A stretch of 33,647 nucleotides of DNA from Candidatus Choladousia intestinigallinarum (lineage in GTDB: Bacteria; Bacillota; Clostridia; Lachnospirales; Lachnospiraceae): positions 1 through 33,647 of the forward strand of contig DVGR01000185.1 of NCBI GenBank assembly GCA_018712605.1, in the 5' to 3' direction. Made by a program: the position numbers and the translations under genes. This document shows, one piece after another, positions 1 to 33,647 of this stretch. The notes below the pieces were generated by a model. It saw nothing but the letters and a program-made list of their open reading frames with translations, was not told the origin of the DNA and ran no database searches. The stretch's first letter is position 1; the number at the start of each line of letters is the position of its first letter.

Positions 1-1
1 T

Positions 2-109
2 ACGGTTGCCGGAGGATATTATTACCGGGTAAAAGGTACCCATGCTGCCATTAAAGGAAGTACAGGAGAATCATGCTCCAGCTATTCTAACGGTATGTGG
101 GTTAACTGA
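2..109 (+). CDS. C-terminal fragment of a small exported protein (partial)
   Basis: An open frame enters from the left edge and stops at TGA 107-109, giving 35 residues rich in Gly, Ser, Thr and Tyr, including GGYYYRVKGTH and ending SNGMWVN. The Tyr-rich VKGTH/KGST pattern resembles the C-terminus of short secreted proteins of Clostridia (DUF6147-like). That likeness is from memory and was not tested. The signal peptide and start lie outside the window, so localisation is inference. It is absent from the ORF track because its start is missing. Confidence 0.5.
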   Translation, partial: TVAGGYYYRVKGTHAAIKGSTGESCSSYSNGMWVN

Positions 110-147
110 CATACCATAAAAATTTTTACAACTAAATAAGGATAAGC

Positions 148-311
148 CCCTGCGAAACCGCAGGGTGAAGGGAACTGGCGATTAGAATAAGATAATACCG
201 GAAACGGACTTTGCATACTGTTTTATCTTATTCTTCGGAACATGGCGCCGATGGATCAGAACGTGAAAATCCATACTGGGGAGTTAGGGCCTCCCCGGTA
301 TGGCGGCGCCA
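148..311 (+). ncRNA. Structured RNA leader with several nested hairpins
   Basis: Four exact or near-exact inverted repeats follow one another. CCCTGCG/CGCAGGG (148-154/159-165) closes on AAAC. AGAATAAGATAA pairs perfectly over 12 bases (184-195 with 223-234) and contains a CCG-GAAA-CGG hairpin. TGGCGCCG (243-250) pairs with CGGCGCCA (304-311). Inside that, CCATACTGGGGA (271-282) pairs with 292-303 with one G-U. ATGGAT (251-256) could instead pair with ATCCAT (269-274), which would disrupt the last hairpin. No T-tract follows, so it is not a simple terminator. The Shine-Dalgarno of the next gene begins about 10 nt after the last stem, which suggests a cis-regulatory leader. I recognise no known riboswitch class. 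Confidence 0.45.
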
Positions 312-332
312 GAATTAATAAGGGAGATTTCT

Positions 333-1280
333 ATGAAAACTAAATATTTTCGGTTTCTGTATCATGGAGATAAGGGATGCTTTATACATGCAGGAGAACT
401 GGAAGACACGGCGACACAGGAGCGTTTTATTTTTGTCTATCTGAGCGGAACGAAACAGGCGGAAGATCACAAGAATGCGGAGAATGCTCTTTTTTTGTAC
501 CCAGAAACAGTGGATCTGGTGGTGGCGGGAGATGATTCTCAGACGGTAAAAGCGGCTTTGGACAGGCTGATGAAGAGAGCAAAAATAAAGATGCTGATTG
601 TACCATGCAAGGAGATGGCTGAAAGACTTTCTCCGGGGAATCAGCCGGAGCAGGTTGTGTGTTTATCAGGAGATAAAGTTTCTGATCAAAGCGGGGCGGA
701 GTCCGGCGGGCTTTGGCTGGAGCGGGCAGGATGGAAATTCTTTATCAAATCCTACCAAGAGGGAAGTTTGGTAATGGCCCACGGGCCAAAGGACGCACAG
801 CCAGGGAAAGTTTATGAGGACTGTGTCATGTGCGTACACGGCCTGGATCGAAAGCAGTGGGAGGAAGAGGCGGCACAGACAGACGGATATGCCTGGGCCG
901 TGGGACGGACACTGTATGAAGATTACGATGTGTGTAGGTACCAGAAGCGCAAAGACGGGGACTGCTATCTTGCAGGAAGCCTACTGCTGGGCAATATAAA
1001 GGCTGAAAAGTATTTCACCGAAATAAACAGGGATTTGGGAGACTTTATGCGGGAAATCCGGTTCTTCCTCCTGCCTGGTCTTGGAAGGGAAAAAGACTGG
1101 ACAGATGATCTCTTGGAAACGGAAAATGTAAACAATAAACGGTATTTTATAGGAATGGAACAGGTAATGGACCAGAAAGTGGCCGCCAGGATTGCTCTTG
1201 GGAATTTTTATCAAATTCCCGTTTCTGTGGGAGAGGAACAGGGCATCCGGTGTGCTGGATTTTTTAAGTACGCAAAGTAG
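333..1280 (+). CDS. Unassigned protein, possibly a degenerate metallo-beta-lactamase-fold protein
   Basis: The frame is open from 300, but the ATG at 333 is preceded by AAGGGAGA at good spacing and avoids the leader hairpins, so I take 315 residues. There is no signal peptide or membrane segment, so it is probably cytoplasmic. I do not recognise it firmly. The middle and C-terminal layout (a GSLLLGNI strand-turn near residue 225, then RFFLLPGLGREKDW, then a C-terminal strand) recalls ComEC-type metallo-beta-lactamase domains, where a GTLLLGD strand precedes a PHHGS motif. Here the metal-binding His residues are absent (PGLG in place of PHHG), so it would be catalytically dead if related. It stands alone between the structured leader and a terminator. 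Confidence 0.7.
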   Translation: MKTKYFRFLYHGDKGCFIHAGELEDTATQERFIFVYLSGTKQAEDHKNAENALFLYPETVDLVVAGDDSQTVKAALDRLMKRAKIKMLIVPCKEMAERLSPGNQPEQVVCLSGDKVSDQSGAESGGLWLERAGWKFFIKSYQEGSLVMAHGPKDAQPGKVYEDCVMCVHGLDRKQWEEEAAQTDGYAWAVGRTLYEDYDVCRYQKRKDGDCYLAGSLLLGNIKAEKYFTEINRDLGDFMREIRFFLLPGLGREKDWTDDLLETENVNNKRYFIGMEQVMDQKVAARIALGNFYQIPVSVGEEQGIRCAGFFKYAK

Positions 1281-1304
1281 GAAGGCGGCTCTTAAATGCT
1301 TCAG

Positions 1305-1341
1305 AAAGGCGGGGATGAAAATTCTCTGCCTTTTTCTTCTA
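1305..1341 (+). terminator. Intrinsic terminator after the unassigned gene
   Basis: AAAGGCGGGGA (1305-1315) pairs with TCTCTGCCTTT (1323-1333) over 11 bp including two G-U pairs, with a 7-nt loop, and runs into TTTTTCTTCT. It lies 25 nt past the stop at 1280. Confidence 0.7.
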
Positions 1342-1427
1342 TCCATCCATAGAGGCGCACGTCACCCGCATCAGAGACGTAAACCAGGGCTGGAATGAAA
1401 AACAAATAGCCAGGACTCGGGGAAGTA

Positions 1428-1436
1428 TGGTATGAT
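1428..1436 (+). promoter_or_regulatory. Possible extended -10 promoter for the beta-CASP gene
   Basis: TGG-TATGAT is an extended -10 match. No convincing -35 hexamer lies 17 bases upstream. A small hairpin GGGCTG/CAGCCC (1520-1525/1532-1537) lies in the leader, just before the ribosome binding site at 1546-1551. Confidence 0.3.
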
Positions 1437-1558
1437 ATTCTTTAGAACACATAAAATAATAGGGAAGGATTGTCTGGCTTGGACAGCTCCTGAGGCTTGA
1501 AGGGCTAGGGTTAAGAATAGGGCTGCCGCGACAGCCCCGGGTGAGAGGAGGAACAAGG

Positions 1559-3163
1559 ATGAAGCTGACGTTTCTTGGCGCCACACATGAGGTGACCGGA
1601 AGCTGTTTTATGCTGGAGGCCTGCCATCGAAGGATTTTGGTGGACTGCGGTATGGAACAGGGGCCGGATGTATATGAGAATGCGGATATTCCTGTAAAAG
1701 CGGATAAAATTGATATGGTGCTGCTGACCCACGCCCATATGGATCACTCAGGGAAGCTTCCCCTTCTGTATAAAGAGGGGTTCAGGGGACAGATTTTTGC
1801 CACCTCCGCCACAGCGGATCTGTGTGAGATTATGCTTCGGGACAGCGCCCACATTCAGATCTTTGAAGCTGAGTGGAAAAACAGAAAAGGCAAGAGAGCA
1901 GGAAAGGAAGAGGTTTTGCCCCTTTATGACATGGAGGACGCAGAGGGGGCCCTTTCCTGTCTTGTCCGCTGTTCTTATGATAAAGAGATTATCGTGGCAG
2001 AGGGCGTAAGGGTCCGCTTTACAGATGCGGGACATCTTCTGGGATCTTCTTCCATTGAGGTCTGGATCCGGGAAGAGGGGATTGAGAAGAAGGTTGTGTT
2101 CTCCGGGGATATCGGGAACACCAACCAGCCGTTGATCCGGGATCCCCAGTATCTGACAGAGGCGGATTATGTGGTGATGGAGTGTACCTATGGGGACAGA
2201 AGCCATGAGAAACCGGCGGATTATGCCGTGGCCCTGGCCCAGGTGCTTCAGAGAACCTTTGACAGGGGAGGAAATGTGGTGATTCCCTCTTTTGCCGTAG
2301 GACGGACCCAGGAGATGCTGTATTTTATACGGAGGATTAAGGAAGAGAATCTGGTGACCGGGCACGACAATTTTGAAGTGTGGGTGGACAGCCCTTTGGC
2401 CATTGAAGCCACGAATATTTTCCGTGAGCATATGTGGAGTGATTTTGACCAGGAGGCCATGGAGCTTCTGCAGAAGGGAGTGAATCCCATTGGATTTACG
2501 GGGCTGAGAACCTCTGTAACCACCAATGATTCCAGGTCTATCAATGAGGACGTAAAGCCTAAGGTGATCATCTCTGCCAGCGGTATGTGCGAGGCGGGCC
2601 GGATCCGGCACCATCTGAAGCATAATCTTTGGAGGAGAGAATGTACGGTTCTGTTTGTAGGGTATCAGGCTGTGGGGACTCTGGGAAGAGCTTTGCTGGA
2701 GGGAGCCAAAGAAGTTAAGCTTTTTGGCGAGGAGATTGATGTGAAGGCGGAGATCTGCAGGCTTCCGGGAATCAGCGGCCATGCGGACAATCAGGGGCTG
2801 ATCCGCTGGATCAACAGCTTTGAGAAAAAGCCCTCCCGAGTGTTTGTGGTACACGGAGAGGACACGGTGTGTGATGTCTTTGCCGGCAGGCTGCAGGACG
2901 AGCTGGGATTGAATGCCAGCGCCCCTTACTCGGGGACGGAGTTTGACCTGGCCAAGGGCATGTTTGTCCATGTGGCGGAGCCACAGCGGATTCAGAAAGA
3001 AACCGCTCCGGCGGCCAAGGTATCTAAAGTCTTTGCCAGACTGGTGGCCGCTGGGCAGAGGCTGGTTGGCGTCATCCGGAAGAACGAAGGGGGAGCGAAC
3101 CAGGATCTCACCAAGTTTGCCAGGGAGATTCATGATCTCTGTGATAAATGGGATCGGGAATAG
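1559..3163 (+). CDS. Beta-CASP metallo-beta-lactamase RNA-processing exonuclease-like protein
   Basis: 534 residues from ATG 1559, chosen over the upstream GTG 1541 because AGGAGG (1546-1551) sits 7 nt before it. The N-terminal metallo-beta-lactamase domain shows the zinc motif HAHMDHSG, then DAGHLLGSSS, FSGDIG and ECTYGDR. A beta-CASP insertion follows with IPSFAVGRTQEML, VDSPLA and ISASGMCEAGR, and the C-terminal part has SGHAD and VFVVHGE. This is the complete motif set of the YSH1/CPSF73-like bacterial family, whose members cleave or trim RNA. The length is normal for the family and no residue appears missing. The product should be cytosolic and zinc-dependent. The exact RNA substrate cannot be read from sequence. 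The next gene starts 46 nt downstream and may be co-transcribed. Confidence 0.93.
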   Translation: MKLTFLGATHEVTGSCFMLEACHRRILVDCGMEQGPDVYENADIPVKADKIDMVLLTHAHMDHSGKLPLLYKEGFRGQIFATSATADLCEIMLRDSAHIQIFEAEWKNRKGKRAGKEEVLPLYDMEDAEGALSCLVRCSYDKEIIVAEGVRVRFTDAGHLLGSSSIEVWIREEGIEKKVVFSGDIGNTNQPLIRDPQYLTEADYVVMECTYGDRSHEKPADYAVALAQVLQRTFDRGGNVVIPSFAVGRTQEMLYFIRRIKEENLVTGHDNFEVWVDSPLAIEATNIFREHMWSDFDQEAMELLQKGVNPIGFTGLRTSVTTNDSRSINEDVKPKVIISASGMCEAGRIRHHLKHNLWRRECTVLFVGYQAVGTLGRALLEGAKEVKLFGEEIDVKAEICRLPGISGHADNQGLIRWINSFEKKPSRVFVVHGEDTVCDVFAGRLQDELGLNASAPYSGTEFDLAKGMFVHVAEPQRIQKETAPAAKVSKVFARLVAAGQRLVGVIRKNEGGANQDLTKFAREIHDLCDKWDRE

Positions 3164-3209
3164 GCAGGACAGCCGCCGGACGGGGGTTAACAGCATTAGG
3201 GGAGAAAAT

Positions 3210-4406
3210 ATGAGGATTTTTTGGAAAAAAACCAGATGGAGACGGAGGATGGCTTTGTGGCTTTGCGCTGTTGCGGCAAGTATGCTGGCGGGAGGCTGCG
3301 GAACCATAGGCAGAGTGCAGTACCAGCTTTCCGGAAATGGTGTGGAAAGCTGGGAGCAGGCTGCCGCCGAGGCAGGCATCGAGACGCTTACAGAAGAGTA
3401 TTATTATGAAAATCTTCCGGAGGATTTACGAGAGGCATACCGGGAGCTGTATGTGAGAATTATGAGGAATGAGGACTCCGCAGAGATCTATTCCGGCATC
3501 ACGACGGATGACTTCTGGAAGGTATATTATGGGATTTTGGCAGACCATCCTGAGATCTTTTGGATCGGCAAAAGCGTTCAGGTTCAGCAGTCGGGGCTGA
3601 CGGGAAATGTGGTTTCCTATGAATTTGAAACCACTGTGCCGTTGGAAGAACGGGAGTCCATGAGGGCGCAGATCGAGGCGGCGGCTGATGCATGTCTGGC
3701 AGGCGTTTCTCAGGACGCTTCTGCATATGATAAGATCAAATATGTGTATGAGTTTATTATAAATACTACAGACTATGATGAGAACGGGCAGGACACCCAG
3801 AATATTCAGAGTGTTCTTCTGTATCAGTCCTCTGTGTGCGCAGGGTATTCAAAGGCCTTTCAGTATCTGCTGAACAGGATGGGGATTTTCTGTACCTATA
3901 TTACCGGAACGATCCGGGACGGAGGGGATCACGGATGGAATTTGGTGCGCATAGATGATTCTTATTATTATGTGGATGTCACCTGGGGGGATCCTGTTTT
4001 TGCCAACCAGATGGAGGGACAGGAAAGCACGGTTATGAATTATAATTACCTGTGCTGTACCCAGGAGGATCTTTTTAAGACCCATGAGCCGGACGGGACG
4101 GTGCCTCTGCCTGAATGTACTTCGAATGATTACAATTACTATATGCTCAACGGAATGTATTATGAGACCTTCGATTACGACACCATTTACAACCGGCTGA
4201 TGGAATCCGTATGGAATGGGGACAGCAGTATCGTAATGAAATTCGGAAGCCGGGAGGCGTATGACACGGCGGTATATGAGATTCTGGAGGATGGGATGCT
4301 CAATGACGCAGGCCAGTATCTCATGTCCCAGAACGGAGTCAGCACCTGGAATTACAGGTATCAGACGGATGAAAATTTTTACGTGTTTACTTTATATTGG
4401 CGGTAA
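3210..4406 (+). CDS. Transglutaminase-like domain lipoprotein
   Basis: 398 residues. ATG 3210 follows AGGGGAGAA; the longer open frame back to 2913 is only overlap with the preceding gene. The N-terminus is a basic start followed by a hydrophobic stretch and the lipobox LAGGC, with Cys30 as the lipid-anchored residue, so the protein sits on the outer face of the membrane. The C-terminal half carries a transglutaminase/papain-like triad: Cys210 in SSVCAGYS, His241 in DHGWN and Asp256 in YYVDVTWGDP. In Gram-positive bacteria such proteins are thought to act on cell-wall or surface proteins, but the substrate is unknown. The first 150 residues match no family I recognise. A strong terminator follows directly. 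Confidence 0.88.
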   Translation: MRIFWKKTRWRRRMALWLCAVAASMLAGGCGTIGRVQYQLSGNGVESWEQAAAEAGIETLTEEYYYENLPEDLREAYRELYVRIMRNEDSAEIYSGITTDDFWKVYYGILADHPEIFWIGKSVQVQQSGLTGNVVSYEFETTVPLEERESMRAQIEAAADACLAGVSQDASAYDKIKYVYEFIINTTDYDENGQDTQNIQSVLLYQSSVCAGYSKAFQYLLNRMGIFCTYITGTIRDGGDHGWNLVRIDDSYYYVDVTWGDPVFANQMEGQESTVMNYNYLCCTQEDLFKTHEPDGTVPLPECTSNDYNYYMLNGMYYETFDYDTIYNRLMESVWNGDSSIVMKFGSREAYDTAVYEILEDGMLNDAGQYLMSQNGVSTWNYRYQTDENFYVFTLYWR

Positions 4407-4411
4407 AACAT

Positions 4412-4443
4412 GGGCGGGGAGGTTCCCGCCCAAAATTTTTTTA
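4412..4443 (+). terminator. Intrinsic terminator after the transglutaminase-like gene
   Basis: GGGCGGG (4412-4418) and CCCGCCC (4425-4431) form a perfect 7-bp GC stem with a 6-nt loop, followed by AAAATTTTTTT. Confidence 0.85.
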
Positions 4444-4552
4444 AAAATTTTTGCAAGGTTTTTGGATTTTGCGTGTATAGGTATGTGAAAGCCATTTTGC
4501 AGGCGGGAAAACGGGCGGTACCCGGGAGGCGGTCTGCGGAGAGGAGGTAGGG

Positions 4553-5116
4553 ATGCCGGACGGTGATATTATTGAACTTCTGGAAGTTAGAGATGAGAAG
4601 GCCATTGCCCTGATCGTTGAAAGGTATGAGAAGCTGATCCGATATATTTCCGTCACCATTCTGGGCGGACGGGAAGAGTCTGTGAAGGAATGCATGAACG
4701 ATGTGTATCTGAAGCTCTGGACCCATGGTTCTGCGTATGACTATGAGAAAGCGCTGTTTAAAACGTATCTCAAGGCCATTACCCGGAACACAGCGCTCAA
4801 TTATCTGAGAAAGCTGAAGCGGCTGGAAGAATTAGAAGGCTTTGACGAGTCAGACACTATCCAGTCTGAGTACATAGACTACACCCAGAACCTGGAGCAG
4901 AAAATGATTTTCCAGGAAGAGGTCCAGGCCCTTTCCAATATCCTGAAGGAATTAAAAAAGAAGGATAAGGAAATGGTGATTCGGCGTTTTTATTACCTCC
5001 AGAGTACCAGGCAGATTGCAGAGGCCATGAAGATGTCAGAAAATGCAGTGGACAGCAAGCTTTCAAGACTCAGAAGGAAACTGAAAAAGAAGTATGAAAA
5101 GGAGGTGGCGAAATGA
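4553..5116 (+). CDS. ECF-type RNA polymerase sigma factor
   Basis: 187 residues, with GAGGAGG ahead of ATG 4553. An N-terminal sigma region 2 runs from about residue 18 to 85 (RYEKLIRY, then NDVYLKLW and ITRNTALNYLRK). A charged linker is followed by sigma region 4 near residues 125-180, with RRFYYLQSTRQIAEAMKMS and a helix-turn-helix ending KLSRLRRKLKKK. Regions 1 and 3 are absent, as in extracytoplasmic-function sigma factors. The stop overlaps the next start by 4 nt (ATGA), a coupling typical of sigma and anti-sigma pairs. A TTGCAA-17-TGTATA element (4451-4479) is a weak promoter candidate. The regulon is unknown; position just upstream of the fatty-acid operon makes a link possible but unproven. 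Confidence 0.88.
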   Translation: MPDGDIIELLEVRDEKAIALIVERYEKLIRYISVTILGGREESVKECMNDVYLKLWTHGSAYDYEKALFKTYLKAITRNTALNYLRKLKRLEELEGFDESDTIQSEYIDYTQNLEQKMIFQEEVQALSNILKELKKKDKEMVIRRFYYLQSTRQIAEAMKMSENAVDSKLSRLRRKLKKKYEKEVAK

Positions 5117-5355
5117 GCCTTTTTAGCCCATACCGGCTGATTGATATTTTCAGCCTGATTGACCCGGCTCTGGTAGAAGAAGAGATTCCGGAAAATGATC
5201 CTGGATTTTTACAGATGACTTCCCAGGAACCCACAAAATGGACCATCAGAAAAAGAATTGCCGTAGTGACCAGCATCGCCGCTGCGGGCTCCCTGGCAAT
5301 CGCCGGGATCGTAGCCTTTGCCATTAAGCGGCATGAACCGGGCAGGGCAGCCTAG
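5113..5355 (+). CDS. Small single-span membrane protein, candidate anti-sigma or sigma partner
   Basis: 80 residues. The start lies inside the stop of the sigma gene (ATGA overlap) and GGAGG lies just before it, so the two are translationally coupled. Residues 1-48 are polar and acidic (LVEEEIPENDP) and 49-71 form one hydrophobic, Ala-rich span preceded by RKR, which predicts a cytoplasmic N-terminus and a tail of about nine residues outside. No zinc anti-sigma HxxxCxxC motif is present and the outer sensor domain usual in anti-sigma factors is essentially missing. Size and coupling suggest a minimal membrane tether or inhibitor of the sigma factor, but no family was recognised. Confidence 0.7.
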   Translation: MSLFSPYRLIDIFSLIDPALVEEEIPENDPGFLQMTSQEPTKWTIRKRIAVVTSIAAAGSLAIAGIVAFAIKRHEPGRAA

Positions 5356-5402
5356 CCCTGAGAGCAGCTTTTATAATATAGAAAAAATGAGGAGAAAAGA
5401 AA

Positions 5403-5636
5403 ATGTTGGAAAAATTAATATCAATCGTTGCAGAGCAGTTACACGTAGAGGAAGCAGAAATTAAGCCGGAGACAGATTTCAAAGCGGATCTGAGCGCAGA
5501 TTCCCTGGATCTGTTCGAGCTGGTGATGGCTCTTGAGGAAGAGTACAATGTGGAGATCCCCAATGAGGACCTGGAGCAGCTTACAACCGTAAACGCAGTG
5601 GTAGAGTATCTGAAGAAAAAGGGGATTGAAGAATAA
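5403..5636 (+). CDS. acpP: Acyl carrier protein
   Basis: 77 residues, the usual length. The protein carries growing acyl chains as thioesters on a 4'-phosphopantetheine arm. The attachment site is Ser34 in the motif ADSLDLFELVMALEEE. The protein is strongly acidic with the four-helix pattern of the family. It is the first gene of the ten-gene fatty-acid and acetyl-CoA carboxylase cluster, preceded by GAGGAGA. A TATAAT (5372-5377) lies 26 nt before the start but no -35 hexamer matches it, so the promoter is unresolved. The stop shares one base with the next start (TAATG). Confidence 0.97.
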   Translation: MLEKLISIVAEQLHVEEAEIKPETDFKADLSADSLDLFELVMALEEEYNVEIPNEDLEQLTTVNAVVEYLKKKGIEE

Positions 5637-6559
5637 TGAAAACAGAGATCTGCAGCCTGCTGGGAATTGAATACCCCATTATCCAGGGAGGCATGGCCTG
5701 GGTGGCGGAGCATTCCCTTGCTTCTGCCGTGTCAAATGCCGGAGGGCTGGGAATCATAGCGGCAGCCAACGCGCCCTGTGAAGTAGTGAGAGAAGAGATC
5801 CGCAAAACGAGAGAACGGACGGATAAGCCCTTTGGAGTAAATATTATGCTTTTAAGCCCCTATGCCCAAGAGGTGGCTCAGCTGGTAGTGGAAGAGAAGG
5901 TACCGGTGGTTACCACCGGGGCCGGAAATCCGGGTCCTTATCTGGAGGCCTGGAAAAATGCGGGCATTAAGGTAATTCCCGTGGTGGCTTCCGTGGCCCT
6001 GGCCAAGAGAATGGAGCGAGCCGGCGCAGATGCCGTGATTGCGGAGGGATGCGAGTCCGGCGGACACATCGGGGAAAATACTACCATGGTGCTGGTGCCC
6101 CAGATCGTGGACGCCGTGAAGGTTCCGGTGATTGCAGCCGGAGGGATCGGCGACGGAAGAGGCTTTGCCGCAGCTATGATGCTGGGGGCAAAGGGAGTAC
6201 AGATGGGGACACGCTTCCTGGTTGCTAAGGAGTGTGTGATCCATGAGAATTATAAGCAGCAGGTATTGAAAGCCAAGGATATTGATTCAGCCGTTACGGG
6301 GCGGACTACAGGACATCCGGTGCGTACCCTCAGGAACCGCATGACCCGTACCTACCAGCAGATGGAGAAGGACGGCAGCAGCTTTGAAGAGCTGGAGTCA
6401 CTCACTATCGGTTCCCTGCGCAAAGCAGTGGTGGAAGGAGACGTGGTGAACGGCTCTATGATGGCAGGACAGATCGCCGGCATGGTGACAAAGGAGCAGA
6501 CCTGCCAGGAGATGATTCAGGAGATTATGCAGGAAGCGGATGCGCTTCTTCAAAGATAG
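5636..6559 (+). CDS. fabK: Enoyl-ACP reductase II (FMN-dependent)
   Basis: 307 residues. It reduces trans-2-enoyl-ACP with NAD(P)H, the last step of each elongation cycle, and stands in for FabI. Visible marks of the 2-nitropropane-dioxygenase-type TIM barrel are QGGMAWVAEH near the start, the flavin-phosphate loop motifs AAGGIGDGRG and GAKGVQMGTRF, and SGGHIGE. Setting next to acpP and fabD settles FabK over a nitronate monooxygenase. The start overlaps the acpP stop by one base, so translation is coupled. After this gene comes a 135-nt gap, the longest inside the operon, with hairpins described separately. Confidence 0.95.
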   Translation: MKTEICSLLGIEYPIIQGGMAWVAEHSLASAVSNAGGLGIIAAANAPCEVVREEIRKTRERTDKPFGVNIMLLSPYAQEVAQLVVEEKVPVVTTGAGNPGPYLEAWKNAGIKVIPVVASVALAKRMERAGADAVIAEGCESGGHIGENTTMVLVPQIVDAVKVPVIAAGGIGDGRGFAAAMMLGAKGVQMGTRFLVAKECVIHENYKQQVLKAKDIDSAVTGRTTGHPVRTLRNRMTRTYQQMEKDGSSFEELESLTIGSLRKAVVEGDVVNGSMMAGQIAGMVTKEQTCQEMIQEIMQEADALLQR

Positions 6560-6579
6560 GAAAATGTAGACAGGGATAT

Positions 6580-6679
6580 GGCGCAGGCAGGAGGAGAGAC
6601 AGCAAACGAAAACGAGGCCTGCGCCGTTGTCTGCGGTTTACTTTAAAAAAGAAAATAAATGCCGCAGAAAACTGCGGCA
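6580..6679 (+). promoter_or_regulatory. Structured fabK-fabD intergenic region with competing hairpins
   Basis: GGCGCAGGC (6580-6588) pairs perfectly with GCCTGCGCC (6617-6625). Next come CTGCGG (6631-6636), CCGCAG (6662-6667) and CTGCGG (6672-6677). The middle copy can pair with either neighbour; with the right-hand copy it forms the perfect hairpin TGCCGCAG-AAAA-CTGCGGCA (6660-6679), which ends only 2 nt before the fabD Shine-Dalgarno. No T-tract follows it. This looks like an RNA element that could tune fabD translation or mRNA cleavage. No known class was recognised. Confidence 0.4.
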
Positions 6680-6694
6680 GTGGAGGAAGAATAG

Positions 6695-7645
6695 ATGGGC
6701 AAGACTGCTTTCGTGTTTCCTGGACAGGGGACACAGTATACTGGAATGGCAAAGGAATTTTATGATGCGTTTCCCGAGAGCCGGGAAGTATTTAAAATGG
6801 CTTCTGAGGCGGCGGGATTTTCTATGGAAAAGATCTGCTTTGAGGACTGTGAGGAGCTGAATGAGACGAAATACACCCAGCCGGCTCTTTTGACAGCCAC
6901 CTGTGCGATTTTAAAGGCTGTGGAAGCCCAGGGGATTACTGCCGATATTACGGCGGGGCTGAGCCTGGGAGAGTACTGCGCCTTGACAGCGGCAGGCAGT
7001 ATTGATTTTGAGGATGCGGTAAAATTAGTATGCCAGAGGGGAATCTACATGGAAGAAGAGGTTCCCGCAGGAGAAGGCGGTATGTCCGCGGTCATTACCA
7101 GGAAGCCCGTTCCCGTGGAGGAGATTTGTGAATCTATTCCGGGAGTTGTGGGAGTGGCCAATTATAATTGCCCGGGCCAGCAGGTGATCTCTGGTGAGAA
7201 GGAAGCTGTGGAGCAGGCGGGGAAAGAGCTGCTGGACGCAGGAGCTGCCCGGGTGGTGCCGCTGAAGGTCAGCGGGCCTTTCCACTCTCCCATGCTGAAG
7301 GGAGCCGGGGAAAAGCTGAAGGCGGAGCTTGGAAAGATCGGCCTTGCGGCTCCGGAGATTCCCTTTGTATCTAATGTCACTGCCAGAGAGGTAGAGAAGC
7401 CGGAGGAGCTTCGCAGCCTTCTGGCCAGACAGGTTTACTCTCCTGTAAAGTGGCAGCAGAGCATTGAGCGCATGATTGAAGAGGGAACCGATACCTTTGT
7501 GGAGATTGGGCCGGGAACGACCTTAAGTAAATTTGTAAAGAAAATAGACCGCCATGTACGTGTCTACCATGTGGAGACCGTAGAAGATCTGGAGACATTG
7601 AAGAAAGCCGCAGGAATGGATCCTGTAGAGCAGGCGGCGGGCTGA
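6695..7645 (+). CDS. fabD: Malonyl-CoA:ACP transacylase
   Basis: 316 residues, a normal FabD length. It moves malonyl from CoA to ACP. The N-terminus VFPGQGTQYTGM is diagnostic. The nucleophile elbow is GLSLGEY with Ser90, and the catalytic His lies in SGPFHSPML. The C-terminus has VEIGPGTTLS. The start at 6695 follows GTGGAGGAAG. The N-terminal Gln and the Arg in CQRG expected for malonyl binding are both visible. A perfect CCGGCT-GGC-AGCCGG hairpin lies in the 87-nt gap before fabG. Confidence 0.97.
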   Translation: MGKTAFVFPGQGTQYTGMAKEFYDAFPESREVFKMASEAAGFSMEKICFEDCEELNETKYTQPALLTATCAILKAVEAQGITADITAGLSLGEYCALTAAGSIDFEDAVKLVCQRGIYMEEEVPAGEGGMSAVITRKPVPVEEICESIPGVVGVANYNCPGQQVISGEKEAVEQAGKELLDAGAARVVPLKVSGPFHSPMLKGAGEKLKAELGKIGLAAPEIPFVSNVTAREVEKPEELRSLLARQVYSPVKWQQSIERMIEEGTDTFVEIGPGTTLSKFVKKIDRHVRVYHVETVEDLETLKKAAGMDPVEQAAG

Positions 7646-7732
7646 GTGTAAGCCGGAAGGCAGAAGCTGTACAAGGCCGGCTGGCAGCCGGAAAAAAGCA
7701 AGTCCGTGGATGACACGGCAGTGGAGGATGAA

Positions 7733-8473
7733 ATGTTAGAAAATAAGACAGCTCTCGTAACGGGAGCCGGCCGGGGGATCGGCCGTGCAATCGCACTGGC
7801 ACTGGCAGAGTGCGGGGCAGATGTGGCGGTAAATTACAGCGGATCCAAGGAGCAGGCAGAGGAAACCGTACGGCAGATTATCGAGATGGGGAGAAAGGCA
7901 GTGGCGATTCAGGCAGATGTGTCTGAGGAAGCGGACTGTGTCCGCATGTTTGCCCAGGCGGAGGAAGCTTTGGGACCTGTGGATATTTTGGTAAATAATG
8001 CAGGGATCACCAGAGACGGCCTGGCGGTGCGCATGAGCGGCGAAGATTTTGAAAAGGTTCTGGATGTAAACCTGAAGGGTGCTTTTTACTGTATGAAGCT
8101 TGCGGCAAAAGGCATGATGAAAAGACGGTACGGCCGGATTGTCAGTATCTCGTCCATATCGGGTGTCAAGGGAAACCCAGGACAGATCAACTACTGTGCG
8201 GCTAAGGCCGGAATCATCGGCATGACGAAATCCCTTGCCAGGGAGCTTGCGCCCAGGGGAATTACGGTGAATGCCATTGCCCCGGGCTATATAGAATCTG
8301 ATATGACGGCGGTATTGCCGGATAAAGTAAAAGAAAGCGTTTTAAGCCAGGTGCCCCTGGGAAGAATGGGGAAACCGGAGGATATCGCCCAGGCAGCGGT
8401 CTTTCTGGCCTCTGACCAGGCATCCTACATCACAGGACAGACGCTGCTGGTAGACGGAGGTATGGGAATTTGA
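7733..8473 (+). CDS. fabG: 3-oxoacyl-ACP reductase
   Basis: 246 residues from ATG 7733, which has GGAGG at 5-nt spacing; the frame is open from 7706 but the longer start has no ribosome binding site and would exceed the usual length. It reduces 3-oxoacyl-ACP with NADPH. The Rossmann motif TGAGRGIGRAIA, the NNAG motif, the catalytic Ser in SISSISG and the YxxxK pair in INYCAAKAG are all present, as is the C-terminal ITGQTLLVDGG. The stop overlaps the fabF start. Confidence 0.97.
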   Translation: MLENKTALVTGAGRGIGRAIALALAECGADVAVNYSGSKEQAEETVRQIIEMGRKAVAIQADVSEEADCVRMFAQAEEALGPVDILVNNAGITRDGLAVRMSGEDFEKVLDVNLKGAFYCMKLAAKGMMKRRYGRIVSISSISGVKGNPGQINYCAAKAGIIGMTKSLARELAPRGITVNAIAPGYIESDMTAVLPDKVKESVLSQVPLGRMGKPEDIAQAAVFLASDQASYITGQTLLVDGGMGI

Positions 8474-9705
8474 AAAAGAGAGTAGTAGTGACGGGGATGG
8501 GGGTCATCTCACCCATCGGAAATACAGTGGAAGAATTCTGGCAGAGTCTGAAGGCGAAAAGGGTGGGAATCGGAGAGATTACCCACTATGATGCCAGTGA
8601 AGATAAAGTAAAGCTTGCGGCAGAGGTAAAGGATTTTAATCCGAAAAATTACATGGATCCCAAAGCGGCCAGGAGAATGGAGCTGTTCAGCCAGTATGCC
8701 GTGGCTGCGGCTTATGAGGCGATCGGAAATGCGGGACTGGATCTGGAGAAAGAGGACCGGACCAGAATCGGCGTCTCTGTGGGATGCGGCATCGGAAGCC
8801 TGCAGATTATGGAGCAGGCCCTGGAAAAACGGTACACCAAGGGCTTTAAAAAAATGCCCCCTCTTTTCGTGCCTATGATGATTACCAATATGGCTGCGGG
8901 AAACGTGGCCATCAGTTTTGGACTGGAGGGCACCTGTGTCAATGTGGTGACGGCCTGTGCTACAGGCACACATTCCATTGGAGAAGCATTTAGGGCTATA
9001 CAATGGGGGGATGCAGATGTTATGATAGCAGGAGGGACGGAGGCAGCCATCTGCCCCACAGGAATCGGAGGATTCCATGCACTGACCGCTGTCAGCACCT
9101 CCCAGGATCCGGCCCATGCGTCTATGCCTTTTGACAAGAACCGGAGCGGGTTTGTCATGGGAGAAGGTGCAGGCGTGGTGGTTTTGGAGTCCCTGGAACA
9201 CGCCAAGGCCAGAGGTGCGCAAATCCTTGCGGAGGTAGGCGGCTTTGGATCTACCTGCGACGCATACCATATTACCTCTCCCAAGGAGGATGGAAGCGGG
9301 GCGGCCAGGGCCATGCTGCTGGCGGCGCAGGAAGCAGGGCTTACGGGAAAGGACATTCAGTATGTGAACGCCCATGGTACCGGAACCCATCACAATGATT
9401 TATTTGAGACAAGAGCGATTAAGAAGGCTTTTGGCGAGGACGCATACCAGATGAACGTAAACTCCACCAAATCTATGACTGGCCATATGCTGGGAGCCGC
9501 AGGGGCCGTTGAGTTTATTGCCTGCGTAAAAACTGTGATGGAGGATTTCATCCATGCCACCGCAGGGTTTGAAGAGGCGGAGGAAGAGATGGATCTGAAT
9601 TATACGAAGGAAGCAGTGAGCCGGAAGGTAACGGCGGCGATCACGAACTCTCTGGGATTTGGCGGACACAATGGGAGCCTGCTGGTAAAGAAATACGCAG
9701 AATAG
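8470..9705 (+). CDS. fabF: 3-oxoacyl-ACP synthase II, TTG start
   Basis: 411 residues. It condenses malonyl-ACP with acyl-ACP. The catalytic triad is complete: Cys163 in VTACATGTH, one His in NAHGTGTHHND and one in KSMTGHMLGAAGA. The N-terminus KKRVVVTGMGVISPIGNT is standard, so the start must be the TTG at 8470, which overlaps the fabG stop as TTGA. GGAGG (8456-8460) lies inside the end of fabG at 9-nt spacing. The rare start together with overlap implies expression coupled to fabG and perhaps a lower level. FabF is the only condensing enzyme in this cluster. Confidence 0.97.
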   Translation: MKKRVVVTGMGVISPIGNTVEEFWQSLKAKRVGIGEITHYDASEDKVKLAAEVKDFNPKNYMDPKAARRMELFSQYAVAAAYEAIGNAGLDLEKEDRTRIGVSVGCGIGSLQIMEQALEKRYTKGFKKMPPLFVPMMITNMAAGNVAISFGLEGTCVNVVTACATGTHSIGEAFRAIQWGDADVMIAGGTEAAICPTGIGGFHALTAVSTSQDPAHASMPFDKNRSGFVMGEGAGVVVLESLEHAKARGAQILAEVGGFGSTCDAYHITSPKEDGSGAARAMLLAAQEAGLTGKDIQYVNAHGTGTHHNDLFETRAIKKAFGEDAYQMNVNSTKSMTGHMLGAAGAVEFIACVKTVMEDFIHATAGFEEAEEEMDLNYTKEAVSRKVTAAITNSLGFGGHNGSLLVKKYAE

Positions 9706-9715
9706 GAGTGATGAG

Positions 9716-10150
9716 ATGCAGTTTGGCTTGGAAGAGATCCTGACCTTAATGGAAAAAATGGAGCAGACCGGACTTTCAGGTTTTGTATATCGGGATCAGG
9801 AGACAGAGATCCGGCTGAAGGGAAAGAAAGCCCCTTCTTGGAAGAAAGCCCGCAGCCAGGAAAAACAGACGGAAATTGCTGAAAAAGAGATTTGTGAGGA
9901 GAAGGAAGAGAATCTCAAAGAGGTACTCTGTCCTATGGTGGGAACCTTTTATGCGGCGCCCTCCCAGGACGATGATCCTTTTATCAGCGTGGGAGACACG
10001 GTGAAGAAGGGCCAGGTCATCGGGATTGTGGAGGCAATGAAGCTGATGAATGAAATCCGGTCTGAGTACAGCGGCGTGGTGGAAGAGATTCTGGTTCAGA
10101 ATGAGCAGCTTGTAGAGTATGAGCAGCCCCTGATCCGCATCAGACAGTAG
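9716..10150 (+). CDS. accB: Biotin carboxyl carrier protein of acetyl-CoA carboxylase
   Basis: 144 residues. Residues 1-35 form the conserved N-terminal helix and strand region (EEILTLMEKMEQTGLSGF). A charged Lys/Glu-rich linker spans about 36-68, and the biotinyl domain follows with CPMVGTFYAAPS and the biotin site EAMKLMNE, where Lys109 is the modified residue. The usual EAMKMMNE has Leu here in place of the second Met, a tolerated change. It carries CO2 between AccC and AccAD. It lies 10 nt after fabF. Confidence 0.96.
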   Translation: MQFGLEEILTLMEKMEQTGLSGFVYRDQETEIRLKGKKAPSWKKARSQEKQTEIAEKEICEEKEENLKEVLCPMVGTFYAAPSQDDDPFISVGDTVKKGQVIGIVEAMKLMNEIRSEYSGVVEEILVQNEQLVEYEQPLIRIRQ

Positions 10151-10159
10151 GAGGTACGT

Positions 10160-10582
10160 ATGCTGAACACGAAACAGATTATGGAAATTCTGCCCCACCG
10201 GGCGCCGTTTCTCCTGGTAGACCGAATCGATGAATTGGAGCCCGGAAAGCGGGCTGTAGGGTGCAAGGCAGTATCCTACAATGAGCCTTTTTTCCAGGGA
10301 CATTTTCCTCAGGAGCCTGTGATGCCGGGCGTGCTGATCTGTGAAGCCCTGGCTCAGGTTGGAGCGGTAGCTCTGCTCTCACAGGAAGAATATAAAGGGA
10401 AGATTGCCCTTTTCGGAGGTATCCGTCAGGCAAGGTTCCGCCGGAAAGTGGTTCCGGGGGATATGCTGCGGCTGGAGACGGAGCTGATTAAGCTTAAGGG
10501 ACCGGTAGGGATCGGAAAGGCAGTGGCTTACTGTAATGGAGAAATCTGCACGGAAGCGGAACTGACTTTTATGATTCAGTAG
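10160..10582 (+). CDS. fabZ: 3-hydroxyacyl-ACP dehydratase
   Basis: 140 residues, typical hot-dog fold size. It dehydrates 3-hydroxyacyl-ACP to the trans-2-enoyl form. [13 protein letters not shown] opens the protein, and the active-site His48 ([11 protein letters not shown]) and Glu62 (CEALAQ) are both in place. GGAGGTACGT precedes ATG 10160. It sits between accB and accC, the standard clostridial order. No fabM or fabA isomerase is visible, so the route to unsaturated chains is not shown in this window. Confidence 0.97.
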
Positions 10583-10595
10583 ACGGGAGGAAAAT

Positions 10596-11975
10596 ATGTA
10601 TCGGAAAATTTTAGTTGCAAACCGGGGAGAGATTGCGGTCCGTATCATCAGGGCCTGCCGGGAGATGGGAATTGCCACAGTAGGGATCTGCTCCCTGGCA
10701 GACAAGGAGGCTCTCCACGCCCAGCTTGCGGATACGTGTATCTGCATTGGCGACGGGCAGGCGGCAGACAGCTATCTGAACGGGGAGAGAGTTCTCAGCG
10801 CAGCCATTGCTTCCGGTGCGGAGGCGATTCATCCCGGATACGGTTTTTTGTCTGAGAACGCAGCTTTTGCACGGATGTGCGAAAAGTGCGGGATTGATTT
10901 TATAGGGCCTTCACCCGAAAGCATGGAAGCTATGGGTGATAAGGCATCTGCCAGAAAGATTATGGATGAGGCCGGGATTCCAGTGATCCCTGGCATGGAG
11001 GGAACGGTGCAGTCGGCAGAGGAGGCCATGAAGCTGGCGGACCGCATCGGATATCCGATTATGATTAAGGCGTCTGCCGGAGGCGGAGGAAAAGGAATGC
11101 GGGTGGTGGAGAGCCCGGAGGAATTTGCCGAGCAGTTTTCCGCAGCCCAGCAGGAGACAGAGAAGGCCTTCGGCGATGGGAGAATGTATCTGGAGCGGTA
11201 TGTGCGCCATGCCAGACACGTGGAGGTACAGATCCTGGCGGACAGATACGGGAATACCATACATTTAGGAGAGCGTGACTGCTCTATTCAGAGAAGACAT
11301 CAAAAACTTATCGAAGAGACGCCGGCTCCTTTTCTGGATGAGGAACTGCGGAGGCGCATGGGTGAAACTGCTGTGCAGGCGGCAAAAGCCGCCCATTACT
11401 ACAGCGCCGGCACCATTGAGTTTTTGCTGGATGAGAACAAGAACTTTTACTTTATGGAGATGAATACCAGGATCCAGGTGGAGCATCCGGTGACCGAGAT
11501 GGTGACGGGAGTGGATCTGGTGAAGGAGATGATCCGCATTTCCGCTGGGGAAAAGCTTTCTCTTGACCAGAGGGATATCTCCTTCCGGGGACACGCCATT
11601 GAGTGCAGGATCAGTGCGGAGGATCCAAGCAGGGGCTTTATTCCCAGTGCAGGACGGGTGGTGCAGCTCTATGTGCCGGGAGGAAACGGGGTCAGGATTG
11701 ATTCCTGTCTCTACCAGGGATGTCAGATCCCTCCCTATTATGATTCAATGATTGGCAAAGTTATCGTCCAGGGGCGGGATCGCAGGGAAGCGATCCAGAA
11801 GATGAGAAGCGTCCTGGGTGAACTGATTATAGAAGGAATCCGTACAAATCTGGAGCTTCAGTACTGGATTCTTCAGGAAGAGGCCTTTGAAAAGGGCGAT
11901 GCGGAGACGGTGAACCGCAAGCTGATGCAGGGCCGGACGGAGGAAGAGGAGCAGGATGCTGAGAGAACAGTTTAA
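10596..11975 (+). CDS. accC: Biotin carboxylase subunit of acetyl-CoA carboxylase
   Basis: 459 residues. It carboxylates the biotin on AccB using ATP and bicarbonate. The N-terminal domain begins [17 protein letters not shown] and has [14 protein letters not shown]. The ATP-grasp domain has the Gly-rich loop [12 protein letters not shown], and the catalytic stretch contains [18 protein letters not shown]. The C-terminal domain has [13 protein letters not shown]. No BCCP domain is fused, so this is the separate-subunit form. The last 20 nt overlap accD, implying tight coupling. Confidence 0.97.
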
Positions 11976-12834
11976 ACGAACCGTGGAGGACAGCCAGGCG
12001 TATAAAATCAAGCCTAAGAAGGTGCCGGATGGATTATTCCGCATCTGTGATGCCTGCGGCAAAATCGTATATGAGGAAGATGTCATGGACAACAAATATT
12101 GCTGTCCTAAATGCGACGCTCATTTCAGGATTGATCCAGAGAAGAGAATCCGTATGGTGGCGGACCGGGATTCCTTCCGGGAGTGGGATGCGGATCTCAC
12201 AGGAGGAAATCCTCTGGATTTCCCGGAGTATGATGAGAAGATGGACAGCGTCCGGGAAAAGACGGGGCTGAAGGAGGCCGTGGTCACAGGATGCGCAACC
12301 ATCCATGGCATGAAGACGGCTCTGGGAGTCATGGCTTCCGGGTTTCTCATGGGCAGCATGGGAACTGCGGTAGGGGAGAAAATCACCAGGATGATCGAGA
12401 GGGCCACCAGAGAACATCTTCCGATTGTGCTTTTCTGCTGTTCCGGAGGCGCCAGGATGCAGGAAGGAATTCTCTCCCTGATGCAGATGGCTAAGACGGC
12501 CCAGGCTATAAAACGCCACGATGAGGCGGGACTTTTATACATTCCTGTACTGACCGATCCCACCACAGGAGGTGTTACCGCAAGCTTTGCCATGCTTGGG
12601 GATGTAATCCTGGCGGAGCCGGGAGCTCTCATTGGCTTTGCGGGGTCCCGGGTGATCCGGCAGACCATCGGGCAGAAGCTTCCAGATGGCTTTCAGACGG
12701 CGGAATTCCTGTGCAGACACGGTTTTGTGGACCGGATCGTAAAGCGCAGCCAGCTTAGAAGAACCTTGGCTACTTTGATTCAGAGCTCTATGCCAGGGTA
12801 CTACAGACAGGCGGGAGGTAAATATGATCGTTAA
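11956..12834 (+). CDS. accD: Acetyl-CoA carboxylase carboxyltransferase beta subunit
   Basis: 292 residues. It forms the carboxyltransferase with AccA and transfers CO2 from biotin to acetyl-CoA. The N-terminal zinc ribbon is intact, with Cys31, Cys34, Cys50 and Cys53 (CDAC then CPKC). The crotonase-like core has [24 protein letters not shown] and [11 protein letters not shown]. The start at 11956 overlaps accC by 20 nt, with GAGGAGCAGG before it. It overlaps accA by 11 nt. Confidence 0.97.
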
Positions 12835-13654
12835 ACAAGGTGTTACAGCGTGGGAGAGAGTGCAGCTCGCTAGAGGAAAAAACAGGCCCCATGCCATGGA
12901 CTATATCAGCAGCATTTTTGACAGTTTCATGGAACTGAGGGGAGACCGGGTATACGGAGATGACCGGGCCGTGATCGGCGGAATCGCTTCTATAGGAAAG
13001 CGGTATGTGACGGTGATCGGGCAGCAGAAGGGAAGAAGCCTGAAAGAGAATCAGCACAGGAATTTTGGCATGATGAATCCGGAAGGCTACCGGAAAGCCC
13101 TGCGGCTGATTCGGCAGGCGGATAAATTTCACCGCCCAGTGATACTCTTTGTGGACACACCGGGCGCTTTCTGCGGCGTAGAAGCAGAAGAGCGGGGGCA
13201 AGGAGAAGCCATTGCCCAGAATTTGTTTGAACTCTCCGGTGTCCAGGTTCCTGTCCTGTCTATTGTAGTCGGTGAGGGCGGCTCTGGCGGAGCGTTAGCC
13301 CTGGCTATGGGAAATGAAGTGTGGATGATGGAGAATGCGGTGTATTCCGTCCTGTCTCCCGAGGGGTTTGCGGCCATCCTCTGGAAGGACGGAACCCGTG
13401 TGGCAGAAGCGGCGGAGGCTATGAAGATCACGGCCCAGGATCTGAAGGATTTGGGCGTGATTGAGAAGATCATACCGGAATCTTTTCCGGCAGATAAAGA
13501 TTACATGCAGGCTTTATCTGGAAAGCTCCGTGACGAGATCCTGGATTTTCTGAGAAGATACCAGGACAAAACAGGAGACCAGATCAAAGAAGAGCGGTAT
13601 GACAGGTTCAGAAGACTGGGAACACCGGGCCAGGAGATGGACGGAATTTTTTAG
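12824..13654 (+). CDS. accA: Acetyl-CoA carboxylase carboxyltransferase alpha subunit
   Basis: 276 residues, within the range of short clostridial AccA. It binds the carboxybiotin side of the carboxyltransferase. Visible marks are [37 protein letters not shown] and [12 protein letters not shown], then [26 protein letters not shown] precedes ATG 12824. It is the last gene of the operon; the terminator begins 17 nt after its stop. Confidence 0.97.
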
Positions 13655-13670
13655 AAAACGGAATTTTTAC

Positions 13671-13739
13671 GGCAGGAGAGACTGCTGCATGAAAACATTT
13701 GATTGTTTTATGCGGCGGCATCTTCTGCCTTTTCTATTT
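13671..13739 (+). terminator. Long imperfect-hairpin terminator of the fatty-acid operon
   Basis: GGCAGGAGA (13671-13679) pairs with TCTTCTGCC (13721-13729). Inside, TGCTGCATGAAAACA pairs imperfectly with TGTTTTATGCGGCGGCA around a short TTTGAT loop. TTTTCTATTT follows the outer stem. Confidence 0.75.
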
Positions 13740-13758
13740 GAAACTTCGTTCTAATCTA

Positions 13759-13787
13759 TTGCAAATGCAGAGTGAATGAATTATAAT
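13759..13787 (+). promoter_or_regulatory. Sigma-A promoter of the Rpn-family gene
   Basis: TTGCAA (13759-13764), a 17-base spacer and TATAAT (13782-13787). It lies 68 nt before the ATG, after the upstream operon terminator, so the gene is its own transcription unit. Confidence 0.7.
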
Positions 13788-13855
13788 ATAACATATGTAA
13801 AACGCATTTTATTATATATAGAAAAGCGACTTTTACAAAAAGAAAGGAGAGGTTC

Positions 13856-14815
13856 ATGAACTCGGATGCGAAGCTCAAGGAATTTTGGGGAGAGAGTTCG
13901 CATTTTGCAGATTTGTTTAACACGGTTTTGTTCGGCGGAGATCCTGTGATCCTGCCGGAGACGCTTGCGGAAGCAGGGACAGATTTAGCCTTATCCATTC
14001 AGAAAAAGGCAAAGGGGGAAGCTTCCATAGAAAAGTTCCGGGATGTCTTTAAAACATGGAAGGGCCACTCCCTGGCGGTGCTGGGGATTGAGAACCAGAT
14101 GCGGGAAGAGTATACTATGCCTGAAAGGATCCTGCTCTATGACGCATTGGGGTATGAAGTCCAGAGGCGGAGAATTGCCAGGAGACATAAGCGGGAGAGG
14201 GATGTGAAGGATTCGGCAGAGTATCTCTGCGGGTTTAAGAAGACAGACAGGCTCCTGGCCCAGGTCACCATTGTGATTTATTATGGAGAGGAACCCTGGA
14301 GGGGTCCAGAGAGGTTGACTGACATCGTGGAGGTCCCACAGGAACTGAGACACTGTTTTAACGATTACAGGATCTTCGTGTTTTCCATAAATGAAAGCGA
14401 CGGCTCAGAATTTAAAGATCCGGAGGTTCGGAAGATCCTAAAGGCAGCCTATCATCTGCGCAGAAAGCAGATCCGGGATCTGGAGCCCATGGATGCGGAA
14501 GAGATCGAAGTGCTGGGAGCCTTTGTGAATTCCCGGCGGATTGCCAAACTGGCAGAGAAGAAAGAGGAGGGGATAGACATGTGTACGGCGTTGGAAGAGA
14601 TGATAAAAGAGAGTGAACAGAAGGGGCTGGAACAGGGGTTAGAACAGGGGTTAGAGCAGGGATTAGAGCAAGGAAGGAGACAAGGAAAAAAGCAGGGAAT
14701 TCATGAGACAATGGCCTATGTAATACAGGCTATGCATCAGAAAGGCTTTGAGGCGGAGGAGATAGCAAAGACCTTCCAGTGGCCCTTGAAGCAGGTGAAG
14801 AAATATATCAGGTAA
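13856..14815 (+). CDS. Rpn/YhgA-type PD-(D/E)XK nuclease, full-length form
   Basis: 319 residues, with AAAGGAGAGG before ATG 13856. The N-terminal part fits the Rpn (recombination-promoting nuclease, transposase_31-like) family: an Asp in FRDVFK, then the catalytic-type E-x-Q in GIENQMREEYTMPERILLYDALGY, then VTIVIYYGEEPW. Residues about 255-280 carry EQKG/LEQG/RRQG/KKQG repeats, and a C-terminal helical tail (MHQKGFEAEEIAKTF) closes the protein, as in many family members. Known members cut DNA and some act in phage defence. It is monocistronic, with its own promoter and terminator. No transposon ends flank it. A strong internal start is described separately. Confidence 0.85.
   Translation: MNSDAKLKEFWGESSHFADLFNTVLFGGDPVILPETLAEAGTDLALSIQKKAKGEASIEKFRDVFKTWKGHSLAVLGIENQMREEYTMPERILLYDALGYEVQRRRIARRHKRERDVKDSAEYLCGFKKTDRLLAQVTIVIYYGEEPWRGPERLTDIVEVPQELRHCFNDYRIFVFSINESDGSEFKDPEVRKILKAAYHLRRKQIRDLEPMDAEEIEVLGAFVNSRRIAKLAEKKEEGIDMCTALEEMIKESEQKGLEQGLEQGLEQGLEQGRRQGKKQGIHETMAYVIQAMHQKGFEAEEIAKTFQWPLKQVKKYIR
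14579..14815 (+). CDS. Candidate internal short product of the Rpn gene (intragenic antitoxin-like)
   Basis: An in-frame ATG at 14579 (codon 242 of the long form) is preceded by GAGGAGGGG with about 6-nt spacing, a better ribosome binding site than most true starts here. It would make 78 residues: the LEQG repeat region and the C-terminal helical domain without the nuclease. In E. coli RpnA a short C-terminal protein made from an internal start blocks the toxicity of the long form; that precedent is established knowledge, and its extension to this gene is inference. The purine-rich Lys/Glu codons could also create the site by chance. Confidence 0.5.
   Translation: MCTALEEMIKESEQKGLEQGLEQGLEQGLEQGRRQGKKQGIHETMAYVIQAMHQKGFEAEEIAKTFQWPLKQVKKYIR
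14627..14674 (+). repeat. Four 12-nt tandem repeats encoding LEQG
   Basis: Units of the form (C/T)T(A/G)GA(A/G)CA(G/A)GG(G/A) run four times in phase: 14627-14638, 14639-14650, 14651-14662 and 14663-14674. Each adds Leu/Glu/Gln/Gly, so copy-number change keeps the frame and alters spacer length before the C-terminal domain. Confidence 0.85.
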
Positions 14816-14838
14816 ATAAACAGAGACAGATACAGATA

Positions 14839-14870
14839 CAGGGGGATTGGAAAATCCCCCTGAAAATTTT
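14839..14870 (+). terminator. Terminator of the Rpn gene
   Basis: CAGGGGGATT (14839-14848) and AATCCCCCTG (14853-14862) form a perfect 10-bp stem with a GGAA loop, followed by AAAATTTT. Confidence 0.85.
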
Positions 14871-14891
14871 ATACATTTCAGATGAGGGTTT

Positions 14892-14953
14892 CATCAGGTA
14901 TGACACGGTCTGATTTTTATGCGAGCATAAATCATCCCGGATCATACCTGATG
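14892..14953. repeat. Long imperfect palindrome in the Rpn-YkgJ intergenic region
   Basis: CATCAGGTATGA (14892-14903) pairs perfectly with TCATACCTGATG (14942-14953). Further in, CGG pairs with CCG, and TGATTTTTATG pairs with CATAAATCA around CGAG, so nearly all 62 nt fold into one rod. No T-tract follows, so it is not a plain terminator. The rest of the 303-nt gap (14816-15118) holds the Rpn terminator, two TATAAT boxes (15011-15016, 15029-15034) without matching -35 hexamers, and no convincing gene. Confidence 0.6.
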
Positions 14954-15118
14954 GCTGAACTGTTACAGAAGGATGTCATTCTTGAAATTCTGTTGTTTAC
15001 AAACCGCCTTTATAATGGTAGCATCTTATATAATGATGTTGAGGTCAAAAGCATTCAAATACCCAGATGGGAGGGTACTGCAGGGCAGGATTAGGATAGA
15101 GAGAAAGGATGAGAACAT

Positions 15119-15787
15119 ATGAAGCGAAAGGTAAGCCTTCAGGAGATTTCAGACGGAAGGCTGTACGGGTTAAACGATATGGTAAGGGCGGACTGCCGGG
15201 ACTGCCAGGGCTGTTCCTCCTGCTGCTGTGGGATGGGAAGTTCCATTGTTTTAGATCCCTATGATATATTCCGGCTCTCATCCGGGCTTGGGCGGACTGC
15301 GCAGCAGCTTCTGCAGGAGGAAAAGCTGGAGTTAAATGTGGTGGATGGAATGGTTCTGCCAAATCTGAAGCTTCAGGGAGAAGAGGAGGCCTGCGTTTTT
15401 TTGAATCCCCAGGGGAGGTGTTCCATACATGCTTTCCGGCCTGGGATTTGCCGCCTGTTTCCTCTGGGGAGATACTATGAGGGGCGTTCCTTTCAGTATT
15501 TTCTGCAGATCCATGAATGCCAAAAGCAGGACCGGACAAAGGTGAAGGTGTCCAAATGGATTGACACTCCGGGTGTTCTCAGGTATGATCGGTATATCTG
15601 TGACTGGCATTATTTTCTGGAGGATGCGGCAGAGAGACTGTCCGGTCAGGCGGAGGAAGAAGTAAGGAATGGAAATCTGTATGTGCTGAAGCTGTTTTAT
15701 CTCAGACCTTATGATGAGAGGGAGGATTTTTATTCTCAATTCTATGAGAGGTTAGGACAGGCGAGGGAGATACTGTTTGCCCCGTAA
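15119..15787 (+). CDS. YkgJ-type Cys-cluster protein
   Basis: 222 residues. The N-terminal third contains CRDCQGCSSCCCG, and later CVFLNPQGRCSIHAFRPGICRLFP, the conserved Cys pattern of the YkgJ family, thought to bind zinc or an iron-sulfur cluster. Between the clusters stands IVLDPYDIFRLS. The C-terminal half is family-variable and has no signal peptide. Biochemical function is not established for the family. GAAAGGATGAG precedes ATG 15119 at slightly long spacing. The next gene, xpt, begins 108 nt downstream with no terminator between, so the two may be co-transcribed. Confidence 0.87.
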   Translation: MKRKVSLQEISDGRLYGLNDMVRADCRDCQGCSSCCCGMGSSIVLDPYDIFRLSSGLGRTAQQLLQEEKLELNVVDGMVLPNLKLQGEEEACVFLNPQGRCSIHAFRPGICRLFPLGRYYEGRSFQYFLQIHECQKQDRTKVKVSKWIDTPGVLRYDRYICDWHYFLEDAAERLSGQAEEEVRNGNLYVLKLFYLRPYDEREDFYSQFYERLGQAREILFAP

Positions 15788-15846
15788 GATGAGAGAACCA
15801 AGATTAAAGAATGGCTGCAGCAGGCCGCATAGAGCTGACGGAAAAG

Positions 15847-15866
15847 GCTTTGCCTAAGGGCAAAGC
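15847..15866 (+). other. Perfect hairpin ahead of xpt
   Basis: GCTTTGCC and GGCAAAGC pair over 8 bp with a TAAG loop, about 16 nt before the xpt ribosome binding site. There is no T-tract. No purine-riboswitch core was found in 15788-15895. Confidence 0.5.
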
Positions 15867-15895
15867 AGGAGAAAGACATGGGAGGAAGGATTAAA

Positions 15896-16483
15896 ATGGA
15901 GCTTTTAAAGGAAAGAATCCAAAAAGACGGAAAGATTAAAGAGGGAAATGTGCTGAAGGTGGACAGCTTTCTGAACCATCAGATGGACACGGGGCTGTTC
16001 AGGGAAATCGGGAAGGAGTTCAAGCGGCGGTTTGATGGGGAGAAAATTACGAAGATCCTTACGATTGAGGCCTCAGGAATCGGCATTGCCTGTATTGCCG
16101 GAGAAGAGTTTCAGGTGCCGGTGGTATTTGCCAAGAAAACCCAGACGAAAAACATTGCGGGGGAAGTGTACACTTCCAGGGTTGAATCCTACACCCATGG
16201 AAAAGTTTATGACATTCTTGTATCAAAGGAGTTTATCGGTAAAGAAGACAGGGTGCTGCTGATTGATGATTTCCTGGCAAATGGAAAAGCTCTGGAAGGA
16301 CTGATTGAGATTGTGGAAAAGGCAGGCGCTCATCTGGCAGGGGCAGGGATTGTCATAGAGAAGGGATTTCAGCCGGGGGGAGAGAGAATCCGAGCCAGGG
16401 GAATTCACCTGGAGTCCCTGGCGATTATCGAAAGTATGGATGAAAAGACGGGAGAGATCCGATTCCGGGAAAATGTTGGATGA
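15896..16483 (+). CDS. xpt: Xanthine phosphoribosyltransferase
   Basis: 195 residues from ATG 15896, chosen over ATG 15878 because GGGAGGAAGG lies 7 nt before it and the family begins MELLKERI. It converts xanthine and PRPP to XMP in purine salvage. The N-terminal VLKVDSFLNHQMD is diagnostic, and the PRPP-binding loop is VLLIDDFLANGKA. The substrate-hood residues VVFAKKTQTKN are also present. It is often riboswitch-controlled in Firmicutes, but that element is not visible here. A strong terminator follows 20 nt after the stop. Confidence 0.95.
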   Translation: MELLKERIQKDGKIKEGNVLKVDSFLNHQMDTGLFREIGKEFKRRFDGEKITKILTIEASGIGIACIAGEEFQVPVVFAKKTQTKNIAGEVYTSRVESYTHGKVYDILVSKEFIGKEDRVLLIDDFLANGKALEGLIEIVEKAGAHLAGAGIVIEKGFQPGGERIRARGIHLESLAIIESMDEKTGEIRFRENVG

Positions 16484-16503
16484 TATGAAGAAGCAAAGAA
16501 ATA

Positions 16504-16549
16504 AGCAGCCCTTCCGGCTCCGAATGGCGAGATGGAAGGGCTGCTTTAT
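16504..16549. terminator. Bidirectional terminator between xpt and the alpha-galactosidase gene
   Basis: AGCAGCCCTTCC (16504-16515) and GGAAGGGCTGCT (16534-16545) pair perfectly over 12 bp. TTATATT follows on the plus strand and TATTTCTT on the minus strand, so it can stop both converging units. Confidence 0.85.
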
Positions 16550-16598
16550 ATTCCACTGGCAGCGGCCGAATTGGGACCACAGCCGGCGGGGGGGGGCA

Positions 16599-18797
16599 TT
16601 ATTTAGTGCATTTACGAATACTTACCATGTAAGAATCATAATTGCAGGCAGGTTTTGGAAGCACTAAGCCGCCCTGCATCAATGCGGCGCCTGTGTAAGT
16701 GGTTCCATCTACCTCATAGAGGGCATCCCTTGATAATCCTTTCAGCTTCAGCCGGCGGGGCTTGGGATTTCCGTGAAGATCCGTGTGAACGGCACAGAGG
16801 ATGGCCCGGGACTGATCGGATGCCACATAGCTCCAGGCTGTGTAGTCCGGGTTCTCATAGGGTGAGGCCAGACGATAGTAGGTACCCTGCTGAATCAGAT
16901 CATAATTTTCATTGTAGAACTGAATCTGTTCCCTTGCCTCGGCCTTCTCTTCCTCTGTAAGCTTGCTCAGATCCAGCTCATAGCCAAAGGAGCCCTGCAT
17001 AGCGCAGACGCCTCTGGTCTTAAAGGGTACTACGCGGCCGTTCTGATGATTGGGGCAAGCAGATACATGGGCTCCTACAGCAGACATAGGATAGCCGAAG
17101 GAGGTGCCGTAATGAATGCGAAGCCGCTCGATAGCATCCGTGTTGTCGCTGCACCATACCTGAGGCGCATAGTAGAGCATTCCAGCGTCAAAGCGTCCGC
17201 CGCCGCCGTTGCAGCCTTCCAGGAGAAGATTTGGATGGCGGGTGAGCATGTGTTCCTGCACTTCATAGAGGCCAAGCACGTACTGATGACGGATGGCTCC
17301 CTGGCTCATGGATGGATTGACGGTGCTGTAAATATTGTCTACGCACCGGTTCATATCCCATTTAATGTACTCTACGTTGGCAGAGTCAATAATATTGTCC
17401 AGGCTGGATTTCATAAATTCCACTACCTCCCGGTTGGAGAGATCCAGTACAAGCTGGTTTCTTCCACGGTTGGGAGTTCTTCCCGGGATCTCCAGAACCC
17501 ACTCGGGATGGTTTTTATACAGATCACTGTTTTCATTCACCATCTCCGGCTCCACCCAGATTCCGAATTTCAGCCCCATGTGGTTGATCTGTGAGGCCAG
17601 ATCCTCAAGAGAGCAGCCAAGTTTCCGCTCGTTTACGTACCAGTCTCCCAGGCCGCCTTTATCATCGTCCCTCTTTCCAAACCAGCCGTCGTCCAGAACC
17701 AGCATATCAAGGCCCAGGTCCGCGGCGTGGTGCGCAATGGTAAGAAGTTTAAGAGCGTTGAAATCAAAGTAGGTGGCTTCCCAGTTGTTTACAAGGGCCG
17801 GCCGTTTTTTGTATTTCCAGGGGCTGCGGATCAGATTGTCCATGTAGGCTTTGTGAAGCACAGAGGAGAGATCCGTAAATCCATGGGGCGTGTAGGAGAG
17901 TACCACCTCCGGGGTGACGAAGCTCTCTCCCTTTGCTAAATTCCAGATAAATTCATTGTCAGAGATTCCGCAGACAATTCGAGTACTGTCGAACTGGTCG
18001 TACTCCACCCGGATTCTGAAGCTGCCGCTGTATAAAAGGGAGTAGCCCCAGCAGCCGCCCTGATCCTCCGTAGTGTGTTTTTCACACAGGATCACAAAAG
18101 GATTATGCTGATGGCTGGAATTGCCTCTCACGCTGGCGATCTCCGTGATCCCATGGGTGAGGGGGCGGCGTTCAAGCTGCCGTTCCAGTACGTGCTTTCC
18201 GTAGAAATGTACCAGATCCAGATCCTCATCCATATAATCTAAAGACATGCTCATGGCCCGGTGAAGTTCCATGGGTGTCTCCATGCGGTTTTCAATCACT
18301 GCGCTTCTGGTGATAACATTCTTTCCTTCAAAAACCCCGTAAAGAAGCTTTACGTAGATTTCCTCATACGCATCCTTCAGGGTGATTTCCAGAGTCTCTA
18401 CATCTTCTTCGCCAGGCGCTGCAAAAAGGGCGGGAAGGCCCGGAAGGGCATACTTCCCAGGCTTTATTTCATGAGAATGATATCTCAGATCCAGAGCAGG
18501 CACAGACCCCTCTTTTCCGGCCCGCAGGGCGGAAATGCGGAAATCGCTGTTGCCGTGTACGGCATACTCCAGGGGAAAATAATCCATAGAGTAAGTGCGG
18601 TCGTCCACAATTTCCCCCACCTGAGCGGAAAAACCGTGGTCATCCGGGGCGATCAGGTAGGAGAGGTCGCTGTCATCTGTGACAGGGCCGAAATAAGTGT
18701 GCAGCAGCATTCCATGGGCATCTACCTTCATTTTGTATGTGCTTTTACAGGTCTGCAGAGTAAAGGTCTTCTGTTCTTCGTTATATTTAATTGCCAT
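16599..18797 (-). CDS. GH36 alpha-galactosidase (cytoplasmic)
   Basis: 732 residues. Start taken at the ATG ending at 18797, 6 nt after GAGGTGG; the ORF track begins three codons earlier at a GTG inside that site. It releases alpha-1,6-linked galactose from melibiose, raffinose and stachyose. The barrel motifs are complete: LDDGWFGKRDDDKGGLGDW, GIWVEPEMVNENSDLY, the nucleophile Asp481 in KWDMNRC and the acid/base Asp551 in WCSDNTDAIERL, with LEGCNGGGGRFD between them. The numbering agrees closely with characterised Gram-positive GH36 enzymes. There is no signal peptide, so it acts on imported sugars. It is the last gene of the sugar operon, 26 nt after the GH13_31 gene. A nine-G run (16588-16596) lies just past the stop. 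Confidence 0.95.
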   Translation of the reverse strand: MAIKYNEEQKTFTLQTCKSTYKMKVDAHGMLLHTYFGPVTDDSDLSYLIAPDDHGFSAQVGEIVDDRTYSMDYFPLEYAVHGNSDFRISALRAGKEGSVPALDLRYHSHEIKPGKYALPGLPALFAAPGEEDVETLEITLKDAYEEIYVKLLYGVFEGKNVITRSAVIENRMETPMELHRAMSMSLDYMDEDLDLVHFYGKHVLERQLERRPLTHGITEIASVRGNSSHQHNPFVILCEKHTTEDQGGCWGYSLLYSGSFRIRVEYDQFDSTRIVCGISDNEFIWNLAKGESFVTPEVVLSYTPHGFTDLSSVLHKAYMDNLIRSPWKYKKRPALVNNWEATYFDFNALKLLTIAHHAADLGLDMLVLDDGWFGKRDDDKGGLGDWYVNERKLGCSLEDLASQINHMGLKFGIWVEPEMVNENSDLYKNHPEWVLEIPGRTPNRGRNQLVLDLSNREVVEFMKSSLDNIIDSANVEYIKWDMNRCVDNIYSTVNPSMSQGAIRHQYVLGLYEVQEHMLTRHPNLLLEGCNGGGGRFDAGMLYYAPQVWCSDNTDAIERLRIHYGTSFGYPMSAVGAHVSACPNHQNGRVVPFKTRGVCAMQGSFGYELDLSKLTEEEKAEAREQIQFYNENYDLIQQGTYYRLASPYENPDYTAWSYVASDQSRAILCAVHTDLHGNPKPRRLKLKGLSRDALYEVDGTTYTGAALMQGGLVLPKPACNYDSYMVSIRKCTK

Positions 18798-18823
18798 GTT
18801 GTCCACCTCACATCTGAAAATTT

Positions 18824-20443
18824 TTAAAGCTTTCTGCTAAAGATCACTGCCTCATAGGGGCGCAGGCAATCCTTGCAGGAATCCTGGTCATAGTTGGAAA
18901 TCAGCACCTCTTCATCCTTCCACTGCTCTTTTAAGCTGCAGGGAAGCTCCTGCCCTGTAAAGCTGCAGAGGATAAGAAGCTGCTCTGTCTTACTGGTTCT
19001 TGTGTAGGCAAAAATGGAAGGATCTTCCGGCAAAAGCAGGTCAAAAGCCCCTTCTGTGAGAATCGGAAGGCTTTTGCGAAGCTGTATCAATTCTTGATAG
19101 TAGTGGAAAATGGAGTCCGGGTCTTTCCTGGCCTTTTCCACATTGATATCCGCATAGTTAGGATTAACTTTTATCCAGGGAGTTCCCTTGGTAAATCCGG
19201 CGTTTTCCTCATCGTTCCACTGCATGGGGGTACGGGCGTTATCCCTTCCCTTTACATAGATGGATTCCATTATTTCTTCCTTGGAATATCCCTTTTCTGT
19301 GCGCTCCTTATACATATTCAGAAGCTCGATATCCCGGTAATCCTCAATCTCCATCCGGGTATTGGTCATTCCGATTTCCTGGCCCTGGTAGATATAGGGC
19401 GTTCCCTGCATTCCGTGAAGGCAGGTGGCCAGCATTTTGGCGGACTCCACCCGGTATTTTCCATCGTCCCCGAAGCGGGAGACGGATCTTGGAAGATCAT
19501 GGTTTTCAAAGAAAAGGCTGTTCCATCCCTTCTGATAAAGAGCCTTCTGCCATTTTGCAAGGATTTCCTTAAACTGGACAAAAGGCAGGGGAGCCAGATC
19601 CCATTTCTCTTTACCCGGCTGCTGGTCCAGAAGAATATGCTCGAACTGGAATACCATAGAAAGCTCTGAGCCATCCGGGTTGCTGTAGAGCAGCGCGCTC
19701 TCTGGCGTAGCGCTCCAGGCCTCCCCCACCGTTACCAGATCTTTTTGCTGGAAGACGGCTTTGCTCATCTCTTTGAGGTAGGGGTGCAGCATCGGTCCTT
19801 CTGACGTGATCATGCGGTCCGGTTCCTTGGCAATCTGGTCAATGACATCCAGCCGGAAACCGCCGATCCCACGGTCTACCCACCACTGAATCATTTTGTA
19901 GATTTCTTCCCGGACTTTGGGATTTTCCCAGTTCAGATCCGGCTGTTTTACAGAAAACTGGTGGAGATAATACTGGCCGCATTCCGGCACCCACTCCCAG
20001 GCGGGGCCGCCGAAGCCGGCTTTCAGCTCGTTGGGATATTGTCCTTCCACGCCGTCCCTCCACACATAGTAGTCGTGGTAGGGATTGTCACGGCTTTTTT
20101 TCGCCTCCAGAAACCAGGGATGTTCATCCGAAGAGTGATTCAGCACCAGATCCATGATAATACGGATTCCACGGCTCTTTGCCTGGGCGATTAATTCATC
20201 CATATCCTCAAGGGTACCGAAAAGGGGATCGATATCCTGATAGTCAGAAATGTCATAGCCATTGTCGTCCTGGGGAGAGCGGTAGACCGGGGAGAGCCAG
20301 ATGGCGTCAATCCCCAGTTCCTTTAAGTAATCCAGCTTAGTTATAATTCCCTGCAGATCGCCCATACCGTCGCCGTTGCTGTCGCAGAAGCTTCGGGGGT
20401 AGATCTGGTAAATTACAGCGTTTTTCCACCATGACTGTTTCAT
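18824..20443 (-). CDS. GH13_31 oligo-1,6-glucosidase-type enzyme
   Basis: 539 residues, the usual length for oligo-1,6-glucosidases. The opening WWKNAVIYQIYPRSFCDSNG is diagnostic for GH13_31. The nucleophile is Asp199 in GFRLDVID, the general acid is Glu241 in VGEAW, and the third acid lies in FFENHDLPR. Val200 directly after the nucleophile is the residue that marks alpha-1,6 preference in this subfamily (alpha-1,4 enzymes have Ala or Thr). Likely substrates are isomaltose, isomaltulose-like or panose-type sugars; trehalose-6-phosphate hydrolase is less likely. The protein is cytoplasmic. The start overlaps the stop of the GH13_4 gene by 4 nt (ATGA). Confidence 0.9.
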   Translation of the reverse strand: MKQSWWKNAVIYQIYPRSFCDSNGDGMGDLQGIITKLDYLKELGIDAIWLSPVYRSPQDDNGYDISDYQDIDPLFGTLEDMDELIAQAKSRGIRIIMDLVLNHSSDEHPWFLEAKKSRDNPYHDYYVWRDGVEGQYPNELKAGFGGPAWEWVPECGQYYLHQFSVKQPDLNWENPKVREEIYKMIQWWVDRGIGGFRLDVIDQIAKEPDRMITSEGPMLHPYLKEMSKAVFQQKDLVTVGEAWSATPESALLYSNPDGSELSMVFQFEHILLDQQPGKEKWDLAPLPFVQFKEILAKWQKALYQKGWNSLFFENHDLPRSVSRFGDDGKYRVESAKMLATCLHGMQGTPYIYQGQEIGMTNTRMEIEDYRDIELLNMYKERTEKGYSKEEIMESIYVKGRDNARTPMQWNDEENAGFTKGTPWIKVNPNYADINVEKARKDPDSIFHYYQELIQLRKSLPILTEGAFDLLLPEDPSIFAYTRTSKTEQLLILCSFTGQELPCSLKEQWKDEEVLISNYDQDSCKDCLRPYEAVIFSRKL

Positions 20444-22350
20444 TCTTCCTGTCCTTTCTCCCTTTTAAGCCAGAAAAATCCGTTTGCGGGTACCCATACG
20501 CCGGAGGCTCTCATTTCCTGTCCGGTTACTAAATCCTTGTACATGCCGTCCTGCTGGTCAATCCATGCGATCTTATTGTACTCGCTGAAGTTGAAAAGCC
20601 CGATGAGCCTCTCGTCTTCATACTCCCGGACGATGCAGATAACGGACTGCTCATACGTATCGAGCGTGTAGAAAACAGCGTTTGACATAAATACTTTCTC
20701 GGAAGAACGAATCTTTTCCAATTTATCGAGGCCGTGATAGATCCGTTCAGACACGCTGCCTTCATTTTTAATATCATCCACCAGCTCCCAGCGGAATTTA
20801 CCTCTGTGGATATACCGGGAATCAGGAGCTTTTTCAGGAACATCCTTATAAGAATAATCGTTGGTCTGTCCCACCTCATCGCCGCTGTAGAGCATGGGAA
20901 TACCAGACTCTGTAAACATGAAAGCGTGAAGCATAAGGACACGGCTGATGGCAGCCTCCATCTGCTCTTCGTCCTGCTCGAAACCTGCTTTCTCCACACC
21001 GCACATGGAGGCTGTGGTACCGCAGAAGCGGGCGTCGCCGGTGACAGGGTCTGCATTGTACAGTTCGCCCCGGCTGAAGCTGCCCTCCACCGTCCCGGTG
21101 AAGAAATCATTGATATACTGTTTGTGAGGACGTTCCTCCATGCCCCACCAGCGGAGGGTAGGGTAATCCAGCCCCCATCCGATGTCGTCATGGCACCGCA
21201 GGTAGTTCAGGAACACATAATCTTTGGGAAGGGAGGCCAGCACATCCATCTGGTTTTTCAGAAGACGGGTGTCTCTGGTCGCCACGGAATTCCATGTGGT
21301 GGCCATGGTCGTCACATTGTAAAGCATGTGGCATTCAGGCTTCTCAAGGGTACCGAAGTAAGGTACTACCTTGGAAGGTTCCATGACCACCTCGCCAAGA
21401 AGTAGGATTCCCGGACACACTATCTCCCCGATCATACGCATCATCCTGACAATGGTATGCACTCTGGGGAGGTTCCGGCAGTTTGTTCCCAGCTCCTTCC
21501 AGATATAAGGAACTGCGTCGATGCGGATAACGTCAATTCCCGCATTTGCGAAGAACAGGAAATTGTACATCATCTCATTAAATACCCGGGGATTTCTGTA
21601 ATTCAAATCCCACTGATAGGGATAAAAGGTAGTCATAACGTAATGGCCAAGCTCCGGCAGATACGTAAAATTGCCGGGAGCCGTGGTAGGAAATACCTGG
21701 GGTACTGTCTTTTCAAACTGAGCCGGGATCGTATAATTATCATAGAAGAAGTAACGGCTCATATATTCTCCCTCACCCCGGCGGGCACGTACTGCCCACT
21801 CATGGTCCTCGGAGGTATGGTTCATGACGAAATCCATGCACACGCTGATGTCTCTGTCGTGGCAGGCCTTTGCGACTTCCTCTAGATCCTCTACGGTTCC
21901 AAGTTCCGGCTGTACCTTGCGGAAATTCGCCACAGCGTAGCCGCCGTCAGAACGGCCTTTGGGGGTTTCCAGTAGAGGCATAAGATGGACATAATTAATA
22001 TTGCTTTCTTTTATATAGTCCAGCTTATCCTTTACGCCCTGAAGGTTATCCGCAAAATTATCCACGTAGAGCATAACGCCCAGCATATCGTTTTTCTTAT
22101 ACCAGTCCGGGTCTGCCTCACGCTTCCGGTCCAAAGCCTTCAAATCCTCCCGGCGCTCTGTGTAAAACTGATACATCTGTTTGCACAGCTCGTCAAACAT
22201 CCACTCATTGCTGTATAATTCTGTATAGAGCCATTTCAGCTCGTCTAAATGCTTCTGAAACCGAAGATAATACTCTTCATCGTTAAAAGCCTTTATATCT
22301 GTTTTGGGTTTCGGTATAGTTTTGGTCTTGTTCTTTGCTTTTGCCTGCAT
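20440..22350 (-). CDS. GH13_4 amylosucrase-type sucrose enzyme
   Basis: 636 residues. GH13_4 members cleave sucrose and either extend alpha-1,4-glucan (amylosucrase) or hydrolyse it (sucrose hydrolase). The helical N-terminal domain (about 1-85) precedes the barrel. The nucleophile is Asp278 in VIRIDAVPYIWKELGTNCRNLP, the acid is Glu320 in LLLGEV, and LRCHDDIGWGLDY supplies the third acid; these match the known amylosucrase motifs with a constant offset of eight residues at the first two. No signal peptide is present; the first 20 residues are Lys-rich and low in complexity. Whether it makes polymer or only hydrolyses cannot be read here. ATAAGGAG precedes the start. Confidence 0.9.
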   Translation of the reverse strand: MQAKAKNKTKTIPKPKTDIKAFNDEEYYLRFQKHLDELKWLYTELYSNEWMFDELCKQMYQFYTERREDLKALDRKREADPDWYKKNDMLGVMLYVDNFADNLQGVKDKLDYIKESNINYVHLMPLLETPKGRSDGGYAVANFRKVQPELGTVEDLEEVAKACHDRDISVCMDFVMNHTSEDHEWAVRARRGEGEYMSRYFFYDNYTIPAQFEKTVPQVFPTTAPGNFTYLPELGHYVMTTFYPYQWDLNYRNPRVFNEMMYNFLFFANAGIDVIRIDAVPYIWKELGTNCRNLPRVHTIVRMMRMIGEIVCPGILLLGEVVMEPSKVVPYFGTLEKPECHMLYNVTTMATTWNSVATRDTRLLKNQMDVLASLPKDYVFLNYLRCHDDIGWGLDYPTLRWWGMEERPHKQYINDFFTGTVEGSFSRGELYNADPVTGDARFCGTTASMCGVEKAGFEQDEEQMEAAISRVLMLHAFMFTESGIPMLYSGDEVGQTNDYSYKDVPEKAPDSRYIHRGKFRWELVDDIKNEGSVSERIYHGLDKLEKIRSSEKVFMSNAVFYTLDTYEQSVICIVREYEDERLIGLFNFSEYNKIAWIDQQDGMYKDLVTGQEMRASGVWVPANGFFWLKREKGQEE

Positions 22351-22373
22351 GATATTCTCCTTATTGCTGCATG

Positions 22374-22397
22374 CAAGGCCGGCTTCGGCCAGCCTTG
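22374..22397. other. Hairpin in the GH32 to GH13_4 gap
   Basis: CAAGGC and GCCTTG flank GGC-TTCG-GCC, giving a 9-bp stem with one mismatch and a tetraloop. It lies just before the GH13_4 ribosome binding site on the minus strand. Two TATAAT boxes on the minus strand in the same gap lack clear -35 partners. Confidence 0.4.
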
Positions 22398-22462
22398 TGC
22401 GGATTATACTTGTACCTCCTAGTGGACTGTGTCATTATACTGAAAGCCAATGAGACAGTACA

Positions 22463-23983
22463 CTACTGAGATATATATAATTTGCCGGCGCCCCTGCCTC
22501 CGGATATCTGGATCTTTCCTTCAAGCAGGTCGGAATTGGTCTCATACCATATGTTGATTGTACCGGAATTACAGTACAGCTCCACAATGCCTCTGTCGAT
22601 TATAATATGTACATCCTCCAGTTTTTCCGGCAATACTGTTCTTTCGTCTTTATAGAAAAGCGCATTGTCACGGATGGACAGATTCTGGTTAAAAAGCTGA
22701 ATCGAAAGCCCAGCGCTGTCCTTCAGGTTCAGACTGAGTTCCGTGACAGCTTCACTTGTCAGTTCTGTCTCAAATTCCTGGTCTCCCCAGGAAAATTCTT
22801 CTTTTAATTTTTTGTTCTCATCATACTCCCTTACAGGCATCATAGACAGAAGCATTTCACCATGGCGTTTTACTGCGCCAAGCTCTCTGGGAATCCCCAT
22901 CATTCCTGTATAGAGCTTCCCGACATTTTTGGTGCGCAGCCAGGGAAGACTAATCACTCTTCCGTCCGTATTGCTGTAAGTCTGCGCCGCATAAGGCATA
23001 CGGGTAAGATAAGCTTTTCTCTGTACGGCGTCTGTGCGGAAATGATAGCCGTCAAAATCACCGAAATAATAGAAACCATCCGCACTTGTAAATACCCACA
23101 CGGTTTCTCCCTCACACTCCAGGCTGAATAAGTCGGGACACTCCCAAGCTTCATCCAGCACGAAGCTGTCTGTCATCTCCCAGTCCTGAAGATTTTCAGA
23201 GCGGAAGATTCCAAATTCATTTCCCTCCAGCCATAAAACCATAATATAGGCCTTTGTATCCTCATGCCAGAAGATCTTGGGATCCCGGCTGTCCTCACGA
23301 AGGACGTCAAGAGCCGGCTTAGGAAGCTTGATGAAGGTCTGGCCTTCGTCAAGGCTGTAGGCGATCCGCTGTGTAAAGCCTGCGCCGTTTTTCTTGCTCC
23401 AGGGATCCAGTCCCCCTGCCGCCGTGTAATAGAAGAGCAGGGCGTCTTTGGGGAGGCCCAGCATCCCACGGTCATTTACAAGGCCGCAGCCGGAATAAGC
23501 CGCTCCGAAGGCATCTGGATAGAGGACGTTGTCAGTCTGCTTAAAATGCAGCAGATCTGTGCTGACGCTGTGTCCCCAGGATAAATTCTGCCATTGGGTA
23601 TTGCAGGGATTGTACTGGAAATACAGATGGTAAGCCCCATTGTGGTATACCAGGCCGTTTGGATCGTTGATCCATCCCCTTTCTGCCGTGAAATGAAGAA
23701 GAGGACGCTTCAGGGGCTCCTGTTCATTCGTCTCCTTCTGGCAGAAGTCCTGGAAAAATTCCTGGTCAAAATCTCCCTTCAGGGTAAGGGTCTGTCCCTG
23801 GTATTCCTTTACGTTCAGATATGAATAATATTCATATTTCCGCTCACTTGGATTCTTGCACACGGGCACAAGGAACTCAAAAAGCTTCTCTTCCCCCAGA
23901 AAAATTTCCAGGGTTTCTTCCGGCAGCTCTGGCTGGATAGGAATTCCAAAATAATTCTGTTCGATCTTAATATTATATTCCAT
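22463..23983 (-). CDS. GH32 beta-fructofuranosidase (sucrose or fructan hydrolase)
   Basis: 506 residues, AAGGAGG 7 nt before the start. It hydrolyses the beta-fructosyl bond of sucrose, raffinose or short fructans. The three GH32 signatures are intact: WINDPNG with nucleophile Asp107, RDPKIF with Asp234 and ECPDLF with Glu281. About 95 residues precede the five-bladed propeller, an N-terminal extension whose family I do not recognise. The C-terminal beta-sandwich ends IQISGGRGAGKLYIS. There is no signal peptide, so it acts on imported, unphosphorylated sugar. It heads the enzyme half of the operon and appears to have its own promoter. Confidence 0.94.
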   Translation of the reverse strand: MEYNIKIEQNYFGIPIQPELPEETLEIFLGEEKLFEFLVPVCKNPSERKYEYYSYLNVKEYQGQTLTLKGDFDQEFFQDFCQKETNEQEPLKRPLLHFTAERGWINDPNGLVYHNGAYHLYFQYNPCNTQWQNLSWGHSVSTDLLHFKQTDNVLYPDAFGAAYSGCGLVNDRGMLGLPKDALLFYYTAAGGLDPWSKKNGAGFTQRIAYSLDEGQTFIKLPKPALDVLREDSRDPKIFWHEDTKAYIMVLWLEGNEFGIFRSENLQDWEMTDSFVLDEAWECPDLFSLECEGETVWVFTSADGFYYFGDFDGYHFRTDAVQRKAYLTRMPYAAQTYSNTDGRVISLPWLRTKNVGKLYTGMMGIPRELGAVKRHGEMLLSMMPVREYDENKKLKEEFSWGDQEFETELTSEAVTELSLNLKDSAGLSIQLFNQNLSIRDNALFYKDERTVLPEKLEDVHIIIDRGIVELYCNSGTINIWYETNSDLLEGKIQISGGRGAGKLYISQ

Positions 23984-24067
23984 CTATCTTCCTCCTTACT
24001 TCAACGGTCCTCCCGCAAGCGTCTGTCTTTAGGCAGAATGTGCGGCAGCATTCTATTTTGCCTGAAG

Positions 24068-24096
24068 ATTATAACCCAGGTCAACATGTGCTGCAA
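24068..24096 (-). promoter_or_regulatory. Candidate promoter of the GH32-GH13_4-GH13_31-GH36 block
   Basis: On the minus strand TTGCAG (24091-24096), a 17-base spacer and TATAAT (24068-24073). The spacer contains GTCAACATGTGC (24080-24091), nearly the same as a sequence upstream of the binding-protein gene, so it may be an operator. Confidence 0.5.
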
Positions 24097-24128
24097 GTAT
24101 TTTGCGAATGGCACAGGCGCCGCCACAC

Positions 24129-24292
24129 ATAAAAGCCACGGATTGCTCCGCGCCTTTGGCGCTCCCGCAATCCGACCCGTATTCGCAATCCGCACTATCG
24201 TGCTACTTGCTCATACGGGTTAGCGTCTCAAATGTCCATGCAGCCTTGCGTGCCAGCACGCAGTCTGCCTGCCCATTGAGACTGGCTTTTAT
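24129..24292 (-). ncRNA. Cloverleaf-like structured element inside the sugar operon
   Basis: The outer stem ATAAAAGCCA (24129-24138) pairs perfectly with TGGCTTTTAT (24283-24292). Arm 1 abuts it: CGGATTGC (24139-24146) with GCAATCCG (24167-24174), tipped by GCGCC-TTT-GGCGC. Arm 2 abuts arm 1: ACCCGTAT (24175-24182) with ATACGGGT (24213-24220), tipped by GCAC-TATC-GTGC. After TAGC comes arm 3: GTCTCAA (24225-24231) with TTGAGAC (24276-24282), containing TGCGTGC/GCACGCA, and it abuts the closing strand. It holds no ORF. It fits either a non-coding RNA or a small mobile or interspersed repeat; strand is assigned from the operon. Confidence 0.55.
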
Positions 24293-24295
24293 AGT

Positions 24296-24338
24296 AAAAA
24301 AACGCAGGGAGAATACGAAATGCATTCCCCGCTGCGTT
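24296..24338 (-). terminator. Terminator after the second permease gene
   Basis: On the minus strand AACGCAG-C-GGGGAAT pairs with ATTCTCCCTGCGTT (14 bp with one bulge and one G-U) and runs into a T tract (24296-24302 read in complement). It separates the transporter genes from the enzyme genes. Confidence 0.75.
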
Positions 24339-24346
24339 TGTAAACA

Positions 24347-25207
24347 TCAGCCTTTAACGGCGCCGGATGTAACACCCTCTACAATGTACCGCTGCAGGAA
24401 CAGATACAAAATCAGGATCGGCAGCATTGCCAGGAGCAGCGCAGCCATAACAAGTCCCATATCCGTAGAATACGTTCCGTAGAATGCCTGTGTGGCAATG
24501 GGGATCGTATACAGCTCTTTCCTTGCAAGTACAAGGCTGGGAAGCAGGTAATCGTTCCAGAATGCCATAGCGTCAATGATAGCTACAGTGGCAATAGTAG
24601 GTTTAAGCAGCGGAAATACGATTTTCCAGTATGTCTGCCATCTGGTACATCCATCGATGAGGGCAGCCTCTTCCAGTTCCAGAGGAATATTTGTCCGGAT
24701 CGCACCATGGAACATGAAAGTTGCCATGGAGATCGAGAAGCCCACATGCATCAGAATCAGGGTGATGCGGCTGTTCAGCACGCCAAAGATACCGCCGTAG
24801 AGAGATACCAATGGGATCATCAGCACCTGGAAGGGGATAACCATGGAAGCGATCATGCCGGCAAAGAGAAGCGCACAGGCTTTCCACTTATTGCGGACAA
24901 TGACGAAAGCGGCCATGGAGGATACCAGCAGAGTCAAAACGGTAGCGCAGGTGGTGACAATTAGAGAATTTGTGAATGCCACCGGGAAATTCATGCTCTT
25001 CATTGCCTCCGGGAAGTTGGCGGTTGTAAATCCATGCTCACCGATGAGGCTTAAGGGATTTGAAGTAATATCCCCATTGGTTTTAAATACGTTGATTACT
25101 ACCAGTAAGAATGGGAAAACAAATAATATAAACACAAGAATGAGAACAATCATCATTATGGCATGAGAAATTGTTTTCCTGCGTGCGGCTTTTGCATTAT
25201 CAGTCAT
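24347..25207 (-). CDS. Carbohydrate ABC transporter permease, MalG/MsmG type
   Basis: 286 residues with six predicted membrane segments, starting near residue 14 (MMIVLILVFILFVFPFLLVV). The conserved EAA loop that docks on the ATPase is visible as LEEAALIDGCTRWQTYWKIVFP, followed by the C-terminal ending EGVTSGAVKG typical of MalG-type subunits. It forms the membrane channel with the neighbouring permease and imports oligosaccharides captured by the binding protein. The start shares one base with the stop of the upstream permease gene. No ATPase gene lies nearby, so a shared MsmK/UgpC-type ATPase encoded elsewhere is expected. Confidence 0.93.
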   Translation of the reverse strand: MTDNAKAARRKTISHAIMMIVLILVFILFVFPFLLVVINVFKTNGDITSNPLSLIGEHGFTTANFPEAMKSMNFPVAFTNSLIVTTCATVLTLLVSSMAAFVIVRNKWKACALLFAGMIASMVIPFQVLMIPLVSLYGGIFGVLNSRITLILMHVGFSISMATFMFHGAIRTNIPLELEEAALIDGCTRWQTYWKIVFPLLKPTIATVAIIDAMAFWNDYLLPSLVLARKELYTIPIATQAFYGTYSTDMGLVMAALLLAMLPILILYLFLQRYIVEGVTSGAVKG

Positions 25208-26088
25208 TACGCTTCCACCTCTCCTTTCTTACCAATATATACCTGGGTTACACCCACAATGGCACATACGATAAACAGAATCAGAGCCTCAGCCTGGCCG
25301 GTGCCATACCTCCTGTATGTAAACGCCTGGTTGTACACGTGCATAGCTGCCATAACAGAGGAACCGAAGGGCTCGCCCTTTGTCAAGGACAGGTTCACAT
25401 CGTAAACCATGAAGCATCTTGTCAGAGTCAGGAAGAGACACTGTACAAAGGAAGATCTCATCAGAGGAACGGTTACGTAGAAAGTAGCCTGGCTCTGGGT
25501 ACAGCCATCGATCTCGGCGGCTTCCATGAGGCTCTTGGAAACGCTCATAAAGCCTGCTACGTAGATCAGCATCATGTAGCCTGCGTACTGCCATACGGAA
25601 ACGACGATGAGACAAAGCATAGCTCCGTTGGTAGTAGCCAGCCAGGAAGTAGACAGGGCACCGATTGAAAGTGACTGTCCGATGGATACTAAAGCACGGT
25701 TAAATACGAACTTCCAGATATAACCAAGAACGATGCCGCCGATCAGGTTCGGAATAAAGAAGCCTGCTCGGAAGAAGTTCTGGCCTTTGATGCCGCTGGT
25801 CACCAGGTATGCCAGACCAAAGGCCACCAGGTTTACGAATACAACGGCAATAACTGTATAGAATGCGGTTCTTCCCAGAGCCTGCCAGAAAGCGGCGTCC
25901 TGGGCGGCTGCCATATAATTCTCAAGACCTACAAAAGGCTTTTCGACGGAAACGCCGTCCCAGCTTGTGAAGGTCAGATATAAACCGTAAATAAACGGAA
26001 GAATCACGACGCCGAGGAATAAGATTGTCGCAGGACCGGCAAAGATGGTAAACTGGCCGATCTTATACGACATAGTATTCTTTTTCAT
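25207..26088 (-). CDS. Carbohydrate ABC transporter permease, MalF/MsmF type
   Basis: 293 residues, six predicted membrane segments, the first at about 13-35 (FAGPATILFLGVVILPFIYG). The EAA loop is MEAAEIDGCTQSQATFYVTVP, at the normal distance from the C-terminus. AGGAGGGGG precedes the start at long spacing. It follows the binding-protein gene after a 120-nt gap that contains a strong terminator, so permease transcripts are probably fewer than binding-protein transcripts. Confidence 0.93.
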   Translation of the reverse strand: MKKNTMSYKIGQFTIFAGPATILFLGVVILPFIYGLYLTFTSWDGVSVEKPFVGLENYMAAAQDAAFWQALGRTAFYTVIAVVFVNLVAFGLAYLVTSGIKGQNFFRAGFFIPNLIGGIVLGYIWKFVFNRALVSIGQSLSIGALSTSWLATTNGAMLCLIVVSVWQYAGYMMLIYVAGFMSVSKSLMEAAEIDGCTQSQATFYVTVPLMRSSFVQCLFLTLTRCFMVYDVNLSLTKGEPFGSSVMAAMHVYNQAFTYRRYGTGQAEALILFIVCAIVGVTQVYIGKKGEVEA

Positions 26089-26153
26089 CTCTTTTTCCCC
26101 CTCCTATTGTTTTAGAGATTGCTGGATCATAGGATCCTTCGCCTGTTTGGGGC

Positions 26154-26187
26154 AAAAAAAGGGGTGTCGGCGCCTGTCCGACACCCC
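26154..26187 (-). terminator. Strong terminator between the binding-protein and permease genes
   Basis: GGGGTGTCGG (26161-26170) and CCGACACCCC (26178-26187) form a perfect 10-bp stem with a 7-nt loop; read on the minus strand it runs into seven T (26154-26160). Partial read-through would give more binding protein than permease, a known design for such operons. Confidence 0.85.
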
Positions 26188-26208
26188 CGTATCAGCATGT
26201 TAAAGTGA

Positions 26209-27471
26209 TTAGTGCTCAACCGGAGTAGTAGATGACCAGTAAGCTTCAAGCTCGCCTGCGAAGCCTTCACGGTCGATCTGTCCAGCCAGATATTTCTGGA
26301 AGGAAGCGCCGCAGATTGAGTAGTGGTCATCCGGCAGATAGTCATAGTTGGGGATCAGGTTTCCAGCATCCGCATATTCCTTAACAGAAGCTCCCAGAGG
26401 ATCTGCTACTTCAAGAGAGATGTTGGTAAATGCGGGAACCAGTGCGCAGCTATCTACCAGGAAGGACTGGCCTGCTTCGTCACTTACCATCCAGTTCAGG
26501 AAGTCTTTTGCTGCCTGACGCTGCTCGTCTGTGATGCTCTCAGCGGAGTCAATGTAGAAGTATTTGGAACCGCCGCCTGTAAGCTTGGTGTTGGCGCCGT
26601 CATCCAGGTTCTGGGGAACAGGCATAATACCCATGTTCTCAGAGTAGTCGTACTGGTTGATTACGGACCAATCCCAGTTGCCGCCGAACATGAAAGCGAT
26701 CTCGCCTTCAGCCAGCTTCTGTGAGGTAACCTCACGCTCTGCTGCGATAGCAGAATCCTTTGCGTAGTTGTACTCCATCAGTACATCGAAAGTATCCATC
26801 AGTGCGTTAAACTTTTCGTTGTTGATCAGGTCTGCGGAACCTTCATACAGGCTCTGAACGAATGCTTCCGGGTCTTCCTGCTGCTCATATACCTGTGCAA
26901 GGAAATGTGCGCCGATGGACCAGTCTTCCTTCAGGATACCAACGGGTGCTGCCATGCCGCCCTCTACCAGAGTGTCCAGAAGGCCTTTGAATGCATCCAG
27001 TGTCGCATAATCAGCGGGAACGAATTCCTCACCTGTGATAGCTTCGATAGCGTCTGCGTTGTAGATCACGCCGCGGGCCTCAACACAAACCGGGAAGCCA
27101 AGAACTTTGTCGTCTACGGAGATAGCATAAGGAGTATTAGCTACCCACTCCTGGTCGCTCAGGTCGATTGCATGCTCCGGCCCTAAGGAATATACGTCCT
27201 TAGCGTCAACCATGGACATTACATAGGGATCGTCAGCAGCGTATCTGGAACCCATATGAGCTGCTACCGTATCGTTGGAGTAGTAAACCTCCATAGCAAC
27301 TCCTGCGGATTCTGAGTACGTAGAAGCTACCTCCTCGAACTGAGTCTGAATCTCCATCTTGGAATTGAAGACTGTCAGGTTCTCGCCCTCAGCCATAGCC
27401 GGTGTAGCTACGCTGGCTGCCAGAGATGCTGCCATAGCTGCAGCCATAACCATAGAAACTCGTTTTTTCAT
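26209..27471 (-). CDS. Sugar ABC transporter solute-binding protein with a non-lipoprotein signal
   Basis: 420 residues, AAGGAGG before ATG. It belongs to the MalE-like family 1 of binding proteins (FMFGGNWDWSVINQYDY, AAKDFLNWMVSDEAGQSFL). The signal peptide is MKKR, then an Ala/Met-rich core, then TPAMA followed by EGEN, an AxA-type cleavage site after residue 27. There is no Cys near the site, so no lipobox, although a Gram-positive binding protein normally needs a lipid anchor. Expected ligands are sucrose and raffinose-family sugars, judged from the neighbouring enzymes only. Transcription is likely from the TTGACA promoter upstream and under the adjacent LacI-type regulator. Confidence 0.92.
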   Translation of the reverse strand: MKKRVSMVMAAAMAASLAASVATPAMAEGENLTVFNSKMEIQTQFEEVASTYSESAGVAMEVYYSNDTVAAHMGSRYAADDPYVMSMVDAKDVYSLGPEHAIDLSDQEWVANTPYAISVDDKVLGFPVCVEARGVIYNADAIEAITGEEFVPADYATLDAFKGLLDTLVEGGMAAPVGILKEDWSIGAHFLAQVYEQQEDPEAFVQSLYEGSADLINNEKFNALMDTFDVLMEYNYAKDSAIAAEREVTSQKLAEGEIAFMFGGNWDWSVINQYDYSENMGIMPVPQNLDDGANTKLTGGGSKYFYIDSAESITDEQRQAAKDFLNWMVSDEAGQSFLVDSCALVPAFTNISLEVADPLGASVKEYADAGNLIPNYDYLPDDHYSICGASFQKYLAGQIDREGFAGELEAYWSSTTPVEH

Positions 27472-27511
27472 GTTTTCTTTTCCTCCTTCTTGGTTTTTAT
27501 CAGGTGTCTGT

Positions 27512-27548
27512 ATAGTACCACAAACTGCACAGATATGTCAATCGGTAA
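27512..27548 (-). promoter_or_regulatory. Promoter and candidate operator of the binding-protein gene
   Basis: Minus strand: TTGACA (27536-27541), 18-base spacer, TACTAT (27512-27517). The plus-strand sequence ATATGTCAATCGGT (27534-27547), covering the -35, matches ATATGTCAACCGAT at the LacI-type gene promoter except for two transitions, so it may be the operator of that regulator. Confidence 0.55.
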
Positions 27549-27813
27549 ACATAAATTTCATGGCCCAAAATTGTATTTTCGGTACATGTTAACGAACTTT
27601 AGCCTTTTTTTTTAGTTATATTTACCAATAGATTTTGTGGAAGAAATTGTGGAATTCACAATGGCATTTCTGGAATATGATTACCGTTGAACATAAAAAT
27701 AAAAATAAATTTATATGAATAAATACAACACATTAAGAAATCAGAAAATTTCTGAGATCGATTTAAAGTTTTATGACTAAAAAAGAATTCCGCAGCACGG
27801 TCCATGCGGAGCA
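27549..27813. other. AT-rich upstream region with palindromes
   Basis: This part of the 400-nt gap between the binding-protein and regulator genes holds no gene. It contains GTACATGTTAAC (27582-27593), the near-palindrome ATTGTGGAATTCACAAT (27646-27662, seven of eight base pairs) and the exact palindrome TCAGAAAATTTCTGA (27741-27755). These may be protein-binding sites; none matches a cre box. Confidence 0.4.
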
Positions 27814-27843
27814 TAAAAAATCCTGCCGGGTTTCCGGCAGGAT
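27814..27843 (-). terminator. Terminator of the LacI-type regulator gene
   Basis: ATCCTGCCGG (27820-27829) and CCGGCAGGAT (27834-27843) form a perfect 10-bp stem with a 4-nt loop; on the minus strand it runs into TTTTTTAT. Confidence 0.85.
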
Positions 27844-27871
27844 GAAAATCATGGATGGAGACAGGAGATTC

Positions 27872-28849
27872 TTATGTACTCTCACGTTTGATCAGTGAGA
27901 CAGGAAACCGCATTTCCTTGGCTACAGTTTCCCCGGACAGCACACTGTTCAGAGCGGAGACCGCAGCGTCCGCCATCTCTTTGACAGGCTGACGGATCGT
28001 GGTGATACGAGGGGTAGTGAGAGAGGCGATGTTTACATCGTCAAAGCCGACTACCTTAAGCTGTTCGGGAACCTGAATCTGCTTTTCTTTACATATCTGA
28101 ATCACCTGAGCGGCGATCAGGTCGGAGCTAGCGAAAATCCCGTCGATCTGGGGATTCTGTTCAAGAACCAGACGGATAATCGCATAATAATCCATTTCAT
28201 TATAGTATTCGTCATCTGGATTTATAGTCATATACTGCACGCCCATTTTTTGGCACACGGTCTCAAAGGATACCTTGCGCCCATCCGCAGGCATGGCCAT
28301 TTGGTTTACGCCGCCGATATGGAGCAGGCAGCGGCACCCCTGTTCGATTAAATGCTCCGTGGCCAGCATACCCCCCTGGTAATTGTCGCAGACAATGCCA
28401 GCGGTGGCTTCATCGATAAACCGCTCAATCGTAATGACAGGAAAATCCAGATTTTTAAAAACTTCTGTATGAAAAAGGCCGCTGAAGAGGATTACCCCCG
28501 AAACCCGGTTTCTCCAGCACATTTCAATATATTTTTCCTCCAGGTCTGTCTTCCCTTTGGAACTGAAGAGCAGGATTTTATAATTAGATTCATACGCTGC
28601 TTCTTCCAGACAGTCAATCATTTTCGCAAAATAAGGATGGACGATATGCGGAACTATAACGCCGATGGTGTTGGTTCTCTGGGTGGAAAGGGAACGGGCC
28701 ATCTCATTGGGCTGATAGTTCAGTTCCTTCATGACCCGGTAAACCTTTTGGCGGGTTTTTTCGCTGATATATCCCCGGTTATTCAAAACCCTGGAGACTG
28801 TTCCAACCGTCAGCCCCGATTCACGTGCCACATCCTTTAACGTAGCCAT
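27872..28849 (-). CDS. LacI-family transcriptional regulator of the sugar locus
   Basis: 325 residues from the ATG ending at 28849, 8 nt after AAAGGGG; the GTG three codons earlier has no spacing for a ribosome binding site. The N-terminal helix-turn-helix and hinge helix are standard: ATLKDVARESGLTVGTVSRVLNNRGY, then YQPNEMARSLSTQRT. The rest is a periplasmic-binding-protein-like sensor domain (IGVIVPHIVHPYFA, GIFASSDLIAAQ, VGFDDVNIASLTTPRITT). It probably represses the sugar operon until an imported sugar binds. It has its own promoter and terminator, and the shared motif over both promoters suggests autoregulation as well. Confidence 0.93.
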   Translation of the reverse strand: MATLKDVARESGLTVGTVSRVLNNRGYISEKTRQKVYRVMKELNYQPNEMARSLSTQRTNTIGVIVPHIVHPYFAKMIDCLEEAAYESNYKILLFSSKGKTDLEEKYIEMCWRNRVSGVILFSGLFHTEVFKNLDFPVITIERFIDEATAGIVCDNYQGGMLATEHLIEQGCRCLLHIGGVNQMAMPADGRKVSFETVCQKMGVQYMTINPDDEYYNEMDYYAIIRLVLEQNPQIDGIFASSDLIAAQVIQICKEKQIQVPEQLKVVGFDDVNIASLTTPRITTIRQPVKEMADAAVSALNSVLSGETVAKEMRFPVSLIKREST

Positions 28850-28884
28850 TTGCGTCACCCCTTTCTGTAAAATCTATATACATA

Positions 28885-28920
28885 AATATAGCATTTTTTC
28901 TTACAATATGTCAACCGATG
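28885..28920 (-). promoter_or_regulatory. Promoter and candidate operator of the LacI-type gene
   Basis: Minus strand: TTGACA (28909-28914), 18-base spacer, TATATT (28885-28890). The plus-strand ATATGTCAACCGAT (28907-28920) overlaps the -35 exactly as at the binding-protein promoter. Confidence 0.6.
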
Positions 28921-28940
28921 GTTAGATATATCAGATAGGA

Positions 28941-28969
28941 TTGTCTGGAAAGAAAAACTGTGATACACT
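28941..28969 (+). promoter_or_regulatory. Promoter of the HAD phosphatase gene
   Basis: TTGTCT (28941-28946), 17-base spacer, TACACT (28964-28969). Transcription would begin near 28976, where a stem-loop starts. Confidence 0.6.
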
Positions 28970-28975
28970 TTAAAA

Positions 28976-29022
28976 GATGCAGGATTGTGGGAGTGCGCAG
29001 CACGGAACAATCCGCAGGCATC
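28976..29022 (+). promoter_or_regulatory. 5'-terminal stem-loop of the HAD mRNA
   Basis: GATGC pairs with GCATC (28976-28980/29018-29022), GGATTGT with ACAATCC (28982-28988/29007-29013) and GTGC with GCAC (28993-28996/29000-29003). The hairpin begins at about the predicted transcription start, a position known to protect mRNA ends or to hold regulatory leaders. Confidence 0.45.
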
Positions 29023-29097
29023 ATAGTTGAGGGCTTTTGACATCAACATCTTTAAAAAGAGAAAACATAGAGAAAAGGAAAACAGAGGACAGAAAAG

Positions 29098-29931
29098 ATG
29101 AAAAAAAAGATAAAAATGATCGGTCTCGACCTGGACGGGACTGTATTTAATGAAGAAAAGAAAATTACCCCCCATACCAGGGTGGTTTTGGAGGAGGCCA
29201 TCCGCAGGGGAATCACGGTACTTCCGGCTACCGGCCGTCCCGAGGCGGGACTCCCTGAACAATTCCTGGAGATTCCGGGAGTCCGCTATGCGCTTACTTC
29301 CAACGGCAGCCGCATTATTGACCTGGAGAAGAAAGAGACGGTGTATGAAGAGCTGATTCCTTGGGAGATGGCCCAGGAACTGATCGGCACTCTGGCTGCC
29401 TGCCCTCATTCCGCTTGGGAGGCGTACTATGGGGGAAAATGCTTTGTGGATCAAGATACTTACCGCTTCCTTGAAGAGCCGGGAATGACGCCGGCTGTCA
29501 AAGAATACATCAAAAAGACGAGAAATCTGTGGCCTCATTTGATTCCCTATATGCGGGAAAACAGGATTGCCGTGGAGAAGCTCCATATGGTGTTTGACGA
29601 CCGGCAGGAGCGGGACCGCATGCTGGTTAAATTGAAAGAAGATTCCAGGATTGACGCCAGCTTTGCCAGTACCTTTAATCTGGAAATTATCTCTGCTAAA
29701 TCAGGAAAAGGAAACGGACTTCTGGCTTTGGGGAGAATTCTGGGAATCAAACAGGAAGAAATCATGGCCTGCGGGGATTCCTGGAATGACTGGGACATGC
29801 TGAAAAAGGCAGGGCTGGCTGTGGTAATGGAAAATGGAGATCCGGAGACGAAAAAACTGGCTGACTTTATCACAAAAAGCAATGAGGAAGACGGAGTGGC
29901 GTGGGCCATTGAGCAGTTAGTGCTGGAATAA
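29098..29931 (+). CDS. Cof-type HAD-family phosphatase
   Basis: 277 residues, with AGAGGA about 10 nt before ATG. It has the HAD motifs: I as GLDLDGTVFN (nucleophile and acid Asp), II in LTSNGS, III as the Lys in KSGKGNGL, and IV as GDSWNDWDML. The large cap inserted between motifs II and III marks the Cof/YwpJ (type IIB) subgroup, which dephosphorylates small sugar phosphates, nucleotides or flavin precursors. The substrate cannot be read from sequence. It faces away from the LacI-type gene and stands next to sugar genes, so a sugar phosphate is plausible. Confidence 0.92.
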   Translation: MKKKIKMIGLDLDGTVFNEEKKITPHTRVVLEEAIRRGITVLPATGRPEAGLPEQFLEIPGVRYALTSNGSRIIDLEKKETVYEELIPWEMAQELIGTLAACPHSAWEAYYGGKCFVDQDTYRFLEEPGMTPAVKEYIKKTRNLWPHLIPYMRENRIAVEKLHMVFDDRQERDRMLVKLKEDSRIDASFASTFNLEIISAKSGKGNGLLALGRILGIKQEEIMACGDSWNDWDMLKKAGLAVVMENGDPETKKLADFITKSNEEDGVAWAIEQLVLE

Positions 29932-29937
29932 GGGAGT

Positions 29938-29965
29938 AAAACAGGCGGGGCTATGGCCCCGCCTG
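29938..29965. terminator. Terminator between the HAD and GH43 genes
   Basis: CAGGCGGGGC (29942-29951) and GCCCCGCCTG (29956-29965) pair perfectly over 10 bp. On the minus strand TTTTACT follows, so it best serves the GH43 gene; the plus-strand side has only a weak T-tract. Confidence 0.75.
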
Positions 29966-29993
29966 CAGTTGTATCTGGATCAACTCTTCACGG

Positions 29994-32570
29994 TCACTGA
30001 GTGGAAGTGTACAGCTCCTGTACATCCTCGGCACCCAGCACGCCGCAGTATACCTGTACCTGGTCGAAGAGAGCGTCCCGCACATCCTCGTCATCCCAGA
30101 TGTAGCCGCTTCCCACCATAACGTCGGTTACCTGGGAAATGCCCGTCTTGTTATTCAGGAAACAGTCGCTGATATTCTTAACCTCCTGCCCCACAAGTTC
30201 TCCGTTTAAGTAAACCTTAATACCTTGGGGATCCACGGTGTAGACTACGTGCTGCCACACCTCACGTTCTCCGCTGGTAGTAAGCAGTGCGCCCATGACA
30301 TCACTGTAGGCGTTTGCGTTAATCCTGGCTATGAGATTTGCGCCGATCCGGGTAAGAGGATAGGCCGCGGCAGCGTCCGCCTCAAAAAGGGCGCTGTGTT
30401 CAAAGGTTTCCTCCCCAATGTTAACCCACATAGCTACAGAGTAACCGGCAGGCTTCACCTCAGAGAAAGTATCCTCTGGGAGACGGAGATAGTTCACGCC
30501 TTTTGCCCCTTCCTCATTGGTGATCTGCAGGACGCTTCCCCTGGTTTCGTCTTCTATAATAGAAGCAGTGCCTTCCAGGAGGGCAGTTCCGCTTCCGGCA
30601 GACCCTTCCATGGGGGGCAGAGTATTATCCTGGGCGGGAGTGTCAAAATCAAAACCGTACATCATATATGCCTTCTGGCGTACCGTAACCTTGTAGGTTC
30701 TGGTGACGGAGGCGCTTCCCCTGGTGATCTGGGCGGTAAGATCTACCCGAACATCCTCTTCCTGTCTAGTGGCCTCTCCCGTTTCACTGAGAGTCTCTGG
30801 ATCGGAAGAGGTCCAGACTACGTCTGCCCCCATAACGGATTCGGGGAGCTCCAGGCTTTCGCTGGTGGCGGAGGGGATCATCTGGTCGACAGAAACGGCC
30901 GCCATGTCAGCCACCATCTCGTCATCCTCCATATCAATCATACTTCCCCAGATGCTGGTATTATCGCTGCCGATGGCGGTAAAGGTCATCACCGGGTCAG
31001 GATCAGAGTTTTCTTTATGCTGGAGGAAGAAGATTCCTTTGTAAGTCACATCGTTGATCTCAAAGGTGACATAATCGTAGCCTTTGCCGGAGTCAGTCTT
31101 TGTCCATGTGCCGGCGGCCGCTCCGGACACTGTGCCGTCCTCTTCCAGAGTAAGCATCTGTGTGGTGAGCATCTCTCCGCTGGTGTTGGTTCCGTGGTTG
31201 ATAAATTCATAAGAACCCACTACCTGGCTGTCTTCATAATTTTCCGGTGTCTCTCCCATATACTCATATACGGCAGTGACTGGCCACAGATCCTCATTCA
31301 TAAACTGCTGATGTACCCGCAGCTCATGGGCTTCAAGCTGGGGCTCAATGTCGAAACGCTGATGGTAGAACAGATAGCGGGAGCCATCATCGTCAATCAA
31401 GGCGGAGTTGTGTCCGGCGGCACGTTTTCCGATCTGGTCATAGAAGGAGTAATTGCCGATGAGCTTGATGCCGTAGAGGTCATTGCTCTCTCCGTTGTCA
31501 GCGGCGTTTCCTCCGGCTGCATCCAGGTAGGGGCCAGTAGGATTCTCGGAACGGAACAGACGCATGTTGTACCCGCCCTCTGCCGTCAGGCCGCCGTAGG
31601 TTTCGTACATATAATAGTAGCCAGTCTCGCTGTCATACAGAATGTAGGGAGCTTCTCCTGACTGATGATTGCCTCCGGCCAGGTGGACACCGAAATACCG
31701 GTCTACAAAGTTGCCGGATACCTCGTCCGTGGAATCGACGCCCGGATAAATGGCGGCCCCTGTGGCACGGTCAAGCTCCAGCAGGAAGAGTCCGCCGGAC
31801 CAGGAACCGTAGGACATATAAAGTCTCTCGCCGTCAGCGTCAAAGAAAAGGTTGGGGTCAATGGCGTTGGGAGCGTAAAGGTTATTCCAGCCGCCGTTGG
31901 AGTCAAACCAGTTCTCGCTGATTTCATCGATTCCTCCATTTTCTGAGCCCTTTTCTATGAGAGCGGTCAAATTCAGGTAATCATTGTCCCATTTAGTGTC
32001 CCGGGAGCTGTTCCCGTCCGGTTCTCCGGTCATGGTAAAGCCAGAGTAAAGAATGGTATCCACGAACTCATAGGGTCCTTCAAAGGTCTTGGATACCAGG
32101 TAACTGATGCAGGAGCGGCGCCAGGTGGAGGAGGTGCAGCAGTACAGCATATAGGCGCCGGTGGAGCCGTCCTCCCATTCATAGTAAGGATTCCAGATGG
32201 CGTCCGGAGCCCATACGGCATAGCCTCCGCCGGCACAGTCTCCATCGTCGTAGCCGGCCCATTGGAAAGGCTTTTCCAGGTTTTCCAGGAGATTTCCGTA
32301 AAAAGGAGTTTCCTCCACATTGCCATAGTCATAGTTTACCTGCTGCCACTGGATCAGATCCTGGGATTCGGCGGAAGCAGTGTGGGAACCCAGGACATAA
32401 TAGTCTCCGTCCTCCGTCTTTATAATAGAAGGATCGTGAACGGATACCCTGGTAAGCTCTGGTGTCGAGCTCTCGGCCTCTTCTCCCTGAACGGGAAGAA
32501 AGGAAGAGACAGCCAGCGCTCCGGTAAGGGAGGCGGCCAGAAGTCTGTGTAACCATTTTTTCTTTTTCAT
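29994..32570 (-). CDS. Secreted multidomain GH43 arabinan-type glycosidase
   Basis: 858 residues from the ATG ending at 32570, chosen because it gives a clean signal peptide (MKKKKWLHRLL, hydrophobic core, VQGEE); the 54 extra residues of the ORF track look untranslated. The GH43 five-bladed propeller has Asp46 in VHDPSII, a second Asp in NAIDPNLFFD and the acid Glu in SGEAPYILY, with GHNSALIDDDGSRY, as in endo-arabinanase and arabinosidase subgroups. A beta-barrel insertion of the GH43 C2 kind follows, then an Ig-like segment (VVWTSSDPETLSETG), then a LamG/ConA-like domain (SVAMWVNIGEETFEH, VYLNGELVGQEV). No LPXTG anchor is seen, so it is probably released. The ribosome binding site is weak. 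A TTGCGA-17-TATAAT promoter lies upstream. Confidence 0.88.
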   Translation of the reverse strand: MKKKKWLHRLLAASLTGALAVSSFLPVQGEEAESSTPELTRVSVHDPSIIKTEDGDYYVLGSHTASAESQDLIQWQQVNYDYGNVEETPFYGNLLENLEKPFQWAGYDDGDCAGGGYAVWAPDAIWNPYYEWEDGSTGAYMLYCCTSSTWRRSCISYLVSKTFEGPYEFVDTILYSGFTMTGEPDGNSSRDTKWDNDYLNLTALIEKGSENGGIDEISENWFDSNGGWNNLYAPNAIDPNLFFDADGERLYMSYGSWSGGLFLLELDRATGAAIYPGVDSTDEVSGNFVDRYFGVHLAGGNHQSGEAPYILYDSETGYYYMYETYGGLTAEGGYNMRLFRSENPTGPYLDAAGGNAADNGESNDLYGIKLIGNYSFYDQIGKRAAGHNSALIDDDGSRYLFYHQRFDIEPQLEAHELRVHQQFMNEDLWPVTAVYEYMGETPENYEDSQVVGSYEFINHGTNTSGEMLTTQMLTLEEDGTVSGAAAGTWTKTDSGKGYDYVTFEINDVTYKGIFFLQHKENSDPDPVMTFTAIGSDNTSIWGSMIDMEDDEMVADMAAVSVDQMIPSATSESLELPESVMGADVVWTSSDPETLSETGEATRQEEDVRVDLTAQITRGSASVTRTYKVTVRQKAYMMYGFDFDTPAQDNTLPPMEGSAGSGTALLEGTASIIEDETRGSVLQITNEEGAKGVNYLRLPEDTFSEVKPAGYSVAMWVNIGEETFEHSALFEADAAAAYPLTRIGANLIARINANAYSDVMGALLTTSGEREVWQHVVYTVDPQGIKVYLNGELVGQEVKNISDCFLNNKTGISQVTDVMVGSGYIWDDEDVRDALFDQVQVYCGVLGAEDVQELYTSTQ

Positions 32571-32690
32571 GTTTTCTGTTGGGATGCAGAAACATCCCCG
32601 CTCCTTTCTCTCCATATCCGGGAAGAGTCCAAGAACCTTCGCCGGGATGGATAAATTTTTAGAAAATTCTAAAATATTATAGATAATTGT

Positions 32691-32719
32691 ATTATATAAT
32701 AGGCGGGAGAAAATCGCAA
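32691..32719 (-). promoter_or_regulatory. Promoter of the GH43 gene
   Basis: Minus strand: TTGCGA (32714-32719), 17-base spacer, TATAAT (32691-32696), giving a leader of about 115 nt. A strong AAAGGAG lies in this leader but 25 nt upstream of and out of frame with the chosen start. Confidence 0.65.
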
Positions 32720-32847
32720 TAAATTTGTGCAAAATATAAAAAATACCGTTTGATGCTTTTTTGTCGCCCTAAAACAATAAAAAATATAAAATGATATAGA
32801 AAAATATAAGAAAATAAGGTGAAATAATAGAAAAATTTATATAGAGG

Positions 32848-32856
32848 TGCTATAAT
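32848..32856 (+). promoter_or_regulatory. Extended -10 promoter of the methyltransferase gene
   Basis: TGC-TATAAT, an exact extended -10; no -35 match is seen in the very AT-rich upstream DNA (32733-32847), which otherwise holds no recognisable feature. Confidence 0.5.
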
Positions 32857-32933
32857 TTAAGCAGACAAATTAACAATTTGAATTTGTTTAATGTTTGAAT
32901 TTCTGAAAGGCAGTGAAAAGGAGTAGTTATACA

Positions 32934-33647
32934 ATGAATAAAGAACAGTTATTAAATGAATGGTTAGAAGAAGAAAAGGTTGCACATATTCATGGGTGGG
33001 ATTTTTCTCATATACATGGAAAATATGAAGAAGAAAACGATTTACCTTGGGATTATAGTAAAATTATTCGTCACTATTTATTGCCTGAAATGAAACTATT
33101 AGATATTGATACAGGTGGTGGTGAGTTTCTTCTTTCATTAAAACACCCTCTTTGTCATTTGAGTGCAACAGAAGCATATCCGCCCAATGTAAAACTATGT
33201 AAAGAAAAATTACTTCCACTGGGAGTGGATTTTAGGGAAGCAGATGGACTTGCAAAACTTCCTTTTGATAACGAAACATTTGATATAGTAATAAATCGTC
33301 ATGGATCTTTTAATGAAAATGAAATATGGCGAGTATTAAAACCAAAAGGAATTTTTATTACTCAACAGGTAGGGGCAGAAAATGATAGAGAACTTGTTGA
33401 ATTGTTACTAAACGAGGTGCCGCCATTACCATTCCCAAAGCAATATTTGCATACAGTACAACAAGCATTTCAAAAAGTAGGTTTTACAACTCTTGAAGCA
33501 GAAGAAATATATCGCCCAATTAAATTTTGGAATGTAGGTGCGCTCGTTTGGTTTGCACATATTATTGAATGGGAATTCCCTAATTTTAATGTAGAAAAAT
33601 GTTTGGCAAATTTATACCATGCACAAGAAGTGTTAGAAAAAAATGGA
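32934..33647 (+). CDS. Class I SAM-dependent methyltransferase, cut by the window edge (partial)
   Basis: 238 codons are visible from ATG 32934, after AAAAGGAG at about 9-nt spacing; the frame is still open at the right edge, which is why the ORF track lacks it. Motif I of the SAM fold is KLLDIDTGGGEFLLSL, an acidic motif II residue lies in ATEAYPP, motif III in READGLAKLPF, and motif IV in FDIVINRHGSF, followed by EIWRVLKPKGIFITQQ, the class I (methyltransferase 11-like) order. The target is unknown. Codon use (TTA, ATA, GAA, AAA) and base composition are far more AT-rich than in every other gene here, which suggests recent transfer. Confidence 0.85.
   Translation, partial: MNKEQLLNEWLEEEKVAHIHGWDFSHIHGKYEEENDLPWDYSKIIRHYLLPEMKLLDIDTGGGEFLLSLKHPLCHLSATEAYPPNVKLCKEKLLPLGVDFREADGLAKLPFDNETFDIVINRHGSFNENEIWRVLKPKGIFITQQVGAENDRELVELLLNEVPPLPFPKQYLHTVQQAFQKVGFTTLEAEEIYRPIKFWNVGALVWFAHIIEWEFPNFNVEKCLANLYHAQEVLEKNG

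Follow-up and report, generated by a model that had tools for sequence, protein, structure and literature searches.

The element at positions 24129–24292 of the window (the whole 33,647-nt stretch of Candidatus Choladousia intestinigallinarum contig DVGR01000185.1 analysed here) is a mobile repeat, a conclusion that we hold with high confidence. We consider it probable that a copy of a MITE-like repeat, with the RF01699 four-way junction as its core, was inserted here. The first-pass annotation had proposed either a non-coding RNA or a mobile repeat whose folded form matters; the copies, empty sites and sister-branch target duplications reported below support the mobile repeat and the fold proved to be conserved, while nothing beyond an Rfam label spoke positively for a non-coding RNA.

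The four-way junction and its Rfam family

The element forms a four-way junction on the minus strand, composed of the following parts:

24129–24292, minus strand: four-way-junction core, recognised by an RF01699 match at 24131–24290, the fold z-score and genome copies
24283–24292, minus strand: 5' strand of the 10-bp closing stem, perfectly complementary to its partner at 24129–24138
24225–24282, minus strand: arm A (GTCTC...GAGAC), branch-specific, from the fold, with compensatory changes in 9/15 outer and 3/3 inner pairs
24175–24220, minus strand: arm B, common to all branches, from the fold, with compensatory changes in 9/15 pairs
24139–24174, minus strand: arm C, common to all branches, from the fold, with compensatory changes in 4/11 pairs
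24101–24126, minus strand: 3' extension, a degenerate remnant of an accessory hairpin, recognised by comparison with other copies, which read TGCCTGCGCCAGCAGGCATGTAAG when intact

The closing stem is indeed perfect, ATAAAAGCCA (24129–24138) pairing with TGGCTTTTAT (24283–24292) with no mismatch, and the three arms are nearly linkerless and carry an inner hairpin each, as had been described: arm B, arm C and the closing stem abut directly, and a single 4-nt linker lies between arms A and B. The earlier argument that such exact closure is very unlikely by chance fails for the 10-bp repeat alone, since seven perfect 10-bp inverted repeats at a spacing of 120–210 were counted in the window against about 3 expected by simple arithmetic. 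It stands for the nested fold: what lies beyond chance is the whole fold and its conservation across copies. Minimum free energies for 184 nt were -79.4 kcal/mol on the plus strand and -90.4 kcal/mol on the minus strand (z = -8.15 and -7.61 versus shuffles, none of which was equally stable). The element was also said to contain no ORF; there is none of at least 60 aa wholly inside 24129–24292, and three short mechanical ORFs overlap it.

The sequence had been described as matching no tRNA or riboswitch known to the annotator; it does belong to a listed Rfam family. Its minus strand is RF01699, 'Clostridiales-1 RNA', matched over the full length of the covariance model (positions 1–166) with 126.7 bits, where the gathering score is 48, so the element was already in databases. 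A scan of 23600–24800 returned RF01699 and one sub-threshold match, and nothing else. The family originates from Weinberg et al. 2010 (PMC2864571), in whose main text it occupies one table line as a likely RNA that is neither a switch nor cis-regulatory. Rfam types it as a small RNA with function unassigned, and a search of the open-access literature, judged by titles and abstracts, found no publication describing it as mobile.

Copies fall into branches set by the closing stem, namely AAAGCC (that of the window), AAGTCC and GATGCC/GATACC (hereafter GATG), with arms B and C in common. The stems are conserved, and compensatory changes are present in 26 of 49 tested pairs, about half, from which we conclude that the fold is selected. 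In an alignment of 20 copies from the AAAGCC and AAGTCC branches, 97.6% of cells pair, and the covariation score is 0.398, whereas shuffles reach 0.146 and slid partners at most 0.08; many of the compensatory changes separate branches, so they represent fewer events than cells. With both strands folded, G.U pairs barely outnumber A.C pairs (26 vs 15), and RNA folding is therefore not favoured over DNA folding. A first count of 67 vs 19 was biased by single-strand folding, and we make no strand claim from it.

Several copies carry additional structure. A hairpin module of ~50 nt (...GCCAGTGGC...AGCGCCGACCGAAGCGGAGCGGAGA...) yields five-way versions of the junction; it lies between arms B and C in L009, L010, L014, L025–L028, L030 and L178, and inside arm B in L211 and L212, with a similar arrangement in L324 and L332. 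The GATG branch has a similar module at another position, so that the module resembles a nested mobile unit in its own right. In the AAGTCC copies (L121, L126, L129, L131–L133, L135 and L136), the flanks lengthen the closing stem by complementary, copy-specific bases, with a mean extension of 4.0 compared to a mean of 2.5 and a maximum of 4.0 in 2000 permutations, a pattern that recalls insertion into palindromes. The AAGTCC copies mostly precede a partial second copy and are antisense to the upstream ORF in 9/10.

Copies, empty sites and insertion scars

Like a MITE, the element is short, with a 164-nt core and no ORF wholly inside, and dispersed, with 48 copies above the Rfam cut-off in its own genome (2.97 Mb, 87% complete). 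BLASTN, suggested earlier as the way to tell a repeat from a single-copy sequence, found dozens of copies there (58 matching places), which favours a repeat; the Rfam model gave 69 matches at E <= 10, the 48 among them. The copies flank unrelated genes in varied contexts. Within the genus the number of RF01699 copies per genome ranges from 0 to dozens, and the two nearest relatives (84–85% identity at the window locus) have 0 and 2 matches. Across the order the family is patchy, occurring in 41/246 genomes and 22/117 genera from several families. No control genome had a match above the RF01699 cut-off, plasmids gave no matches and phages one weak partial match only. In 80 related sugar-operon loci (1.4 Mb), a search for copies or ends yielded a single weak TIR-like pair, in L068, and not one copy.

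The element lies, as first described, between the terminator of a permease gene and the promoter of a GH32 gene:

24296–24338, minus strand: Rho-independent permease terminator, found unchanged in L031 and L032, neither of which has the repeat
24068–24096, minus strand: predicted GH32 promoter (TTGCAG, 17 bp, TATAAT), undamaged by the insertion and also present in L031

The repeat starts directly after the T-run of the terminator. At the corresponding permease–GH32 gap, L031 (Candidatus Choladousia intestinavium) and L032 have the same terminator and the same promoter and no element; the L032 promoter counterpart reads TTGCAG-17-TATACT, and its promoter function, like that of 24068–24096, is predicted from sequence. 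A genome search recovered the same permease genes, as L149 (G019) and L150 (G022). The L149 junction is element-free, as in L032, and L150 probably belongs to the same species as L031. Further congeners (L154, L155 and L157) also have a terminator at this gap and lack the element. At a locus on contig C152 that holds two copies, G022 aligns over both flanks without either copy; the element there has the 3' end ...CATGTAAG and TTTAT at both ends. The empty sites at the window locus and at C152 thus demonstrate insertion at two loci.

The host operon (18824–28858, minus strand) is an ordinary one for oligosaccharide use. By Pfam, its genes specify three glycoside hydrolases (two of GH13 type and one GH32 enzyme), two ABC permeases with a solute-binding protein, and a LacI regulator.

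Target duplications were found in the GATG branch, in which a 3' extension follows the core and yields the ends GATGCCAGGGTCAAAAG and CTTTTGACCCCAACATC. These inverted ends are ~17 bp long, with exact target duplications of 7–8 bp outside them, mostly of the form ATNNNAT. Exact 7/7 direct repeats flank 13 of 31 copies and repeats of at least 6/7 flank 14, whereas 5000 permuted pairings of the flanks gave 2.5 on average and 9 at most. A wider list, which leaves out pairs without a repeat, holds 28 end pairs, with repeats of 7 bp (21 pairs), 8 bp (5), 9 bp (1) and 4 bp (1). Internally deleted GATG copies retain ends and repeats. The branch therefore has the terminal inverted repeats and target-site duplications expected of a MITE, and it is represented in the window as well:

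28976–29050, minus strand: second copy, 75 bp, internally deleted, GATG branch, recognised by an RF01699 match at 28916–29023 and by its ends
29051–29057, minus strand: 7-bp target duplication TTTTAAA of this second copy, an exact direct repeat with its twin at 28969–28975
15035–15051, plus strand: lone GATG-branch end (GATGTTGAGGTCAAAAG), recognised from its sequence as a pattern match with 1 mismatch

A search for GATG ends among congeners led to a partner transposon, an IS of 1,865 bp in G007 (L319). Its ends, GATGCTGGGGTCAAAAC and GTTTTGACCCCGACATC, enclose one intact ORF of 537 aa with Pfam matches to DDE_Tnp_1_6, DUF772 and DDE_Tnp_1, and its flanks (ATGTTAT / ATGACAT) agree at 5/7 positions. 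These sequence matches settle the class of the predicted transposase, whose best NCBIfam match is IS1182 at 124.9 bits, below the curated cut-off of 270. G007 also holds a decayed version, L340, which is bounded by these ends and flanked by an exact 9-bp duplication. The four-way junction is absent from L319. As expected of an IS1182-family derivative, the GATG branch has the same ends as this IS, with the transposase score under the cut-off. Given the ~17-bp ends, the duplications and the same ends on an IS, the reading of at least the GATG branch as a MITE of an IS1182-type element is well supported, and we infer the same origin for the AAAGCC branch of the window. In the window's own genome (87% complete), neither an L319-type transposase nor an IS1182 match was found; the source could have been lost, be missing from the assembly or be of another kind. 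A search for IS1182 in 12 genomes returned three fragments in G012 and weak pieces, none with convincing GATG ends.

Placement behind terminators and competing readings

The window's branch has its own ends, different from those of the GATG branch. AAAGCC copies start after a conserved TTTACT, and the branch has TTTACTNTGAAAGCCCAGTCTC at one end. A terminator hairpin with a T-run lies directly before 11/30 AAAGCC copies and on the opposite side of 0/30, compared to 175/6000 random positions (3%) and 5/92 TTTACT sites without the element. Several AAAGCC copies have TTTACT-like repeats at both ends, a candidate target duplication confounded by the consensus that the left and right flanks share; the 3' end of the window copy is decayed. 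Insertion into a 'TTTACTCTATAG' repeat was considered as a general rule for this branch and rejected, as it fits some copies only.

A second interspersed repeat (TTTACTCTATAGGAAACTTCGTTCCTATAGAGTAAAAGCTCCGC..., about 35 BLAST places in G000) also starts directly at terminator T-runs, for example in L300, L301, L304, L305 and L308–L310. It is joined to the AAAGCC repeat in L009, L015 and L025, and its hairpin arms vary by copy yet stay complementary, even into the T-run in L305. At a site shared by L002 (G000:C237) and L260 (G019:C175), two species carry different versions of the repeat, four-way and five-way, after an apparent T-box terminator that precedes a small gene and one resembling thrS (named from sequence reading alone); this occupancy is a replacement, a conversion or a second insertion.

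In the mechanism that we propose, a transposase of IS1182 type would move copies in trans by acting on their ends. The AAAGCC branch would move similarly via its own ends, favouring T-rich sites such as terminator T-runs, where an insertion would leave both the preceding terminator and the following promoter unharmed. Successful source copies would have to retain the fold, which would account for its maintenance, probably in the form of extruded or single-stranded DNA. A more active part for the junction is conceivable, though we think it unlikely: the folded strand, either RNA or DNA left single-stranded behind RNA polymerase, would be recognised beside a terminator hairpin and then integrate at the T-run. 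If the fold were selected for such terminator-seeking transposition, both the covariation and the one-sided placement would follow.

Single-strand transposition by an HUH/Y1 transposase, as in REP/RAYT or IS200/IS605 derivatives, is likewise an improbable reading. Hairpins would be recognised in single-stranded DNA and insertion would occur 3' of a motif like TTAC in a T-run, which fits the start of AAAGCC copies directly after TTTAC(T), the L032 empty site reading TTTTTTTTAC at the insertion point, and the accessory hairpin near the 3' end. This reading requires insertion without duplication, however, and the sister GATG branch has 7–8-bp duplications, the DDE partner shares the ends of that branch, and several AAAGCC copies carry TTTACT-like repeats at either end. 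The strongly conserved fold and the terminator-adjacent, single orientation of one branch could also recall group IIC introns, and with them a retroelement-like unit that has terminators as its target. We regard this as barely credible, given the inverted ends, 7–8-bp duplications and DDE partner of the sister branch and the lack of an intron match in the Rfam scan of 23600–24800.

A genuine non-coding RNA with a host function, duplicated around the genome, would account for the Rfam membership and the strong covariation. We find this quite unlikely: the nearest relatives have the operon but not the element at this locus, and congeners range from 0 to dozens of copies; the sister branch has inverted ends and target duplications; the copies were not seen to share a gene context; wobble pairs show no strand preference; and the copy sits between the terminator of one unit and the promoter of the next. 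The location inside the operon, between permease and GH32, might instead suggest that it regulates the sugar operon in cis or attenuates it. Context and empty sites led us to reject a riboswitch or operon attenuator, and cis-regulation in general is very improbable: the element comes after the permease terminator and before the GH32 promoter, relatives retain both without it, and other copies stand beside unrelated genes.

Comparison with known systems

With the MITE-like repeat as the preferred reading, a family listed as a small RNA becomes the main part of a mobile repeat that has left insertion scars and whose partner transposon can be named. Mobility would explain the absence of a common gene context for RF01699, and it speaks against calling the copies sRNA genes in annotation. 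The repeat can serve as a marker of recent transposition in these gut genomes, and the question of why a MITE should retain a selected four-way junction and lie behind terminators can now be put to a direct test.

The window element matches the RF01699 entry in sequence and structure over its full length; whereas the family is listed as a probable RNA in the table of its source (PMC2864571), here it is dispersed and mobile, and one branch has transposon ends. The link to the IS1182 family is through L319, which combines an IS1182-like DDE transposase with the ends of the GATG branch; unlike members of that family, the repeat has no ORF, and L319 itself scores under the family cut-off. IS1272, an IS1182-family element, is reported to target inverted repeats (hairpins) and to replace them without duplications (PMC5678879). 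This hairpin targeting recalls the placement of our repeat beside terminators, a suggestive parallel, but the outcome differs because the terminators here remain intact, and the GATG branch makes 7–9-bp duplications. BOX and RUP in Streptococcus pneumoniae, like the GATG branch, have inverted ends and target duplications (PMC3049150). With BOX, RUP and SPRITE (PMC3049150) and other bacterial MITEs (PMC10969869), the repeat shares a short, intergenic, non-coding and modular or nested organisation with foldable transcripts; it differs from them in having a four-way-junction core that covaries across branches and one branch that lies directly downstream of terminators.
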